Below are positions 1-64,000 of a DNA stretch of 64,000 nucleotides, piece by piece (position 1 is the first letter of the stretch; each line of letters begins with the position of its first letter). The notes under the pieces are model-generated. The model ran no database searches and was not told the DNA's origin. It worked only from the letters and a program-made list of their open reading frames with translations. Made by a program: the position numbers and the translations under genes. The stretch spans positions 124,001 to 188,000 of the forward strand of contig JAJPHL010000011.1 of assembly GCA_021325275.1 (NCBI GenBank), in the 5' to 3' direction. The DNA comes from Terriglobia bacterium. GTDB taxonomy: Bacteria; Acidobacteriota; Terriglobia; JAJPHL01.

Positions 1-1107
1 CTGAATTCGTCCGCGAACAGCGCGGCGCCCGGCGACTACATCACGCTGTTCGGTACGGGATTTGGACTGGCCTACTGGCCGACTGACGGAACACCGCCGG
101 GGAAAGCGGCGAATCTCGAAGTGCAGCCGGGAGTCGATATCGACGGCGGATTGAGCCTCGTCTTCTCGCTTCAGTATGCGGGTCTGGCGCCCACGCTTGT
201 CGGCGTGGACCAAATCAACTTTCAGATTCCCGCGACAGCGCGCCAAGGTTGCGCAATTCCATTCACTGTGCAGGCGCAAGGCTACACGAGTCCCGCATTC
301 CCGCTGAGCATCCACACCGGCGGCGGGCCATGCGTCGACCCGCCGGCGCAGTCGTACGGACAAGTTTCGCTCGTGAAAACGATCACGGCAGGAACGTCCA
401 GCAATGGAAGCACTGAAGTTCTCACCGCATCCTTCCCTTCCGGCCCCGGATTGCCGATTCCGGCGGCGCCGGCAGTGACTCCCTCGAACAGCTACACCTC
501 CAACGCCTACTTGATGTCGCCCGTTTCACGAACCTGCGTCGCGGGATTTACGCAACTGTCGGCGGGCCCGCTGCAAGTGAGTTCGCCGGCAAATTCGGTC
601 ACCGCCCAGCCAACGAACGGGGCCTACAATCAAACACTGCCCGCGGGATTCATCGGCGCGGGATCGTACAACATCACCGCCTCCGGAAGTCCGGTGGCGT
701 TTCAAGGAACCATGGTCGTCTCCGCGCCAATCCAGATACAAACGGCGCTCCCGTCGGGAACGGTGATTTCGCAATTCAACCCATTCACCGTCACGTGGAC
801 CGGCGGCGTGTCCGGCGATTTGGTGAAAATCACGGTGGTCACGCATGCCGGGGGACTCGGCACGTCGATGTATGCGTACGCCGATGCCGCGGCGGGATCG
901 TTCACGTTCAATCCATCGTGCCAGTCCAGCCCGTCCTCCGGGAAATTCTGCACGTTCTACATCCCGCCTTCCGGAAACGTGCAAGTGATCGTCGAGCAAT
1001 CGCCGGGATCGGCCAACACGGCCGCGTTTCAGGCGTCGGGCATCACCACGAACGTTCAAGCCACGTGGACGTATCGGTGGATCTTTGGCGGTTTGAGCCT
1101 GCAATAA
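1..1107 (+). CDS. Secreted protein, C-terminal part, with TIGR03437-type domain (5' end outside window)
   Basis: The frame is open from base 1, so the gene begins upstream. The first 110 or so residues resemble the TIGR03437 domain, common at the C-terminus of large secreted proteins of Solibacter-type Acidobacteria: an N-S-A-x-P-G-D-Y-x-T-L-F-G-T-G-F-G-like stretch at the very start, then a Q-I-N-F-Q-I-P motif near codon 75. A second, Ser/Thr/Gly-rich beta-type region of about 220 residues follows and ends at a TAA. In most family members TIGR03437 is terminal, so the extra module is unusual. The role is unknown; a cell-surface or secreted protein is inferred. The next gene starts about 100 bases downstream on the same strand with its own Shine-Dalgarno sequence. 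Confidence 0.72.
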   Translation: MNSSANSAAPGDYITLFGTGFGLAYWPTDGTPPGKAANLEVQPGVDIDGGLSLVFSLQYAGLAPTLVGVDQINFQIPATARQGCAIPFTVQAQGYTSPAFPLSIHTGGGPCVDPPAQSYGQVSLVKTITAGTSSNGSTEVLTASFPSGPGLPIPAAPAVTPSNSYTSNAYLMSPVSRTCVAGFTQLSAGPLQVSSPANSVTAQPTNGAYNQTLPAGFIGAGSYNITASGSPVAFQGTMVVSAPIQIQTALPSGTVISQFNPFTVTWTGGVSGDLVKITVVTHAGGLGTSMYAYADAAAGSFTFNPSCQSSPSSGKFCTFYIPPSGNVQVIVEQSPGSANTAAFQASGITTNVQATWTYRWIFGGLSLQ

Positions 1108-1211
1108 CAAGTCCTGCTCACCGTTTTAAGCGAGCCCCGTCAAAATAAGGGAACTGGACGAGGGGCTGCATCGTATTAAGGTGCAGAATGGGTCAACGGA
1201 GGAGCATCTCA

Positions 1212-1985
1212 ATGAAATCCGGCACGATTTTTATCGCGTTTCTCGCGCTCGCCTGTGCCGCAGCCGCGGCTCAAACCAAGCACGTCGATCGAACGCTGCC
1301 GCTGCACTCGAACGGCTCGGTTTCCATCGACAGCCACAATGGATCGATCACCGTCGATACCTGGGATCGCAATGAAATCGAGATTCATGCCCGGGTCGAG
1401 GCCGGCGGATCAAGCGCCAGCGACCGTCGGCGCTTCGACGAGACGAACGTGGAGATCGAGGGATCGGGCGATTCGGTGCGCATCAAGACGGTCATGCCGG
1501 ATTGGAACTTCAGTTGGTGGGGCAACGATTCCGGCAACAGCCCAGAGGTGCACTACACGGTGAAAGCGCCGCGCACCGCGCGCTGGACGCTGCGCGATCA
1601 CAATTCGCACATCGAATTGCACGACCTGCGCGCCGCGCTCGAGGTATCCACGCACAATGGACGCCTGAACGTCACAAATCTCGCGGGACCGCTGGCGCTT
1701 GAGATGCACAACGGCCGCGCCAGTGTGGAGTTCGCCGCCTTTACCGGCGAGAGCCACGTGGATACGCACAACGCCGAGGTGGAATTGTCGCTGCCCTCGA
1801 ACAGCCGCTTCAACCTCAACGTCTCGGGACACAACCAGAGCTTCCATTCGGATTTTTCGGTGATGACGCGGATGTCAAGCTGGCACGGCCGCCGCGATTC
1901 GCAGATCGAAGGTCCGGTGAACGGCGGCGGCCCGACGCTGCGCTTGTCGTCGCACAACGGCGGATTTCGATTACGCGCGCGCTAA
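1212..1985 (+). CDS. Secreted DUF4097-like beta-repeat protein
   Basis: This 257-residue protein starts with a signal peptide (MKSGTIFIAFLALAC, then an Ala-rich cleavage region). The mature part repeats an S-H-N-G / D-T-H-N-G / M-H-N-G pattern about every 20 residues, the signature of the DUF4097 (putative adhesin) right-handed beta-helix fold. I chose ATG 1212 rather than an in-frame ATG at 1188 because GGAGGAG at 1198-1204 sits 7 bases before it and the signal peptide begins there. DUF4097 proteins are usually periplasmic or surface exposed; their biochemical role is not known. A CTGCA/TGCAG stem lies just upstream (about 1167-1187). Confidence 0.8.
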   Translation: MKSGTIFIAFLALACAAAAAQTKHVDRTLPLHSNGSVSIDSHNGSITVDTWDRNEIEIHARVEAGGSSASDRRRFDETNVEIEGSGDSVRIKTVMPDWNFSWWGNDSGNSPEVHYTVKAPRTARWTLRDHNSHIELHDLRAALEVSTHNGRLNVTNLAGPLALEMHNGRASVEFAAFTGESHVDTHNAEVELSLPSNSRFNLNVSGHNQSFHSDFSVMTRMSSWHGRRDSQIEGPVNGGGPTLRLSSHNGGFRLRAR

Positions 1986-2028
1986 AATCGGTCACGGGCG
2001 CTGAGGCCTAATCTGCCTGGTCAGGACC

Positions 2029-2043
2029 GTCCGCGGTGCGGAC
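2029..2043 (+). terminator. Hairpin after the DUF4097 gene, weak terminator candidate
   Basis: GTCCGC-GGT-GCGGAC forms a perfect 6-bp stem, flanked by a further GCCTG/CAGGC pairing. There is no T-tract, so intrinsic termination is uncertain. Confidence 0.3.
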
Positions 2044-2099
2044 AGGCCGCAAACTCAAGACATCGCATCTCGGCGGGAGCATTTCGCAACGTCCTGCGC

Positions 2100-2105
2100 T
2101 ACAAT
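2100..2105 (+). promoter_or_regulatory. -10 hexamer TACAAT, near-leaderless
   Basis: TACAAT, in the context TGCGCTACAAT, ends 9 bases before the GTG at 2115. There is no Shine-Dalgarno sequence in between. The same 11-base string occurs before the gene at 32937. Confidence 0.5.
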
Positions 2106-2114
2106 TCGCATGAC

Positions 2115-3869
2115 GTGATTGAAGCAGCGAAAGCGATCAATACTCCCCCGGGTCGCCCTACCGCAAAACGCCCCGCCGTTTGGACCACGCTGGGGGGCGC
2201 GGCCGCGTTGATCGTTGGCTTGTTGGCTGGTCACTTTTTGTGGAAATCGCCCGCTCCGCAACCGCGTTTCCTCGACGTCAGTTTCGGACACGGCACAATC
2301 TTTGCCGCGCGTTTTTCAAACGATGGCGCCGTGTTGTATAGCGCCAGGTGGGACAACCAACCGATCCAGGTTTTTTCAGCCCAAAAAGATTACCCAACCA
2401 CACGTCCGGTGAGCGATCCTTCCGTGACGTTGCTTTCGGCGTCGCGCTCGGGACAGTTGGCGGTTCTGCGCGGTCCAACTTATTTGCATCACCTGGAATG
2501 GAAAGGCACGCTGGCCGTGATGTCTCCGGGCGGCGAAATGCGCGACGTGCTGGCGAACGTGGAAGGCGCGGACTGGAATCCGACATCGGACGATAGCCGC
2601 GAAATGGCCGTCTATCGTCAGGCAGCCGGCAAAACTTTTTTGGAGTTTCCCATTGGCCACGTGATTTATTCCACCACGGGGTGGATCAGCCACATGCGCG
2701 TGTCGCCGGATGGCACGATGGTCGGATTCCTGGATCATCCGGTCTTGAATGACAGCCTGGGCGGCGTGATGACGGTCGACCGCAACGGCGTCACGAAAAC
2801 ACTTTCCACCGGATGGTCCGCCGAAAACGGCTTGGCGTGGTCGCGGAACGGAGCGGAAATTTGGTTTTCCGGTGCGCGCGCCGGAACCAGTTTGCTCGTC
2901 TACGCAGTCGACATGAAAGGACGCTTGCGACAGGTCTTGTCGGGTCCGGGCCGCATTCTCCTGCACGACTTGTCGCCCGAAGGACGCCTTCTCGTGACGC
3001 GCGACAGCGTCCGCGGCATGCTCACCGCTACCATCGCCGGCGATCCGGTGGCCCACGAGCTTTCCTGGCTCGACGCTTCGCATCAACCGTATTTCTCCAC
3101 CGACGGCAAACTCGTTCTGTTCACGGAAGGCGGTAAGGGCGCGGGGCCTAAGTACTCGGTTTGCCTGCGTCACACCGATGGATCGGGCGGAATCGTTCGA
3201 CTCGGCGACGGCGAAGCGATGAGCCTTTCCCCGGACGGAGAATCGGCCCTCAGCGCGGTTCAGGGTCCGGGCGGCGCACTGTCGGTGATCCCCGTAGGCG
3301 CGGGACACGCCAGCGGCGGACAACCGCGCGTGCTGGAGCGCGGAAACATCGAATTGTACGGCTCCGGAGGAGCGTGGTTGCCGGATGGGAGACGCATTTT
3401 GTTCAACGCCTACGAAAAAGGCAAGCGTGTGCAGGTCTACATGCAGCCAGTGACCGGCGGGCCGCCGGTGGCCGTCTTGCCCACGGACTATTCCGCAGTG
3501 TTTCGCGCCGTCTCGCCCGACGGCCGTTCCGTCGCGTGTTACCATGGCGGAAAATATCGCATTTGTCCTCTCGACCCTTCCGTGTTCAAGCAAATTCCTC
3601 CGCCGATCGAGGGGTTGGCCGATGGCGAGCAGCCGTTGCGCTGGACTCCCGACGGCCAGTCGCTCTACGTCTGCGACACCAGCACGGTTCCGTTGCGCGT
3701 CTTCAAGTTGAAAGTGTCCACCGGAGAGCGTCAGCTATGGCGCGAGATCACGCCGCCCGATCTCTCCGGACTCGCCAGCCAGATGACCACCGTTATTTCC
3801 TCCGACGGGCGGTCGATGGTCTATGGTTACTCGCGGGTCCTGAGCGAGTTGTTTATCGTGGATCGCTAG
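2115..3869 (+). CDS. Membrane-anchored beta-propeller protein resembling the output half of a Ser/Thr kinase
   Basis: This 584-residue protein has a short cytoplasmic tail, one membrane helix at about residues 27-47 and then a TolB/PD40-like propeller with many S-P-D-G and similar blade motifs. The helix-propeller join (A-R-F-S-N-D-G and so on) resembles the extracytoplasmic half of acidobacterial Ser/Thr protein kinases with WD40/PD40 sensors, but no kinase domain precedes it. The frame upstream is open back to the DUF4097 stop but encodes nothing kinase-like. GTG 2115 is the start: an ATG at 2110 hits a stop at once. It may be an orphan sensor, a kinase remnant or an independent propeller protein. 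No partner gene is adjacent. Confidence 0.65.
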   Translation: MIEAAKAINTPPGRPTAKRPAVWTTLGGAAALIVGLLAGHFLWKSPAPQPRFLDVSFGHGTIFAARFSNDGAVLYSARWDNQPIQVFSAQKDYPTTRPVSDPSVTLLSASRSGQLAVLRGPTYLHHLEWKGTLAVMSPGGEMRDVLANVEGADWNPTSDDSREMAVYRQAAGKTFLEFPIGHVIYSTTGWISHMRVSPDGTMVGFLDHPVLNDSLGGVMTVDRNGVTKTLSTGWSAENGLAWSRNGAEIWFSGARAGTSLLVYAVDMKGRLRQVLSGPGRILLHDLSPEGRLLVTRDSVRGMLTATIAGDPVAHELSWLDASHQPYFSTDGKLVLFTEGGKGAGPKYSVCLRHTDGSGGIVRLGDGEAMSLSPDGESALSAVQGPGGALSVIPVGAGHASGGQPRVLERGNIELYGSGGAWLPDGRRILFNAYEKGKRVQVYMQPVTGGPPVAVLPTDYSAVFRAVSPDGRSVACYHGGKYRICPLDPSVFKQIPPPIEGLADGEQPLRWTPDGQSLYVCDTSTVPLRVFKLKVSTGERQLWREITPPDLSGLASQMTTVISSDGRSMVYGYSRVLSELFIVDR

Positions 3870-4032
3870 CGGGTGCGGTCGCGAGCCGGGATTTCTCGGA
3901 CTAAAACTGCCTGCCCAAACCGCCCGCGTAGATCGTCAGGAAATCGCCGGCGGTTGCCGAGTATCGGTACACTCAAGCACGGGCCGAAATAGTGTCTAGA
4001 GAAAAAAACATTTCACACAACTTTTGGGGGTG

Positions 4033-4049
4033 CTCCTTCGTCTAAGGAG
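4033..4049 (+). promoter_or_regulatory. Hairpin covering a strong Shine-Dalgarno sequence
   Basis: CTCCTT (4033-4038) pairs perfectly with AAGGAG (4044-4049) over a 5-base loop, so TAAGGAGG would be hidden in the folded leader. The bases 3870-4032 before it hold no gene that I can support. Confidence 0.4.
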
Positions 4050-4082
4050 GTGAAGGCAACAGAAAGCCAGAGGCAAAACCCA

Positions 4083-4391
4083 ATGACTGCAACGGCTTTA
4101 GACAATACTCGTGTGTCTCCTGGGCTTCCCTTAACCGGTGGCGATCCTTTTCAAAGCGGCGTGATGCTGCGCTTGAGTGCGCCCATCGAGGATCTCGGCC
4201 GTCACGGACGTGGTCCTGTGGCGCGCCTGCGGGAAGCGCTGGCCGCCGGCGTGCCTTTCGTAAAGGACCGCAAACGGCCGCGCTTCTATGAGGTGCGCTT
4301 GCCGGGCGAGCGATTCTATATTCACGTGCTGCGCGGCGCATCGAAAGTGTTATTGGTCGCGCGCTGGGACGATGCCGCGAAGGCGCTCTAA
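4083..4391 (+). CDS. Hypothetical protein, 102 aa
   Basis: No family is recognised. The protein has a disordered N-terminus and then an R-L-R-E-A-L-A-A-G-V-P-F region followed by two or three short beta strands (F-Y-E-V-R-L, F-Y-I-H-V-L, V-L-L-V-A-R-W-D). I use ATG 4083, with AGAGG 9 bases upstream; an in-frame GTG at 4050 lies inside the strong TAAGGAGG and would need another ribosome site. The last 42 bases overlap the convergent gene 4350-4628. A single-domain alpha/beta protein is a guess from composition only. Confidence 0.55.
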   Translation: MTATALDNTRVSPGLPLTGGDPFQSGVMLRLSAPIEDLGRHGRGPVARLREALAAGVPFVKDRKRPRFYEVRLPGERFYIHVLRGASKVLLVARWDDAAKAL

Positions 4392-4628
4392 ATTCGGCAA
4401 TAACTTAGTTGCGTAACCGGCCTTGGCGTGGCCTAGGTCAAGCGCCTTGAGTTGGTTCGCGATGTCGTCAAGCTCCTCGATATACTTCTTTGCCGGGACC
4501 CTCCCGTTGCGCCTGCGCTCCTCTAGCACCCTTGCGACCTCCGCGACTCTACGGTAGAGGCGGTAGAGATCGGAATGGTGGGATAACCAATTTTCTCCCA
4601 TGGCGGGTTTCTTGTTCTTTGATGGCAT
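4350..4628 (-). CDS. Small helical hypothetical protein, 92 aa
   Basis: The protein is Lys/Arg/Glu-rich and almost entirely helical in appearance (R-R-V-A-E-V-A-R-V-L-E-E-R-R-R, then Y-I-E-E-L-D-D-I-A-N-Q-L-K), suggesting a coiled-coil or helical bundle. GAGGG lies about 10 bases before the ATG. It is the last of three short leftward genes that could be read from the promoter at 5122-5150. Its 3' end overlaps the convergent gene at 4083-4391. Function unknown. Confidence 0.5.
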   Translation of the reverse strand: MPSKNKKPAMGENWLSHHSDLYRLYRRVAEVARVLEERRRNGRVPAKKYIEELDDIANQLKALDLGHAKAGYATKLLPNLERLRGIVPARDQ

Positions 4629-4647
4629 ATCGGCACCCTCGCCCAGT

Positions 4648-4758
4648 CTACGCGGCTTTCTTGGCCCGTGCGCGCTTCTTGCGGTTCTTGGCCTTCCACC
4701 TAGCCTTCACGGACGCAGCCTTGGGAACGCTGAGTAGCTTGGTAACGGACGTTGTCAA
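4648..4758 (-). CDS. Possible basic micropeptide, 36 aa
   Basis: A leftward frame ends in a very basic tail (V-K-A-R-W-K-A-K-N-R-K-K-R-A-R-A-K-K-A-A) like those of small nucleic-acid-binding proteins. The only plausible start after the upstream in-frame stop is TTG 4758, with GGGAG about 5 bases before it. It lies between the LuxR-type gene and the helical protein in the same orientation. The strongly biased composition argues for a real peptide, but length and start make this tentative. Confidence 0.3.
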   Translation of the reverse strand: MTTSVTKLLSVPKAASVKARWKAKNRKKRARAKKAA

Positions 4759-4834
4759 ACCGCTCCCATCGGTTTTGCCGGGAACGCTAGGCGCGCGTAG
4801 TGGGTTCGTGTGGGTAGTGTACTACTTGCCAGCG

Positions 4835-5083
4835 CTAAATTCCCAAGCGAACAATCCCTGCCATGGGTCCCACCGGCCTGCGCGATCTAGCGTAGGCCGC
4901 CAGCGCCACGCGATTGGGAAGCCACAAACGTAAATACGTCCTCTGTAAGAGCCCCTTCACCGCGGCCGGAGTGCGGCCCATCCGGGCGCCAATCTCTCGG
5001 TTGGTGTAACCCTGAGCCACCAGAAACAGCAGTTCCTCTTCAATCTCTTCAACCGGCCGACGCCGGCGAGTCTCGCTATCCAT
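4835..5083 (-). CDS. Small LuxR-type helix-turn-helix regulator, 82 aa
   Basis: After a short basic N-terminus comes a GerE/LuxR-type DNA-binding domain: E-I-E-E-E-L-L-F-L-V-A-Q-G-Y-T-N-R-E-I-G, then M-G-R-T-P-A-A-V-K-G-L-L as the recognition helix region and a leucine-containing dimer helix. There is no receiver or ligand domain, so this is a stand-alone HTH. GGAGG sits 7 bases before the ATG and a near-consensus sigma70 promoter lies 40-70 bases upstream. The two small genes downstream on the same strand may be co-transcribed. Target unknown; autoregulation would be typical. Confidence 0.75.
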   Translation of the reverse strand: MDSETRRRRPVEEIEEELLFLVAQGYTNREIGARMGRTPAAVKGLLQRTYLRLWLPNRVALAAYARSRRPVGPMAGIVRLGI

Positions 5084-5121
5084 TTTGGAACCTCCGCCTA
5101 CTTCGGGAAAAATAATGCCCT

Positions 5122-5150
5122 AGTATGGGGCACCGTTTTAGGATTGTCAA
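5122..5150 (-). promoter_or_regulatory. Near-consensus sigma70 promoter of the LuxR-type gene
   Basis: Reading leftward, TTGACA (5150-5145), a 17-base spacer and CATACT (5127-5122) form a textbook promoter, predicting a start near 5115 and a leader of about 30 bases with GGAGG before ATG 5083. The whole stretch 5100-5200 is much more AT-rich than its surroundings. Confidence 0.7.
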
Positions 5151-5211
5151 GAAATAGAATGACGAGATAATAACTATTTATTTATCTAATAATTCCCGAA
5201 TTGGAACGGGT

Positions 5212-5229
5212 GGACGGGCGAGCCCGTCC
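5212..5229 (-). terminator. Hairpin immediately after prfB
   Basis: GGACGGGC and GCCCGTCC form a perfect 8-bp stem 2 bases beyond the prfB stop codon. An AT-rich tract follows in the leftward direction, so it probably ends the lipA-lnt-prfB transcript. Confidence 0.5.
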
Positions 5230-5231
5230 TA

Positions 5232-6333
5232 CTACACTTGTTTGCGGTGGCGCGCGACCAGATACGCGCGAATGAAGGGCTCCAAGTAGCCGTCGAGTAC
5301 CCGGTTCACGTCGCCTACTTCGAGCTTGGTGCGATTGTCCTTGGCCAGTTGGTAGGGATGCAGCACATAGGAACGGATCTGGCTGCCGAAATTGATTTCC
5401 AGCTTGGCGTCTTCCTGCTTGCGGGCCTCTTCCCGTTTCTTTTCCAGCTCTAATTCAAAGAGGCGCGAGCGCAGCATCTTCATCGCGACATCCTTGTTTT
5501 TGTGCTGCGACCGTTCGTTCTGGCACTGCGCGACCGTTCCGGTGGGCAAGTGCGTGATGCGCACCGCGGAATCGGTCATGTTGACGTGTTGGCCGCCGGG
5601 TCCACCGGCGCGGAACGTATCGATGCGCAGGTCGTCCGGGCGAATCTCGATCTCGATCGTCTCGTCGATTTCCGGCGACACGAAGACCGATGCGAACGAC
5701 GTATGGCGCCGCGCCGCTTGATCGAACGGCGAAATCCGCACCAGGCGATGCACGCCGATTTCCGAGTTCAACATGCCGTAAGCGTACTCGCCGGTCACCG
5801 TGAATGTGGCCGATTTAATGCCGGCTTCTTCAGCGGCCTGCTCGTCGTTGATGACCGCGGAAAAGCCCTGGCGCTCCGCCCATTCCAAGTACATGCGCAG
5901 GAGCATGGCCGCCCAATCCTGCGACTCCGTGCCGCCCGCGCCGGGATGGATCGTGACAATCGCATTGCGCGCGTCGTGCTCGCCGCTCATCAGGATGCGC
6001 ACTTCCATGCGGCGAACATCCTCTTCGAGCGCGGCGATTTCCCTCTGCACGTCGGCGGTGACGTCCTCGCCTTCGCCGGCGAGTTCGAAAAACGCCTCGA
6101 GGTCGGACACCCGTCCGGCCAAGCGCTTATCGGCGGCGACCAATTCTTCCAGGCGCTTGCGCGCCTGCATTACTTTTTGGGATTCCGCGGGGTTGGACCA
6201 GAAGCCGGGAGCGGAGATGCGCGCTTCGGTAGCGTCGAGCTCCCGCTGGCGGGCGGGTGCGTCAAAGAAAACTCCGCACGTCGGATGTTTTCTCGCGTAA
6301 ATTAGAAAAATCCCGCTGCAGTTCGTCGATCAT
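5232..6333 (-). CDS. prfB: Peptide chain release factor 2 (with +1 programmed frameshift)
   Basis: RF2 recognises UAA and UGA and triggers peptide release. The 366-residue product needs a +1 shift: a zero frame from ATG 6333 encodes 23 residues and stops at TGA (6264-6262); slipping at CTT onto GAC gives the rest. The RF2 anticodon-like S-P-F tripeptide is at residues 201-203 and the catalytic G-G-Q at 246-248, almost the E. coli positions. GAGGA precedes the ATG. It lies 6 bases after lnt, at the end of the lipA-lnt run. Low RF2 favours the shift, so the gene autoregulates as in E. coli. Note that gene callers will truncate it to start at 6170. Confidence 0.97.
6261..6276 (-). promoter_or_regulatory. 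prfB: prfB programmed +1 frameshift site
   Basis: Reading leftward: GGAG (an internal SD-like sequence, 6275-6272), four T, then CTT TGA C. CTT-TGA-C is the conserved RF2 slippery codon, in-frame stop and following base; the upstream SD-like sequence at short distance is the known stimulator. Confidence 0.92.
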
Positions 6334-6339
6334 TTTTCC

Positions 6340-7836
6340 TCATTTCCGCCAGTTAATTGCGACGCCAGCCAGCGCCAGGAGCACGCAGCCGATGGGGAAC
6401 CAATCGCCCCACTCCGTGTAAAGCGTCCGCGTCGACTTCAAACCGTAGCGCGCCGCAAACACGTCACGCACGGCGGCCGGGAACGTCACCACACGGCCCT
6501 CGGGCGAAATCGCCGCCGTCAAGCCGTCGTTGGTGGCGCGAATCAACCACCGGTCATTCTCGATCGCCCTCATACGCGCCATCAACAGGTGCTGGCGGCG
6601 CGCCGGGGAGTCGCCGAACCATCCGTCGTTCGATACGTTGACGATGGCGTTCGCTCCGCGCCGCGTCAGTTCGCGCACCAACTCAGGGAATGCCGCTTCG
6701 TAGCAAATGACGGCTGCGACATGAGACGGCCCTGCTCCCGGAAGCAACTGATATCGCGTGCCGGGAACGAAATCGCCGACCTCAGCCGTCAATTTCCCAG
6801 CGAAAAAGAAGAGCGATGCGTAGGGAACGTGCTCGCCGAACGGAACGAGTTCAATTTTATCATATTGCGCCGCGAGCCTTCCGTCGGCGCCGATGCCGAA
6901 TGCCGAGTTCAGCGGCTTCTGCTGATCTCCGCCTTGAAAATCGATGCCACTGAAGACCGTGGCGCTGGACGTGTCGCGCGCGATTTTCGCGAGATACGCC
7001 TGCAACTCGGCGTCTTCGCCGTAGTAGAACGGCGCCGGCGCTTCCGGCCACACGATCAAGCCAGGGCGCGATCCGTTGCGCGCAAATCGCGACACAATTT
7101 TCACTTGCATCTCGCGCTCGAATTGCTCCAGCGATTCGCGCGACCATTCTGAATCCAGCGGAATGGCGGTTTGCACGAGGTACGCGTCTTCGGTCGGACG
7201 ATCCTTGGCGACGAACGCGCCGCCGCCCGCGATGGCCGCGAGCGCGAAGAACGCGAACGCCAGACGCAAGCCCCAGTCGCGCCGCTGCGAGCGGATCACC
7301 AGATAAATCGCGGCGTTGAACGCGGCCATGACGAACGAGAGTCCATAGACGCCGGTGATCTGCGCGAGTTTGGCGAGCAGCAAGTGATCGGCGGCGGCGT
7401 ATCCGAGGAAAAGCCAAGGAAATGCGATGAAAATGTGTCCGCGCGCAAACTCGCATGCGACCCACAGCGCGGCCGTGCCGGCGATGGCCCACGCCGGATG
7501 TTCCAGCGCATTCTCGAAAGCAAGTGGTAGCACCGCCGCGAATAATCCCACGTACAGCGCGAGTCCCGCGACCATCGCGGCGAGCACGCCCGTCGATTCG
7601 AGCACGGTCAGCTTGCCGTAATGATGCATCACGCCGTAACACCAGTAGCAAGTGCCCAGGAAAAACACCACACCGGCGATCCATCCGTAAAAAAAGCGGC
7701 GGCGCGCGATCGGCTCCTCGGCGCAGACCCAAAGGAGTGGAACGAGCGCGATCCAAGCGAGCGGCGCAAGATCGAAGGAAGGAAACGTGAGGATCAGCAG
7801 CAGGCCGCTTGAAGCGGCGGTCAACGCACGCCTCAT
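6340..7836 (-). CDS. lnt: Apolipoprotein N-acyltransferase
   Basis: Lnt adds the third acyl chain to the N-terminal cysteine of lipoproteins in the inner membrane. The 498-residue protein has about six N-terminal membrane helices (to about residue 210), a periplasmic nitrilase-like domain and one C-terminal helix. The catalytic triad is present: Glu265 (W-P-E-A), Lys327 (Y-D-K-I-E-L-V-P-F-G-E) and Cys378 (V-I-C-Y-E). Size and residue positions match E. coli Lnt. The ATG overlaps the lipA stop by 4 bases, so the two are translationally coupled, and prfB follows after 6 bases. Confidence 0.95.
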   Translation of the reverse strand: MRRALTAASSGLLLILTFPSFDLAPLAWIALVPLLWVCAEEPIARRRFFYGWIAGVVFFLGTCYWCYGVMHHYGKLTVLESTGVLAAMVAGLALYVGLFAAVLPLAFENALEHPAWAIAGTAALWVACEFARGHIFIAFPWLFLGYAAADHLLLAKLAQITGVYGLSFVMAAFNAAIYLVIRSQRRDWGLRLAFAFFALAAIAGGGAFVAKDRPTEDAYLVQTAIPLDSEWSRESLEQFEREMQVKIVSRFARNGSRPGLIVWPEAPAPFYYGEDAELQAYLAKIARDTSSATVFSGIDFQGGDQQKPLNSAFGIGADGRLAAQYDKIELVPFGEHVPYASLFFFAGKLTAEVGDFVPGTRYQLLPGAGPSHVAAVICYEAAFPELVRELTRRGANAIVNVSNDGWFGDSPARRQHLLMARMRAIENDRWLIRATNDGLTAAISPEGRVVTFPAAVRDVFAARYGLKSTRTLYTEWGDWFPIGCVLLALAGVAINWRK

Positions 7837-8708
7837 GACCGCGCGGACTCAAACGCGTGGTCCGCCATGTAGCTCGAGCGCACCAGCGGTCCACTGAAGA
7901 CGTGGCGGAATCCCAGCGACATGCCGAAGTCCGCGAGGCGCGTGAACTCCGCGGGATCGACATAGCGCTCGACCGCGAGATTGTGCCGCGTCGGTTGCAG
8001 GTATTGGCCGATCGTGACCACGTCAACCGAGGCCGCCAATAAGTCGCGCAGCAATTGCTCCACCTCCGACGCGTCTTCGCCCAAGCCCAGCATCAATCCC
8101 GATTTGGTGAGCACGTCGGGCGAATGGCGCTTGGCGTTCGCGAGCACCTCGAGCGACTGCCGGTAGTCGGCTTGCGGACGCACGCGCCGGTAGAGTCGCG
8201 GCACCGTCTCCATGTTGTGATTGAACACATGTGGACCCGCGCCGAGCACCGTTTCCAGCGCCTGGCGCGATCCGCGAAAGTCGGGCGTGAGCACTTCCAC
8301 TCGCGCTTCCGGCAGCGCCGCGCGCACCTCGCGCACGGTGACCGCCCAATGTCTCGCCCCGCCGTCGGGCATTTCGTCGCGATTCACGGAGGTGATTACG
8401 ACGTAGCGCAGGTTCAGTTCGGTCGCCATGCGCGCCACGTTCGCGGGCTCGTCCGGGTCCGGCGGCTCGCCACGCCCGCGCGGCACCGAGCAGAATCCGC
8501 AGCTCCTGGTGCACTCGTTGCCCAAAATCATGAACGTCGCCGAGCCGCGCGAAAAGCATTCGTGGATATTCGGGCAGCGCGCCGACTCGCAAACGGTATG
8601 CAGGCGATGCTCGCGCAACTGCGTCTTGATGACATGCAGCGCTGGCCAATTGGTGGACGAGCCGCGGACCCAATCGGGCAATCGCTGACGCAATAGATTC
8701 TGTGGCAT
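7833..8708 (-). CDS. lipA: Lipoyl synthase
   Basis: LipA is a radical-SAM enzyme that inserts two sulfurs into octanoyl groups on lipoyl-domain proteins. In the 291-residue protein the auxiliary cluster cysteines are C40, C45 and C51 (C-x4-C-x5-C), the radical-SAM cluster C66, C70 and C73 (C-x3-C-x2-C), and the R-S-S-Y motif that binds the auxiliary cluster is at 277-280. It starts 4 bases after the SPOR-domain gene and overlaps lnt. No lipB is seen in this run, so octanoyl transfer must be encoded elsewhere. Confidence 0.96.
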   Translation of the reverse strand: MPQNLLRQRLPDWVRGSSTNWPALHVIKTQLREHRLHTVCESARCPNIHECFSRGSATFMILGNECTRSCGFCSVPRGRGEPPDPDEPANVARMATELNLRYVVITSVNRDEMPDGGARHWAVTVREVRAALPEARVEVLTPDFRGSRQALETVLGAGPHVFNHNMETVPRLYRRVRPQADYRQSLEVLANAKRHSPDVLTKSGLMLGLGEDASEVEQLLRDLLAASVDVVTIGQYLQPTRHNLAVERYVDPAEFTRLADFGMSLGFRHVFSGPLVRSSYMADHAFESARS

Positions 8709-8712
8709 ACAC

Positions 8713-9387
8713 CTATTTCTTCAGGTAAGGCTTGAACCCCTGCTCTTCCAAGGCTTTCTTGGCCGCCTCGGCATCCGAGAGCGTCGTGTAGGGTCCCACT
8801 TGCACGTGAAACAGGGGATCACTCGGAACCGTGACGATGCTCGCCGGAAATCCCTTGCGCTTCAGCAACGCGACCACCGGTTCGGCATCTTCGCGATGCC
8901 CATGCGCGCTGACTTGCAGGACAATCGGGCCGTTCGATGCGGCAGGCGCGGCAGTCTCCGCGCGTTTCGCAGCGGGTTCAGGTGGCGGCGCGGGTTTTGG
9001 TTTCTCGGGCTGCTTTTCTACTGGCGTTGGTGGGGCTTTTTCAACAGGCGCTGCAGCGGCCGGTTTTTCCACCGGCGGCGCATCACCCTTGGCCTCGATC
9101 GCGGCGGGCGTCGACTCCGGCTTGACCTCGGGCACCGGCGTTTCCGCCGGCGCACTGTCCGCCGAGGAAGTTGGTTGCGTCGGCGAAAGCGCGCTCCGCT
9201 TGTCCGTGCTCACACTCGGCGAGGCGCTGGTTACCGTGCCGGTTCCCGTGGGACCGGTGGAATGCCGGCCGACCACGAATCCCAGGCCGAAGAAAACCGC
9301 GCCCAGGATCACGGCGAGCACAAAAATCACCATGACCTGGCGTGTTTCCAGAATCAGTTCGTATTGTCCGTCGTCGCCTTTGGGCAT
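8713..9387 (-). CDS. Membrane-anchored SPOR-domain protein
   Basis: 224 residues: a short cytoplasmic start, one membrane helix at about 18-40 (V-M-V-I-F-V-L-A-V-I-L-G-A-V-F-F), a Pro/Ala/Glu-rich linker to about residue 145, and a C-terminal SPOR domain (L-Q-V-S-A-H... then F-H-V-Q-V-G-P-Y and A-L-E-E-Q-G-F). SPOR domains bind denuded septal peptidoglycan, so a role near the division site is likely but not shown. It lies between the SPFH gene (26 bases) and lipA (4 bases). Confidence 0.85.
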   Translation of the reverse strand: MPKGDDGQYELILETRQVMVIFVLAVILGAVFFGLGFVVGRHSTGPTGTGTVTSASPSVSTDKRSALSPTQPTSSADSAPAETPVPEVKPESTPAAIEAKGDAPPVEKPAAAAPVEKAPPTPVEKQPEKPKPAPPPEPAAKRAETAAPAASNGPIVLQVSAHGHREDAEPVVALLKRKGFPASIVTVPSDPLFHVQVGPYTTLSDAEAAKKALEEQGFKPYLKK

Positions 9388-9413
9388 CGTTGTGAAAGTC
9401 CGGCCTTGGATCG

Positions 9414-10166
9414 CTACGGCTTCTTGATTTTATCCCAGATGCCCTGCACCATATCGATCGGCAAGGGGAAAACGATGGTGGTATTCTTCTCGACACCGAT
9501 CTCGGTGAGCGTCTGCAAATAGCGCAGTTGCAGCGTGACGGGTTCTTTGGCCATCATCGCGGCGGCCTCGGCGAGCCGGCCGGCGGCCATGAATTCGCCC
9601 TCGGCGTGGATGACTTTCGCGCGGCGCTCGCGTTCCGCTTCGGCTTGCTTGGCGATCGCTCTTTGCATCTCAACCGGAAGATCCACTTGCTTCACTTCGA
9701 CGTTGGTGACTTTCACACCCCACGGCTCGGTGTGCGTGTCGAGGATGGCTTGCAGGCGCGTGTTCAGTTTTTCCCGCTGCGAAAGCAATTCGTCGAGCTC
9801 CACTTCACCAAGCACGCTGCGCAGGGTGGTCTGCGCGAGCTGCTGCGTCGCATAGAGGTAGTCGATCACCTTCACGACGGCGTCCGAGGCGTTCACCACT
9901 TTCAAAAAGATCACTGCGTTCACCTTCACCGTGACGTTGTCGCGCGTGATGGTGTCCTGCGGCGGGACTTCGTGGGTGATAATTCGCAACGACACGCGCT
10001 GAATCTGGTCCATGGGTTTGAAGACGAAAATGATTCCCGGACCTTTTTCCGCCACCAAGCGGCCGAACCGGAAAATCACGCCGCGCTCGTATTCGCGGAG
10101 AACCTGAATGCAGCTAAAGAGCCAGACGATCACGATGAACGCGACAACCAGCATAAACTCGGTCAT
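9414..10166 (-). CDS. SPFH/Band 7 (stomatin-like, slipin) protein
   Basis: The protein has an N-terminal membrane hairpin ([13 protein letters not shown]) and then a Band 7 domain with the slipin signature [13 protein letters not shown]. Slipins form membrane microdomain scaffolds. A longer frame extends to 10397, but ATG 10166 is chosen because AAGGAGA lies 6 bases upstream and homologues begin at this hydrophobic stretch. It is 250 residues. It follows NfeD by 16 bases; NfeD-slipin operons are widespread and the two products are known partners in other bacteria and archaea. Confidence 0.92.
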
Positions 10167-10182
10167 AGATTCTCCTTTGAAG

Positions 10183-11541
10183 TTACACTTTCGCGGCCGG
10201 CGCCGGTATGGTGGGTATGGTGGGTGTGGTGGGTTCCACGTGTAAGCGAAGTTTTTCCACCGCGCGCACGCGCAAACGCGCGCCGCGCTCCACGGGCTGC
10301 TTGGCCAACGCGCGCCAAATCTCGCCGTCGATAAGGATTTGACCGCCAAATTCCGTACCGTCGGCGACGAAATCCTCCATCGCCGTTCCCACTTCATCGA
10401 GCAATCCCGCCGCGCCCGTCACGACTTTCGCCGAACGCGCTTTGATCGCGAGGCGCAGCAGGAACACCGTGATCAACGCCATCGGTAGCGCGATCGCGAC
10501 CGCCGTCGTCAAGCGCACGCGCAGTTCGGGAATCGGTGAGTCGATCAGGATCAGCGATCCCAGCACAAGCGAGATGATCCCGCCCACCGCGAGAATGCCG
10601 TGGCTCATCACCTTCGCTTCGAGCACAAATAGCGTGAACGCCAGCACGATCAGCAGCGCGCCCGTGAGCGTCACCGGCAGTAGCGTGATGGCGAAAAGAC
10701 CCAGGAGCAAAGCGATCGCACCGGCGACGCCAGGGAAGATCAAACCGGGATGATTGAACTCCACGAAAAGTCCGAGCGCGCCCACGGCCATCAGGATCAG
10801 CGCGATGTTTGGCTCGATCACCGACGACAAGAACGATTGCCGCGTGGTCGGTTCGAAATTGACTATTTCCGTGCCGGCCAAGTGAAACGACACCGACTGT
10901 CCACCGAAACGCTTGAACTCCCGCTGGTCGAGTTGTCTCAGCAAATCCTCCGGCGACGACGCGATCAAATCGATCAAATGGTTGTTCAGCGCCTCAGTTT
11001 CAGAGAATGATCGGCTGTCGATGATTCCCTTCTCGGCAATTTCGGGATTGCGATTGCGCGGCGCGGTGAACGACCGCAAGTAAGCGGTGGAATCGTTCTC
11101 CACTTTGTGCTTCATCGTCTCAGTCATTTCCTGACCACTCATGAAAACCGGATGCGCCGCACCGGTGTTCGTGCCCAACGCCATCGACGCGACGTCGGTC
11201 GATAGCAGGATCAAAAAACCCGCCGACGCCGCGCGCGATCCCGACGGTCCGACCCAGCCGAAGACCGGCGTGCGCGACGCCAAGATGGCCGAGATAATTT
11301 CGCGCATCGACGAATCGAGCCCACCGGGCGTGTTTATCTCGAGGATCGCCGCCGCGCAGATGGGTGGTTCGGGCTTGTCGCACTCATGGAGGCTTTCTAT
11401 GACGTATTCGGCAGTAATGGGATGGACAATACCGTCGAGTTTGATCAGCGCCACGAACCGCGCCTTCTCGATGCGGGAAAAGAACCCGGGAGTGAAAACG
11501 AGAACGGCGAACAAGCCCAAAATCACGTCGCGGCGCTTCAT
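10183..11541 (-). CDS. NfeD-type membrane serine protease (1510-N/ClpP class)
   Basis: 452 residues. An N-terminal signal or membrane helix is followed by a ClpP-like protease domain with the nucleophile region [11 protein letters not shown], then four to five membrane helices (about 235-370) and a C-terminal OB-fold NfeDC domain. The protease is known to cleave the C-terminal region of the partner slipin. The protein ends in a Pro/Thr repeat ([10 protein letters not shown]) coded by a 9-base tandem repeat at about 10206-10232. It is immediately upstream of the SPFH gene. Confidence 0.92.
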
Positions 11542-11579
11542 GGCTGTTTCAACCCCTATTTAAGCACATCCGGCTCCGC

Positions 11580-12797
11580 TTATTTTTTGTCGTTGTCTTT
11601 TTCCCGCGAGGCACGCGCGAGCGCCAAACGCAGTTGACGGAATTTCGCTTCCTCGAAGTTGTATTTCAGCCGTTCCGGAAATTCCGAGACCCGTTCCGCC
11701 ACGGCGTCGGCCAGCGCTAACTTCGCATCGGGATCGAGCGGCTTTTTCGCCAGCACTTCACGGAATCGCCGCGTAGCCTGCGCGAAGTCGCCGGCGCGGA
11801 GGTAATAGCACGCCAGGTTGTAGGCGTAATCGGTGTCGTTGGGATCGCCCTCCAGCGCCTTCTCGAGATTTTCCAGCGCCGCCGGACGTTTTCGCTCCCG
11901 CATTTGCACCACGCCCAAATTGTTGAACGCCTCGTTCAGTGGGATCGTCGCCGTCACGGCGAGAAACGCGCCTTCGGCGCGCTCATACTGGCGCAGGTGA
12001 TAATCCGCGAGACCTTCCAGGAATCGCGCTTCAAGATAGTTAGGACTTTCCGGAGCCAGTTTTTCGAGCCACTTCACGGCGTCGGAGTATTCGCGACTTT
12101 GAAACGAAATCCGCCCCAACTGAAACGCCGGCGCGAGGAACGCAGGATCAAGCCGCGTGGCTTCGAGAAAATATTTGAACTGTTGCGGCGAAGGACCCGC
12201 GGTCAAGCCGCGAATGTACAACTCCCAGGCTTCGAGCGTGGCGGTTCCCGCGCCTGTACCTGGCGACGCGCTGATTCCCGCTTTTGCGGCGAGATCGGCG
12301 GCCAAGCGATCCTGCATCGCCAGCAAGTCGGCCAGCGGTCCCGATTGCTTGGACGGCGGTTCCAAATGCGGGTGGCGCATCTCCAAAACTTGCGCCGAAA
12401 GCGTCAGATGATCGGCATCGCCTTCGAAACTGCCGAAGATCAAAAGGTCCGCGCCGGTGATTTCGCCGATCTTGATGGCGGTGGCGTGACTCAGGCTGAC
12501 CGACGGCGGCAAGCCCAACTGATCGAACGCCGCGACGCGCTCTTCACGCCGGATCACATAGCGCAATTCGCCGGTGATGGCGCGCGCCGCGGAGGTCTCG
12601 GAAAATCGCCAGTGCGCCGCGAGTCCTTCGGCAGCGCTTTCGCCGACCCAGTCGAGCGCCGAACCGCGGCTGTGATTTTCGAATGGAAGTATAAGGATAG
12701 CCTGCGCAGCCGCAGACGCAGAAAACAACAAGAAAAAAGCCACCGCAGATAAACGCAGATGAACGCCGATACGGATTCGGTCTTTATCAGCGTTCAT
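11580..12797 (-). CDS. Secreted TPR protein with TolB-N-like amino end
   Basis: 405 residues: a signal peptide ending near S-A-S-A-A-A-Q, then I-L-I-L-P-F-E-N-H-S, the start of a FlgO/TolB-N-like domain (to about 140), then roughly six TPR-type helical repeats. The start codon and first 10 codons lie within a palindromic repeat (12742-12824), so the N-terminus is partly repeat-encoded; a GTG at the V-A-F-F-L position is an alternative that would leave a very short signal sequence. It follows another TPR gene by 32 bases. A periplasmic scaffold role is inferred only. Confidence 0.75.
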   Translation of the reverse strand: MNADKDRIRIGVHLRLSAVAFFLLFSASAAAQAILILPFENHSRGSALDWVGESAAEGLAAHWRFSETSAARAITGELRYVIRREERVAAFDQLGLPPSVSLSHATAIKIGEITGADLLIFGSFEGDADHLTLSAQVLEMRHPHLEPPSKQSGPLADLLAMQDRLAADLAAKAGISASPGTGAGTATLEAWELYIRGLTAGPSPQQFKYFLEATRLDPAFLAPAFQLGRISFQSREYSDAVKWLEKLAPESPNYLEARFLEGLADYHLRQYERAEGAFLAVTATIPLNEAFNNLGVVQMRERKRPAALENLEKALEGDPNDTDYAYNLACYYLRAGDFAQATRRFREVLAKKPLDPDAKLALADAVAERVSEFPERLKYNFEEAKFRQLRLALARASREKDNDKK

Positions 12798-12824
12798 CTG
12801 CGTTCATCTGCGTTCATCTGCGGT
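12742..12824. repeat. Palindromic CGCAGATGAACGC repeat covering a gene start
   Basis: Left arm 12742-12766 and right arm 12790-12824 are inverted copies of an (A/T)-rich-spaced 10-base unit, GTTCATCTGC, repeated two to three times. The right arm contains three perfect tandem units (12791-12820), one more than the left. The arms could form a stem of about 24 bp around a 23-base loop. Each unit on the minus strand offers an ATG; only the last stays open. Confidence 0.8.
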
Positions 12825-12829
12825 CGGTT

Positions 12830-13654
12830 TTACCTCGCGATTGCCACCGGCGGATTCTTCATCAACTCCAAGAACGGCTCGGTCTTCACGAGCTCCGCGA
12901 ACGCGGGATCGTCGTAAATCTTCTTCGGCTCATGGAAACCTTCTTCCATGGCTTTCTTCAGGAATTCGAGCGCGCGTTCCTGATTGTGATTCGCGGCGTA
13001 GGTATGCGCGAGAATGAAGTTGAACATTCCGCGATCCTGCACCGTGCGCTCTTGCAGCAGCACGCCGTAGGAATTGTGGTGATCGAAAACGCCGGGATCG
13101 AGTTCCAGCGCCTTCTGGTAGGCGACGATCGCCTCGGGATATTGCTTGCGTGAAAACAACGCCGTGCCCATGTTGCTGTACACCGACGCCGTGTCCGGCG
13201 CCAGCGCCAGGGCCTGCTTATAGTAGCGGATCGCCTTGCTGTAGTTCTTCGCCGTGTAGTAAATCGTGCCCAGGTTGTTGATCGCCTCGGCGTATTTGCG
13301 ATTCAGCTTCACGGCCTTCTCGTAGCATTTTTTCGCTTCGCCCAGTTGCATCAACTGATGATGCGCGATGCCCATTTTGTTCCAGGCGATCGAGTTGTTC
13401 GGCCGCAGCCGCACCGCTTCCTGATAGGAATCGATGGCTTCGAGAAAATTCTTGCGAGCCATCTCCAAGTCGCCGGTCTCTTCCGCCTTTTTCGCGGGAC
13501 TCTGTGCGGCCTCCTGCACCGGTCCGGTCAAAGTGCGGACGTCTTTCTTCGCGACAGCCTGTAGAACTGGGGATTGTACGGAATTACTTTGCGCAATCGC
13601 CATCTCGCCCCCGAGACAGCAGATCGCAAGCAACAGAATCGGCCTTGTGTTCAT
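12830..13654 (-). CDS. Secreted TPR repeat protein
   Basis: 274 residues with a signal peptide (M-N-T-R-P-I-L-L-L-A-I-C-C-L-G-G) and four to five clear TPR motifs between about residues 70 and 200 (for example A-W-N-K-M-G-I-A-H-H-Q-L and A-I-N-N-L-G-T-I-Y-Y). ATG 13654 is chosen: GAGGTGG precedes it by 5 bases and the signal peptide begins there, whereas a GTG at 13684 would add ten charged residues. It follows the PBP gene closely in the same direction, so a role as a periplasmic assembly scaffold near cell-wall synthesis is conceivable. Confidence 0.82.
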   Translation of the reverse strand: MNTRPILLLAICCLGGEMAIAQSNSVQSPVLQAVAKKDVRTLTGPVQEAAQSPAKKAEETGDLEMARKNFLEAIDSYQEAVRLRPNNSIAWNKMGIAHHQLMQLGEAKKCYEKAVKLNRKYAEAINNLGTIYYTAKNYSKAIRYYKQALALAPDTASVYSNMGTALFSRKQYPEAIVAYQKALELDPGVFDHHNSYGVLLQERTVQDRGMFNFILAHTYAANHNQERALEFLKKAMEEGFHEPKKIYDDPAFAELVKTEPFLELMKNPPVAIAR

Positions 13655-13683
13655 TGGCGCCACCTCTGTTGGGCATTCTACCA

Positions 13684-16275
13684 CTATTGATTCGGCGGGG
13701 GATTCTTCGGTTTTGTTTGCGGCGGTGGCGATTCGACAGGAGTGTCTTTGGGCTTACCGCCAAAGAGGCGGCTGAAAAATCCGCGCTTCTTCTTGGTTTC
13801 GGCCTCCTGCGGTGACAACGGCGCTTCCGCGGAGGCATCGCCTGTCGGACTCGCCGGTACCTGCGCGATTCCCGCGCCCGCCGCGGCCGCGCCGCCCAGC
13901 GGTGACGTCACCGGAGTTACGGGCGGCGGTGGCGCGCCGTGACCGAAGAGCGCGCCGAAAATTCCCGCGTGCATCAGCCCACCCTTGTGCGCGGTGCACG
14001 GCTCCGGTTCTCCGCCGTCGATGTACGTTTCGGTCCTGCGATTGGGACAGAACGACGTGGCCAGCATGCCGGTGTCGGCGTCGATTTCCGCGCTGACAAT
14101 TCCGTGCGGCGGCTCGAATGGCATCGTGTCGCGATAGCGGCGCAGCGCCGTGGCGCGCTTCATGAAGTTCACCCAAATCGGCAGCGCGGCTTGCGCGCCG
14201 GTGAGCGGAAGATTGGTGTTGTCGTCGAAGCCCACCCAAACGATCAGCAACAAGTTCGACGTGTATCCGGCGAACCACGCGTCGTGCGAACTGCCGGTTT
14301 TGCCCGCGGCCGGAGCGGTGAATTTGTAGAGGCTGCGCGACGCGGCGGCGGTGCCGTGATCCATGTTGCCTTCGAGCAGGTTCGTCATCAGGTAGGCCAC
14401 GCGCGGATCGAGAATGCGCTTGGGCTGCACCTCGTGCTGCTCCAACACCGTGCCGTCGGAGGATTTCACTTCGGTGTACAGGGACGCGTCGAGGACTTCG
14501 CCGCCGTTCGCGAACGTCGTGTACGCGGCGGCCATGTCGAGCGGTGTTTCCTCGTAGGATCCGATCGCCATCGAGGGCGTGGCTTGCGGATTCTTCAGTC
14601 CCGCGGCGCGCGCCAACTTCACCACTTTGTCGTAGCCGATCGCTTCGGCGACTTTGATGGTCGCTACGTTGTAGGATTTCTCCAGCGCGTGACGAAGGGT
14701 GGTCGGCCCGCCCCACTCCGCGTGGAAATTATTCGGCTCGTAGGGTTTGGTGAAGTTGTCGAAAGTAAACGTGGTCGGTTCGTCGACCACAATGCTCGAC
14801 GGCGTCATCAGCGGCTTCGATCCATCGACCGCGGAAGAAAATGCCGCGGCGTACACAAACGGCTTGAACGAAGAGCCCGGCTGACGCTTGGCCACCACGC
14901 GATTCAACTGGCTTGCGCCGTAACTGCGTCCGCCTTGCAAGGCGAGCACCGCGCCGGTGTGCGGATCGAGGCAAACCATCGCCACTTGCAACTCGGGCAG
15001 TTTGGGATTCCTCTTGCGCTTCGGCGCGAGTAGCTTTTCCGGTTCTTTGATTCCTTCTTGAATCGCTTCCGAAGCGATCTTCTGCAAATCCAAGTCGAGG
15101 CCCGTATAGATCCTTAAGCTCGTCGAGGTTAGATCCTTCTCGGAATACTTTTCCAGCAGCGCATCTTTCACGAGATCGACGAAATACGGAGCGTCGCCCG
15201 TGTCGGTGGCCGCCGGCACAACGCCCAACGGCGCGCGCGCCGCGGCATCGCGCAATTCCGTGGTGATCGAACCGAACGTTGCCATTTGGGACAGCACCAG
15301 ATTCCGCCGCTCGCGCGCGCGCTCCGGTTGCCGGTACGGCGAATAGAAACTCGGTCCATTGATGATGCCCGCCAGCAGCGCCGCTTCCGGCAGTGTCAGT
15401 TGCTTGACGTCTTTGTCGAAGTACGCCAGCGACGCCTCGCCGATTCCGTTGATCGAGAACGAGCCGCGCTGCCCGAAGTTCACCTGGTTCATGTAGTCTT
15501 CGAAAATCTGTTTCTTACTCAGGCGTTGCTCGAGCTCCAGCGTGATCACCGTCTCGGAAATCTTGCGCTTCCACGTCTTCTCGTTGCGGTTCAGGAAAAA
15601 CAGTCCCGCCAACTGCATGCTGATGGTGCTGGCGCCCTGGACGTTGGCGCCTTTGATATGGTGCCCGCGCGCGTCGTCGTAGGCCGCTTTGCCCACGCGC
15701 AGGAAATCGACCCCGCTGTGCTCGAAGAAGTGACGATCTTCGATCGCCAGCACCGCGTTCACCAGGTGCGGCGGCAAATCTTCGTAGCGGACAAGCCGGC
15801 GCTTCTCGCGCGCGCGATCATAAAGATTGGTGATGACCTCCGGCTCGAGATCGTAACGTTGGCGGTCGGTGTTGTCGCCGAGCGAGACGATCCGCTCCAC
15901 TTTTCCGCCGGAAACTTTGATCAATCCGGCTTCCGCTTGAAAGTAGGAATCGGGGCCGGGGAAGATTTCAATGCCGCCGGAGACCGGGTTGTACCATCCC
16001 ACGCGATTGTTCTTGTTATCGGTATATCCGGCGCGCCGCAGTGATCCGGCGATTTCCGCCACCTTCATCGGCTCGCCCACAAACATCGGCGTCGGCGAGG
16101 CGTAGATGCGCGACGTGTTGCCGAAGATCGGGCCGTTCAGGCGGTTGTCGATGATGCGCGAGAAATAGACGTAGGCGTAGGTAAAGGCGATGGCCCCGGC
16201 GAGTCCGAAGAATACCGCCACACCAATGGCGATCTTCAGCAGCGGGTGGACTCCGTGGGGGAGGCGAATCTTCAT
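13684..16275 (-). CDS. Class A penicillin-binding protein (PBP1b-like)
   Basis: This bifunctional peptidoglycan glycosyltransferase/transpeptidase has 863 residues: one membrane helix (about 14-35), a UB2H-like domain (about 55-125), the GT51 domain with A-I-E-D-R-H-F-F-E-H and G-A-S-T-I-S-M-Q-L-A, then the transpeptidase domain with S-S-F-K (SxxK), S-Y-N (SxN) and K-T-G-S. The UB2H region points to the PBP1b rather than PBP1a type. The C-terminal 100 residues are a Pro/Ala-rich tail. A 111-base gap separates it from the gene upstream, with TATAGA on the minus strand near 16340 as a possible -10. Confidence 0.93.
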   Translation of the reverse strand: MKIRLPHGVHPLLKIAIGVAVFFGLAGAIAFTYAYVYFSRIIDNRLNGPIFGNTSRIYASPTPMFVGEPMKVAEIAGSLRRAGYTDNKNNRVGWYNPVSGGIEIFPGPDSYFQAEAGLIKVSGGKVERIVSLGDNTDRQRYDLEPEVITNLYDRAREKRRLVRYEDLPPHLVNAVLAIEDRHFFEHSGVDFLRVGKAAYDDARGHHIKGANVQGASTISMQLAGLFFLNRNEKTWKRKISETVITLELEQRLSKKQIFEDYMNQVNFGQRGSFSINGIGEASLAYFDKDVKQLTLPEAALLAGIINGPSFYSPYRQPERARERRNLVLSQMATFGSITTELRDAAARAPLGVVPAATDTGDAPYFVDLVKDALLEKYSEKDLTSTSLRIYTGLDLDLQKIASEAIQEGIKEPEKLLAPKRKRNPKLPELQVAMVCLDPHTGAVLALQGGRSYGASQLNRVVAKRQPGSSFKPFVYAAAFSSAVDGSKPLMTPSSIVVDEPTTFTFDNFTKPYEPNNFHAEWGGPTTLRHALEKSYNVATIKVAEAIGYDKVVKLARAAGLKNPQATPSMAIGSYEETPLDMAAAYTTFANGGEVLDASLYTEVKSSDGTVLEQHEVQPKRILDPRVAYLMTNLLEGNMDHGTAAASRSLYKFTAPAAGKTGSSHDAWFAGYTSNLLLIVWVGFDDNTNLPLTGAQAALPIWVNFMKRATALRRYRDTMPFEPPHGIVSAEIDADTGMLATSFCPNRRTETYIDGGEPEPCTAHKGGLMHAGIFGALFGHGAPPPPVTPVTSPLGGAAAAGAGIAQVPASPTGDASAEAPLSPQEAETKKKRGFFSRLFGGKPKDTPVESPPPQTKPKNPPPNQ

Positions 16276-16386
16276 ATCGAAACGGAAGCGCCCCGGAAAT
16301 CCGGCCGGAGATCGAGGGGCCTCCTTGGCTTACTTCCCAAATCTATAGACGCAGGCCGCGGACAGTCCGGGTGCAGGCCGGACGCT

Positions 16387-16740
16387 TTATTTCGCGGTAA
16401 TGTTCTTGTTGCCCGAGTGAAAATCGAAGGGCAAATTCACCACGCGCCCCGGTAAGTTCACCGGCGCCGTATAATGCACGTCGACGGTGACGCCCATTTG
16501 CGTACGCGCCACATCCACGTTCTCGTCGGCCAACTCGATGTCGTGTTCCTTGGCCTTGGCGATCACAGCGGCCTGGATGTTTTCCGCCGTGGCATTTTGC
16601 GCGTAGGTGTATTGCAACACCATGTTGTCGACGTCTTCATGCAGGTTGTAGTTGGCGACATAAGGGGGAGCTAGTTTCGCCACCAGGAAAATCCCCGCGC
16701 CGATCACCGCCAGAATCAGAAAGCCCTTCAGGTTGCCCAT
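16387..16740 (-). CDS. Small single-pass membrane protein, 117 aa
   Basis: One N-terminal membrane helix (F-L-I-L-A-V-I-G-A-G-I-F-L-V-A-K) is followed by a soluble alpha/beta domain of about 90 residues. The layout resembles DUF4845-type proteins, but I cannot confirm the family. GAGGT lies just before the ATG. It starts 27 bases after the proS stop, in the same direction, and precedes the PBP gene. Confidence 0.7.
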   Translation of the reverse strand: MGNLKGFLILAVIGAGIFLVAKLAPPYVANYNLHEDVDNMVLQYTYAQNATAENIQAAVIAKAKEHDIELADENVDVARTQMGVTVDVHYTAPVNLPGRVVNLPFDFHSGNKNITAK

Positions 16741-16767
16741 ACGACCTCTATCACTCTTGCTTGGCGT

Positions 16768-18477
16768 TTACTCCTGCTTGGCCAAAAACTCCACTACATC
16801 CGTGATGTTAACATCGCTGCGCTGCCCTGTCGAGCGACGCGTTACTTCGACGATACCCGAAGGCGCTTGACGGCCCACGGTGACGCGCCACGGCACGCCG
16901 ATTAAATCGGCGTCCTTGAATTTCACGCCGGGGCGCTCGTCGCGATCGTCGTAGAGCGCGTCGATCTTGCGATCGAGACACGCTTGATAAATCTGCTCGG
17001 CCACGGACGTCAACGCCGCGTCGCGTGTGTTCACGGGCGTGATCACCACTTCAAACGGCGCGATCGATCGGGGCATCGCGATGCCGTTGGCGTCATTGTT
17101 CTGCTCGACGGCGGCCACCAAGATGCGCTCCATGCCGATGCCGTACGATCCCATGATCGGCGCGACTTCCTTGCCCTGCTCGTTGAGCACGCGCGCGCCC
17201 ATCGACTCGGAATACTTGTAGCCGAGCTTGAAGATGTGGCCAATCTCGATGGCCCTCGACACTTTCAATGTCGCACCCGACGCCGCGTCGCACTGCGGAC
17301 AACCTTCGCCGTCCTCGATGACGCGCAGGTCGAAGTATTCGGTAGCGAAATCGCGGCCAGGCTCGACGCCCTTGATGTGAAAATCGTCGGCATTCGCGCC
17401 GGCGACCAGGTTTTTGCGTCCCTGCAGCGCGAGATCCGTCACGATGCGCGGCGCTTTTTTCGCGGGAATGCCAATGGGGCCAAGCGACCCGGGATTCGCA
17501 CCGAAAATATCGAGAATCTCCTGGGGATGTGCGGGACGGAACTCCCCGCCCGAAATCGTTTCGAGCTTCGCTTCGCTCAACTGATGATTTCCGCGCAAGA
17601 GAATCACCAGCGGCTTGTCGCCGACCATATACACGAGCGTCTTGATGTGGCTCGCTTCGGGCAGTCCGTCGAAGGCCGCCACTTCGTCGATGGTTTTCTT
17701 CCCCGGCGTCGCGAAACGCTCGGGCGCGGCGGGACCTGGTGAATCCGACACGGGCGCGAGCTTCGACGTGGCCTTCTCGAGATTCGCGGCGTAGTTGCAT
17801 TTCTCGCAGGTGGCCACAAAATCCTCGCCGGCGTTGCACATCACCATGAATTCTTCCGACTGCGTGCCGCCCATCGCGCCGGAATGCGCGCGCACCGGCG
17901 AGTACTTCAATCCGCAACGGTCGAAGGCGCGGCAGTAAGCCTCGCGATGCTTGTCGTAACTTGTATCGAGCCCCGCGGGGTCGATGTCGAAGGAGTAGGA
18001 ATCCTTCATGATGAACTGGCGCGTACGCAGCAGTCCATTGCGGGGACGCGGTTCGTCGCGAAATTTTGTTTGGATCTGATACCAGATTTGCGGAAGCTGC
18101 TTGTAGCTGCGCACTTCACTGCGCGCGATGGTGGTCATGACTTCTTCGTGCGTCATGCCCAGGCACAGATCGCGCCCGGTGCGATCCTTTAGGCGAAACA
18201 AATTGTCGCCCATGACGGTATAGCGTCCGCTTTCCTGCCAAACTTCCGCCGGATTCAGCGCCGGCAAGTAAAATTCTTGCGCCCCGATGCGATCCATTTC
18301 CTCGCGCACGATTTGTTGGATCTTCAAGAGCGACCGTTGCGCGAGATACAAGTAACTATAGATGCCCGCTCCGAGCTGCCGGATGTATCCGGCGCGAACG
18401 AGCAAACGATGGCTGACGACTTCCGCATCGGCGGGATCGTCACGTAGTGTAGGAATGAACAAACGGCTCCAGCGCAT
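16768..18477 (-). CDS. proS: Prolyl-tRNA synthetase (bacterial type, with editing domain)
   Basis: ProRS charges tRNA-Pro. The 569-residue protein has the class II catalytic core (motif 2 region [13 protein letters not shown]; motif 3 G-S-Y-G-I-G-M-E-R), the inserted YbaK-like cis-editing domain at about 230-385, and the anticodon-binding domain at the end, the full bacterial (ProRS-I) layout. TAGAAT ends exactly 6 bases before the ATG, with no Shine-Dalgarno sequence, so the mRNA is probably leaderless. Its first 29 codons and promoter are duplicated at 19082-19186. Confidence 0.97.
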
Positions 18478-18494
18478 CTAAAAATTCTATCATG
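18390..18494. repeat. 105-bp direct repeat, copy 1 (proS 5' end and promoter)
   Basis: This copy contains the authentic first 29 codons of proS, its start codon and its -10 hexamer. The second copy lies at 19082-19186 with 101 of 105 matching bases; all four differences are transitions. Confidence 0.93.
18484..18489 (-). promoter_or_regulatory. -10 hexamer of proS, leaderless spacing
   Basis: TAGAAT on the minus strand, preceded by TGA (an extended -10), ends exactly 6 bases before ATG 18477. Confidence 0.65.
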
Positions 18495-18558
18495 CGGCAT
18501 GAGGCCGCTTGCACCTCAGGCCAGGAATGCATCCGCTGCAGTCCGGTTCAGAGTGGTG

Positions 18559-18564
18559 TATCCT
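18559..18564 (+). promoter_or_regulatory. -10 hexamer of the RHH gene, leaderless spacing
   Basis: TATCCT, preceded by TG, ends exactly 6 bases before ATG 18571; no Shine-Dalgarno sequence. Confidence 0.5.
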
Positions 18565-18570
18565 GAACCT

Positions 18571-18828
18571 ATGCCGACACTCGAACGACCGCTCCGTCAA
18601 AGCGTCACGCTCTCCTCGCCTGTGGCCAAACGGGTCAAGCACCTCGCTAAAGCAGCCAACCTGTCCACCAGCCGCGTGATCGCCGACCTCGTCAAGACCG
18701 GGCTGGACGCGCAAGATCAGCAAAAAACTCACTTCTTGGGCTTGATCGACAAGCTGGCCTCTGCGACGAATCCCGCGGATCGGAAGCGGATCAAGGAAGA
18801 ACTGGCGCGGCTAACATTCGGAGGCTGA
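18571..18828 (+). CDS. Ribbon-helix-helix-type DNA-binding protein, antitoxin-like
   Basis: 85 residues. R-Q-S-V-T-L-S-S-P-V-A-K-R-V-K-H-L-A followed by S-T-S-R-V-I-A-D-L-V-K-T-G-L fits the beta strand plus two helices of a CopG/Arc-type ribbon-helix-helix domain. The C-terminal half is helical and may bind the partner. A longer in-frame start at 18499 is rejected because the family-like core and the -10 spacing both point to ATG 18571. The stop overlaps the next ATG (TGATG), so the two genes are translationally coupled, as in many toxin-antitoxin or regulator-partner pairs. The pair sits between two copies of the proS 5' end. Confidence 0.7.
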   Translation: MPTLERPLRQSVTLSSPVAKRVKHLAKAANLSTSRVIADLVKTGLDAQDQQKTHFLGLIDKLASATNPADRKRIKEELARLTFGG

Positions 18829-19069
18829 TGCCAAAGATTCAGTGGACGGACCTTCCGCCGGACCTGCGAGATCGTCTCTTCGAACGAGCTGCCGAGCGCA
18901 AGATCTCCGGCGAGGATCTCTTCCCGCCAGCTCAGTGGAGATCGACCGAGCCCGAAGCTCCGGACGGGTTGTGGTACAAGGATTTCGGCTCCGTCAAACT
19001 CTGTGGGGAGGAAAATACCCCAAAACGTTCTTGCTTCGGGGACAACCGGCGAAGGGCATGAGCCTCTAG
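18828..19069 (+). pseudogene. Frameshifted partner of the RHH protein
   Basis: The zero frame begins M-P-K-I-Q-W-T-D-L-P-P and runs well to D-F-G-S-V-K-L-C-G, then loses sense. The frame 1 base back continues convincingly as G-K-Y-P-K-T-F-L-L-R-G-Q to a stop at 19067-19069. Joining them needs one extra G in the GGGG run near 19007-19010. I recall acidobacterial small proteins with exactly this layout (L-P-P..., W-Y-K-D-F-G-S-x-K-x-C-G, Y-P-K-T-F-L-L), always next to an RHH-type gene. The break could be a true null mutation, a programmed shift or a homopolymer assembly error. Its function is not known. Confidence 0.72.
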
Positions 19070-19081
19070 CGCGGGGCACTG

Positions 19082-19186
19082 CGGCGCGAACGAGCAAACG
19101 ATGGCTGACGATTTCCGCATCGGCGGGATCGTCACGCAGTGTAAGAATGAACAAACGGCTCCAGCGCATCTAAAAATTCCATCATG
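19082..19186. repeat. 105-bp direct repeat, copy 2 (orphan proS 5' end)
   Basis: This is the second copy of 18390-18494. It starts a leftward frame with 28 ProRS-like residues that then runs antisense into the RHH cassette, so it is a proS fragment, not a gene. One of its four substitutions changes the -10 from TAGAAT to TGGAAT, removing the critical second-position A. Confidence 0.93.
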
Positions 19187-19205
19187 TGCGTATGGAGCAG
19201 CCCTG

Positions 19206-19955
19206 TCAGGGCTGTGGACGAGAACTCATCGCACGACCTTTTGCCGAAGCACCCCACCACCCTGTACCACCTTTTGCGCCTGCCGATCGTTTTGCGTTCG
19301 CGTTGGTCACAGCTGTCGCCGGGGGGACGAACGGGGTTTTCTGATGGCAATAGGCGTTCGCCGTCCGTTCCTCCTTTGTTACCTCCAGCCATTCCATGCG
19401 GCACTCGGCGTCTTGCGCACATTGGTCATGGAGTGACTGCTGTAGCTCCTGCAAGCTCGCGATGTCACCGCCCGGGATCGGGGCGGGAGTGTAGTCGTGA
19501 GTGGACTTCAGGTAGGCGGCTCGTTGCTGTGGATCTGAGATCGCAGCAGCTTGGTCGTTAACGCGCTTCCGAAAGGCCTCATCGCCCATCAGAGTTGCCC
19601 AAGCGGCCCGTCGCTCCTTCTCGGAGTCGGTCCAGGATTGAATGCGATCGATGCTACACCAGAGGTCTTTGGCTCGCTGATGATAGGAACTGCCCTCCAT
19701 TTCCCGCGCTAGCCGTTCTTTTGTCTCGCGGGTGATGATGTCGTCATTGGTATAGACTCTCGGAGCTTTCGGCTGATCGGTAGGCGTGTTTTTCTTCGCC
19801 GCCGCCACGGCGTTCGCGAAAGATTGTGGTGAGTTCGGGACCGTTCCCGGCTTTCCGACACTCTCGCGAGCCGCCTTGGCCTTCTCCGCAAACGAGGTGT
19901 CCTGGCTCGCCGGAGCCTGGAAGAGTAAAAAAACTAGGAGGAACCGCAGACTCAT
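19206..19955 (-). CDS. Secreted hypothetical protein, paralogue of the upstream gene
   Basis: 249 residues with a signal peptide (L-R-F-L-L-V-F-L-L-F-Q-A) and a helical, Ala/Lys-rich mature part. It shares with the gene at 19952-20644 the ordered motifs R-V-Y-T-N-D-D, Y-H-Q-x-A, W-C-x-I-D-R-x-Q-S, and C-x-Q-D-x-x-C-R-x-x-W-L-E-V-x-x-E-E-R. The paired cysteines may form a disulfide. It runs about 40 residues beyond the end of its paralogue, into Gly/Ala-rich sequence next to the proS repeat, so the natural stop may have been lost. Start overlaps the upstream stop by 4 bases. Function unknown. Confidence 0.75.
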   Translation of the reverse strand: MSLRFLLVFLLFQAPASQDTSFAEKAKAARESVGKPGTVPNSPQSFANAVAAAKKNTPTDQPKAPRVYTNDDIITRETKERLAREMEGSSYHQRAKDLWCSIDRIQSWTDSEKERRAAWATLMGDEAFRKRVNDQAAAISDPQQRAAYLKSTHDYTPAPIPGGDIASLQELQQSLHDQCAQDAECRMEWLEVTKEERTANAYCHQKTPFVPPATAVTNANAKRSAGAKGGTGWWGASAKGRAMSSRPQP

Positions 19956-20644
19956 GGCTTCCTTTGATAACAGCCGCTCTTTTCGCGTTCCTCACGGGAT
20001 ACTTCCAGCCACGCGGGGCGGCACTTAACATCCTGGCTACACTGCTTTTGAAGGTACTCGAGTTGGTTGTTGCTTCTTTGCTGATTGGCGGCGGCAGTTT
20101 GGGCCTCGATCGCCTTGTTCGTTTCTCTCTCCATGGCATGAGACAAGGCATCGTTTAGCTGTTGCTTCGAGCCCGAATCGAGCTGGTTGATCTCGTGTTG
20201 GACAAAGGGATCGCTGACGGCTTCTCTCATTCCCGTCATTTTCACACTCTGTGCGTCGATCGAGCTCTGAAGCCGATCGATGTTGCACCAATAGGCCAGT
20301 GCCTGCTGGTGGTATGACATTCGCGAAGCTTCCTCTTGTTGAAGAGTCTGCGGCTGCGTTTGAGGATAGACATTCTGATTTGTGGATTTGGCAGACTTGA
20401 AGTCGTCGTTAGTATAGACGCGCGTGGCCTTCGGTTGCTGCGGATCTTGCGCTTTCTTCGCTTGAGCCGCCTTTTCCGGCAATGTTGTCCCGGCGTTCTG
20501 CGCACCGGCCGCTGTCGAATCGACCACCGCTTTTCCGCGGTCTTCACGCAGCTTCTTGGCCACTTCGCCTAACGAAGCCTGCTGCGCGCTACAAACTTGA
20601 AACAAGAATGCAAAGATAAATGCACTTCCGATTGAACGCCTCAT
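19952..20644 (-). CDS. Secreted hypothetical protein, 230 aa, first of a tandem pair
   Basis: A signal peptide (M-R-R-S-I-G-S-A-F-I-F-A-F-L-F) precedes a Gln/Ala-rich, largely helical protein with four conserved cysteines shared with its tandem paralogue. The frame extends upstream to 20887, but ATG 20644 is chosen because GGGAG precedes it and the signal peptide begins there; the upstream part is antisense to nadK. The ATGA overlap with the next gene indicates one transcript. The protein recalls periplasmic coiled-coil proteins, but no family is assigned. Confidence 0.75.
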   Translation of the reverse strand: MRRSIGSAFIFAFLFQVCSAQQASLGEVAKKLREDRGKAVVDSTAAGAQNAGTTLPEKAAQAKKAQDPQQPKATRVYTNDDFKSAKSTNQNVYPQTQPQTLQQEEASRMSYHQQALAYWCNIDRLQSSIDAQSVKMTGMREAVSDPFVQHEINQLDSGSKQQLNDALSHAMERETNKAIEAQTAAANQQRSNNQLEYLQKQCSQDVKCRPAWLEVSREEREKSGCYQRKP

Positions 20645-20806
20645 ATCCCGCTCCCCGAGAGGGCATTCTAGCAAATCAAAGAAGCAGCATAAAGAAGATT
20701 CGACCATTTTAATTAGTAACCAAATACTGACCATTCTGTAACCCGGCTGGGCCCTTCGCCTGACCGGGACCGCCGGTACTCGCCCCGAGCCCGCGGCCGA
20801 CTGTGC

Positions 20807-20812
20807 TACATT
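20807..20812 (+). promoter_or_regulatory. -10 hexamer of nadK, near-leaderless
   Basis: TACATT in the extended context TGTGCTACATT ends 10 bases before ATG 20823. The 178-base gap to the divergent secreted gene contains nothing else that I recognise. Confidence 0.5.
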
Positions 20813-20822
20813 CAACTTGCAC

Positions 20823-21686
20823 ATGCCGATTCGCACCGTTGCGATTCTCTCCAAGCCCCGCCCGCACGAAGTCCGCGCCGCACTCACGGGACTCCTCGCG
20901 TGGCTGCATCAGCATGGACTCGCTACCGTCATCGATCTCGAGACCGCCAAGTCGCTCGACACCGACGGCACTTGCATCGCGCGCGAATCGCTCCCCGACG
21001 TCGACCTCGTGATCGTGGTCGGCGGCGACGGCACGCTGCTCTCGGCCACGCGCGCGCTCGCCGGCCGCGACACTCCTGTGCTCGCGGTCAATCTCGGCAG
21101 CTTGGGATTTCTTACGCCCATCGCGCTCGACCAGATGTATCCGATGCTCGAGCGCGTGCTCGCCGGGAATTATGAGGAAGACCGCCGGTTCATCCTGCAA
21201 TCGTCGGTGATTCGCCAAGGCGCGGTCATCGAGACATATCACACGCTCAACGACGTGGTGATCAACAAGGCCGCCATCGCGCGCATTCTCGATTTTCACG
21301 TCTCCGCCAGCGGCCAAGCGATTTCTAAATATAAAGCCGACGGCTTGATCTTCTCCACGCCCACCGGATCCACGGGATACTCGCTCGCGGCCGGCGGGCC
21401 CATCATCGATCCGCACGTGGACGCGCTACTGCTCACGCCGATTTGCTCGCACACGCTGAATCATCGCCCGCTGGTGCTTCCCGGCGACTCGCAGCTCGAA
21501 GTGGTCATCGACTCCTTCGGCGAGCAGGTGCATCTCACCGCCGACGGCCAAGTGGGAATGCCGATCGAACACGGCGATCGCGTGGTGTGCAGGCGTTCGC
21601 CGCGCGTGCTGCGTTTGATCCGTCCGCAATCCACGGGATACTTCGAGATCCTGCGCAACAAATTGAGTTGGGGGCAACGTTCATGA
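20823..21686 (+). CDS. nadK: NAD kinase
   Basis: NadK phosphorylates NAD to NADP. The 287-residue protein shows the kinase-family G-G-D-G-T-L-L motif near residue 67, L-N-D-V-V-I (the N-E/D motif) near 140 and the Gly-rich conserved P-T-G-S-T-G-Y-S-L-A-A-G-G-P region. I use ATG 20823 rather than the in-frame TTG 20817 because family members begin just before the first beta strand. The stop overlaps the dipeptidase start (ATGA), so the two are coupled. Confidence 0.95.
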   Translation: MPIRTVAILSKPRPHEVRAALTGLLAWLHQHGLATVIDLETAKSLDTDGTCIARESLPDVDLVIVVGGDGTLLSATRALAGRDTPVLAVNLGSLGFLTPIALDQMYPMLERVLAGNYEEDRRFILQSSVIRQGAVIETYHTLNDVVINKAAIARILDFHVSASGQAISKYKADGLIFSTPTGSTGYSLAAGGPIIDPHVDALLLTPICSHTLNHRPLVLPGDSQLEVVIDSFGEQVHLTADGQVGMPIEHGDRVVCRRSPRVLRLIRPQSTGYFEILRNKLSWGQRS

Positions 21687-22816
21687 CATTTCGCCGCGCT
21701 CTTCCGCTGCTGCTTCTTCTCTGTTCCCTGCCGGCCATCGCGCAAATTGGTGTCGACACGCACCTCGACGTCATGCAGCGCGTGCTGATCGAAGGCAAAG
21801 ACCTCGGCACGCTCTTACCCGACGGCCAAGTCGATTTTGTGCGATTGAAACGCGGCGGCGTGACGGCGCCCTTCTTCGCGCTCTACATTCCGGTGTACTA
21901 CAAGGGCGGCGAAGCGGTGCGCCGCACGCTCGACTTCCGCGATGCCGCGCAGAAACTACTCGATGCCCATCCAGATGCCGCGCAAATGGCGCTGAACGCC
22001 GCCGACATCGAGCGGATCACATCGAGCGGCAAGCTGGCGATCGTGCTTACGCTCGAAGGCGGACACCAAATCGGCAACGACATCGCCGTGCTGCGCGTCT
22101 ACCACCACCTCGGCATTCGCGCCATGACGTTGACGCATTTCCGCAACAACGAATGGGCCGATTCCTCCACCGACAAGCCCGAACACAACGGGCTCACCGA
22201 GTTCGGCAAGAACGTCGTGCGCGAAATGAATCGCCTCGGCATGATCGTGGACATCTCGCACGTCTCCGACAAAACGTTCTACGACGCTGTCGCCGTGAGC
22301 ACCAAACCGGTGATCGCTTCTCATTCCTCATGCCGGGCTCTCTGTGACGTGCCGCGCAACATGACCGACGACATGCTCCGCGCGCTCGCGAAAAACGGCG
22401 GTGTGGTGGGAATCAACTTCGCGCCCGGATTCTTGAATCGTGAAGACGCCGCGGCCACCATGGCAAGCATCAACACGCGCGGCGCGGAAGAACCGAAATT
22501 ATCGGGCAAGGCGCTGGACGATTACTCGAAGTCGCAAATCCTGAAGGAAGACGCGGCGCACGCCAAGACGGCGCACGCCACCATCGACGACGTGGTGGCG
22601 CACATCGATCACGCCGTGAAAGTCGCGGGGATCGATCACGTTGGCATCGGCAGCGACTTTGACGGGATTCCGCAGGTGCCGGTTGGCCTGGAAGACATCG
22701 GCAAGATGCCCGAGCTGTGGGCCAAGCTCAAGGCGAAAGGCTATTCCGACGCCGACATCGCCAAGATTCGCGGCGGAAACTTGCTGCGCGTAATTCGTGC
22801 GGTAACGGGCAAATAA
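21683..22816 (+). CDS. Secreted membrane dipeptidase (peptidase family M19)
   Basis: 377 residues with a signal peptide ending near A-I-A-Q. The binuclear zinc site of renal-dipeptidase-type enzymes is present: H27 and D29 (D-T-H-L-D), E125 (L-E-G-G-H), H193 and H214 (S-H-S-S-C-R-A-L). These enzymes cleave dipeptides, including some with D-residues. The longer frame back to 21443 lies inside nadK and is rejected. The TAA at 22814-22816 forms part of the left arm of the palindromic element that follows. Confidence 0.92.
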   Translation: MTFRRALPLLLLLCSLPAIAQIGVDTHLDVMQRVLIEGKDLGTLLPDGQVDFVRLKRGGVTAPFFALYIPVYYKGGEAVRRTLDFRDAAQKLLDAHPDAAQMALNAADIERITSSGKLAIVLTLEGGHQIGNDIAVLRVYHHLGIRAMTLTHFRNNEWADSSTDKPEHNGLTEFGKNVVREMNRLGMIVDISHVSDKTFYDAVAVSTKPVIASHSSCRALCDVPRNMTDDMLRALAKNGGVVGINFAPGFLNREDAAATMASINTRGAEEPKLSGKALDDYSKSQILKEDAAHAKTAHATIDDVVAHIDHAVKVAGIDHVGIGSDFDGIPQVPVGLEDIGKMPELWAKLKAKGYSDADIAKIRGGNLLRVIRAVTGK

Positions 22817-22951
22817 TTTGGAGTGCGGCGACTTGTCGCCGCTTTGTTAGCCCGCGGCTTGACGCGGGCCGCGATTCACGCAGTTTCAAGACAGGCGTGC
22901 GAGTCAAGCCTCGCGCGGCGAAAGCGGCGACAAGTCGCCGCACTCCAAATT
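22815..22951. repeat. 137-bp nested palindromic element (REPIN/MITE-like)
   Basis: The ends are a perfect 31-bp inverted repeat (22815-22845 and 22921-22951), and each arm itself contains the hairpin GCGGCGAC-TT-GTCGCCGC. Inside lies a second hairpin, GCCCGCG-GCTTGA-CGCGGGC (22850-22869), and a diverged inverted copy of it near 22896-22917. The element is thus two head-to-head copies of a two-hairpin unit of about 60 bp. It fills the space between two convergent stop codons and may also act as a bidirectional terminator. Confidence 0.9.
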
Positions 22952-22952
22952 A

Positions 22953-25028
22953 CTATCCGCACCTACAGCCATTCACTTTCCAATACACCGAATATCGTTT
23001 GCCGAAAATGCTGTTGATCGGCGCAAACGACACGTCCGTCTTCTGACCGTTGGTGCGGAAGCCAAGCGGTGAATCCGCCGGCTTGATCCACATGGCGGGA
23101 TCTTCGCCCATTTGCGTGAATTCCGGAATCGTGAGTTGCGGCATCGCGTGCATACGCGGCGCGTTGGGACCGGTGATCAGCGCGTCGGTCAAGCCTTCCG
23201 ATCCCAAATCACCCGCCAGCACCGTGGGACCGTAAAGGAACGCTTGCAACGTCAGATCATCGGGCATCGCCTCGACGCGCAGTTTCATCGGCAGCGACAT
23301 TTCGATCTTGTCGCCGGTTTTCCATTGACGCGCGATCGAGAAGTAGCTGCCGCCCGCCGCCGTCGCTTCGAGCGCGCGTCCGTTGATCTTGATCACCGGC
23401 GCCGACGCCACCCACTCGGGGATTCGCAAACGCAAAGCAACTTGCGCGGGACGTTCGGCCGTCACGGTAAGCGTTGTGCCGGCCTCTTGCGGGAATTTCG
23501 TTTCTTGCTTGAGCGAAAATCCCTTCTCTTTCCAGTTCAACTCCGACGGGATGAACAAATTCACGTAGACGCCGGAATCGTCCTTCCAATAAATGCTGTC
23601 GTTCAGCTTGCTGTACTCTTCCACGCCCGATCCGGTGCAGCACCAGAACGATTGGTCCTCGGTGCCGAACGTCTTGTACGCGCCCGGCGTCAGCGATAGG
23701 TAATATTGCGTGTGGCCGGTCTGCGGCTGGATCGTGCCGATGCGATGATTGAACATCACGCGCTCGTAGTAATCGAAGAAGCGCGGATCGGCCGTCCAGG
23801 AATAAAGGTGACGCGTCAACTTCATCATGTTGTAGGCGCAGCAACACTCGGCCGTCGCGACCGACCGCTTCAATTCGTCGGCCAGTTGCCGCGGCGGGCT
23901 CTGCCATCCTTCGCCGTTGCTGGTGCCGCCGGTGACATAGGCGCGCGCGGTGGTGACTTCGTAGTAGAAGTAATCGGCCACGTCGTGGAATCGCGTGTCG
24001 CCGGAAATTTCGTACCGCCGCGCCGCGCCGATCACCTGCGGGATATGCGTGTTGACGTGCAATCCGCGTAATTCGTCGCGCCGCGACGCCAGCGGATTCA
24101 TGAATTCCTTCTTCGTGAAGCGATCGCCGGCCTGCGCCCAGCGATCGTCGATGGAAAGCGCCGACAAATTGTAGAGCGATTCCGCCATGCCGCCGAATTC
24201 CACGCGCAGAATCTGCTGCATGTGTTCTTCGGTTTTCGATTTGCTCCAGTCGTCGGCCCACGCGCCGATCCCTTCGGCCACCTTCAACGCCTGCTTGTTG
24301 CCGGCGAGCTGATACATGTCGAGCATGCCGGCGAAAATCTTGTGGATCGTGTAGAACGGCGCCCATGGCAGAGTCGGCGCGTTGGAATCACGCGGCACAT
24401 TCGGATCGCGGCGCACCCCGGACAATTGATCCAGCCGGTCAAACAATTCCATCGGAAACGCGCTCAAGTATCCGCCGCCCAGTTTCTCCTGGCACTTCGC
24501 CATCTCGGCGACCAGCTCGTCGCCTTTGGCCTTGGCTTCCTTGTCGCCGTTGGCGGCGAGTTGCGCCGACGCGCTCAGAAAATGTCCCGTGAAGTGGCCG
24601 CGCAATTCCGTGCCGCGTTTCCCGTCGGCCTTGGCTTCCCATCCGCCGAAGGGCTCCGCCGATCCCATGGAAAGGCCCGCGTTCTCTCTGAAATTGTAGA
24701 GCAGGCGATCCATGGGCAGTCGCGACATGTAGGCACGGTTCCACTCCGTCGCTTCGGTGAAAACACTCGGCAGCAAACGCACCTGCTGCATCGGAAACGG
24801 CATGACCTTCGGCGTGAGCTCGCGGCGTTTGAACTCGATGGGGGCCTGGAAAGGCGGCACGGGCTCGGGTCGTTGCTGGCGCGGAGGCGGCGGCGCGGCG
24901 ACCTGTGTTCCAGTGAAGGGAACAGCGGGATTCTGTTGCGCCAACAACGCGGGGGCCGCAGCGGCGGAACCGGCGATCAGCGCCGCAAAATTCCGGCGAT
25001 TCAGACGAAGTGATTTGGGCTTGGACAT
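22953..25028 (-). CDS. Tat-exported glycoside hydrolase, GH127-like (DUF1680)
   Basis: 691 residues. The start L-N-R-R-N-F-A-A-L-I-A-G is a twin-arginine signal followed by an Ala-rich cleavage region. The body matches the beta-L-arabinofuranosidase family: (alpha/alpha)6-barrel-like sequence with T-A-E-C-C-C-A-Y-N-M-M-K-L (the Glu/Cys zone around the zinc site) and F-W-C-C-T-G-S-G-V-E-E, both characteristic of GH127. A role in removing arabinose from plant polysaccharides or glycans is inferred. The frame upstream to 25418 is rejected; GGAGG sits about 10 bases before ATG 25028. It diverges from the S9 peptidase. Confidence 0.87.
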   Translation of the reverse strand: MSKPKSLRLNRRNFAALIAGSAAAAPALLAQQNPAVPFTGTQVAAPPPPRQQRPEPVPPFQAPIEFKRRELTPKVMPFPMQQVRLLPSVFTEATEWNRAYMSRLPMDRLLYNFRENAGLSMGSAEPFGGWEAKADGKRGTELRGHFTGHFLSASAQLAANGDKEAKAKGDELVAEMAKCQEKLGGGYLSAFPMELFDRLDQLSGVRRDPNVPRDSNAPTLPWAPFYTIHKIFAGMLDMYQLAGNKQALKVAEGIGAWADDWSKSKTEEHMQQILRVEFGGMAESLYNLSALSIDDRWAQAGDRFTKKEFMNPLASRRDELRGLHVNTHIPQVIGAARRYEISGDTRFHDVADYFYYEVTTARAYVTGGTSNGEGWQSPPRQLADELKRSVATAECCCAYNMMKLTRHLYSWTADPRFFDYYERVMFNHRIGTIQPQTGHTQYYLSLTPGAYKTFGTEDQSFWCCTGSGVEEYSKLNDSIYWKDDSGVYVNLFIPSELNWKEKGFSLKQETKFPQEAGTTLTVTAERPAQVALRLRIPEWVASAPVIKINGRALEATAAGGSYFSIARQWKTGDKIEMSLPMKLRVEAMPDDLTLQAFLYGPTVLAGDLGSEGLTDALITGPNAPRMHAMPQLTIPEFTQMGEDPAMWIKPADSPLGFRTNGQKTDVSFAPINSIFGKRYSVYWKVNGCRCG

Positions 25029-25065
25029 TTCTGACTGGCCTCCAAGAGGAATTTCGTCTACATTA

Positions 25066-25083
25066 TTGCACGAAAGGGTGCAA
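25066..25083 (+). promoter_or_regulatory. Leader hairpin between divergent genes
   Basis: TTGCAC and GTGCAA (6-bp perfect stem, 6-base loop) lie just after TACATT (25059-25064, a -10 candidate) and before the GGAG of the S9 peptidase gene. It could be an operator or an RNA hairpin. Confidence 0.35.
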
Positions 25084-25091
25084 CGGAGTAT

Positions 25092-27719
25092 ATGCCACGT
25101 TTGAAAGCCATCTTGCTTTGCTTCTTGATTGCCGTGACCGTCGCGGCACAAAAGTCCGCGCCAAAATCTGCCGCGAAAAAGCCCGCCGCGCCGCCGCCGG
25201 TTGAGCCTTTGAAGATTACTTGGGACGATTATCAGCGCGCTTCGAATCTTCGCACCAAGCTGCAAGGCTTGGTCATCAACGAAACAGGACCAGCGACTTG
25301 GGTTGATGCGAAAGAGCATGACGGCAACGAGCAGTTTTGGTATCGCCGCACGGTCGAAGGCGGTCACGACTTTGTGCTCGCCGATGCCAAGGGAACGAAG
25401 AAGCCGGCCTTCGATCACGAAAAACTCGCCGCGGGGTTGAGCGCCGCCGCGAACAAGAAATTCTCCGCCCTGACGCTGCCGTTCAACACATTTATCTACG
25501 TCGACAGCCAGAAGGCCGTGACGTTTGTGTACGCGGCGGGAAATTGGCGCTGCGAGTTGTCGGATTATTCGTGCAAACGCACGGGCGCAGCGACGGTGCC
25601 GGGTCGTGGCGGCGCGGCGGGACCCTACTCACTCGACCCTCCGCAGCCGCCTTCGCCTTACGACGACAACGCCGAGTTTCTCGCGAATCCCTATGAAGGC
25701 GTCAACGACGTGATCGACGGCGTGGTGTATCCGCTCGGCGACGATGGACAGTCGGTGTATCCCCAAGGGCGTGGCGGATTCGGCGCGGGCCCGACGGCGC
25801 CAACGTCAAAGACGTCGCCCGATGGAAAATGGGATGCGCTGATTCGCAACTACAACGTGTTCATTCGCCCGGCCGTGAAAACACAACCCGGCGAGACCGC
25901 ACCGGCCGCGGGCCGCGACGGCGCGTGGCCGCTCTCCACCGACGGATCGGAAGGAAACTATTACACGCTGCAATCGATCGCGTGGGCGCCGAACTCGCAG
26001 CATCTCGCCGCGTATCGCGTGCGCCCGGGCTATCACCGCGAAGTGCATTACGTGCGTTCGTCGCCGGAGGATCAGCTTCAGCCGGAATATCCCACCACCA
26101 GCACGATCGGCGGATTCGCGCGCGACTACGCCAAACCCGGCGACACGCTCGACGTGGCGCAGCCGGTGTTGTTCGACGTCGCTGCGAAAAGAGAAATGGT
26201 AGTCGACAACGGAATCTTTCCGAATCCTTTCAGCATTTCTCCGCCCGTGTGGCGGAAAGACGGCCGCGCGTTCACCTTCGACTACAATCAGCGCGGCCAT
26301 CAGGTTTTCCGGGTGATAGAAGTGAACGCGGAAACGGGCCACGCACGTTCTCTGATCAACGAGCAATCGTCAACGTTCATCACCTACAGCCGCCTGGCGC
26401 CCGCGGCGAGCGGCACGGGCGGATATTTTCGTCACGACGTCGCCGACGGCAAGGAAATCATCTGGCTTTCCGAACGCGACGGCTGGGCGCACCTTTATCT
26501 CTACGACGGCGCCACGGGCCAGGAGAAAAATCAAATCACCAAGGGCCATTGGGTGGTGCGATATGTCGACAAGGTGGACGACGAAAAACGCCAAATCTGG
26601 TTTCGTGCCGCCGGCATGTATCCGGGCAAAGATCCGTACTTCACGTTTGCTTACAAGATCAACTTCGACGGCTCGGGACTCACACCGCTCACCGAAGGCG
26701 ACGGCAATCACGTGATGGTTTATTCGCCCGACTACAAGTATCTGGTCGATACGTGGTCGCGCGTCGACATGCCGCCGGTCACCGAGTTGCGCTCGGCGGA
26801 AGACGGCAAGAAAATCGCGGAGCTCGAGCAGTCGAGCGCGGACAAGCTGAAAGCCGACGGTTGGAGCGCGCCGGAAGTTTTCGTCGCCAAGGGGCGCGAT
26901 CACGAAACCGACATTTGGGGCGTGATTTTCCGTCCGCGCAACATCGATCCCAACCGGAAATATCCGGTGATCGAAGCGATTTACGCGGGACCGCAAGGCT
27001 CGTTCGTGCCGAAAAGTTTTGGCGCGCCGGGACGCGGCGGCGCGGCGAACGCCACCGAGTATGCGCCCAATCTGCAAGTGCTCACCGAACTTGGTTTCAT
27101 CGTGGTGCAAATCGACGGCATGGGCACGGCGAATCGTTCGCGCGCATTTCACGACGTGGCGTTCAAGAATTTAGGCGACGCGGGATTCCCCGATCGCATC
27201 TTGTGGCACAAGGCCGTGGCCGAGAAATATCCTTATTACGACATCACCCGCGTGGGAATTTTCGGAACGTCTGCCGGAGGACAGAACGCGCTCGGCGGAT
27301 TGCTCTTCCATCCGGAATTCTATAAAGTAGGAATCGCCAACAGCGGCTGCCATGACAATCGCATGGATAAAGTTTGGTGGAACGAGCAATGGATGGGTTG
27401 GCCCATCGGCAAGGAGTACGCGGAATCCTCGAACGTGGACAACGCCTGGCGGCTGAAGGGCAAGCTGCAGCTTGTGGTGCCGGAACTCGACACCAACGTC
27501 GACCCGAGCTCGACGATGCAAGTGGTCAACGCGCTGATGAAAGCCAACAAGAAGTTCGATCTGCTGGTGGTGCCGAATGGCGATCACGGCGCGGGCGGAC
27601 GATTTGGTCAACGCCTGATGTTTGACTTCTTCGTACACAATTTGTTGGGCGTTGAGCCGCCCGAGTGGCAGGCGCAGAGCGCGGCGGAAGAAGCACAGAC
27701 CGAGCGCGTGCCGAATTGA
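25092..27719 (+). CDS. Secreted prolyl-oligopeptidase-family peptidase (S9, DPP-IV-like)
   Basis: 875 residues: signal peptide ([12 protein letters not shown]), a beta-propeller domain to about residue 600, then an alpha/beta-hydrolase domain. The nucleophile is Ser727 in G-T-S-A-G-G, the His is H832 (G-D-H-G-A-G-G), and the acid is an Asp in the D-T-N-V-D-P stretch near 800. This order matches S9B/C exopeptidases that remove dipeptides in the periplasm. GGAG precedes the ATG. The TIGR03435 gene follows after 5 bases, so they are probably co-transcribed. Confidence 0.93.
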
Positions 27720-27724
27720 ATCCC

Positions 27725-28522
27725 ATGATCAAACAAACTCTCTTCTTGTTGTTGGCCGCCGCCGGCGTATGCGCGGCGCAAAACGCGGATACGAAAACGC
27801 CACAGGCTTTCGAAGTGGTCAGCATCAAACCATCGGATCCGTCCGCCCCCCGCAACGGTTGCTACATTCGCGGAGAGCCGGGCGGAAAAATGTTCATCGG
27901 CAAATGCGTGCCGCTGCACGCGATCATCTCGTGGGCGTATCGCGTCAGCGATGCGCAAATCTCCGGCGAGCCCGACTGGGTCAAGACCGAGGCCTGGGAT
28001 TTCCAGGCGAAACTCGAACGTCCAACCGATCGCACCGAGATGCTCAAGATGTTTCAATCGCTCTTGGGAGAGCGCTTTGGGTTGAAGCTCCATACTGAAG
28101 CGCGCACGATGCCCGCGTTAGTCCTCACGGTGGACAAGAATGGTCCCAAGATGAAAGAGAACAAAGATCCCGACAATTGGGAAATCATGATGGTCTCGGC
28201 GGGCGGCGGTCCGCCGCCGAAGCCGCCGAAGTGGGCGGGCCAGCGATCCAGCATGTCGTATCTCGCGTGGTGGTTCGGCCGATTGCAGAATCGTCCGGGG
28301 GTCGATAAGACAGGTCTGCCGGGATTTTTCGACTTTACGATCGAGTTCGTGCCGGACAACTTGCAGGATCTAAAAGGACCGAACGGCGAGCCGGGACCGG
28401 CGTTCGATGGTCCGACGATGTACACGGCGGTTCGCGAGCAGTTGGGCCTGAAGTTGGAATCAACCAAGGCGCCGGTCGACGTGATGGTGATCGATCACGT
28501 GGAGAAAGCCAGCGCGAATTGA
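27725..28522 (+). CDS. TIGR03435-family secreted protein
   Basis: 265 residues with a signal peptide and the ordered motifs of this Solibacter-expanded family: F-E-V-V-S-I-K-P-S near the start, L-x-x-I-I-S-W-A-Y, W-D-F-Q-A-K, M-F-Q-S-L-L-G-E-R-F-G-L-K, Y-x-L-x-V-D-K-N-G-P-K-M, then D-K-T-G-L-x-G-F-F-D-F and the terminal V-D-V-M-V-I-D-H-V-E-K-A-S. The function is unknown; the family is often found with transport or regulatory genes. ATG 27725 is preferred over the in-frame 27665 start, which lies inside the peptidase gene. It converges with the ADOP permease 8 bases away. Confidence 0.9.
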   Translation: MIKQTLFLLLAAAGVCAAQNADTKTPQAFEVVSIKPSDPSAPRNGCYIRGEPGGKMFIGKCVPLHAIISWAYRVSDAQISGEPDWVKTEAWDFQAKLERPTDRTEMLKMFQSLLGERFGLKLHTEARTMPALVLTVDKNGPKMKENKDPDNWEIMMVSAGGGPPPKPPKWAGQRSSMSYLAWWFGRLQNRPGVDKTGLPGFFDFTIEFVPDNLQDLKGPNGEPGPAFDGPTMYTAVREQLGLKLESTKAPVDVMVIDHVEKASAN

Positions 28523-28530
28523 GACCCTGA

Positions 28531-31113
28531 CTACTCGTCGCGTAGCGCGACCACCGGCGCGATCCGCGTGGCGCGGCGCGCGGGTATGCACGCAGCGAGC
28601 GCGGCGGTCGCGGCCAACAGCGCCGACACGGCGATCAACGTCGGCGGGTCGGTTGGCCGCACTTCGAAAAGCAGGTCGCTCAGCAATTGCGAAAGCCAGA
28701 AGGCGCCGGCGAGTCCGAGAACCACTCCGCCCGCCGTCAGCACGATTCCTTCCTTCAACACCATCGCGGCGACGCCGCGGCGCGTCGCGCCAAGCACCAC
28801 ACGAATCCCGATTTCGCGCGTGCGCTGCGTCACGGAATATCCCACCACGCCGTACACGCCGATCGCCGCGATCGCGAGCGCCAGCGCCGCGAACACGCCG
28901 AGCAGCAGCGACTGGAAACGCGGCTGCGCCACCGATTGCGCGAACAACTCGTCCATCGTGCGCACGCCAGACACAGCTTGATTCGGGTTCACGCGATGGA
29001 TGGCCGCCTCCACCGTGCGCGCTTCCGACGCCGGGTCGTTTTCCGTTTCGATCACCAGCCCCGCACCGTAGGTCGGAGTTTGCAGGTTGGGAAGAAAAAC
29101 CGTTTCGCGCGGAGCTTTCTCCGGCGTGGTCTGGCGAATGTCCGCGCTGACGCCGACAATCTGCACCGGATTCGGCACGCTCCAGCAAACTCGGATCTGC
29201 TTGCCGACAGCAGACTCGCCGGGAAACACTTTTGCCGCAAACGACCGCGTGACAATCGCCACGCTCGGCGCACCAATGCGATCGGACGTTAGAAACTCGC
29301 GTCCCTCGTTCAGCGCGATTCCCATCGTCTTCAGATAATCCGTGCCGACGATTAGGAACTGCGAGCTCGGCGAGTTCGCCGGCGTGGGTGCTGCTTCGTC
29401 CACGCGCCCATAGCAAGAGCCGGAGACGAGTTGCTGAAGAGGCAGCATGTGAACCGTGCTCGCAGACTGCACACCGGGCGCGGCACGCACTTCCTGAACC
29501 ACGCGTTCGATGTAATCGGCGCGCTTCTGCGGCTGAGAAAATGGGAACTGCGAGAATCCCAGCGAAAAGTTCATCGTCAGCAAATGGCGCGTCCTGAAGC
29601 CGGGATCCACGGCGACCAATCGCGCGAAGCTCCGGCCCAGGAGTCCCGCGCCGGCCAGCAAGATCAGCGCGAGCGCCACTTGCGCGGTTACAAAAACTTG
29701 GCGGAAGCGCCGATTACCGGCGGATGCGCCGCGCGCGCCCTGCTTCAACGCTTCCTGCAATTCCACCCGCGCCAAGCGAATCGCGGGGAACATTCCGAAG
29801 AGCACCGCGGTCACCACCGACGTGCCGGCCGCAAACCAGAGCACGCGGGCGTCTACGTGGATCGTGTCCATGCGCGGCAGAAAACTCGTGTCCGATAACA
29901 GGACCGGCAAAGCGCTCAGTAACACGCGCGCCAGCAGGATGCCCGCTGTGCACGCCATCAGCGCCAGCAACAGACTTTCCGTGACGAGCTGGCGAAGAAG
30001 CCGCGCGCTTCCCGCCCCGAGCGACGCGCGCACCGCCATCTCGCGCGTGCGTTCCGCCCCGCGCATCAAAAGCAAATTCGCGACGTTCGCGCAGGCGATC
30101 AGCAGCAAACATCCGACGGCGCCCAGCAGAATCAGCAGTGGACGCCGCACGCCTTCCACCAAGCCGTCGAGTACGGGCACCACTTCCGCGGTCCAATCCC
30201 TATTGAAATCCGGACGCTCTTGCGCGGATCGCCGCGCGACGTCCTGCATCTCGCGCGCCGCCGCCTCGGCCGTTACGCCCGGCTTCAAGCGAGCCACGGT
30301 CGTAAGAAAGCGGCCGCTCTTGAACAGGCTGTTGCGCGCGATCGGCATGGGAGTCCACAAGTCGACGGGCGCCGTAACAAAGGTGAATCCTTGCGGCATC
30401 ACGCCGACGATCGTGAGGGCCGATCCGCGCACGGTGATCCGTCGTCCCAACACGTTGCGGTCGCCGCCGAAACGGTCTTGCCAGAGTCCGTAACTCAAAA
30501 TCACTTTGTCGTCATGTCCCGCGGTGCCTTCTTCCTTCGTGAACCAACGGCCGAGCAGCGGTTGAACGCGCAGGATCGGGAAAAAATCCGTGGACACGTT
30601 CATGCCCGCGACGGACACCGGTTCTCCTTCGCCGGTGATGTCCACGGAATTGCGATCGATCGCCGCCATCGCCACGAAACTCCGGCTACGCTCCTGCCAA
30701 TCGAGAAAATTCCATCCGTTGACCACGTTGCGCATCGGGCCCGCGCCGACTTTCCCCTCCCACAAGCGCACCAAACGGTCCGGTTCCGGAAACGGCAGCG
30801 GCCGAAGCAGAACCGCATCGACCACGCCGAAGATCGCCGTCGTCGCGCCGATGCCAAGCGCCAGCGTGGTGATGGCCAGCGCGCTGAATCCCGGATTGCG
30901 GCGAAGGAGACGCGCGGCGAATCCGAAATCGCGCTTCAAATCTTCCAGCCAGCCGACACCTCGAGCGTCGCGGCATTCTTCCTTGATTTGTTCCGCGCCC
31001 ACCAGACGTCCCTGCGCGGCGTGAAACTCGAGTTCATCGGAAAGCTCCCGCTCCACTTGGGAAGGGAAGAAAATCGACCGCAGCCGATGCAGCAACATTT
31101 CGATCCAGCGCAT
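28531..31113 (-). CDS. ADOP-type permease (FtsX/MacB-like), 860 aa
   Basis: This is a MacB/FtsX-type permease with two core repeats. A helical N-terminal region of about 75 residues (V-E-R-E-L-S-D-E-L-E-F-H) is typical of members paired with PadR. Then come the first membrane helix with T-L-A-L-G-I-G-A-T-T-A-I-F, a periplasmic MacB-like domain, three helices, a second periplasmic domain and three final helices ending A-T-R-I-A-P-V-V-A-L-R-D-E. These proteins lack an adjacent ATPase and their substrate is unknown. AAAGGAGG precedes the ATG. PadR lies 10 bases upstream and probably controls it. Confidence 0.93.
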   Translation of the reverse strand: MRWIEMLLHRLRSIFFPSQVERELSDELEFHAAQGRLVGAEQIKEECRDARGVGWLEDLKRDFGFAARLLRRNPGFSALAITTLALGIGATTAIFGVVDAVLLRPLPFPEPDRLVRLWEGKVGAGPMRNVVNGWNFLDWQERSRSFVAMAAIDRNSVDITGEGEPVSVAGMNVSTDFFPILRVQPLLGRWFTKEEGTAGHDDKVILSYGLWQDRFGGDRNVLGRRITVRGSALTIVGVMPQGFTFVTAPVDLWTPMPIARNSLFKSGRFLTTVARLKPGVTAEAAAREMQDVARRSAQERPDFNRDWTAEVVPVLDGLVEGVRRPLLILLGAVGCLLLIACANVANLLLMRGAERTREMAVRASLGAGSARLLRQLVTESLLLALMACTAGILLARVLLSALPVLLSDTSFLPRMDTIHVDARVLWFAAGTSVVTAVLFGMFPAIRLARVELQEALKQGARGASAGNRRFRQVFVTAQVALALILLAGAGLLGRSFARLVAVDPGFRTRHLLTMNFSLGFSQFPFSQPQKRADYIERVVQEVRAAPGVQSASTVHMLPLQQLVSGSCYGRVDEAAPTPANSPSSQFLIVGTDYLKTMGIALNEGREFLTSDRIGAPSVAIVTRSFAAKVFPGESAVGKQIRVCWSVPNPVQIVGVSADIRQTTPEKAPRETVFLPNLQTPTYGAGLVIETENDPASEARTVEAAIHRVNPNQAVSGVRTMDELFAQSVAQPRFQSLLLGVFAALALAIAAIGVYGVVGYSVTQRTREIGIRVVLGATRRGVAAMVLKEGIVLTAGGVVLGLAGAFWLSQLLSDLLFEVRPTDPPTLIAVSALLAATAALAACIPARRATRIAPVVALRDE

Positions 31114-31123
31114 GGAACCTCCT

Positions 31124-31453
31124 TTAGGTGAGCTTCATCACCAATCCGATCGCCCCCGACAAGCTTTCCCAGCTTTGCTGTTCGCGCGTCAGGCGTTTGC
31201 GTCCCGCGGCGGTCAGCGCGTAATACTTCGCGCGGCGGCGATTGCCGGACGCTCCCCACTTGGCGCGAATCCACGCCTGTTGCTCCAAGCGATGCAATGC
31301 AGGGTAGAGCGATCCCTGCTGTACTTGTAAAACTCCGCCGGTTACTTGCTCGATGCGTTGCCCGATCGCCCAGCCGTGCATCGGCTCGGGCGACAGGACT
31401 TTCAAGATCAACATGTCGAGCGTTCCTTGCACCAGCGCGGACGGCTTGCCCAT
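31124..31453 (-). CDS. PadR-family transcriptional regulator
   Basis: 109 residues with the PadR winged helix: L-V-Q-G-T-L-D-M-L-I-L-K-V-L, M-H-G-W-A-I, Q-Q-G-S-L-Y-P-A-L-H-R-L-E and Y-Y-A-L-T-A-A-G. It resembles the acidobacterial subfamily that accompanies ADOP permeases. A perfect 9-bp palindrome lies 24-44 bases upstream of the start and overlaps the likely promoter, so autorepression is expected. GGGGAGAGGA serves as ribosome site. Confidence 0.93.
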   Translation of the reverse strand: MGKPSALVQGTLDMLILKVLSPEPMHGWAIGQRIEQVTGGVLQVQQGSLYPALHRLEQQAWIRAKWGASGNRRRAKYYALTAAGRKRLTREQQSWESLSGAIGLVMKLT

Positions 31454-31476
31454 AGATTGGTCCTCTCCCCTAGATC

Positions 31477-31497
31477 ATCTACAATCGCATTGTAGAT
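31477..31497 (-). promoter_or_regulatory. Palindromic PadR operator candidate
   Basis: ATCTACAAT-CGC-ATTGTAGAT is a perfect inverted repeat. Its halves contain TACAAT, a -10-like hexamer readable on either strand, so regulator binding would block the promoter. The 58 bases from here to the PQQ gene show nothing else. Confidence 0.65.
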
Positions 31498-31555
31498 AGT
31501 CAAGGGGAGCGTTGTGAAAAGTTATGACAATGAGGTTGACGGCGATGGAGCGGGA

Positions 31556-32878
31556 CTACTTGGCCTTCTTGGCGGGTGGTTTCTTCGCGTCCGCGGGTGG
31601 CGCGGGTGCGGCACGCTTGCCGATCGCGTACAGGAACTTATCGGTACGGATGAAGATTTGTCCTTCGGAGACCGCCGGTGAGCTCAGCGTGTAACCTTCA
31701 AGTTGATTCTCGGCCAATACTTCGAATTGCGCGCCTTGCTTCACCACAGACGTCAGGCCGTCCTCATTCGTCACGTACAACTTGCGATCGGCCAACGTCG
31801 GCGACGAGCTGTACGTCGCGGCTTTCAGGCGCTGTCCGCCGTAAACTTCGTCGCCCGACTTGGCGTCGAGCGCCCACATGATCCCCTGGTCGTTCACGCT
31901 GTAGAAAAGCTTGCCGTCGCACACCGGCGTCGGCACGTCCGGCCCGTGATCGAACGAAAAAACTTGCTTGGCGCTCTCGCCTTCGCCTTGCATGAATCGA
32001 AACGCCAGCAGCGGCTTGATCCGCGTCGGCACGTAGACCATGTCGCCGTACACCAGGGCGGAAGCAATCACGCGAAAATCTCCGCGGCCCGTGGGATTGA
32101 AACCGGTGCCGCGCCACGTTTCCTTGCCCGTGGCGAGATCGTGGCTGGTGACCGCTTCCCCGCCCGACACAATCAGTTCGGTGCGCTTGCCGTCCTTGTA
32201 GATTTGCGGCGTCGTGTAGGCGTCGGGCGATTCCTGATGCGCCGTCGTGGGACGCTCCACGCGCCACAGAGTTTTTCCGGTCTTGGCGTCGATGCGCAAA
32301 ATGTACGAAGGATCTTGCGTGCGCATTCCATGCAGCACTTGCACGTAGAGCGAATCTTCGTAGAGCAGCGGCGACGATCCGTAGCCCCAGTTCTGCCCGA
32401 AGCGTCCGTAGTCTTTCTGAATGTCGCGCGACCACAGCTCGTTGCCCTTAAAGTCGAAGGCCTTCAACATTCCCGTTCCGGTGAGCACCCAAACGGTCTT
32501 GCCGTCGGTCACGGGAGAGTTGGAAATCATGTTGCCCTTGCGTTCTTGGCGATTGCCCGCGCCTATGGGACGCTTCCACAAGATTTCGCCTTTGTTGCGA
32601 TCGACGCACCACACTTCGAGATTGCCGCTGAAGTCGGCGTCGGCGTTCATCAGAAAAATGTAATCGCCGGAGACGATCGGCGTGGATCCCGCACGGCTCG
32701 ACACCGGCAATTTCCACGCGACGTTTTCCTGCTCGCCCCATTTCAGCGGCAGATTCGTCTCGGGACTCGTGCCGTTCAGCGCCGGACCGCGCCACTGCGG
32801 CCAGTCGGCGGCGGAAATTCGCGCGGCGGATGCGCTCAGCAAGATAGCGGCGGCCAAGAGGGAAATTCTCGACTTCAT
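31556..32878 (-). CDS. Secreted PQQ-type beta-propeller protein
   Basis: 440 residues: signal peptide, then W-P-Q-W-R-G-P, the standard opening of outer-membrane-assembly/PQQ-like quinoprotein propellers in Acidobacteria and Planctomycetes, and about seven blades with D-A-K-T-G-K-T-L-W and similar motifs. The C-terminus is a Lys/Ala/Pro-rich tail. No catalytic calcium/PQQ site can be claimed; most such proteins are non-enzymatic. ATG 32878 is chosen, not 32938: TATACT ends exactly 6 bases before it and the signal peptide starts there. Confidence 0.85.
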   Translation of the reverse strand: MKSRISLLAAAILLSASAARISAADWPQWRGPALNGTSPETNLPLKWGEQENVAWKLPVSSRAGSTPIVSGDYIFLMNADADFSGNLEVWCVDRNKGEILWKRPIGAGNRQERKGNMISNSPVTDGKTVWVLTGTGMLKAFDFKGNELWSRDIQKDYGRFGQNWGYGSSPLLYEDSLYVQVLHGMRTQDPSYILRIDAKTGKTLWRVERPTTAHQESPDAYTTPQIYKDGKRTELIVSGGEAVTSHDLATGKETWRGTGFNPTGRGDFRVIASALVYGDMVYVPTRIKPLLAFRFMQGEGESAKQVFSFDHGPDVPTPVCDGKLFYSVNDQGIMWALDAKSGDEVYGGQRLKAATYSSSPTLADRKLYVTNEDGLTSVVKQGAQFEVLAENQLEGYTLSSPAVSEGQIFIRTDKFLYAIGKRAAPAPPADAKKPPAKKAK

Positions 32879-32884
32879 GAGGCG

Positions 32885-32890
32885 AGTATA
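32885..32890 (-). promoter_or_regulatory. -10 hexamer of the PQQ-propeller gene, leaderless spacing
   Basis: TATACT on the minus strand ends exactly 6 bases before ATG 32878. Confidence 0.6.
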
Positions 32891-32922
32891 TCGTAAGCGC
32901 CACGGCCATTTAAACATTGCGC

Positions 32923-32928
32923 TACAAT
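32923..32928 (+). promoter_or_regulatory. -10 hexamer of the methyltransferase/MTHFR gene
   Basis: TACAAT, in the context TGCGCTACAAT, ends 8 bases before ATG 32937. With the opposite -10 it packs a divergent promoter pair into 58 bases. Confidence 0.55.
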
Positions 32929-32936
32929 AAGAAGTC

Positions 32937-34802
32937 ATGACTGCGAGATCGCAGCGGTTCCTGGAGCGGATTCAATCGAGCGTACTGGTGTGCGACGGCG
33001 CGATGGGCACGATGCTCTACGCCAAGGGGATTTTTATCAACCGTTGCTTCGACGAATTGAACATCTCGATGCCCGCGTTGATCAAGGAAATTCACTCGGC
33101 CTACGTGAAGGCCGGCGCCGAGGTTTTGGAAACCAACACGTTCGGCGCGAACGCCGTGCGTCTGGGCGCCCATGGACTCGCGGAGAAATTGCACGACATC
33201 AACGTGGCTGGCGTGAAGCTCGCCCGGCAATGCGGCGGCGAAGACATGATCGTCGGCGGCGCGATTGGTCCGCTGGGTGTGCGCATCGAGCCGCTCGGTC
33301 CCACTTCGTTTTCCGAGGCGCGCGACGCTTTTCGGCAACAGGCGACCTCTCTCGCCGAGGGCGGCGCGGATGTGATTTTTCTCGAGACCTTCGGCGATCT
33401 CCGAGAACTTCGCGAAGCACTGCTTGCGGTGCGCGACGTTTGCGACCTGCCGATCGTCGCGCAAATGACCGTCGACGACGACGGCAACGCGCTCTACGGC
33501 GGAACGCCCGAAACGATCGCGCAGGATCTCGCGTCGTGGGGCGCGGACGTCGCGGGATTGAATTGCTCCGTCGGCCCGAAGACCATGCTCGACGCGGCCG
33601 AACGCATGATGAAAGTCACGGGCAAGCCGCTTTCGGTGCAGCCGAACGCCGGAAATCCGGTGAACGTGGAGGGTCGCAACGTTTATCTTTGCTCGCCCGA
33701 GTATTTGTGCCAGTACGCGCGCCGCTACATTCAAGCCGGTGTGAAGTTGATCGGCGGATGCTGCGGCACGACGCCGGAACACATCAAGCTGCTGAAGAAC
33801 GAAGTGCGCTCGCTGCAACCGGCGATCACGCGCATCAGTGTGAAGTCGCCGGACGAAGGTGAAAAGCCGAAAACGCTGCCGGCGATTCCGTTTGAAACGC
33901 GCTCCGCGTTGGCGCGCAAGCTGGTGAACAAAGAGTTTCCCGTTTTCGTGGAGATTCTGCCGCCGCGTGGTTCCGATCCCAAGCGCGAGATCGAAGGCGC
34001 GTCGTATTGCGCGAAGCACGGCGTGGATTGCATCAATATTCCCGATGGTCCGCGCGCCAGCGCGCGCATGAGCGCGCAGGCGCTGGCGTTTTTGGTGCAG
34101 CAGCAAGCGAACGTGGAAGCGGTGTTGCACTATTGCTGCCGCGATCGCAACGTGATCAGCATGCAATCGGATTTGCTCGGCGTGTACGCGCTGGGAATCC
34201 GCAATTTGATTTTGATCACGGGCGACCCTCCGCGTCTCGGCAACTATCCCGACGCGACGGCGGTATTCGACGTCGACGCGATCGGCTTGACGAACATTGT
34301 CGCGAATCTGAACAAGGGTCTCGATCTCGGCGGAAACGCGATTGGATCGCAAACCGGATTCTGCATCGGCGTGGGAGCGAATCCCGGCGCCGTGAATATG
34401 GATCAGGAATTGCGGCGCACGTACTGGAAAGTGGAAGCAGGCGCCGAGTACATCGTCACGCAGCCGGTTTTCGACCTGAACCAAATCGAATCGTTCATCA
34501 AACGCATCGAGGGATTCCGTGTTCCGGTGATCGCGGGCATTTGGCCGCTGACCAGTTTCCGCAACGCCGAATTCATGGTGAACGAACTGCGCGTACCTGT
34601 GCCCGACGATTTGATGGAACGCATGCGCAAGGCCGATTCCGGTGACGCCGCGCGCGCCGAGGGCACGGCGATCGCGCAGGAAATGGTGCAGAAGATCCGC
34701 CACGTGGTGGACGGCGTGCAACTGAGCGCGCCGTTCGGCCGCTACAGCATGGCCGTGGAAGTGATGGAAGCGCTCGGAGCGCGCACGAAAGGTGCGGCGT
34801 AA
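32937..34802 (+). CDS. Bifunctional homocysteine S-methyltransferase / methylenetetrahydrofolate reductase (YitJ-type)
   Basis: 621 residues. The N-terminal half is a homocysteine methyltransferase barrel (V-C-D-G-A-M-G-T-M-L-Y; zinc ligands in L-N-C-S-V-G-P and G-G-C-C-G-T-T-P-E-H). The C-terminal half, from about residue 320, is a MetF-like reductase barrel (P-V-F-V-E-I-L-P-P-R-G; L-L-I-T-G-D-P-type motif; Q-P-V-F-D). Together they couple folate reduction to methionine formation; the fold-fusion is known from Bacillus YitJ. It opens the run metH-like/xseB/ispA/tlyA. Its stop overlaps the xseB start by one base. Confidence 0.92.
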   Translation: MTARSQRFLERIQSSVLVCDGAMGTMLYAKGIFINRCFDELNISMPALIKEIHSAYVKAGAEVLETNTFGANAVRLGAHGLAEKLHDINVAGVKLARQCGGEDMIVGGAIGPLGVRIEPLGPTSFSEARDAFRQQATSLAEGGADVIFLETFGDLRELREALLAVRDVCDLPIVAQMTVDDDGNALYGGTPETIAQDLASWGADVAGLNCSVGPKTMLDAAERMMKVTGKPLSVQPNAGNPVNVEGRNVYLCSPEYLCQYARRYIQAGVKLIGGCCGTTPEHIKLLKNEVRSLQPAITRISVKSPDEGEKPKTLPAIPFETRSALARKLVNKEFPVFVEILPPRGSDPKREIEGASYCAKHGVDCINIPDGPRASARMSAQALAFLVQQQANVEAVLHYCCRDRNVISMQSDLLGVYALGIRNLILITGDPPRLGNYPDATAVFDVDAIGLTNIVANLNKGLDLGGNAIGSQTGFCIGVGANPGAVNMDQELRRTYWKVEAGAEYIVTQPVFDLNQIESFIKRIEGFRVPVIAGIWPLTSFRNAEFMVNELRVPVPDDLMERMRKADSGDAARAEGTAIAQEMVQKIRHVVDGVQLSAPFGRYSMAVEVMEALGARTKGAA

Positions 34803-35065
34803 TGGAACAGCCGCCGCCGAGCAATAGCGCCACACCGCAGCAACCCTTCGAAGTTTCGCTCGATCGCCTCGAGAAAATCGTCAAAGAATTGGAGACGGGC
34901 GCGACACCGCTCGAGAAGTCGCTGGAGCTTTTTGCGGAAGGCATGACACTGGCCGAGCAATGCCGCGAACAACTCGAAGCCGCCGAAGGACGCATCGAAA
35001 TGCTCGTGCGGCGCGCGGGAGATCGAGTCACGGCCGAGCCGTTTCAACTGGAGCACGAGCGTTGA
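34802..35065 (+). CDS. xseB: Exodeoxyribonuclease VII small subunit
   Basis: 87 residues, of which the central F-E-V-S-L-D-R-L-E-K-I-V-K-E-L-E-T-G and P-L-E-K-S-L-E-L-F-A-E-G-M-T-L are the diagnostic helical-hairpin motifs. XseB partners XseA in processing single-stranded DNA; xseA is not in this window. It overlaps the genes on both sides by one and four bases. xseB-ispA adjacency is common in bacteria. Confidence 0.95.
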   Translation: MEQPPPSNSATPQQPFEVSLDRLEKIVKELETGATPLEKSLELFAEGMTLAEQCREQLEAAEGRIEMLVRRAGDRVTAEPFQLEHER

Positions 35066-35952
35066 GCGCCGCCCCTGCTTCTTTCAGCGGCGAATTGAAG
35101 GAACGGCTGCGCCAGCGCCAGCAGCAAGTCGATGCGCGACTGGAGCAATTACTTCCCTCCGCCGACACGCAACCGCCGAGCATTCATCGCGCGATGCGTC
35201 ACAGCGTTTTCGCTGGAGGGAAACGCATTCGTCCGGTGCTGTGCCTAGAGGCAGCGGCGGCAGTCGGCGCTTCGGAACCGATCGACTTGGCGTGCGCACT
35301 CGAGTGCATTCATACCTACTCGCTGATCCACGACGATCTCCCGGCGCTCGACAACGACGATTTTCGCCGCGGCAAACCGACGTGTCACAAAGTATTCGGC
35401 GAAGCGACCGCGATTCTGGCGGGCGACGCGCTATTGACGCTGGCGTTCGAGATTATCGGTGGTATCGAGAATGGCGGACGGCTTTGCGCCGAAATTGCGG
35501 CGGCCGCGGGAACGGTCAACGGAATGATCGGCGGTCAGGTGATCGATATCGAGTCGGAAGGAAAGCAGGTGGACGCCGCGACGCTCGAATACATTCATCG
35601 CTCGAAGACCGGCGCGCTGCTGCGAACGTCGGTGCGATCTGGCGCGATCTTTGCGGGCGCAAGCGGCGCGACGTTGGAGGCGATCAGCGACTACGGCGTG
35701 CATATCGGCCTGCTCTTCCAGATTGTCGACGACATTTTGGATGTGACGGAATCTTCCGAAACGCTCGGCAAGACCGCCGGCAAGGACGCCGCGCAACTCA
35801 AGGCCACCTATCCGGCGGTGCACGGCATGGAAAAATCCGTCGCGATGGCCGAGCACAGTATGCGCGCGGCGCTGGCCGCCGTGGAACCGCTCGGCGAACG
35901 CGGACGCTGGCTGCGCGAAATCGCGATGTATCTCGGATCGCGAAAATCCTAA
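35062..35952 (+). CDS. ispA: Polyprenyl (farnesyl/geranylgeranyl) diphosphate synthase
   Basis: 296 residues. The enzyme condenses IPP with allylic diphosphates. Motifs: G-G-K-R-I-R-P, the first Asp-rich motif I-H-D-D-L-P-A-L-D-N-D-D near residue 90-100 (the D-D-x4-D form of IspA-type enzymes), G-D-A-L-L-T, and the second Q-I-V-D-D-I-L-D. I propose TTG 35062 as start: GGAG ends 8 bases upstream and TTG-A overlaps the xseB stop; the only longer start lies deep in xseB. A start codon of this type would lower expression relative to its neighbours. Confidence 0.93.
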   Translation: MSAAPASFSGELKERLRQRQQQVDARLEQLLPSADTQPPSIHRAMRHSVFAGGKRIRPVLCLEAAAAVGASEPIDLACALECIHTYSLIHDDLPALDNDDFRRGKPTCHKVFGEATAILAGDALLTLAFEIIGGIENGGRLCAEIAAAAGTVNGMIGGQVIDIESEGKQVDAATLEYIHRSKTGALLRTSVRSGAIFAGASGATLEAISDYGVHIGLLFQIVDDILDVTESSETLGKTAGKDAAQLKATYPAVHGMEKSVAMAEHSMRAALAAVEPLGERGRWLREIAMYLGSRKS

Positions 35953-35961
35953 GGCGACGCC

Positions 35962-36693
35962 GTGAAAACCCGGCTCGATCAAATTCTCGTCCAGCGCGGC
36001 CTGGCGCCGACGCGCGAAAAAGCTCAGGCGCTCATTCTCGCCGGTCAAGTTTTTGTCGACGAACAGAAAGCCGACAAGCCGGGACGCACTGTCGCCGAAA
36101 CCGCGGCGGTCCGCATTGCCGAAGCGCTGCCCTATGTGAGTCGCGGAGGATTGAAGCTGGCCGCCGCGCTCGACGCGTTTCACATCGATCTTGACGGATG
36201 CGTTTGCCTCGATGTCGGCGCGTCGACCGGCGGATTCACCGACTGCATGCTGCAACGCGGAGCGGCGCGCGTATACGCCGTAGATGTGGGCGTGGGACAG
36301 CTCGACTGGAAACTGCGCAATGATCCGCGCGTAATTCTTCGCGATAAGATCAACGCGCGATATCTCGCCGCCGCCGACATCGGCGAGGTGGTCGCGTTCG
36401 TCTCAGTAGACGTATCGTTCATTTCGGCGACGATGATCCTGCCGCACTTGCCGGCGTTGCTGGCGCCGGACGCTCGCGGTGTCGTGGTGTTGGTGAAACC
36501 GCAATTCGAGGTAGGCCGCGGACAAGTGGGCAAAGGCGGCATCGTGCGCGACGCGGCGTTGCACGAGCAGTCGGTGGAAAAAGTGGCGACAGCGGCCAAA
36601 GCACTGGGATTCCACCGTGCGGGCGTGATCCCTAGCCCGATCACGGGAGCGTCGGGGAATCGAGAATTCCTGTTGTACCTTCGTAAGAGTTAG
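35962..36693 (+). CDS. tlyA: TlyA-type rRNA (cytidine-2'-O)-methyltransferase
   Basis: 243 residues with a GTG start. The N-terminal S4 RNA-binding domain (R-L-D-Q-I-L-V-Q-R-G-L-A, to about 60) is followed by an FtsJ-like Rossmann methyltransferase with the SAM loop L-D-V-G-A-S-T-G-G-F-T-D, then V-K-P-Q-F-E-V-G-R. TlyA proteins methylate 16S and/or 23S rRNA cytidines and are often annotated as haemolysins. It closes the ispA run after a 9-base gap. Confidence 0.93.
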   Translation: MKTRLDQILVQRGLAPTREKAQALILAGQVFVDEQKADKPGRTVAETAAVRIAEALPYVSRGGLKLAAALDAFHIDLDGCVCLDVGASTGGFTDCMLQRGAARVYAVDVGVGQLDWKLRNDPRVILRDKINARYLAAADIGEVVAFVSVDVSFISATMILPHLPALLAPDARGVVVLVKPQFEVGRGQVGKGGIVRDAALHEQSVEKVATAAKALGFHRAGVIPSPITGASGNREFLLYLRKS

Positions 36694-36696
36694 GAT
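36691..36696 (+). promoter_or_regulatory. -10 hexamer of the brnT-like gene, leaderless spacing
   Basis: TAGGAT overlaps the tlyA stop codon and ends exactly 6 bases before GTG 36703. Confidence 0.45.
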
Positions 36697-36702
36697 GGGG
36701 CA

Positions 36703-36980
36703 GTGCAGTTTGAATGGGACCCAAAGAAGGCTACGCGAAACCTGGGCAAGCACGGGTTTCGTTTCAGGAGGCCGCTACAGTCGTCGGCGACGACTTTGCG
36801 ATTGCCGCGCCTGACCCGGCCCACTCGACGGGCGAGCGCCGTTTCATTCAGGTCGGCGTTTCGAAGCGGGGCCGCACCCTCTTGGTTTGCTATACTGAAC
36901 GCGGCGAGAGAATTCGCGTCATAAGCGCTCGGGCACTCACGCCTCGCGAAGCGAGAGAGTATGAAGAAATCCAAGGCTGA
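36703..36980 (+). pseudogene. brnT: BrnT-like toxin gene with a -1 frameshift
   Basis: BrnT toxins are RelE-like ribonucleases. The first frame gives Q-F-E-W-D-P-K-K-A-T-R-N-L-G-K-H-G, the hallmark BrnT start. The sense then moves to the frame 1 base back: V-S-F-Q-E-A-A-T-V-V-G-D, E-R-R-F-I-Q-V-G-V-S, T-E-R-G-E-R-I-R-V-I-S-A-R and R-E-A-R-E-Y-E-E, all family motifs. One added G in GGG 36754-36756 would restore a full protein. The C-terminal reading frame overlaps the antitoxin start by 20 bases, the usual BrnTA layout. Confidence 0.85.
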
Positions 36981-37251
36981 CGAAGACACGATGTTGCCGG
37001 AATATGATCTCCACGCGCTGCTGAAGAACGGCGTCCGCGGTAAATATGCCAAGAAGTATCGCGCCGGCACAAACCTTGTGCTCCTGGACCCCGACGTGCG
37101 TAAGGCGTTTCGGGATGAAAGAGCGGTCAATCGGGCGCTGCGCTTGGTCATCGAGCTGCGCGAGACGACCGGATCGAAGCGCACGCCAGGCCGGCCAATG
37201 CATAAAATGCGAGGTTTTCCTCCGGGGAATGAATACCACGTTCGTGCGTGA
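36961..37251 (+). CDS. BrnA-like antitoxin
   Basis: 96 residues. M-L-P-E-Y-D-L-H-A-L-L-K-N-G-V-R-G-K-Y-A and L-V-L-L-D-P-D-V-R-K-A-F are typical of antitoxins encoded after BrnT (BrnA/DUF-type ribbon-helix-helix), and A-V-N-R-A-L-R-L-V-I-E-L is the end helix. About 28 residues of Pro/Gly/Lys-rich sequence follow, longer than usual. The gene is intact whereas its toxin is broken, so it could survive as a free regulator. Confidence 0.8.
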   Translation: MKKSKADEDTMLPEYDLHALLKNGVRGKYAKKYRAGTNLVLLDPDVRKAFRDERAVNRALRLVIELRETTGSKRTPGRPMHKMRGFPPGNEYHVRA

Positions 37252-37271
37252 CGAATAGAGCACATTGAGCA

Positions 37272-38414
37272 TCAGCCGCCGCGGCCAAACAGCCACTTCG
37301 ACATAGCTGCGAGTTCACCGTCGAGCGCCGCGGCGATTTCTTTGGTTTTGCACCCGCGCTCGAAGATTCGCTTCACCACCACCAGTTTCCGCTTCTCGCG
37401 ATCCGCCTTCAAATCAACGCGGGCCACGAGTTTTTCTCCATACAAGAACGGCAACACGTAGACGCCCCATTTGCGCTTGTGGTCGGGCACGAAAATCTCG
37501 AAGCGATACTCGAATCCAAACAGCCGCGCGACACGCGGACGGAACCAAATCAGCGGATCGAATGGTGCAAGCAGCGCGCAGGCCTTCACCGGACGCGGTT
37601 TGGGTGCGTCGCGATGCAGATAGGCCGGCTCGCGCCAGCTCTCCACACGGACTTCGCATAGTTCCCCGCTCTCGACCAGTTCCAAGACGCGCGGCTTCGC
37701 TTCACCCATCTTCATGTGGAAGTAATCCGAGAGATCCTTGGCCGTCGCGACACCGCAGGCGCGCGCTGCCTGCGCCAACAAGCGGCGACGCGATTCCTCC
37801 GAGGGCACGATTTGTTCGAAGTGGGCGCGACCGATCACGCGGTCCGCCAAATCGTACGAGCGGGCAAAATTCGGCAGCCGGTTTGCGACGCACACGCGTC
37901 CTCGCGCAAAATGCGCCTCCAAAATCGCGCGCGGCACCGAGCGATGCCATGATCCCGGAATGCGCCGCGGCAATTCTTGGGGATTCGGCGCTTGATCGGC
38001 GGTGATCGCGCCGCGCACTTGAATCTCGCGCAACAGCGCCTCGGCATACTCAGGGCATTTCTCCAGCACCTGCTCGACTCCCCAAGGCCGAAGCCGGAAG
38101 CTATCGCGGCGGAATTGCAGCAACGGCCACGATTCCACCGGCACAATCGACGCTTCATGCGCCCACTGCTCGGTGAATTTTCCGCTGCGATAGACGAGGT
38201 CGTCGAGAAGCGTACGATCGTACGCGCCGAGCCGCGAAAAGATCACCTGATAGTGGGCCGGCACGGTAACGTTGACGAAATCGAGTTGCACCAGCGCAAG
38301 GCGCCGGATGGTTTCCGCAATCGCGGCGCTGGTGACCCGCTGGGGACGCGGGCGATCGAATCCCTGCGCGGCCAGCGCGATTCTGCGCGCGTCGGCGAGA
38401 GTAATGTGATCCAC
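37272..38414 (-). CDS. YcaQ-like winged-helix DNA glycosylase (crosslink repair family)
   Basis: 380 residues. The family (HTH_42, AlkZ/AlkX) unhooks interstrand DNA crosslinks. The N-terminal L-A-L-V-Q-L-D-F-V-N-V holds the Q-x-D motif reported as catalytic in E. coli YcaQ. The C-terminal winged helices include L-L-A-P-F-D-P-L-I-W and the tail R-K-L-V-V-V-K. The frame extends to 38759, but the family begins at I-T-L-A-D-A-R-R-I-A-L-A-A-Q-G; GTG 38414 lies 8 bases after the dehydrogenase stop, so the two are probably one operon. Confidence 0.85.
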   Translation of the reverse strand: MDHITLADARRIALAAQGFDRPRPQRVTSAAIAETIRRLALVQLDFVNVTVPAHYQVIFSRLGAYDRTLLDDLVYRSGKFTEQWAHEASIVPVESWPLLQFRRDSFRLRPWGVEQVLEKCPEYAEALLREIQVRGAITADQAPNPQELPRRIPGSWHRSVPRAILEAHFARGRVCVANRLPNFARSYDLADRVIGRAHFEQIVPSEESRRRLLAQAARACGVATAKDLSDYFHMKMGEAKPRVLELVESGELCEVRVESWREPAYLHRDAPKPRPVKACALLAPFDPLIWFRPRVARLFGFEYRFEIFVPDHKRKWGVYVLPFLYGEKLVARVDLKADREKRKLVVVKRIFERGCKTKEIAAALDGELAAMSKWLFGRGG

Positions 38415-38422
38415 GGCGCGCG

Positions 38423-39301
38423 TTATTCGGTGCGAACTTTCACACCGGCCCAATCTTCCAGCAGCGTGATCACGCTGGCGTAATCGTCGTCGGCGTGACC
38501 GCGCGCGATCGATGCGCCGAAGAGTTGGTGTACCACGGCGAGCGCGGGCAGAGGCACGCCGAGGGCGTTGCCGGACTCCAGCATCAGCCCGATGTCCTTG
38601 TGCATCCAGCGCAGCGAGAAATTCGTGTCCCACTTGCCGGAGTAAATCGACGCCGCTTTGTAGTCGAGAATGCTGATCTTCGCGGCGCTGTTCTGAATAA
38701 TGTCGAACATCAACTTTGTGGGCACGCCGGCCTTCGCCGCCAATACCAAGCCTTCGCACACGCCTTCAAACGTCAGCGCCAACACGAGATTCTGCGTAAG
38801 CTTCGCGTGCAACCCCATGCCGCTGCCGCCGACGTAGTAAATGTTCTTGCCCATCGGATCGAGATACGGACGCACTTTATCGAAGATCGCCTTGTCGCCG
38901 CCGCACATGAAGGTCAGCGTGCCTTTTTCCGCGCCGGCCTTGCTGCCGGTTACGGGCATGTCCATCCAATGTGCGCCGAGAGCGGCGAAGCGCTTCGCGA
39001 ATCCGCGGCTGGCGTCGGGAGAGATCGTGGTGCAGTCGCAGACGATCGCGTCCTTGCGCACGCCCTCGATCAACCCTCCGGCGCCGAGGGCGGTTTCCTC
39101 CACGCCCGCGGTGTCGCTGACGATCAGGAAGATCAAATCGCACTGCCGCGCGAGATCGGCGGGCGTCTGCGCGACTCGTTGTCCCAGCGCGGATGCCTTG
39201 GCACGCGTTTTGCTCCACACCACCAGGGAATGTCCCGCGTCGATCAAGTGTTTCGCCATCGGCATGCCCATGATGCCGAGACCAATGAAGCCGATCTGCA
39301 T
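38423..39301 (-). CDS. NAD(P)-dependent beta-hydroxyacid dehydrogenase (3-hydroxyisobutyrate type)
   Basis: 292 residues. The Rossmann motif I-G-F-I-G-L-G-I-M-G-M-P-M-A, the substrate loop D-M-P-V-T-G-S-K-A-G-A and the catalytic-lysine helix H-A-K-L-T-Q-N-L-V are those of beta-hydroxyacid dehydrogenases. The exact substrate (3-hydroxyisobutyrate, tartronate semialdehyde, succinic semialdehyde) cannot be told. AAAGGAGA precedes ATG 39301; the longer frame to 39409 overlaps the zinc-ribbon miniprotein antisense-free but lacks a ribosome site. Confidence 0.9.
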   Translation of the reverse strand: MQIGFIGLGIMGMPMAKHLIDAGHSLVVWSKTRAKASALGQRVAQTPADLARQCDLIFLIVSDTAGVEETALGAGGLIEGVRKDAIVCDCTTISPDASRGFAKRFAALGAHWMDMPVTGSKAGAEKGTLTFMCGGDKAIFDKVRPYLDPMGKNIYYVGGSGMGLHAKLTQNLVLALTFEGVCEGLVLAAKAGVPTKLMFDIIQNSAAKISILDYKAASIYSGKWDTNFSLRWMHKDIGLMLESGNALGVPLPALAVVHQLFGASIARGHADDDYASVITLLEDWAGVKVRTE

Positions 39302-39336
39302 GGTTTGATTCTCCTTTGGATGAATTGCTTCGTCGT

Positions 39337-39510
39337 CTATTGTACGTCGCGGAGCGGTTCTCCGCATTGCCGGCAATGCGTCCGCCGGCGCGCGTTCATG
39401 GTGCGGCATTTCTCACAGGTAATGTACGCCGTGGCGTACCAGTTGGTAACGAAAAACGCCGCGCCGAGGATGGAAATCAGCAGCGCGGCGTTGATCAGAA
39501 AGTCTTTCAC
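39337..39510 (-). CDS. Membrane-anchored zinc-ribbon miniprotein, 57 aa
   Basis: A GTG at 39510 opens a 57-codon frame: K-D-F-L-I-N-A-A-L-L-I-S-I-L-G-A-A-F-F-V is one membrane helix, and the rest is a compact zinc ribbon, C-E-K-C then H-C-R-Q-C-G (C-x2-C...C-x2-C), ending D-V-Q. The in-frame TAG seven codons before the GTG fixes the start region. Gene finders with a length cut-off miss it. It lies between the dehydrogenase and YceI genes on the same strand, 35 and 15 bases away. A role in membrane protein or redox quality control is only a guess. Confidence 0.7.
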   Translation of the reverse strand: MKDFLINAALLISILGAAFFVTNWYATAYITCEKCRTMNARRRTHCRQCGEPLRDVQ

Positions 39511-39525
39511 AGAGCGAAACGAGTT

Positions 39526-40113
39526 CTATTGCTTGGGCGCTCCGCCGGAACGCGGCTTCTGCAAATTCAATTCGTAGGTAACGGTGGCGATGTCCTCGAT
39601 GTGATTCACCGGGCTGTTGAACTTGATGCCGAAATCCTGGCGATTGATTTCCACCGTTCCGCGGAAACGCAACCGGCCGCCTTCGTTCAACAGAATCTTC
39701 ACCGGCAGCTTGATCGGCTTGGTGACGCCGTGCAGCGTGATCTCGCCCGTGCCTTCATAGGAACCGTCGGGGAGTTTCGCAATGGAGTTCACGGCGATGT
39801 GCGCAGTGGGGTACTTCGCCACGTCGAAGAACGCATCTGACTTCAGGTGATTGTCGCGTTGTTGGCTGTTGGTGTCGATCGAGGAGACGTCCACCGTCAT
39901 ATCGAACGACGATTTTTCGAGCGCCTGCTCGTTGATGTCGTCTTTTATCGTAAAAGTGCGGAAAATTCCCTCCGCGCTGATCAACTTGGCGTCGATCGCG
40001 AACTTCAGCTTGCTGTGGTTGGGGTCAAGCTTCCATTCTTCCGCCGAGGCCGGCAACGCCACCAACGCCGCCGCGACCACAGCGCAGAACGCCGTAAAAA
40101 GTGTTTTCTTCAT
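39526..40113 (-). CDS. YceI-family periplasmic lipid-binding protein
   Basis: 195 residues with a signal peptide cut near A-S-A-E. W-K-L-D-P-N-H-S-K-L-K-F-A-I at the start, the central H-L-K-S-D-A-F-F-D-V-A-K-Y-P and G-E-I-T-L-H-G-V-T-K-P-I are YceI hallmarks. The family forms a lipocalin-like barrel that binds isoprenoids such as polyprenyl quinones. AGGGTTAGGAA serves as ribosome site. A pair of alternative hairpins lies upstream. Confidence 0.93.
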   Translation of the reverse strand: MKKTLFTAFCAVVAAALVALPASAEEWKLDPNHSKLKFAIDAKLISAEGIFRTFTIKDDINEQALEKSSFDMTVDVSSIDTNSQQRDNHLKSDAFFDVAKYPTAHIAVNSIAKLPDGSYEGTGEITLHGVTKPIKLPVKILLNEGGRLRFRGTVEINRQDFGIKFNSPVNHIEDIATVTYELNLQKPRSGGAPKQ

Positions 40114-40148
40114 TTCCTAACCCTCTCTCTGGTAACTTCGCTCACAAC

Positions 40149-40202
40149 GGACGCGACACCGAAGTTTCCCGCCTCTATGGAGGACGCGCGGTTGTCGCGT
40201 CC
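40149..40202 (-). promoter_or_regulatory. Alternative hairpins between glnE and yceI-type gene
   Basis: The segment CGCGTCC (40196-40202) can pair with GGACGCG 40182-40188 (7 bp, 7-base loop) or, extended to 10 bp, with 40149-40158. The two folds exclude each other, like an attenuator. No T-tract follows either stem. Confidence 0.4.
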
Positions 40203-40247
40203 TGTTCGCTCTGAGTGAAGTGAAGTGTGAAATAGAACGCCAGCATA

Positions 40248-43163
40248 TCACGCTTGAAACACTTGCAGAAACACCTCCCGTATGTCGCGCATGACCTCTT
40301 CCACGCCCTCCGCTAACGATCGTCCTCTTAGCGACTCCGGAAACCAACGCTCGGCGAGCCGCAAGCACGCCGCCGCGGCGGGACCTTCGAGCGGCACTTC
40401 GTTGTCGGTGCGTCCGCTCTCCAATCGCAGGGCGTGTTGCAGCGCGCGAAGGAAAATCGCGCCTTCGCGAAGCACGGCCGCTTGCCGCGCCGTGATTTGC
40501 CCCATGCGCTCGACGACATCGAGGCGTTCGAGTGAATTCAGCGATGAGAAAAACACCCGCGCTTCGCGCAGTCGCAGGAAGGTCAGCACAAAATCCACGT
40601 CGTAGTATCCACCCGGCCCGACCTTCAGGAAATTCTGCGGCGTCGCGGTTGCTTCCAGGCGATGTCGCATGTCGAGCAATTGCTCCGCCGCCAACGGGCC
40701 ATGACCGAATCGCGCGCCAATGCGATCCTGCACCTCGGTCAGCAGCGCGGTGCCGCGCTCCATGTCGCCGGCGATGGCGCGCGACTTCATGTAAGTGATC
40801 GCCTCCCACGGCTCGGCGCGCAGACGAAAATATTCGTCGACAAAGCGCGACGATTCGACAAGTTCGCCTTCGCGCCCGCGCGGGCGCAATCGCGTGTCGA
40901 CGGTGAAGAGCAATCCTTCGCTAGTGTGACTCGACAGAATCTCAATCAGGCTCGTCGTCGCGCGCATCCAGTAGACGCCGGCTTCGGGATCGGGCTCGTT
41001 TGCCCTTCCGCCCACCGGCGAGTAGAAAAATGCGAGGTCGGCGTCCGACGCCAGATCGAACTCGCGCACGCCGAGCCGCCCGAGCGCGACAACGGTAAAC
41101 GACGACGGCTCGCCTGCCGGCCGCGTGCCAAACGTCGCGCAGCGGAACGCCGCACGGATCGCTTGCTCGGCTAAGCGGCTGGTGGCCTCGAGCGTTTCAA
41201 ACACGGGTACCGCTTCCAAAATGCTGCGTGCTTCCACGCGCAACAGTGTCCGGCGATAATGACGCCGCAACACGGCCATCTTCTCCGCCAGAGGCGCGCC
41301 CGATTCGGCGACGTGTTCGAAGACGGGATCGTGCGGGGCATCTTTATCGAAAACGTCCGTGAAATCGGCCAGCGGCAACTCCGGAGCGACTACGGCAGCG
41401 GGAGGCAGATCGCGCAACGCTTCGATGTCTTGCGGCGAGTGGATCAGCATTTCGCTCAAGAACGTGCTCTGTTCGAACAACACCGCCGCGCGACCGATCA
41501 GTTCCGGCGACTCTTCCAATGCGCCGAGACCTCCCGGACTGGCCGCCGCGGCGAGCAAGTAGCGTTCGAGATTCCGGCGTCCACGCTCACCGGTCTGCTC
41601 CGCGGTGCGATACAACTCGGGATACCGCTCTTCGAGCATGCGCAACAGTTTGGGATAATCCGGCGACTCCGCAGTGGAGAACGGCGTTTCAAGCGCGAAT
41701 CCGCGCTTGGCGGCAGGAGCGCGCGGCGCGGAGCGCGCGCCACGCAACACGCGGCTGTAAATCTCGCTGACGCCGTGCATGTGCTGATGAAGTTCCTTCA
41801 TCAGCGCGCGACCGGCTTCCCCTTCGACGCCCGTGATGCCGGACCGCCGCGCCGTCAAATCCAACTGGCCCGAGTTTTCCGGCAAACGATGAATCTGGCG
41901 ATCGCGATCCATTTGCAGGCGATGCTCGACGATCCGCAAAAAGTGATACGCCTTGGAAAGCGCGGCGCGATCGGCGGCCCCGAGCCAGCCTTTATCGGCG
42001 AGCTTTTGCAGCGCAAAGAGCGTGGAACTCGAGCGCAGCCATGGATCTTCGCCGCCGTGGAGGCGTTGCAAGCATTGCACGAGGAATTCGATGTCGCGAA
42101 TGCCGCCGGGAGAAAGTTTCACGTCGAGGGCGTGAGATTTGCGGCGGCGAAGTTCTTCGTCCATGGCGCGGCGCGCGTAACGGACGCTTTCGAGCGCCGC
42201 CGCTTGCGCTTCGATGCGCTCGCGGCCCGAGCGATAAACCTGCGGCTCGACTTCTTGAAGAAATTCACGCGCCAACGCGGGATCGCCGGCGGTGTGGCGC
42301 GCCTTCACAAGCGCTTGCAACTCCCACTCGCGCGCGCGCGTGCGATAGTAGGCGAGCGCCTGATCCAGAGAATGCGCGGCTTCTCCTTGGCGCCCTTCGG
42401 GACGCAGCCGCAGATCGACGCGAAAAACGCGCCCCTCGTCGCCGCTTGCCGTGATGCGCGCGGTGATTCGTCCCGCGAGCTGGCCAAAATACTCCTTGTG
42501 CGTTACGCCGCCGGCCATGTGGCCCGGACTGCGATAGAGAAAAAACAAATCGATGTCCGAACTGTAGTTGAGTTCGTTGCCGCCCAGTTTTCCGAGCGAC
42601 AAAACGGTGAACGCCGTGGGTGGCGGAGCGGACATCCCGGCGACGGAAGCTTCCAGGGCCAACTCCACCAGCGCGTCGGCGAGCGCGGAGAGTTCGAGCG
42701 TGACTTCCGAGAGACTGGCAAGCTGCAGTACGTCGCGCAGCACGATGCGCAGATATTCACGGTGTTTCAAGAGCGCCAGCGGCGCGCCGGGTTCCGCTCG
42801 AAATTCCGCCAGCATCTCCTCGCGCGTCTTCACGCGAAACAGCGAGGCGTCCCCGTGCAGACGCACGATGCGTTCCGGTTCGCGCAACAGTGTTTCCGAA
42901 AGAAAAGCGCTGTAGGAAAAAACCGCCAGCAAATAATGCAGGCTGGCGCGGCGCGAGGACAAATACTTCAGCACTTCGGGAGGCGTGCTCCCGGTAAAGC
43001 GATCCAGGCCGTCGAGCGAGCCGTCGGGATCGGGCAGTTGCACGAGCAAGGAAAACAACGTCTTCTCAGAAACGTCGAGCAGCGGGCGGACGCGCTTAAG
43101 GTTTTCTCGGGCCCGCTGGGGATCACGAAAGATTTCCGGCACCGCGGGAGAAGAGGCGCGCAC
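40248..43163 (-). CDS. glnE: Glutamine synthetase adenylyltransferase/deadenylase
   Basis: 971 residues, the full length for GlnE. It adds AMP to glutamine synthetase under nitrogen excess and removes it under limitation. The N-terminal deadenylylase domain carries G-G-N-E-L-N-Y-S-S-D-I-D-L-F-F and the C-terminal adenylylase domain G-V-R-E-F-D-L-A-S-D-A-D-L-A-F-F; each keeps the nucleotidyltransferase D-x-D. Helical GlnD-UR-like domains follow each. The start is GTG 43163, exactly 6 bases after TAGAAT. No glnA or glnB lies in this window. Confidence 0.95.
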   Translation of the reverse strand: MRASSPAVPEIFRDPQRARENLKRVRPLLDVSEKTLFSLLVQLPDPDGSLDGLDRFTGSTPPEVLKYLSSRRASLHYLLAVFSYSAFLSETLLREPERIVRLHGDASLFRVKTREEMLAEFRAEPGAPLALLKHREYLRIVLRDVLQLASLSEVTLELSALADALVELALEASVAGMSAPPPTAFTVLSLGKLGGNELNYSSDIDLFFLYRSPGHMAGGVTHKEYFGQLAGRITARITASGDEGRVFRVDLRLRPEGRQGEAAHSLDQALAYYRTRAREWELQALVKARHTAGDPALAREFLQEVEPQVYRSGRERIEAQAAALESVRYARRAMDEELRRRKSHALDVKLSPGGIRDIEFLVQCLQRLHGGEDPWLRSSSTLFALQKLADKGWLGAADRAALSKAYHFLRIVEHRLQMDRDRQIHRLPENSGQLDLTARRSGITGVEGEAGRALMKELHQHMHGVSEIYSRVLRGARSAPRAPAAKRGFALETPFSTAESPDYPKLLRMLEERYPELYRTAEQTGERGRRNLERYLLAAAASPGGLGALEESPELIGRAAVLFEQSTFLSEMLIHSPQDIEALRDLPPAAVVAPELPLADFTDVFDKDAPHDPVFEHVAESGAPLAEKMAVLRRHYRRTLLRVEARSILEAVPVFETLEATSRLAEQAIRAAFRCATFGTRPAGEPSSFTVVALGRLGVREFDLASDADLAFFYSPVGGRANEPDPEAGVYWMRATTSLIEILSSHTSEGLLFTVDTRLRPRGREGELVESSRFVDEYFRLRAEPWEAITYMKSRAIAGDMERGTALLTEVQDRIGARFGHGPLAAEQLLDMRHRLEATATPQNFLKVGPGGYYDVDFVLTFLRLREARVFFSSLNSLERLDVVERMGQITARQAAVLREGAIFLRALQHALRLESGRTDNEVPLEGPAAAACLRLAERWFPESLRGRSLAEGVEEVMRDIREVFLQVFQA

Positions 43164-43169
43164 GTACCG

Positions 43170-43175
43170 ATTCTA
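43170..43175 (-). promoter_or_regulatory. -10 hexamer of glnE, leaderless spacing
   Basis: TAGAAT on the minus strand ends exactly 6 bases before GTG 43163. Confidence 0.6.
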
Positions 43176-43192
43176 TCGCGCCGCTCTTCCGA

Positions 43193-43198
43193 TATGAT
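43193..43198 (+). promoter_or_regulatory. -10 hexamer of the HExxH gene, leaderless spacing
   Basis: TATGAT ends exactly 6 bases before ATG 43205. Both divergent starts sit within a 41-base intergenic space. Confidence 0.55.
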
Positions 43199-43204
43199 GA
43201 ATCC

Positions 43205-43846
43205 ATGCGCCGCCGCTTTCATCGCGCGCCTCCTCCCAGCCTGCCCAAGCTGCTTTGGACGATGTTGCGCGGGCACGAACAGATTCTCGTCCGCCCGTCG
43301 CCGGAATTGCCGCTCGTGACCATCACGTTTCCGCGCGGCGAACGCACCGGCGCGATGGAATTGAAGGCCGCGCTTTCTGAAACCTGGCTGACCATCCCCG
43401 CGGAATTGCGCGCGCGCTACACACCCGTGCTTGGAAAAATGCCGCCGATGGTGGTGGTGGAGTTGCGGGCGCGAAACACCTGCCGGTGTCTGGGGCATTT
43501 TCACCCGCCGGGCACCGAAAGCCGCGTCACGCGGCGGTTACGCGCGATGAGCGGCGTGGACGCGTGCGAAATGGACCTGGCGTTCGTCTCGATCAAAGAA
43601 TGGCAGCCGGCGCCGCTCGCCTACAACGCGGCGGCCGCCGCAGCGGGCACCGATCGCGGCGAAGAATTCGAGTTATTTCGTTTGCGCCTGGCGTTGCTCG
43701 ACGTTTTCTTGCATGAACTGCACCATCGCGCGTCGCCGGAAGCGGCAGAAGCGGAAGTTCGCGGACACAGCGGCGAGTTTTATTCGGCGGCGCTCGGCGC
43801 CTTCACGCAAAACCATTTGGGTGTGAGCTACGGGCTAGCGCCGTAA
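43205..43846 (+). CDS. Putative zinc metalloprotein with HELHH motif, 213 aa
   Basis: No named family is recognised. The N-terminal half looks like an alpha/beta domain (L-V-T-I-T-F-P-R-G-E-R). H170-E171-L172-H173-H174 gives an HExxH zinc site in a helix (L-L-D-V-F-L-H-E-L-H-H), followed 10-20 residues later by E and H candidates (A-E-A-E-V-R-G-H-S-G-E-F-Y) that could supply the third ligand. A metallopeptidase is the natural guess; there is no signal peptide. It diverges from glnE. Confidence 0.65.
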   Translation: MRRRFHRAPPPSLPKLLWTMLRGHEQILVRPSPELPLVTITFPRGERTGAMELKAALSETWLTIPAELRARYTPVLGKMPPMVVVELRARNTCRCLGHFHPPGTESRVTRRLRAMSGVDACEMDLAFVSIKEWQPAPLAYNAAAAAAGTDRGEEFELFRLRLALLDVFLHELHHRASPEAAEAEVRGHSGEFYSAALGAFTQNHLGVSYGLAP

Positions 43847-43906
43847 GAACGAGGCCCGAGGCCCGAGTTCCGAGGCCCGAGTCATAAGCAACTTCGGCAG
43901 TCCGTG

Positions 43907-43935
43907 CTTCCGGCAACCGGCGACTGGCAACCGGC
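43907..43935. repeat. 29-bp dispersed intergenic repeat, copy A
   Basis: This copy begins CTTCCGGCAACCGGC and matches the one at 51606-51634 in 27 of 29 bases. Just before it (43851-43878) the 9-mer GAGGCCCGA recurs three times. Confidence 0.7.
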
Positions 43936-43938
43936 TCT

Positions 43939-45768
43939 CTAGTGTTCCGCGGCCAGACGAAATGCCGCCATCTCGCTGCCGTTGCGCACCCACAAACGAT
44001 CGCCGACCATCGCGGGATGATTCCAAGTTTTCCCCTCGATGCCGGGAACTTTGGCGACTTCCGTAAATTGATCGGGCGACGCCTTCACGAGCGCCAATTC
44101 GCCTTCTTCCGAAACCACAATCAACAAGCCTTGATCGTGCAACAAAACGAGCTGACCGCCGCCGTAGCGTCCGCCCTTCCACGCGCGTTTGCCGTCTTTC
44201 GCGTCGATACAAGCGAGGATGCCGTTGTCGAAGCCGTAGACGTGGTCTTCGAAGAAAACAAAATCGTTGAAATACGGTTTGAGACCAATGGAATTCCAGC
44301 GCTCCTGCGCGGTCCAACCGTCGGCCCCCTGCGTGACCCCGACGCGCCGCAGCGGACCGCCTTCTCCGCTCTCCATCAGCAACTCGCCGTCGCCGATCAC
44401 GGCCGGCTGCGTGATCCGCACGCTGTTGTTCGCGCCGAATTTCCAGAGCACTTTCCCGTCGGCGGGCGCGACGCTGATTGCGCCGCCGGAAGCCGTGAAG
44501 ACAATTTGCTCTACGCCGTGGATCGTCACCAACTGCGGCGAACTGTAGCCGTCGCCGTCGGCGGGTCCCTGCCAGCGCGGCGCGCCCGTGGTCAGATCGT
44601 AAGCCGCGAGTTTCCCGGCGGTCGCGATCACCACAAGGGCGTCATCGACAATCAGCGGCGAACTGGAAAATCCCCAACCGGGGATTTTCGTGTTGGTATC
44701 TTTCGCGGCGTTTCGGGACCAAATCACCGCGCCGGTTCGTGCGTCGAGCGCATTGAAGATGCCGGTCGCGCCAAGTGCGTAGACGCGTCCGTTGTACACA
44801 GTGGGCGTGCCGCGCGGACCCGCGCCCGCGTTCGACTCCCAGAATCGCGCCGGATCATGGTGCGCCCAAACAGGGCGTCCCGTCGAAGCGTTGTAGCAGG
44901 CGACAATTTCGTCGTCGCCGCGCTGCTCTTGGGTGTAAAGCAAGTCGCCGGACACGGCGAACGACGACCATCCGGGGCCGACGCCGCGACGCCACAACTC
45001 AACCGGCGGCGTCGCCGACCAATCCGTTTTGATTTTCACGCCGGCGACAATGCCATCGCGAGCGGGTCCGCGAAATCCGGGCCATGCAGCGGGAGTGAAG
45101 TGTGCGACGGCCTTCCCTGCTTCCGTCTTTGCTTCCTCTACCTTGGATTTCGCGGGCGCCGCCGCCGGCGGGGGAACCGGTGACGCGACGGGCGCAGCTT
45201 CCACAGATGCCGGCTCGGCCGGCGCCGGCACCGCCAGCTTGCCATCGGATTGTTCCAAAAGTTTCTCTTCCGCCGTCTTCGCCCAGCGCCAATGCAACAG
45301 CGACGCCGCGTCGCCCAGCATGCCTTCGGTGCGAAGGCACGCCCATCCGGCGAACGCGGCGAACATGACCACCGCCATCGCGGTGGTCCGCGCCGTCAGC
45401 GGCAGGCGGCTGAACAGAACCGATGCGCCCACCAGGATCAACGCGGCCATCGGGATCGCGTTGAACGGATACATCATGTGCATCATGCCCGTGGCCACCG
45501 AAGCGTCGAGGAACGGGCGCGTGGCGAAAAACGTGGCGAGCATCAAAACAATGCCGCCGAAACGCTCGAGTCGCGTGGCGCGACTGAAGAACACCCACCA
45601 TACGAACACCAGGAGCGAACACGCGACGGCGCCCATGAACGCGGTGTAGAGCTGATCGGGCCAAAAGTAGGGAACGGCGTTTCGCAACGTCAGTTGGCCT
45701 GCGGCCAGAACGATTCCCGGCCAGAGTCGCAGCGGTTGTGGACGCGAGGGGTCAGCAGCAGTGTCCAT
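43939..45768 (-). CDS. Membrane-anchored PQQ-type beta-propeller protein, 609 aa
   Basis: About five membrane helices in the first 165 residues are followed by a Pro/Ala/Glu-rich linker and a C-terminal propeller that starts with W-P-G-F-R-G-P-A-R-D-G, the same opening motif as the protein at 31556. Blades carry D-A-R-T-G-A-V-I-W and D-A-K-D-G-K-R-A-W motifs. The combination resembles membrane-bound dehydrogenase-like or assembly propellers; no catalytic site is claimed. TATCCT ends exactly 6 bases before the ATG. Confidence 0.83.
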   Translation of the reverse strand: MDTAADPSRPQPLRLWPGIVLAAGQLTLRNAVPYFWPDQLYTAFMGAVACSLLVFVWWVFFSRATRLERFGGIVLMLATFFATRPFLDASVATGMMHMMYPFNAIPMAALILVGASVLFSRLPLTARTTAMAVVMFAAFAGWACLRTEGMLGDAASLLHWRWAKTAEEKLLEQSDGKLAVPAPAEPASVEAAPVASPVPPPAAAPAKSKVEEAKTEAGKAVAHFTPAAWPGFRGPARDGIVAGVKIKTDWSATPPVELWRRGVGPGWSSFAVSGDLLYTQEQRGDDEIVACYNASTGRPVWAHHDPARFWESNAGAGPRGTPTVYNGRVYALGATGIFNALDARTGAVIWSRNAAKDTNTKIPGWGFSSSPLIVDDALVVIATAGKLAAYDLTTGAPRWQGPADGDGYSSPQLVTIHGVEQIVFTASGGAISVAPADGKVLWKFGANNSVRITQPAVIGDGELLMESGEGGPLRRVGVTQGADGWTAQERWNSIGLKPYFNDFVFFEDHVYGFDNGILACIDAKDGKRAWKGGRYGGGQLVLLHDQGLLIVVSEEGELALVKASPDQFTEVAKVPGIEGKTWNHPAMVGDRLWVRNGSEMAAFRLAAEH

Positions 45769-45774
45769 GCTCAG

Positions 45775-45780
45775 AGGATA
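45775..45780 (-). promoter_or_regulatory. -10 hexamer of the membrane PQQ gene, leaderless spacing
   Basis: TATCCT on the minus strand ends exactly 6 bases before ATG 45768. Confidence 0.55.
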
Positions 45781-45877
45781 CGCTGGCGGCGAGGAAATTG
45801 TTCCGGGATTGTCTAACGGCCGGTGTCAGCGGGGACACTACTTCTTCGTGCAGTCTTGGACCTTCAGGCCGGGAACA

Positions 45878-46282
45878 CTACGAACCCGGCGCAGTCTTAC
45901 GCATGTAGACTTCCCGGCCGTTCTTGCCGTACTTCACGTGATCCATCATGGCACGCATCAGATACACACCGCGACCGTGCCCGGAGAGCAGCCCTTCGCC
46001 CTTGCGCGGATCGGCCACGTGCGAAGGATCGAAGCCGGGACCTTCGTCGCGTACCATCAAATCGACCGTTCCCCGGCGCGCGGAGCAAAATACGCGCACT
46101 TTCTTCCGGCTATCTTCGCGATTGCCGTGAATAATCGCGTTGGCGAGCGCTTCACGCAGCGCCAAATCCACTTGCGCGTCTTCGTCCGGCGGCAGACTCT
46201 CGCTGATCACCGGCCCGATTGCTTGCATGATCGGCTCGATCGCTTCCACCTTACTTGGCATCGTGAATTGCAATGTGCTCAT
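45878..46282 (-). CDS. RsbW/SpoIIAB-like serine kinase, anti-sigma factor type (HATPase)
   Basis: 134 residues with the GHKL ATP-binding motifs: N-box L-A-L-R-E-A-L-A-N-A-I-I-H-G-N, G1 R-D-E-G-P-G-F-D and G2 G-H-G-R-G-V-Y-L-M-R. Such stand-alone domains are usually anti-sigma factors or kinases in partner-switching. No anti-anti-sigma (STAS) gene is adjacent, which is unusual. ATG 46282 is chosen over 46330 because GGAGGGATT precedes it. Confidence 0.88.
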   Translation of the reverse strand: MSTLQFTMPSKVEAIEPIMQAIGPVISESLPPDEDAQVDLALREALANAIIHGNREDSRKKVRVFCSARRGTVDLMVRDEGPGFDPSHVADPRKGEGLLSGHGRGVYLMRAMMDHVKYGKNGREVYMRKTAPGS

Positions 46283-46530
46283 AATCCCTCCAGCCCACTC
46301 CGAAGTGACTGGTATATGGAATTTCGGCAACTTCCTTGCACTTCTTGACTCCCGTTCTTTGGTGCACGTGGCTTACCAGCGCAAAATCGCCGCAAGGCAA
46401 TGATTCGACAGGTCGTACGAAAGTTTCCTAGTCCTTTTGTTCTGGCTCTAAAAGGCGCAGCGGCGGGTAATTCTTACGTCTCTCGGTCGGAGCGCCATCC
46501 AGCGGATTCAACAGATTCAACAGCTTGCGA

Positions 46531-46545
46531 TGGCACACCGATTGC
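46531..46545 (+). promoter_or_regulatory. Sigma54-type promoter (-24/-12)
   Basis: TGGCAC-N5-TTGC matches the -24/-12 consensus, with the GG and GC dinucleotides 12 bases apart. A start near 46557 would leave a leader of about 13 bases holding GGAGG. Two tandem ATTCAACAG units (46506-46523) lie just upstream. Confidence 0.6.
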
Positions 46546-46569
46546 CCCTTAAACCGATGGAGGATTTCC

Positions 46570-47241
46570 ATGCACATCAAAAGTAGTATGTGGATTGGAG
46601 CTCTTGCCGTATTGGCGCTAGCCGTGGCGGTAGCCGGATACTTCGACGCCCGCCATGTCGCGCCGGTAATTGCCGCTAATGGAAGCGCGAACGCCGCGAC
46701 AACCACGGCGCCCGCGCCAGTGCCGCGTGTCATTACGATTGCGCCGCAAACGCCGATCGTGGTGCGTCTCGACGAAACCGTCAGCACGCGCGACGAAATG
46801 GGCCGCGAATTCCCGGCCACGGTGATCGCACCGGTTAAGGTGAATGGCGAGGACGTGATTCCTCGCGGCGCGCGCGCCACGGTTCACATCGTGAGCGAGA
46901 AACGCGCCGGTCACTTGAAAGGCGTGGCGCATCTCACGCTCAGCCTCGATTCAGTGGAGCGCGGTGGACAATCCTACGCGGTCGAGACAAATTCGTACTC
47001 GGTCCGCGGAGGAAATCATCATAAGCGCAACCTGATTTCGATCGGCGGCGGCGCGGGCACGGGCGCCTTGATCGGCGGACTCGCCGGAGGACCGGTGGGA
47101 TTGGCCATCGGACTCGGCGCGGGCGCCGGCGCGGGTACAACGGTCGCGGCCGTCACGGGACATCACAATATCGCGGTGCCGGCGGAAACGCGAATTACGT
47201 TTGCGCTGCGCGAACCGGCCGAGATCACGGTGCGAAACTGA
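46570..47241 (+). CDS. Secreted/envelope protein with glycine-zipper segment, 223 aa
   Basis: A signal or membrane helix (M-W-I-G-A-L-A-V-L-A-L-A-V-A-V) is followed by a beta domain (V-V-R-L-D-E-T-V-S-T-R; D-V-I-P-R-G-A-R-A-T-V-H-I-V), then a glycine zipper of about 40 residues (G-G-G-A-G-T-G-A-L-I-G-G) and a short C-terminal beta strand. Glycine-zipper proteins often insert in membranes. GGAGG lies 7 bases before ATG 46570. The sigma54 promoter suggests nitrogen or stress control. Confidence 0.75.
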   Translation: MHIKSSMWIGALAVLALAVAVAGYFDARHVAPVIAANGSANAATTTAPAPVPRVITIAPQTPIVVRLDETVSTRDEMGREFPATVIAPVKVNGEDVIPRGARATVHIVSEKRAGHLKGVAHLTLSLDSVERGGQSYAVETNSYSVRGGNHHKRNLISIGGGAGTGALIGGLAGGPVGLAIGLGAGAGAGTTVAAVTGHHNIAVPAETRITFALREPAEITVRN

Positions 47242-47285
47242 CGCGCGAGACGTTCGTTGCCTAAACTGGGCATCTCCACATGAAC

Positions 47286-47305
47286 GGCGCGTACAAGTAC
47301 GCGCC
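47286..47305 (+). terminator. Strong hairpin after the glycine-zipper gene
   Basis: GGCGCGTAC and GTACGCGCC form a perfect 9-bp stem over two bases (or four if the end pair opens). No T-tract follows, so it may be an RNA end-stabiliser rather than a terminator. Confidence 0.4.
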
Positions 47306-47370
47306 TCTGGCAATGAACATGGCAATGAACAATGGGTAAAAGTCCTCGTCGCTCGGTGGAAAACTACGCA

Positions 47371-47428
47371 TCGCCTGAAAACCGCCGCACTGGGAGTCCT
47401 GTCTGGACCTCCTAGTGCGGTTGGGCGA
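47371..47428 (+). ncRNA. Multi-stem folded leader or small RNA (candidate)
   Basis: Three nested helices: outer TCGCC/GGCGA, middle CCGCACT (47385-47391) with AGTGCGG (47414-47420), and inner GGAGTCC with GGACCTCC (one bulge) around TGTCT. It lies about 200 bases before the large secreted protein gene. I know no riboswitch with this layout. The rest of 47242-47629 holds no gene. Confidence 0.4.
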
Positions 47429-47629
47429 ATGACAAACTTGCAAAATGCACTTAGGCTAAATGTATCGCCTCCCCCACAGCGCGGTTCGGATAAGGCCGAT
47501 TCACTTCGATTTATTCAGGAAAGCGAAGCGGGCTTCCGAAAAATAAGGTGAGTTGCAGGGAACGGGGCACTCCACGATTTGCCCCTTCGTTCACCGCTTC
47601 CTGACAACGCCTACCTAATGAGGTGTTGT

Positions 47630-49732
47630 ATGAGACCAGCCTTCTTGTTCCTCCTCGCGGCCGCGTTGGCCGCCCCATCGGCGTCGGCCGCGAACATGAT
47701 TGTCGGCGCTACAAGCCTTCAGTTTGCCACCACACAAGGCGGCGCTAATCCCCCGGCGCAATCTTTCTACGCATATCCCGACACGACGGGGACGACCTTC
47801 AATCCCACAGTCACGGCCACCACGAGCAACGGCGGGAATTGGCTGACGCTGTCGTTCGCGAACGGTTCAAGTATGACCACCACGCTGCAAGTGATCGTCA
47901 ACGTGAACAGCCAAGGTCTGGCGGTCGGCACGTACACGGGCGAAGTGACGTTGGTGCAATCGAACCTCGGCGGATCGCCGGCCACGGTCGCGATCAGCCT
48001 TCAGGTTTTTGCGAGCGGAACCGTGAACTACATCGCCACGCCCACGGTGATTGAAGCGAACGCCGCGGTCGGCGCGAACGCCGCCTCGCAAACGCTACAA
48101 ATCATCACCATCGGCAGCGCGACCGTGAAGCCGCAGGTCACCGCGACAACCGCGTCGGGAGGAAGTTGGCTGGCGCTCTCAGCGGTGACGTCGTACACAT
48201 TCAACACTACATCCACGGTACAGGTGAATTTCAGCACCGCGGGACTCGCCGCGGGATTCTACACCGGCACGATTACCGCCGTCGGGGCGGGCGTGGCCAA
48301 CTCTCCGTTCACCATTCCCGTGAACTTGCAAATCGGCACGCCCCCGAGCGGTCCGAAGCTCACCGTCGCGCCGCCAGCGATCGGATTCACGGCAGCGGTG
48401 GGAATAAATCCCGCGCCGGCGATGCTCTCAGTTGGTAACGGCGGACAAGGCACTATCGCGCCGACGCTCACCACAGTCACCGCAACGGGAGGCGCGTGGC
48501 TGGGCGTCACGTGGACTCCGTCTGGCGGGACGTCTGGAGGTGGCGTGGTCGCGACCGTGACGGCGAACGTCGCGGGACTCGCGGCAGGATCGTATTCCGG
48601 CACCGTGATCGTCACCGATGGCGGTGCGAGCAATTCACCGTTGCTGGTTCCCGTGACTCTCACGATTCAAGCCGGCGCACCAGTGTTGGCGCTCAGCGGC
48701 ACCTCGATCGGTCTCGCTGCGGCGACGGGCGCGACGGCTACCGGAACTGTGATGGTCACGAACACCGGCACTGGCGTGCTGAATTTCTCGGCGACGCCCA
48801 CAACTGTGTCGGGTGGATTGTGGCTCACCGTGAGCCCCACAACCGGAACCGCGCCGGCGACGTTGACGATCACGGCAAACGCGACGGGTCTGGCCACGGG
48901 CGTCTACACCGGCAACGTGGCGGTGGCTGTGACCAACGCAAGCACTGGCGCGAATAGCCCGCAAAACATCACCGTGACGCTCGCCGTCGGTGTGCCGGCG
49001 ATCAACGCGAACGGCATCGTGAACGGCGCGAACTTCACGTCGCTCAGCGTGTCACCGGGCGAAATTGTCACGGCGTTCGGCGTAGGCATGGGACCGTCGC
49101 CGGGACAAAACACCACGGCGCCCGGCGGACAACTGCAAACGTCGAGCAACGGAACTAGCGTCACCATCGGCGGAATCCCCGCACCGCTGTACTTCGTGAG
49201 CGCGACGCAAGTGAACATGCAGGTGCCGTTTGAAATGCAAGGAAAGTCGAGCGCGGCCGTGGTGCTGACCTACAACAATGGGCAAAGCCCCACGTACACG
49301 TTGCCGCTCCGCACGGCCGATCCGGGCATCTTCATCTCGAACGGACGCATGGCGATCCTGAACGTCGCCGGCTCGCAGATTACGCCGTCGAATCCCGCAC
49401 ATGTGGGCGACTACGTGTCGATCTTCGCGACCGGCTTGGGAACGGTGCAAGCACAATGCACCGGCACAGGATGCACCGCGATCACCATCCAGACGGGACA
49501 GCTCGCGCCGACCACGCCGCTGTTCAACACGCAAGGCACAGTCACGGTGACGATCGGCGGGCAGCCGGCCAACGTCACGTTCTCGGGACTCGCGCCGTTG
49601 TTCGCGGGACTTTATCAAGTGAACGTGCAGGTGCCGGCGGGAACTGCCGCGGGCGACCAGCCGCTGGTGTTGCAGATCGCGACGTCGAGCGGCACGGTGG
49701 TGACACAGCCGCTACCGTTGGCGGTTCACTAG
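47630..49732 (+). CDS. Large secreted BACON-repeat protein with TIGR03437 C-terminal domain
   Basis: 700 residues: signal peptide (F-L-F-L-L-A-A-A-L-A-A-P), then four BACON-like immunoglobulin-type repeats, each with a G-x-W-L-x-(L/V) core (N-W-L-T-L-S, S-W-L-A-L-S, A-W-L-G-V-T, L-W-L-T-V-S), and a TIGR03437 domain from about 480 (I-N-A-N-G-I-V-N-G-A-N-F; V-N-M-Q-V-P-F; P-A-H-V-G-D-Y-V-S-I-F-A-T-G-L-G; Y-Q-V-N-V-Q-V-P). The family is hugely expanded in Solibacter; a surface or extracellular matrix role is inferred. ATG 47630 has GAGGTG upstream. Confidence 0.9.
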   Translation: MRPAFLFLLAAALAAPSASAANMIVGATSLQFATTQGGANPPAQSFYAYPDTTGTTFNPTVTATTSNGGNWLTLSFANGSSMTTTLQVIVNVNSQGLAVGTYTGEVTLVQSNLGGSPATVAISLQVFASGTVNYIATPTVIEANAAVGANAASQTLQIITIGSATVKPQVTATTASGGSWLALSAVTSYTFNTTSTVQVNFSTAGLAAGFYTGTITAVGAGVANSPFTIPVNLQIGTPPSGPKLTVAPPAIGFTAAVGINPAPAMLSVGNGGQGTIAPTLTTVTATGGAWLGVTWTPSGGTSGGGVVATVTANVAGLAAGSYSGTVIVTDGGASNSPLLVPVTLTIQAGAPVLALSGTSIGLAAATGATATGTVMVTNTGTGVLNFSATPTTVSGGLWLTVSPTTGTAPATLTITANATGLATGVYTGNVAVAVTNASTGANSPQNITVTLAVGVPAINANGIVNGANFTSLSVSPGEIVTAFGVGMGPSPGQNTTAPGGQLQTSSNGTSVTIGGIPAPLYFVSATQVNMQVPFEMQGKSSAAVVLTYNNGQSPTYTLPLRTADPGIFISNGRMAILNVAGSQITPSNPAHVGDYVSIFATGLGTVQAQCTGTGCTAITIQTGQLAPTTPLFNTQGTVTVTIGGQPANVTFSGLAPLFAGLYQVNVQVPAGTAAGDQPLVLQIATSSGTVVTQPLPLAVH

Positions 49733-49789
49733 CGCAGTGAGCGCGGGAGTGGCTCCGGTTGCCCGATCCCGCGGTGCGCGATCGTAGCT

Positions 49790-49845
49790 GGTAGCCGGTG
49801 GTTGAGCGTTCTTTGCGATACCACCGGTTACCAATTCGTTAGTTT
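49790..49845 (+). terminator. Rho-independent-type terminator
   Basis: A 13-bp stem (GGTAGCCGGTGGT with ACCACCGGTTACC, one mismatch) is followed 8 bases later by a T-rich tract (TTAGTTTTT). A second hairpin, CGATCCC-TACC-GGGATCG, lies at 49849-49866. Confidence 0.7.
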
Positions 49846-49949
49846 TTCCGATCCCTACCGGGATCGAGATTATTCCCTCTCGAATGAACCGTTGATGTCG
49901 CACGGACACACAAGGCGTCACGGCCATGGCTTACACTGAAGGTGAACCC

Positions 49950-50378
49950 ATGCCGCGATCACCAGATCCACACAATCTTCAGCGATTCCTCGACGCTCAG
50001 GCACCCGTTTACGAGCGCGTCCTGGCGGAATTACGCGCGGGACGCAAGCGCTCGCACTGGATTTGGTTCATCTTTCCGCAAATTCACGACTTGGGATCGA
50101 GCGCCACGGCGCAGGAATTTGCGATCGCATCGCTCGATGAAGCGAAGGCGTATCTCGCGCATCCGATCCTCGGCGGACGCCTGGAAGAGTGTTCCCGCCT
50201 GCTTCTCGTCATCGAACACGGCGTGATTCAGGAGGTCATGGGCTATCCCGACGACCTGAAATTGCGATCATCGATGACGTTGTTCGCACACGCCGCGCCC
50301 GATCCCGCGATTTTCCGCGAAGTATTGCAGAAATACTTTGACGGACAATTCGATCCTCTCACCGTCGCGCGTTTATAG
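49950..50378 (+). CDS. DUF1810-family protein
   Basis: 142 residues. L-Q-R-F-L-D-A-Q-A-P-V-Y-E-R-V-L-A-E-L-R-A-G, S-H-W-I-W-F-I-F-P-Q-I and D-D-L-K-L-R-S-S-M-T-L-F are hallmark segments of this family, which adopts a macro-domain-like or calpastatin-like fold of unknown function. ATG 49950 has AAGGTG 8 bases upstream; an in-frame ATG at 49926 would add eight residues. TACACT ends 12 bases before ATG 49950. Confidence 0.88.
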   Translation: MPRSPDPHNLQRFLDAQAPVYERVLAELRAGRKRSHWIWFIFPQIHDLGSSATAQEFAIASLDEAKAYLAHPILGGRLEECSRLLLVIEHGVIQEVMGYPDDLKLRSSMTLFAHAAPDPAIFREVLQKYFDGQFDPLTVARL

Positions 50379-50463
50379 AATGGTAGGGCGGGACCGGCGC
50401 AGGGGGCTTCGAAACTGCGCCGATCCCGTACGAGTCGCGGGCATTAGGTGCGACTCGATCTTC

Positions 50464-51474
50464 TTACGCACGCTGCTTGCGAAAACGCTTCAACAATCCC
50501 GCGCCGCCGACCAACAACAGCGTGAGCGTCGCCGGTTCCGGCGTGATCGGCTGCGAATAGTCGAAACCCGAAACGGACGTTCCGAAATCGCTGGAGTCCA
50601 CGCCGACGGTTGTGCCGCCCGGCAACACCAATCCGCCGGGACCGGCGTACGTCACCGTGGGCGGATCCACCGCGTACATGCCTTCGGTGGGATCGCCACC
50701 GTCGCCCGTGGCGACCATGAAAGTCATCCACATTCCGAAATTCACCATCTGCCCGTGAACCACAGGGATCATGAATTTCAGCGTCTGATCGGCCAGCACG
50801 TTGTGCACGGTGGCGTCGGCGGTCCAGATGCCCGCTTCGAAATCAAACGACTCGAGAGTGCCGCCGAATCCAGTGTTGCCATTGGCGGCGGAGAACGCGT
50901 TGAAAGGCGCGCCGGTGAGCAGGTTCCCGCCGATGGTCGGCGCGAGTTCCATCACGGCTTCGCCGCTCGACGAACCCGATTCCGTGAGCAGGCCGTCGAC
51001 ACTGAAGTCCATGGTCAGCAAACCGGTCTGACCGAACCACGGAAACGCGTCGCTCCATCCTCCACCGCCCGCGGCGCCGGCGAAAAGATCTTCGCTGGAG
51101 CCGCTGCCCGTGGCGTTGGCGGTCAGCAATCCCACCGCGGCCGTAAACGAGATCTGGTTGTTGAACGGTGTTGTGATTGGACCATTGGGAATGCCGTTGC
51201 CGAAACTGGACTGTTGCGCAGTGGCCCCGTCGCCGACGATCGTTTCCGACTTACAAGTGTTGAACCCCTGCTCGGTCATCGGAATCGTTGCAGGAATCGA
51301 CGTGCCAGGATTTTGCAGGCTGCCGTAAGCTTCCTGGCCGGCGCAGACGCCCGCGTAGGTAGATCCGCTGGGCGTCGCGGCAGCCACGTTGATGGCGTCG
51401 GCCGACGCGCTGCCAGCCGTCAAGGCTCCTGCGGCCAGAAGGAAGCTCATCAGTTTTAGACGAATGCGTTTCAT
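50464..51474 (-). CDS. PEP-CTERM-sorted secreted protein
   Basis: 336 residues with a signal peptide at the start and a PEP-CTERM tail at the end: P-E-P-A-T, a hydrophobic stretch L-T-L-L-L-V-G-G-A-G-L-L and K-R-F-R-K-Q. Exosortase (not in this window) would cut at the P-E-P and anchor or release it in the envelope or biofilm matrix. The body is Gly/Ser/Thr-rich with no recognised domain. ATG 51474 has AAAGGAG upstream. Confidence 0.88.
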   Translation of the reverse strand: MKRIRLKLMSFLLAAGALTAGSASADAINVAAATPSGSTYAGVCAGQEAYGSLQNPGTSIPATIPMTEQGFNTCKSETIVGDGATAQQSSFGNGIPNGPITTPFNNQISFTAAVGLLTANATGSGSSEDLFAGAAGGGGWSDAFPWFGQTGLLTMDFSVDGLLTESGSSSGEAVMELAPTIGGNLLTGAPFNAFSAANGNTGFGGTLESFDFEAGIWTADATVHNVLADQTLKFMIPVVHGQMVNFGMWMTFMVATGDGGDPTEGMYAVDPPTVTYAGPGGLVLPGGTTVGVDSSDFGTSVSGFDYSQPITPEPATLTLLLVGGAGLLKRFRKQRA

Positions 51475-51605
51475 ACAAACTCCTTTGAGGACACCAGTCG
51501 CGTTGGGATCACATAGCCGTTGCATGGGCCGGATCCAAACGCAGGGGGATGGACTATCAGGTAAAGCGGAAAAGTCGCGAGGAGCTTGTCACGCGAAAGG
51601 CTTTT

Positions 51606-51634
51606 CTTCCGGCAACCGGCAACTGGCGACCGGC
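51606..51634. repeat. 29-bp dispersed intergenic repeat, copy B
   Basis: Second copy of the 43907-43935 sequence (27 of 29 bases), in the same orientation and again at the 3' side of one gene and 5' side of another. Confidence 0.7.
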
Positions 51635-51663
51635 AACTCTTATTGAGCCAAGCCATGAAAGGA

Positions 51664-51669
51664 TACAAT
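51664..51669 (+). promoter_or_regulatory. -10 hexamer of the PhyH-type gene, near-leaderless
   Basis: TACAAT ends 10 bases before ATG 51680; no Shine-Dalgarno sequence. Confidence 0.5.
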
Positions 51670-51679
51670 TTCCGAATCC

Positions 51680-52606
51680 ATGATCGCCATTCCTCATCTC
51701 GACGACTACCGCCGCAGAACGATCGAACGGAAACCGGCGACTGCAGCCGAGTGGGTCGCCGACAACACGCTGCTCTCCGGACTCGGGCTGGGATTGCAGG
51801 AAACGGCGGCATATCTCAACGCGACGCAGCCGTCGCTCGAGCAATTTGCGCAGTGGATCCGCGAGCGACATAGTTCGATTGACGAACAGTGGATCGCGCG
51901 CATCAACGCGGCGCTCGCCGGTGAGTGGAATCCGCCGGCGCTCGACCCTGTGCTGACGTCCCACGAAATGCGGCATTGGGACGAACACGGATTCGTAATT
52001 CTTCACGACGCCGTAACGCCCGAATCCGCCGCGTCGGCAGCGTCGGCGATCTATGAATTCATCGGAGCAGATCCCGAGCAGCCCGATACTTGGTACGGCG
52101 ATCGCCCGTATTGGGTGCCGTTGTTTCATCATCCGGCGATCGACGCCAATCGCCGATCGCCGCGAATTCATGCGGCGTTTGCGCAACTTTGGGGACGATC
52201 CGACATGTGGATGAACGTCGACCAATGCGGATTCAATCCACCGGAGCGCGCTGGGCACCAATTCCGCGGCAGCGGCGTCCACTGGGACGTGAGTCTCGCC
52301 TTGCCGATTCCCTTCGGCACGCAAGGTATTCTGTATCTGACCGATACGCCGGCCGAACAAGGCGCTTTCCGCTGTGTCCCAGGATTTCATCGACGCATCG
52401 AGTCGTGGCTCGCGTCAACGCCGGATCCACGCAGCGCGAATCTGGCTAGCGAAACCGTCCCGGTGGCCGGAAGCGCGGGCGATCTGGTGATCTGGCATCA
52501 TGCGCTTCCGCACGGTGCGAGTCCGAATCGCGGCACGCGCCCGCGCGTGGTGCAGTACATGGACATGCGTCCTAGCAGGTGGGAATACAATCCGGAGTGG
52601 AAGTGA
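51680..52606 (+). CDS. Phytanoyl-CoA dioxygenase (PhyH)-family oxygenase
   Basis: 308 residues. The Fe(II) site H201-x-D203 (V-H-W-D-V) and H278 (L-P-H-G-A) and the 2-oxoglutarate-binding Arg (R287 or R289, T-R-P-R-V-V-Q-Y) form the facial triad of non-haem oxygenases. Substrate unknown; related proteins hydroxylate lipids or small metabolites. An N-terminal helical extension of about 90 residues precedes the core. The gene stands alone. Confidence 0.87.
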   Translation: MIAIPHLDDYRRRTIERKPATAAEWVADNTLLSGLGLGLQETAAYLNATQPSLEQFAQWIRERHSSIDEQWIARINAALAGEWNPPALDPVLTSHEMRHWDEHGFVILHDAVTPESAASAASAIYEFIGADPEQPDTWYGDRPYWVPLFHHPAIDANRRSPRIHAAFAQLWGRSDMWMNVDQCGFNPPERAGHQFRGSGVHWDVSLALPIPFGTQGILYLTDTPAEQGAFRCVPGFHRRIESWLASTPDPRSANLASETVPVAGSAGDLVIWHHALPHGASPNRGTRPRVVQYMDMRPSRWEYNPEWK

Positions 52607-52659
52607 TGCTCCTTCGTGAAAAAGGAAAAACGCGATGCGCAATCGAGTAGGATCTTGAA

Positions 52660-52956
52660 ATGAAATTGAAGGATCTGCCGCTCACGGCAGCGTTCTTGAC
52701 CAAGCGCGGGATCAGCCAGTTTGCCGCCAGCCGCCCCAAGCTTGCGGGGAAACAGGCGCTAAGGGTGCCCTTGAATGAGACAAAGCCGCTAACGCTTGGA
52801 ATGGAATCTCATGGAACCGCCGCTCCTTTTTCCAGGGCGAAGCCTTCAACTTTCCAGCCTTCCGCGCCGCCGATCATTTTCTTCACTTTCCGGCCCAGGC
52901 GCGCCAGACGAGCTGCCGCGCGGTCGGCGCCATTGCAATGCGGCCCATTGCAATAG
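52660..52956 (+). CDS. Doubtful short frame, 98 aa
   Basis: The first half (M-K-L-K-D-L-P-L-T-A-A-F-L) looks protein-like, but the second half is antisense to the rhodanese gene and turns into Arg/Pro-rich shadow sequence. It may be the decayed start of a lost gene. The 60 bases before it hold no clear ribosome site. Confidence 0.15.
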   Translation: MKLKDLPLTAAFLTKRGISQFAASRPKLAGKQALRVPLNETKPLTLGMESHGTAAPFSRAKPSTFQPSAPPIIFFTFRPRRARRAAARSAPLQCGPLQ

Positions 52957-53210
52957 ACAACGAATAGCGTATCCAGGGGATAGGCGGCGAGATTGCGTTC
53001 ATTGATTCGGCCGTGCGGGAGATGGCGCGAGCCCGGAAGATGCCCGTCCTCGAAAGCTTGCGGGCCGCGAACATCCAGCAGCACAAACCCGGGCGCGCCC
53101 GAAGCCAACGCCTCGTGAACGTCCCAGCAGTCGGTTTCGAGAGACAGGAGCTTCTCAAAGTGATCGAGGGCCGTTTGCGGATCGGCGACGATCTCATGGT
53201 GTGTGTTCAT
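52809..53210 (-). CDS. Rhodanese-like sulfurtransferase
   Basis: 133 residues. L-L-D-V-R-G-P-Q-A-F-E-D-G-H-L-P-G-S-R is the rhodanese CH2A region, and the active loop starts at C87 (Y-C-N-G-P-H-C). The six-residue loop fits single-domain sulfurtransferases acting on thiosulfate or persulfide. It diverges from the FtrA-like regulator; rhodanese/ftrA pairs are recurrent, suggesting that the regulator controls it. Confidence 0.9.
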   Translation of the reverse strand: MNTHHEIVADPQTALDHFEKLLSLETDCWDVHEALASGAPGFVLLDVRGPQAFEDGHLPGSRHLPHGRINERNLAAYPLDTLFVVYCNGPHCNGADRAAARLARLGRKVKKMIGGAEGWKVEGFALEKGAAVP

Positions 53211-53236
53211 AAACCATCGTTGCCCGATTCACAAAC

Positions 53237-53251
53237 TTTGTCGATAGGCAG
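53237..53251. promoter_or_regulatory. Candidate operator in the rhodanese/ftrA divergent promoter
   Basis: TTTGTCGATAGGCAG. The core GATAGGCAG recurs as both arms of the hairpin at 54270-54289, just after ftrA. Confidence 0.4.
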
Positions 53252-53267
53252 AAATGCCAATATGCGC

Positions 53268-53273
53268 TAGAAT
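53268..53273 (+). promoter_or_regulatory. -10 hexamer of ftrA-like gene, leaderless spacing
   Basis: TAGAAT, in the context TGCGCTAGAAT, ends exactly 6 bases before ATG 53280. Confidence 0.6.
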
Positions 53274-53279
53274 ACTGCC

Positions 53280-54248
53280 ATGCGCTCCCGCGACCAGCGC
53301 CGCGTGGCTACTCTGCTTTACGACGGCCTGAGCCTCTTCGAGTTCGGGATCGTGGCGGAGATTTTCGGCTTGCCGAGGCCGGAGCTGGAGGTCGATTGGT
53401 ACAAGTTTGAGACCTTCTCGCACCAGCGCGGTCCGCTGCGCACGACGGGCGGCGTTCATCTCGAAGCACGTTGCGGATTGCGGGCGTTGCAACAGGCGGG
53501 AACCATCGTTATTTCGGGCTGGAAGCGAACCAGCGAACGTCCTCCGGAATCTCTCCTGAAAGCACTGCGTTCGGCGCACGCGCGCGGCGCGCGTCTGGTC
53601 TCCATTTGTTCCGGAGCCTTCGTTCTGGCGGCCACCGGCCTGCTTGACGGCAAGCGCGCCACCACCCATTGGCGTTACGCGAAAGAGTTGGCTTCCCGGT
53701 TTCCGAAGATTCGCGTCGACCCTGGAGTTCTCTACGTGGATGAAGGCAGCATTCTGACTTCGGCGGGCAGCGCCGCGGGCATCGACCTTTGCCTGCACAT
53801 CGTGCGGTGCGATTATGGCGCTGAAATCGCCAACCGCGTAGCCCGCCGGCTGGTGATGCCGCCGCATCGCGACGGTGGTCAAGCGCAATATGTTCAAGAT
53901 CCGGTTGGCCAACGATCGGCGGGAGGACTGGCGCCGCTCCAGCAATGGGCGCAATCGCATTTGGACCAGACCCTGCGCGTGGAGGACTTAGCGCGTCGCG
54001 CGGCCATGTCGCCACGCACTTTCGCCCGCCAATTCCGCCTGCAGACCGGGACCACGCCGCACCAATGGTTGACACACCAGCGGCTCTTGGCTGCGCGGCG
54101 ACGTCTTGAAAAGACCACCGAGGGAATCGATGCGATTGCCGAAGCGGTGGGGCTACAGACCGCGGCGACGCTGCGCCAACACTTCAGCCGAACGCTGGAC
54201 ACGACACCAACCGCCTACCGCCGCCGATTCTCAACGAGGTCGCGATAG
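53280..54248 (+). CDS. FtrA-like AraC regulator with DJ-1/PfpI domain
   Basis: 322 residues. The N-terminal DJ-1/PfpI (GATase1-like) domain (A-T-L-L-Y-D-G-L-S-L-F-E; S-I-C-S-G-A-F-V-L-A-A-T-G-L-L-D-G, with Cys in the nucleophile-elbow position) is followed by two AraC helix-turn-helix motifs (V-E-D-L-A-R-R-A-A-M-S-P-R-T-F-A-R and I-A-E-A-V-G-L). This is the FtrA/GlxR-type layout. The ligand is unknown. GATAGGCAG sites on both sides of the gene may be its operators. Confidence 0.9.
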   Translation: MRSRDQRRVATLLYDGLSLFEFGIVAEIFGLPRPELEVDWYKFETFSHQRGPLRTTGGVHLEARCGLRALQQAGTIVISGWKRTSERPPESLLKALRSAHARGARLVSICSGAFVLAATGLLDGKRATTHWRYAKELASRFPKIRVDPGVLYVDEGSILTSAGSAAGIDLCLHIVRCDYGAEIANRVARRLVMPPHRDGGQAQYVQDPVGQRSAGGLAPLQQWAQSHLDQTLRVEDLARRAAMSPRTFARQFRLQTGTTPHQWLTHQRLLAARRRLEKTTEGIDAIAEAVGLQTAATLRQHFSRTLDTTPTAYRRRFSTRSR

Positions 54249-54260
54249 CGTTGGCAGGAT

Positions 54261-54290
54261 TTTGTCGAAGATAGGCAGTCCTGCCTATCG
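54261..54290 (+). terminator. Hairpin after ftrA with GATAGGCAG arms
   Basis: GATAGGCAG-TC-CTGCCTATC is a perfect 9-bp stem (54270-54289) preceded by TTTGTCGA, as at 53237. It may be an operator for the downstream permease gene, a terminator, or both. Confidence 0.45.
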
Positions 54291-54323
54291 AAGAAGACGG
54301 TTCATCCGGCTCAAAATGTATGC

Positions 54324-56825
54324 ATGCCCGAGCCGAATAACTTCTCATTGTTCCTAGACGGCATGTGGCGCGATTCGCGCCTCGCCGTCCGCGGCCTCAT
54401 CCGGGCGCCTGGATTTACCTTGCTCGTGGTTCTCTCCCTGGCGCTTGGCATCGGGGCAAATGTCGTCATCTTCAGCGTGATTGATGGCATTCTCCTACGC
54501 CCGGTTGCCGTGCCGCATGCTGGTGATCTTGTGACCTTCGACACCGCGGCTTCGCGAGCGACCAGGTTCGGCGACACCTCGTATCAGGATTACCTGGATG
54601 TTGCCGAGCAAACTAAGGACCTGCTTCGACTGTTGGTCTATCGCCGCGTCACGGTCGGCATGAACCCGGACGTTCGACTTTCCCATTCGGGATCAACGGT
54701 TGTTTGGGGCTTATTAGTTTCGGGAAACTATTTTTCGCTGCTGGAAGTGTCGCCCATCTTGGGCCGCGGGTTTCTGCCCGAGGAGGATCAAGGGCGCGGC
54801 AAGGCGCCGGTGGCGGTCATCAGCTATAACTTATGGCAGCGCATGTTTCACGGCGACACTCAGGTGTTGGGCCGTCCGGTCCGGTTAAACGGCCATCTCT
54901 ACAAGATCGTTGGTGTAGCGCCGAAGTCTTTTACGGGTCTTGATTTGTCGTACCGTCCCGACATCTATGTTCCGATGGCGATGATCGCCGACATCGTCCC
55001 AGCCGGCGGCAGCCAACTGCTGGATTCCAGGCAGAGCCGCAGCTTCGTGGTGCGCGGCCGCTTGCGTTCCGGAGTGACGATTGAACGAGCGCAAGCGGAA
55101 GCGAACCTGATCTGCGCCGCTCTCGCGCGCCAATATCCCGCCACCAACCAGGACACGAATTTCATCATCCGGCGGGATTTGGATTACCGCATGCAAGGCA
55201 ACGGCGTGGTGCTACCGGCCGCCTTGATGGGTCTGGTGCTACTGGTGCTGTTGATCGCCTGCGCCAATGTCGCGAGCCTGCTGTTGACACGCGCGACAAC
55301 TCGGATCGGCAGTATCGCCATTCAATCGGCACTGGGAGCGTCGCGCGCAAGGTTGCTCCGGCAACTCATGACGGAGAGCGCTGTGCTCACGTCTCTAGGC
55401 GGAGCGTGTGGATTTCTATTCGCTTGCTGGGGCGTAAGCCTGGCGATGCGCCTGGTGCCTTATCAACCGTCCCCACAGGGTCCCCTCTTCCAGATCGATG
55501 CGCGAGGCCTGTCCTATGCGCTGGCGGCATCCGCCGCAACAGTTTTTCTATGCGGCATGGCGCCGGCGTTTCTGGCGACTCGCGAAGCCGCACGGGCGGC
55601 CCTCCGTGTCAGATCTTCAACCAGCCGGGGTTTCGGCATGTTGGCTCGCCGCGCGCTCATCGCGTGCCAGGTGGCCCTTTCCTTGATGTTGTTGATCGCT
55701 TGCGGACTTTTCATAAAGGGATTCGCCCGTTTACAGAATTTCGATCTGGGTTTCAACGCCGACCACGTTTTCGTCGTGACCATGAACACGGCCTTGTACA
55801 ATTACTCGCCCACCCAAACCGAGCAGTTCTTCAAGGAACTTTTGGCGCGCTCAGCGGCTCTGCCCGGAGTGAAATCGGCTTCTTTGGCTGCGATTTCTCC
55901 CTTCCTGGGGCTCTATTCACAAGACATCTCCATCGACGGCTACATGACGCCGGGCGGCGACAGGGTTCTGGACACTCTTACGAACAGAGTGAGTCCGGGA
56001 TATTTCGAAACTCTGCGAATACCGTTTTCTCAAGGGCGGAATTTTACCGAGAACGACAAGGCCGGGTCTCCGAAAGTCGCCATCGTGAATGAAACATTTG
56101 CCCGAAGATTCATCGTTGGCAATAGTGAACTGACGCGGGCCTTAGGCCATGTTTTTCGGCGTCGCGACGGCATTCCGATTCAAGTGGTCGGCATCGTGAA
56201 GGACTCCACCTACGGCACGACAACGCCTCTCGGACTGCCGGCGTCTCCTGTGTTTTACACGCCCGTTTTGCAGTCCACGGATTCCTACATGGCGATTCAG
56301 GTCAGAACGGAGCGCGGCATGAACGGTCTCGGCGCGGCGATCTACGAACAGATTCACGCTTTGGACCCGGAGATCGCGCCCGTGTATAGCCTTCCCCTGG
56401 CAACGGTCGTCTCGGAACGGGCCCTCTACGTTCCCAGGGTTACGGCGATCTTGAGTGCCGTTTTTGCCGTGATCGCGTTTACCGTGGCGATCATTGGCCT
56501 CTATGGCGCAGTGTCCTATACGGTAGAATGCCGGACGCAGGAAATTGGAATCAGAATGGCGCTGGGAGCGCGTCGAAGCAGGATCCTATGGATGATCTTG
56601 CGGAGCAGCCTTTCCCTAGTAATCCTGGGCCTGATGGCGGGAATCTTCGGCGCGATCGTACTGTCCCCGTATCTGGCGGGTCTGCTAGTGGGCGTGAGCT
56701 CTCGTGACCCGGTCACTTTCGTGCTACTGCCCGTGGTCATGCTACTTGCCACGGCTGTGGCTAGTCTCATTCCTGCTGCTCAGGCAACGCGCGTCGAGCC
56801 CGTGATCGCCCTCAGGCACGAGTAA
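54324..56825 (+). CDS. ADOP-type permease (FtsX/MacB-like), 833 aa
   Basis: A second orphan permease with the same architecture as that at 28531: helix with L-A-L-G-I-G-A-N-V-V-I-F-S-V, periplasmic MacB-like domain, three helices (L-L-I-A-C-A-N-V-A-S-L-L-L), second periplasmic domain, last three helices and the ending V-I-A-L-R-H-E. It lacks the extra N-terminal helical domain and has no PadR neighbour; an FtrA-like regulator lies upstream instead. Substrate and ATPase partner unknown. Confidence 0.92.
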   Translation: MPEPNNFSLFLDGMWRDSRLAVRGLIRAPGFTLLVVLSLALGIGANVVIFSVIDGILLRPVAVPHAGDLVTFDTAASRATRFGDTSYQDYLDVAEQTKDLLRLLVYRRVTVGMNPDVRLSHSGSTVVWGLLVSGNYFSLLEVSPILGRGFLPEEDQGRGKAPVAVISYNLWQRMFHGDTQVLGRPVRLNGHLYKIVGVAPKSFTGLDLSYRPDIYVPMAMIADIVPAGGSQLLDSRQSRSFVVRGRLRSGVTIERAQAEANLICAALARQYPATNQDTNFIIRRDLDYRMQGNGVVLPAALMGLVLLVLLIACANVASLLLTRATTRIGSIAIQSALGASRARLLRQLMTESAVLTSLGGACGFLFACWGVSLAMRLVPYQPSPQGPLFQIDARGLSYALAASAATVFLCGMAPAFLATREAARAALRVRSSTSRGFGMLARRALIACQVALSLMLLIACGLFIKGFARLQNFDLGFNADHVFVVTMNTALYNYSPTQTEQFFKELLARSAALPGVKSASLAAISPFLGLYSQDISIDGYMTPGGDRVLDTLTNRVSPGYFETLRIPFSQGRNFTENDKAGSPKVAIVNETFARRFIVGNSELTRALGHVFRRRDGIPIQVVGIVKDSTYGTTTPLGLPASPVFYTPVLQSTDSYMAIQVRTERGMNGLGAAIYEQIHALDPEIAPVYSLPLATVVSERALYVPRVTAILSAVFAVIAFTVAIIGLYGAVSYTVECRTQEIGIRMALGARRSRILWMILRSSLSLVILGLMAGIFGAIVLSPYLAGLLVGVSSRDPVTFVLLPVVMLLATAVASLIPAAQATRVEPVIALRHE

Positions 56826-56864
56826 AGAATGTTGTTCTTGGCAACGGTTCCTATTGAAACCTGA

Positions 56865-57064
56865 CAGAAGAAAGCCCTTACCGATATGCAAGCAATAGAA
56901 GAAAATCAACCCCTCTCGACCGCCTTCGGCGGTCAGCCGTGGGAATGAAAGACGTCGAGGACGATACTTGGCTCGTCAGCTTTATGGATTATGAGATCGG
57001 TTATATCGAACTGGAGGAGAGAACTCTGCAACCACTCGAAAACCCGTTCGGGCCAAAAGTGTAA
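56865..57064 (+). pseudogene. C-terminal remnant of an IS481-like transposase
   Basis: The frame from 56865 reads D-M-Q-A-I-E-E-N-Q-P-L-S-T-A-F-G-G-Q-P; after a 1-base shift near 56937 it continues V-G-M-K-D-V-E-D-D-T-W-L-V-S-F-M-D-Y-E-I-G-Y-I and ends N-P-F-G-P-K-V-stop. I recall this W-L-V-S-F-M-x-Y-D-L-G-Y...N-P-F-G tail from DDE integrase/transposases of the IS481 type. The upstream 400 or so residues are absent, replaced by ADOP permease sequence. Confidence 0.65.
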
Positions 57065-57102
57065 CCCATGTCTCCGGTACGGACTGTTACCTATGTGTCC
57101 GG
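57061..57102 (+). mobile_element. IS end with tandem 17-bp repeats
   Basis: GTAACCCATGTCTCCGG (57061-57077) and GTTACCTATGTGTCCGG (57086-57102) match in 14 of 17 bases, 25 bases apart, directly after the transposase stop. Such doubled motifs are typical of the ends of this IS type. No partner end was found upstream, so the element is immobile. Confidence 0.6.
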
Positions 57103-57155
57103 GTCGGACAAAGTTGAACTGGCGGGCGAAGTGGGATGCGTATCGAACTCTGCTG

Positions 57156-57626
57156 CTAGTCTTTCAGCGTAGGCTTCACGTACGACCAATGAGAATGGAC
57201 GATCTTCCAACTCCCGTTCAGGCGTTGATAGACCTCGGTCGAGTTCCACCGCACGGTGGTCTTCGGGCCGCCGTCAACCTGCGCCCCATAGTCGACGAGA
57301 TTGAATGTGAGCACAGCGAGATCGCCGCTGCGCTGGACCTTCGGGTCGATCATCTCAACCTTCTCGATCTTGATCTTGCCGGCGAAGGGCGCGAAGTATT
57401 TCTTTAGCGCGGCCTGGCCATCGATGCGTTGGGCTGTCGTCGGATCGAAATAGGTCTGATCCGGCGCCATGATGTCGAAGAACCCCTGCGGATCGCCTTT
57501 GCCCCATCGATCGAGGGCGCCGCGCTCGAGGGCGACGATGGTTTCTGGCTGAAAGTCGTCCGTCGAGCGGCTGCACGAGATCCCGCACAAGGAGACAATC
57601 AAGAGAATCGAGAGTTTTCGCATCAC
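57156..57626 (-). CDS. Secreted SnoaL/NTF2-like (DUF4440-type) protein
   Basis: 156 residues with a signal peptide (K-L-S-I-L-L-I-V-S-L-C-G-I-S-C; a Cys is present but a good lipobox is not). The body is a cone-shaped NTF2-like fold: V-A-L-E-R-G-A-L-D-R-W-G-K-G-D-P-Q-G-F-F-D, and the closing W-K-I-V-H-S-H-W-S. It overlaps the sigma factor stop by 4 bases, so it is translated from the same mRNA. Such domains often bind small hydrophobic ligands; a link to sensing by the sigma factor is a guess. Confidence 0.82.
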   Translation of the reverse strand: MMRKLSILLIVSLCGISCSRSTDDFQPETIVALERGALDRWGKGDPQGFFDIMAPDQTYFDPTTAQRIDGQAALKKYFAPFAGKIKIEKVEMIDPKVQRSGDLAVLTFNLVDYGAQVDGGPKTTVRWNSTEVYQRLNGSWKIVHSHWSYVKPTLKD

Positions 57627-58504
57627 TCTAGCTCCAGCGTTGATCTAAAATCCGTTCCGTTGATGAGCGTCCTCAAGGAGTTCACGAAGTCCGCCGGTTC
57701 GTGAAATGGATGATCCCGGTGAAGCTCCGCGTATGCTTGGTCGAGAGCGTTGAGATCCTCGCTCTTCTTCTCAGCCACGTCCCGCACGCGCGCCACATGC
57801 TTCCTCGCAAACAGCAGGTCCTGCGGATTCACGTAACCAGCTTTCATGAAGCCCTGGGTCTTCTTCGCGCACCGGCAAGGATTCGCTTCGTTGACCAGAC
57901 CGCACTTGTCATGCAGAAAGTTGTGAAGATCGCGCCGGGCCCGCGCAAGCTTCTGCCGGAAGTTTTCGCGGCTAATCTCCAGGAGCTCGGCGCCGACGAG
58001 ATCGGTTACGCCGAAAATCTCGCCGAGGATGTAAATCAGGCGCTGCTCACGATCGAGGCACAGCAGCATGCCCGAGGTGCAACCGATTCGGGCTTCGTCC
58101 ACCAGCAACTGCATGTCGGCCGGCACGGAACTCGGATCCGGCAGATCCATATCGGGCGTGGCATCCAGGCTGTCGCTGTATCTCGTGAAGGTCCAACCGG
58201 CCATGTCGGCCCGGCCCCGCTTCATGTTCAACACGTGATTGACGACGATGCGGTAAAGCCACGTACGAAAGCTGCTCTTTCCCACGAAGGTGGACAGCTT
58301 CGTGATCAGTTTGACGAGGATCTCCTGTGTGGCGTCTTCGGCATCCTGCGGGAGGTACACCATCCGAAGCACGATGTTGTAGATCCAGGCCTGATGGCGA
58401 GTAATCAGTTGTTCGAGAGCATCCCGGTTTCCGGCCTGGGCTTGGCACACCAACTCCCGGTCCTCTGGATCGGAAGCCGCACTTTCTGAAAGAGGATTTG
58501 GCAT
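57623..58504 (-). CDS. ECF-type RNA polymerase sigma factor with C-terminal Cys-containing extension
   Basis: 293 residues. Sigma region 2 (D-A-E-D-A-T-Q-E-I-L-V-K-L; F-R-T-W-L-Y-R-I-V-V-N-H) and region 4 (L-G-E-I-F-G-V-T-D-L-V-G-A-E; E-N-F-R-Q-K-L-A-R-A-R-R-D-L) are clear. About 100 further residues follow, starting N-P-C-R-C-A-K-K-T-Q-G-F. This C-x-C segment recurs in a group of ECF factors without anti-sigma partners, where the extension probably controls activity. No anti-sigma gene is adjacent; the SnoaL-like secreted protein is the only operon mate. Confidence 0.88.
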   Translation of the reverse strand: MPNPLSESAASDPEDRELVCQAQAGNRDALEQLITRHQAWIYNIVLRMVYLPQDAEDATQEILVKLITKLSTFVGKSSFRTWLYRIVVNHVLNMKRGRADMAGWTFTRYSDSLDATPDMDLPDPSSVPADMQLLVDEARIGCTSGMLLCLDREQRLIYILGEIFGVTDLVGAELLEISRENFRQKLARARRDLHNFLHDKCGLVNEANPCRCAKKTQGFMKAGYVNPQDLLFARKHVARVRDVAEKKSEDLNALDQAYAELHRDHPFHEPADFVNSLRTLINGTDFRSTLELE

Positions 58505-58767
58505 GCTATATCTCTTAGACCCCGATCCGACGCGAGTGTGACAGCGCTTCGTGAGCCTTCGGGAGTTCGGGAAGAACGCCGGCCACGCTCGCCAATGATA
58601 CGCAGGAACGTCAGCCGAGCAAATGGGATTCTTTCAAGGGTCAATTCAGTCTTTGTATTGGCCCGCACACGCACACAAACCCAAGTGGGATTCGAACTGC
58701 AAGAGATCAAAACAAAGCAGTTACGCGATGCTGTTTTCTATCTGTGAGGTAAGGCTAACTGACGCTC

Positions 58768-58857
58768 TGGCGGAGAGGGAGGGATTCGAACCCTCGGACC
58801 CCGTAAGGGGTCAACGGTTTTCGAGACCGCCCGATTAAACCACTCTCGCACCTCTCC
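58768..58857 (-). tRNA. tRNA-Ser (anticodon CGA)
   Basis: Reading leftward, GGAGAGG pairs with CCTCTCC in the acceptor stem, followed by discriminator G and an encoded CCA. The anticodon stem-loop CGGT-CTCGAAA-ACCG gives anticodon CGA (codon UCG). A long variable arm (GACCCCTTACGGGGTC) and GGTTCGAAT T-loop mark a class II serine tRNA. The 58505-58767 interval shows no gene; it should hold the sigma factor promoter. Confidence 0.97.
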
Positions 58858-58889
58858 GCCGTTTATTCTACCATGCGCGACGCGACAAA

Positions 58890-59921
58890 CTACGCGACGG
58901 CCTCCGGTTCGAGCGCTGGTTCCAGCGTGGATTGGGGCGATTCTTGCCGCTCCACGGGCGTCGATGGTGAGGGCGACGATGCAGGACCGCCGCCGACCAC
59001 GCATACGCGATCGAATCCTTCGCGCTTGGCTTGCTGCACGGTTTTCTGCAATTCGCTTAGAACGAGCGTCGTGTCGGCCTCCGCCGCCGATCGCACGTCG
59101 AACGCGCCAAGACTCAGCGTGACACTCAGCGACACCGGCACTTCCACGGGATCTTTTTCCGGCAACTGGATCGCGATCGGCGCCGCGACACATTGGCGCA
59201 ATCGTTCCGCCAACTGCCCTGCCCGTCCGTTTGAACAAGCCGGCGCGATAATCAGAAACTCGCCGGCGTCGAGCGCACCTAACTTGTCGGAATCGCGCAA
59301 CGCAGACTGCAACCGCCGGGCGATTTCGCGAAGCACCGCATTGGCGCCGGGCCGTCCGTGCGTTTCCGAAAGATTCCTGAAGTGATCCACTTCCGCCATC
59401 ACGACGCCCACGGGAGTGCCGGCGTGACGGGTGCGCAAAAGTTCGTGCGACAACATCGTCGTGATTCCCGCGCGATCGATCAAGCCGCTGGCCGCATCGA
59501 TCACCGTCGATTGGCGCATCTGCTCGCGCGCACTGGCCATCTGCTGCTGCAAGTCGAGAACCTTGTGCGCGATCTTCAGGCGCGATCGCAAATAATCAGG
59601 AACGACCGGTTTTACGAGATAGTCGTCAGCGCCCGATTCCACCGCTTCGTAGACATCCTGCGCGCCGCCGCGCGCGGTGAGCATGATCACGTAGGTGTGA
59701 AGCGCACCCTGACGCTTGCGGATCAAGCGGCACACTGCCATGCCGTCGAGTTTCGGCATCATCCAATCGAGCAGCGCCAAACTGGGCGGATCGGGACCGC
59801 GCAAAATCGCCAGCGCGGCGGGACCTTCCTTCACGGACACCACCTCATAGCCCCACTTGGTGAGCATCCGCTCCATTTTCATCCGCGCGACCGCGTCGTC
59901 TTCCGCCAGCAGCACTCGCAT
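58890..59921 (-). CDS. Response regulator with degenerate GGDEF domain
   Basis: 343 residues. The receiver domain has D52 (L-L-D-W-M-M-P), T82 and K104 (L-V-K-P-V). The C-terminal diguanylate-cyclase-like domain has D-A-G-E-F (218-222) where active enzymes have G-G-D-E-F, so catalysis is doubtful; it may bind GTP or c-di-GMP or act as a scaffold. The end is a Pro/Ser/Glu-rich tail. GGAGAAAGG precedes ATG 59921. The Hpt protein, 31 bases upstream, is its probable phosphodonor or phosphate sink. Confidence 0.9.
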   Translation of the reverse strand: MRVLLAEDDAVARMKMERMLTKWGYEVVSVKEGPAALAILRGPDPPSLALLDWMMPKLDGMAVCRLIRKRQGALHTYVIMLTARGGAQDVYEAVESGADDYLVKPVVPDYLRSRLKIAHKVLDLQQQMASAREQMRQSTVIDAASGLIDRAGITTMLSHELLRTRHAGTPVGVVMAEVDHFRNLSETHGRPGANAVLREIARRLQSALRDSDKLGALDAGEFLIIAPACSNGRAGQLAERLRQCVAAPIAIQLPEKDPVEVPVSLSVTLSLGAFDVRSAAEADTTLVLSELQKTVQQAKREGFDRVCVVGGGPASSPSPSTPVERQESPQSTLEPALEPEAVA

Positions 59922-59952
59922 CAATTGGCCTTTCTCCGGTGAACGAACAGTG

Positions 59953-60309
59953 TCAAATCGTCGCGCCCGTGAAATCCGACAATTCCGTTTCCACGAGCCG
60001 GATTTCCGCCGCCAGTTGCGCGAATCTCTCGCGCGCACCGCTCAAGTTTCCAGCGCGTCCCATCAATTCCAGTTGCAGCGACAACGCGCGCGCGCGTTCG
60101 GCGGCGAAGTTTGCCACCGATCCCTTCAGCGTGTGCGCACTGTGATGCACGGCGCTGGAATCGCCGCGTTCGATGGCTTGTTCGATTTCGTCGACCAAGC
60201 GGCTCGAGTCTTGCAGAAACAGCTCAGCCATTTCCGCCAGCAATTCCTTGTCACCGTCCACCGATTCGAGCGCGGCAACCTGATCCCAACACGATTTCTG
60301 TTCGGTCAT
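59953..60309 (-). CDS. Histidine phosphotransfer (Hpt) protein
   Basis: 118 residues, a four-helix-bundle Hpt domain with the phosphorylatable H59 in H-S-A-H-T-L-K-G-S-V-A-N-F. AAGGA precedes the ATG. It pairs with the adjacent response regulator; the sensor kinase is not nearby. Confidence 0.92.
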   Translation of the reverse strand: MTEQKSCWDQVAALESVDGDKELLAEMAELFLQDSSRLVDEIEQAIERGDSSAVHHSAHTLKGSVANFAAERARALSLQLELMGRAGNLSGARERFAQLAAEIRLVETELSDFTGATI

Positions 60310-60513
60310 GCGGAGTCCTTTCGTGCCGACACCGCGCGAAGCAGTGTCCGGACCGTTACAATTTCCTGTGCTTCAATAGATTTATCGGCAAGTGCCGCTG
60401 CAACTCCATCCGACTCGTTGTCTCGCGCTGATACACTCCCCGCCGCGTTCCAAATTCGTAACAAAACGCCCCGAACCCTTGCGCGCCGCGCCACCTGTTG
60501 TTATCAACAGTTG

Positions 60514-60654
60514 ATGACATACGAAAGACTGCTTCGGTTATTGAAGGAAGAGCGCAGACGCCTCGACCGCCGCATTACGGAATGCATGAAGGCTCTCGTA
60601 ATGCAAGGCGACGCACGGAGGGTCGCGGTCGTCCTCCGCAGGACGGCGCGATAA
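60514..60654 (+). CDS. Possible small helical protein, 46 aa
   Basis: T-Y-E-R-L-L-R-L-L-K-E-E-R-R-R-L-D-R-R-I-T-E-C-M-K-A-L is an amphipathic helix with alternating charge; the rest is short and basic. There is no clear ribosome site. The surrounding 60310-60691 interval holds nothing else certain. It could be a chance frame. Confidence 0.3.
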   Translation: MTYERLLRLLKEERRRLDRRITECMKALVMQGDARRVAVVLRRTAR

Positions 60655-60676
60655 AGACAATCGGCGCAAGAAGTGC

Positions 60677-60682
60677 TAACAT
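60677..60682 (+). promoter_or_regulatory. -10 hexamer of the alcohol dehydrogenase gene
   Basis: TAACAT in the extended context AGTGCTAACAT ends 9 bases before ATG 60692. Confidence 0.45.
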
Positions 60683-60691
60683 CGCTTCTTC

Positions 60692-61699
60692 ATGAAGGCT
60701 GTCGTTCTTCCAGCGCCTCAAAGTCCCGTGGAAGTTCGCGATGTCCCGGTCCCCCAACCGGGTCCCGGCGAAGTTCTGGTCAAGATCGAGGCCAGCGGAC
60801 TCTGTCACTCCGACGTTTTTCTCGCGGCGTCTCCGCGCTTGCCGCGAACTCCCCTGATCCTTGGACACGAAGGCGTGGGCCGCGTGACGGCGCTCGGGCC
60901 CGGCGTCTCGCGGTTCCGCATGGGCGACCGCGTGGGCATCGCGTACCTGCATCGTTCGTGCGGCGAATGCGATTTTTGCCGGAAGGGACAAGAGAATCTT
61001 TGCGTGAAGTCCGAGCAGACCGGATATCACGTCGACGGCGCGCTCGCGGAATACGCCACCGGCGACGAAAAGTTTATCGCCCACATTCCCAGCGCGCTAT
61101 CCAACGTGCAAGCCGCGCCGCTCTGTTGCGCGGGACTCACCGCGCACAAGGCCGTGCGCACCGCGGGCCTCGATCCCGGTGAGTGGATCGTGTTGTTCGG
61201 CGCGGGCGGCTTGGGACACTTGGGGATTCAGTTGGCGAAACGCGCGGGATTGCGCGTCGCCGTGGTGGATGTCGCCGACGATAAGTTGGAAATGGCGGCC
61301 AGCGTCGGCGCCGACCTAACGATCAACGGTCTCAAGCAAGAACCGCGCAAGGTCATGGCGCAGTACGGCGGCGCGGCCGGCGCGATCACGTTCACCGGAT
61401 CGCTCGCGGCGATCGAGCAGGCGTTCCCCACGCTGCGTCCTGGGGGAATTCTGGTGCTGGTGGGACTATCGATCAAAAAGTATGAACTGCCGGTGATTCC
61501 CGCGGTGCTGCAAGGATTGCGGATTTCCGGCGTCTTCGTAGGAACGCCGCGCGACCTTCAGGAAATCATGGACCTCGCGGCGGAAGGCGCGGCGCGCGTG
61601 CACGCGGAAACATGTCGATTAGAAGATGTGCCGGCCGCCATGGAGCGAATGCGTCAGGGCACGCTGATCGGCCGCGTGGTGGTGGAATTCGGGCCGTGA
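60692..61699 (+). CDS. Zinc-dependent alcohol dehydrogenase (MDR family)
   Basis: 335 residues. Catalytic zinc ligands C38 (G-L-C-H-S-D), H59-E60 (G-H-E-G-V-G) and a Cys near 145; structural zinc C90, C93, C96, C104. The Rossmann motif is G-A-G-G-L-G-H-L-G. This pattern fits AdhA-type enzymes that oxidise primary alcohols with NAD. The gene appears monocistronic. Confidence 0.93.
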   Translation: MKAVVLPAPQSPVEVRDVPVPQPGPGEVLVKIEASGLCHSDVFLAASPRLPRTPLILGHEGVGRVTALGPGVSRFRMGDRVGIAYLHRSCGECDFCRKGQENLCVKSEQTGYHVDGALAEYATGDEKFIAHIPSALSNVQAAPLCCAGLTAHKAVRTAGLDPGEWIVLFGAGGLGHLGIQLAKRAGLRVAVVDVADDKLEMAASVGADLTINGLKQEPRKVMAQYGGAAGAITFTGSLAAIEQAFPTLRPGGILVLVGLSIKKYELPVIPAVLQGLRISGVFVGTPRDLQEIMDLAAEGAARVHAETCRLEDVPAAMERMRQGTLIGRVVVEFGP

Positions 61700-61796
61700 G
61701 CCGCGACAATTATGGAGCGGCGGAACCTCAGCACGAATGGACCTGGTGAACGAAGACACGATATGCCGCGCCTTCTCACGAAGCCTGAAACTTTAG

Positions 61797-61802
61797 TATT
61801 CT
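61797..61802 (+). promoter_or_regulatory. -10 hexamer of the next secreted gene, leaderless spacing
   Basis: TATTCT ends exactly 6 bases before ATG 61809; no Shine-Dalgarno sequence. Confidence 0.5.
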
Positions 61803-61808
61803 GAAACT

Positions 61809-62435
61809 ATGTGGTTCCTTCTTCTTCATCTCCTGTTGCAAGCGGCCGCACCGGCAACCCCGATGCACGCCGCGTTCGAAAGCGTCATCAACATCAAAGG
61901 CGGCAAGGAAATCGGCACGACGATTTTGCTCGAATACTCATCGCCCACGCCCGGTTCGCCCGTGAAGGGCTGGATTCAGAAACACGATTTTTTCCCCGTC
62001 GACAACGGTGAAGTCACCGACTCGGGTTTCACGATTCAAGCCAACGGCAGCACGTATCGGCTGAATCCGCGCACAAAGCGCATTGCATTTTCGGGCGCCG
62101 ACGGCAATGGCGAAAAGCTGTTGACCCCGCTGGAAGGCTTGACGGGACGCGTCTACCAAATTAAAGAAGAAACCGACGATGGGCGCGAGATGATTCTGCA
62201 AACCGATCACGGCGACCAGCGATTGCTGGCGGATCAGGAGCCGGTGATGTGGAAACATTCCGGCCCGCCGATTCCGAAGTTCAAATACGATCGCTTTGAA
62301 GAAGTGCTCGGCAAGACCACCACGCTGTGGCGCGGCCGCGACGGCGGAACGTACACGCTGGAAGTGATCGAGGAGCCCGAAGACATGGACATTCCCGCGC
62401 GCCTTCCCAAGGAAGATAAGAAGAAAAAGAAGTAA
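61809..62435 (+). CDS. Secreted hypothetical protein, 208 aa
   Basis: Signal peptide (W-F-L-L-L-H-L-L-L-Q-A-A-A), then a mostly beta protein (I-G-T-T-I-L-L-E-Y-S-S; G-S-T-Y-R-L-N-P-R-T-K-R-I-A-F-S-G) that ends in a Lys-rich tail (K-E-D-K-K-K-K-K). No family is recognised. Confidence 0.72.
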   Translation: MWFLLLHLLLQAAAPATPMHAAFESVINIKGGKEIGTTILLEYSSPTPGSPVKGWIQKHDFFPVDNGEVTDSGFTIQANGSTYRLNPRTKRIAFSGADGNGEKLLTPLEGLTGRVYQIKEETDDGREMILQTDHGDQRLLADQEPVMWKHSGPPIPKFKYDRFEEVLGKTTTLWRGRDGGTYTLEVIEEPEDMDIPARLPKEDKKKKK

Positions 62436-62516
62436 GCGGCCTTAGCGATGCCGTAGTTTGACTTTCTCGGAGCCTGTGCAGCCGGCGACCCAGCGTTTCA
62501 GTCGCCCGCGTTGCCG

Positions 62517-62621
62517 CTACCATTCTTCTTTCTTGGCTTTCGATTTCCGGCGCATCACGATCACCACCACAAACACCAACGCCAGCACGCCGCAGATAAT
62601 TCGAATTGTCCCCGTATCCAT
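62517..62621 (-). CDS. Single-pass membrane miniprotein, 34 aa
   Basis: Starts M-D-T-G-T-I-R, then a membrane helix I-I-C-G-V-L-A-L-V-F-V-V-V-I-V-M, then a basic tail R-R-K-S-K-A-K-K-E-E-W. AAGGAA precedes the ATG. The N-out/C-in charge pattern is sound for a real miniprotein. It lies downstream of and in line with the tadC-like gene on the minus strand. Too short for usual gene finders. Confidence 0.5.
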   Translation of the reverse strand: MDTGTIRIICGVLALVFVVVIVMRRKSKAKKEEW

Positions 62622-62645
62622 TTAAGGTTCCTTCCCCAAGTAAGT

Positions 62646-63554
62646 TTACTGTCCGAACATGCTCCGCATGAAGCTTAGCACGCCCGGCGCAATCACCACG
62701 ATAAACAACGCCGGGAGAATGAAAAGCACGATGGGAAAAATCATCTTCACGCCGGCCTTGGCGATGGCCGCTTCAATGTCCAAGCGGCGCTTTACGCGCA
62801 GCGAATCGGAAAACACGCGCAGCGATTGCGCCAGGCCTGTTCCAAAGCGCTCTGCCTGAATGATCATGCCGGCGAGCGAGCGAATCTCGCTGAGTCCGGT
62901 GCGGCGCGCCATGTGCTGAAACGCCACGCCGCGATCCTGGCCCGCTTGCACCTCCACGGTCATCAGATAAAACTCCTCCGCCAATTCCGGATACACGTAC
63001 TGAAGTTCGTCGCACACACGCGCGATCGCTTGATCGAGCGAGAGTCCCGCTCCGAGCACGATGCTCAGCAAGTCGGTGGTGTCGGGCAGCGCCGCGACCA
63101 AACTTTGCCGATGGCGCTTACGCAGCGAGAGCACGGCTTGCTCGGGCAGAAAATATCCCAGCACCAATCCGCCGATCACCGCGATCATGATCGTGCCGGT
63201 ATCGCCCCCATTCAACCACACCAGCGCACCGCCCGAAAGCATCAGCATGAACGCGAGCGTCAACATGCCATAGACTTTCACGGCTCCTTGGCGGCGGATA
63301 CCGGCACGCATCAACTCCAGTTCCTTTTCGCGGAACCACGATTCACCGAAGACCGTGCCGAAGGTCACACCGAGGATCACGTCCCAAATGTCTTCCTGGC
63401 GGCGCAGCGGAGCGCCGCCGCGCGCCTGCAACTCGGCGATGCGCAATTGCAACGGATTCCGTCGCGCTTCCAGCAAATACCATCCGCCGGCCAGCACGGC
63501 GCCGGCATTGGCGAGCGCCACGACAAACACCGCGAAAAGTAGCCACGGATTCAT
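62646..63554 (-). CDS. tadC: Type II secretion F-domain protein, TadC-like
   Basis: 302 residues. N-terminal membrane helix, cytoplasmic stretch, two helices (about 95-140), the T2SSF domain (L-G-A-G-L-S-L-D-Q-A-I-A-R-V; F-G-T-G-L-A-Q-S-L-R-V-F-S-D-S) and one final helix. TadB and TadC form the inner-membrane platform of Flp/tight-adherence pili. It starts at the stop of the TadB-like gene with no gap. Confidence 0.88.
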   Translation of the reverse strand: MNPWLLFAVFVVALANAGAVLAGGWYLLEARRNPLQLRIAELQARGGAPLRRQEDIWDVILGVTFGTVFGESWFREKELELMRAGIRRQGAVKVYGMLTLAFMLMLSGGALVWLNGGDTGTIMIAVIGGLVLGYFLPEQAVLSLRKRHRQSLVAALPDTTDLLSIVLGAGLSLDQAIARVCDELQYVYPELAEEFYLMTVEVQAGQDRGVAFQHMARRTGLSEIRSLAGMIIQAERFGTGLAQSLRVFSDSLRVKRRLDIEAAIAKAGVKMIFPIVLFILPALFIVVIAPGVLSFMRSMFGQ

Positions 63555-64000
63555 TTACATCTTCACCGCGGAAATCCGCCGCATCACCAGGATGCCTACC
63601 ACTTCCGAAAGGACCGCGTAGGTGAACAGCTTCGACCCGAGTTCGGTGGTCCACAAGAGCGATACGTAGTTGTAGTTCACGAAATAGAAAACGATCAGCG
63701 TGAAAACCGGCAGTCCCGCGAGCAACGCGGCGGAAAAACGCTGCTGCGCCGTGTGCGCGCGCAGCTTGCTGCGCAATTGCAGGCGTTCGCGGATCACGCC
63801 GGCCATGCTTTCAAGCACGGTTACCAGGTTCGCGCCGGTTTCGCGCTGCAACACCAGGCCCGTAACGAAGAAGCGCATGTCCAGCAGCGGAATCCGCTCG
63901 CCCAAGCTGTGCAGCGCCGATTCCACCGACGATCCCAGCGCCAACTCTTCGGTGAGTTTCTTGAACTCCCCGGCTATTGGTTCAGGCGCTTCGCCCGCCA
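63555..64000 (-). CDS. tadB: TadB-like Flp pilus platform protein, C-terminal part (5' end outside window)
   Basis: The frame is open to base 64000. It shows the T2SSF signature E-P-I-A-G-E-F-K-K-L-T-E-E-L-A-L-G, F-F-V-T-G-L-V-L-Q-R-E-T-G-A-N-L and two C-terminal membrane helices. TadB heterodimerises with TadC. A short frame within it (start TTG at 63944) is only the part visible to gene finders. The rest of the tad locus must lie to the right. Confidence 0.88.
   Translation of the reverse strand, partial: AGEAPEPIAGEFKKLTEELALGSSVESALHSLGERIPLLDMRFFVTGLVLQRETGANLVTVLESMAGVIRERLQLRSKLRAHTAQQRFSAALLAGLPVFTLIVFYFVNYNYVSLLWTTELGSKLFTYAVLSEVVGILVMRRISAVKM

Follow-up and report, generated by a model that had tools for sequence, protein, structure and literature searches.

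A REPIN-like element flush with convergent stop codons and its probable Y1 transposase in a Terriglobia bacterium

Results

Structure of the element between the M19 and GH127 genes

The intergenic element at 22815–22951 of the window (the whole 64,000-nt stretch of DNA analysed here) is very probably a non-autonomous member of a RAYT/REPIN system, in which the Y1 transposase encoded by a 628-bp copy would mobilise the inverted pairs in trans. There is good support for a RAYT/REPIN system whose tag is non-canonical. The arms of the element, AATTTGGAGTGCGGCGACTTGTCGCCGCTTT, are perfect reverse complements far beyond chance, which bears out the 31-bp inverted repeats reported by the first-pass annotation. 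When mismatches are allowed, the arms extend to 53 nt (22814–22866 and 22900–22952) with 87% complementarity. A 23-mer within the arms occurs twice in the window, against 0.00 expected, and the single-strand fold of the element reaches −101.9 kcal/mol, compared with −58.0 ± 4.0 for shuffled sequences (z −11). The element had been described as two head-to-head copies of a two-hairpin unit; the outer hairpins are indeed identical, whereas the inner hairpins A and B differ, an arrangement common to most long copies, in one polarity. Hairpin A as an independent REP was ruled out by its 11 exact genome copies, all of which sit in long elements. Rfam yielded matches to eukaryotic miRNA and sRNA models only, far under their gathering scores, and these are ascribed to the palindrome.

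The M19 and GH127 genes are convergent, and the element lies between their stops: as annotated, it starts inside one of them and stops one base short of the other (Table 1). The Pfam match of the M19 dipeptidase reaches profile position 318 of 319 near the C-terminus. Two further repeats were observed in the window, namely a separate inverted repeat, AAAAGCCACCGCAGATAAACGCAGATGAACGCCGAT, at 12735–12831 with 89% complementary arms, and a 105-nt direct repeat at 18390–18494 and 19082–19186, 96% identical and 692 nt apart.

Table 1. Coordinates of the element, its parts and its neighbours in the window, and of a small palindrome elsewhere in the genome
Feature	Position	Strand	Remarks
M19 membrane dipeptidase gene	21587–22816	+	TAA at 22814–22816 abuts the element
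REPIN-like element	22815–22951	.	137 bp with AATT ends; TTT...AAA core 22817–22949
Left 31-bp terminal repeat	22815–22845	+	tag TTTGGAGT, hairpin, TTT
Left outer hairpin	22825–22842	+	GCGGCGA-CTTG-TCGCCGC, 7-bp stem
Inner hairpin A	22850–22869	+	GCCCGCGGCTTGACGCGGGC; GCCCGCG-GCTTGA-CGCGGGC
Inner hairpin B	22896–22917	+	CGTGCGAG-TCAAGC-CTCGCGCG; stem covaries among copies
Right 31-bp terminal repeat	22921–22951	-	reverse complement of left; outer hairpin 22924–22941
GH127 beta-L-arabinofuranosidase-like gene	22953–25019	-	stop codon 22953–22955; 25019 is the end of the scanned stretch
Loci with the small palindrome (about AATCAAACGCACTGCGTGCTTGATT)	C14:129673–129810 (L046); C51:191856–192003 (L274); C75:12979–13134 (L275); C7:55122–55146		

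Copies of the repeat within the genome

The terminal repeat is not unique. In the 6.86-Mb genome, its 29-nt core, TTTGGAGTGCGGCGACTTGTCGCCGCTTT, has 54 matches with at most three mismatches (43 exact), against none for the reversed pattern used as a control. The matches are dispersed and nearly all arranged as inverted pairs, in agreement with the REPIN or MITE organisation proposed at first pass. With 20 long copies as input, a covariance model recovered about 41 elements, a number counted by hand from 81 matches, since most elements match on both strands. The copy at 22815–22951 belongs to the long family (E 2.6e-38, with this copy among the model's own building sequences). Long elements measure about 133 bp and contain four hairpins, an identical outer pair and two differing inner ones whose stems covary among the copies, while short elements of about 88 bp keep the outer hairpins and lack the inner pair. 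The family has the structural traits of REPINs, with paired inverted REPs that form one hairpin and occur in many intergenic copies. Three old copies carry, inserted in their REP hairpins, another small palindrome, about AATCAAACGCACTGCGTGCTTGATT, of which the genome has four copies in total.

One copy of 628 bp (G000:C40:69908–70535) ends exactly as the others do and encloses a transposase gene. GGCTCACGCCTCGGACCTTA is found on both sides of this copy (L024/L035), and the ATG downstream opens a Ser/Thr-kinase-like frame, which suggests that the copy inserted beside or within duplicated kinase starts.

A REP-associated tyrosine transposase within the 628-bp copy

The RAYT gene whose presence the first-pass annotation had proposed to check was found. 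The genome contains five Y1_Tnp genes, and the one within the 628-bp copy encodes P0001, a 182-aa HUH/Y1 protein classed as a REP-associated tyrosine transposase. P0001 passes the NCBIfam REP_Tyr_transpos cut-off (86.4 bits versus 80) and falls just under the Pfam Y1_Tnp threshold (22.9 versus 23), reaching 23.2 when scanned with its neighbours. It possesses the HUH motif and the single catalytic tyrosine in a YxxxNPV motif, and NHYHF and NYVHQNPV are invariant or nearly so across 24 relatives. Its gene is flanked by repeats that are also dispersed in the genome. The closest solved relative, by sequence and predicted fold, is 4er8, the E. coli TnpAREP with a bound REP hairpin; the predicted structure of P0001 (pLDDT 85) gives it as the top match (E 1.5e-9, TM 0.66/0.72), pointing to a TnpAREP fold. 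Aligned with Q95, E100, H101, and R104, which PMC6006769 lists as guide contacts in E. coli, P0001 appears to carry Y, D, T, and T. These mostly changed residues would fit a different tag, as judged from one weak alignment read by eye. The four other Y1 genes (L050 on C24, L051 on C70, L052 on C14, and L053 on C1) are flanked by different inverted repeats of their own, and TGTATCAGGGCACGGCTTCAGC, beside the C70 gene, recurs in the old copy L276.

Relatives of the transposase and the tag in other genomes

A single scan across species genomes yielded 79 loci, and the 53 relatives L086–L138 among them were examined. Relatives of P0001, at 44–69% identity, occur in Acidobacteriota, Verrucomicrobiota, Planctomycetes, Armatimonadota, a Thioalkalivibrio bin, and others, many of these genomes being metagenome bins; phyla are intermixed in the transposase tree, whose support is poor. 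Nearly all 53 genes have a TTTGGA[G/C]TGC-type end beside them, in which a hairpin and then GCTTT come after the tag. Dispersed repeats were detected in 44 of the 50 genomes with a relative, reaching 91 further copies, and the control gave none. Across genomes, the hairpin stem varies in sequence and keeps its pairing, with 98.4% of cells paired and a between-genome covariation score of 0.61 versus 0.16 for shuffled data, in a set hand-picked for equal length (27 nt), a choice that accounts in part for the invariant letters. Longer, less regular repeat forms also occur among the relatives, and one locus (L230, G064:C100:12558–12666) contains four head-to-tail REP copies at 27-nt spacing.

All 27 ends that were compared, which come from this equal-length set, read GGA[G/C]T in the tag and lack the GT[AG]G tetranucleotide that stands 5' of the hairpin in the canonical REPs of the GTAG superfamily. 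A literature search with the tag sequence gave no relevant match among those listed. Of 199 sampled Acidobacteriota genomes, six had a close transposase and 193 had none; at least five repeats were present in four of the former and 12 of the latter (Fisher p 4e-4), where close means at least 160 bits and both cuts were set after viewing the lists. The twelve repeat-rich genomes without a transposase at the 160-bit cut imply that the repeats can persist without the transposase or use another.

Insertion sites and the fit to stop codons

The intergenic bias that the first-pass annotation had proposed to look for is present and extreme. On at least one side, 18 of the 20 long copies have a neighbour's natural stop codon 0–1 nt away, a distance that applies to 1.0% of noncoding positions in 464 kb of this genome, and copies flush with one stop often abut the next gene too. 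With gene calls from a home-made codon-usage score, hand-made counts, and a 0–1 nt cut chosen after looking, the tiny binomial p is only indicative; the fit is large enough to stand despite the post hoc cut and is real in this genome. At convergent sites with close neighbours, both stops are within 0–3 nt of the element in seven of seven cases. Several older, decayed copies are still flush with a stop (L274, L277, L281, L045, and L048), and the fit is seen in one of seven short copies, the 628-bp copy included. Junctions spaced by at most 3 nt make up about 30% of the tandem and convergent junctions in this genome; tight junctions are thus common, yet insufficient to account for the fit. The neighbours' stops look natural, since the stops at the boundary also include TAG and TGA, and C-termini are conserved in element-free relatives, namely YD before the stop upstream of the dnaE2-like gene and RL[RK] before the stop upstream of tatD. 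The idea that the element supplies the stop codon was therefore rejected. The neighbouring genes at the two junctions checked look intact.

At the outer boundary of 22 well-preserved copies, A occupies position −1 in 34 of 44 ends and position −2 in 31, and C or T occupies position −3 in 35. No target duplication of 2–10 bp exceeded the mispaired-flank control at any boundary shift in these copies, and a TA duplication was rejected on the same comparison. Target sequence alone was likewise rejected as the source of the stop fit, as noncoding YAA|T sites are flush in 21 of 574 cases versus 18 of 20 long elements. In other genomes, the fit is weaker: it is little or none in G064 and G066 and present to some extent in G061, G062, and G075, with many copies in G064 and G075 within some tens of nucleotides of a stop. 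An exact fit was accordingly discarded as a family-wide rule. In E. coli, too, a significant proportion of REPs are located 1–20 nt away from ORF 3' ends (PMC12306157), and the fit in this genome may be a known tendency taken to an extreme.

Discussion

The earlier proposal of mobilisation by a RAYT holds insofar as a RAYT gene lies between the shared ends; mobilisation in trans is what these ends suggest. The Y1 transposase of the 628-bp copy would most likely bind the TTTGGA[G/C]T-tagged folded hairpins at both ends as single strands. It would then cut and rejoin both ends, whereby the whole inverted pair would be copied or moved in trans. The sites are noncoding with a YAA|T preference, and those of the long form lie exactly at natural gene ends. 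The enzyme may still be active. An element-free orthologous junction in a distant relative, G036 (L328), reads ATGTACGACTAATG, versus ATGTACGACTAA[element]TG in G000; the drawn genomes, which included none of the same genus or family, showed no excision product, no polymorphism, and no empty site in a close relative. Further points stand against the RAYT/REPIN reading: the stop-codon fit lies outside what a RAYT mechanism explains, any of the four other Y1 genes could act instead of P0001, and twelve sampled genomes are rich in repeats yet have no transposase at the 160-bit cut.

The long perfect terminal repeats, small size, and AT-rich target would also suit a classical MITE, whose terminal inverted repeats are recognised by a DDE transposase that duplicates its target. 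We regard this as highly improbable, given the lack of target duplication described above, the fact that each end is itself a tagged hairpin, and the Y1 identity of the sole gene found between the same ends. A more serious competitor is a host-kept bidirectional terminator or gene insulator, selected at tight junctions, for which the origin from a transposase is now secondary. The exact fit to gene ends, the placement at all seven convergent sites with close neighbours, and the very stable hairpin speak for it. On the other side, the terminator scan flagged the left hairpin on the + strand only, with a T-run of merely TTTGTT, and several copies split same-strand pairs, as at the dnaE2-like and upstream-of-TatD junctions, where termination is expected to be harmful; the short copies also lack the fit. 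A bidirectional-terminator role is thus possible and weakly supported, and as the main explanation of the element it is doubtful.

Selection alone would explain the placement differently: insertion is random, and hairpins in transcribed regions are tolerated only directly after a stop, where terminating ribosomes keep them unfolded. Although this would account for the 0–1 nt gaps between same-strand genes and for the E. coli-like enrichment near stop codons (PMC12306157), it demands that almost every insertion at the remaining 99% of noncoding positions has been lost, even in convergent spacers, where a hairpin should do no harm; we judge it somewhat less probable still than the terminator. 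Neither target sequence nor selection fully explains the stop fit. Our working account, which is incomplete, mixes target preference with strong selection on tolerated sites. A tentative alternative, about as doubtful as the terminator, is that RAYT-driven insertion is directed or confined to the exact post-stop junction and enters tight gene pairs harmlessly, possibly through coupling to termination of translation or transcription.

How REPs choose their sites is an open question, and a simple conserved end, a cognate transposase, and the stop fit make this a clean system for studying single-strand target choice. The findings extend RAYT–REP pairs to a non-GT[AG]G tag common to several phyla, and the consensus TTTGGASTGC-hairpin-GCTTT allows such repeats to be annotated in many soil and water bacteria.

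The family resembles the REPIN/RAYT system of Pseudomonas fluorescens SBW25 and E. coli TnpAREP (PMC3116915, PMC8266576) in its tagged hairpins, inverted pairs, noncoding dispersal, Y1/HUH gene flanked by its own repeats, and predicted 4er8-like fold. It differs from both in its tag, TTTGGA[G/C]TGC in place of GT[AG]G, and in long copies with two extra inner hairpins and a near-exact stop-codon fit, and apparently from E. coli TnpAREP in the guide-contact residues as read by eye. Like TIRtrons and TIRYTs, reported also from Acidobacteria (PMC3733652), it has a RAYT-like gene within terminal inverted repeats that are dispersed as dimers as well. Some TIRs described there contain a GGGGWSAS motif, unlike the TTTGGASTGC and covarying hairpin found here. 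TnpAY1 class 3 and subclass 2.6 with atypical feet (PMC6006769) share non-GT[AG]G repeats around Y1 genes with our system; Acidobacteria are among the hosts of class 3, Solibacter usitatus having about 600 repeats. Class 3 is described there with a CnGA foot and a Y----Q motif, whereas P0001 has YVHQNPV as in E. coli TnpAREP. Set apart from the systems of these last two sources by their text descriptions, the tag provisionally marks a new RAYT/REP variant.
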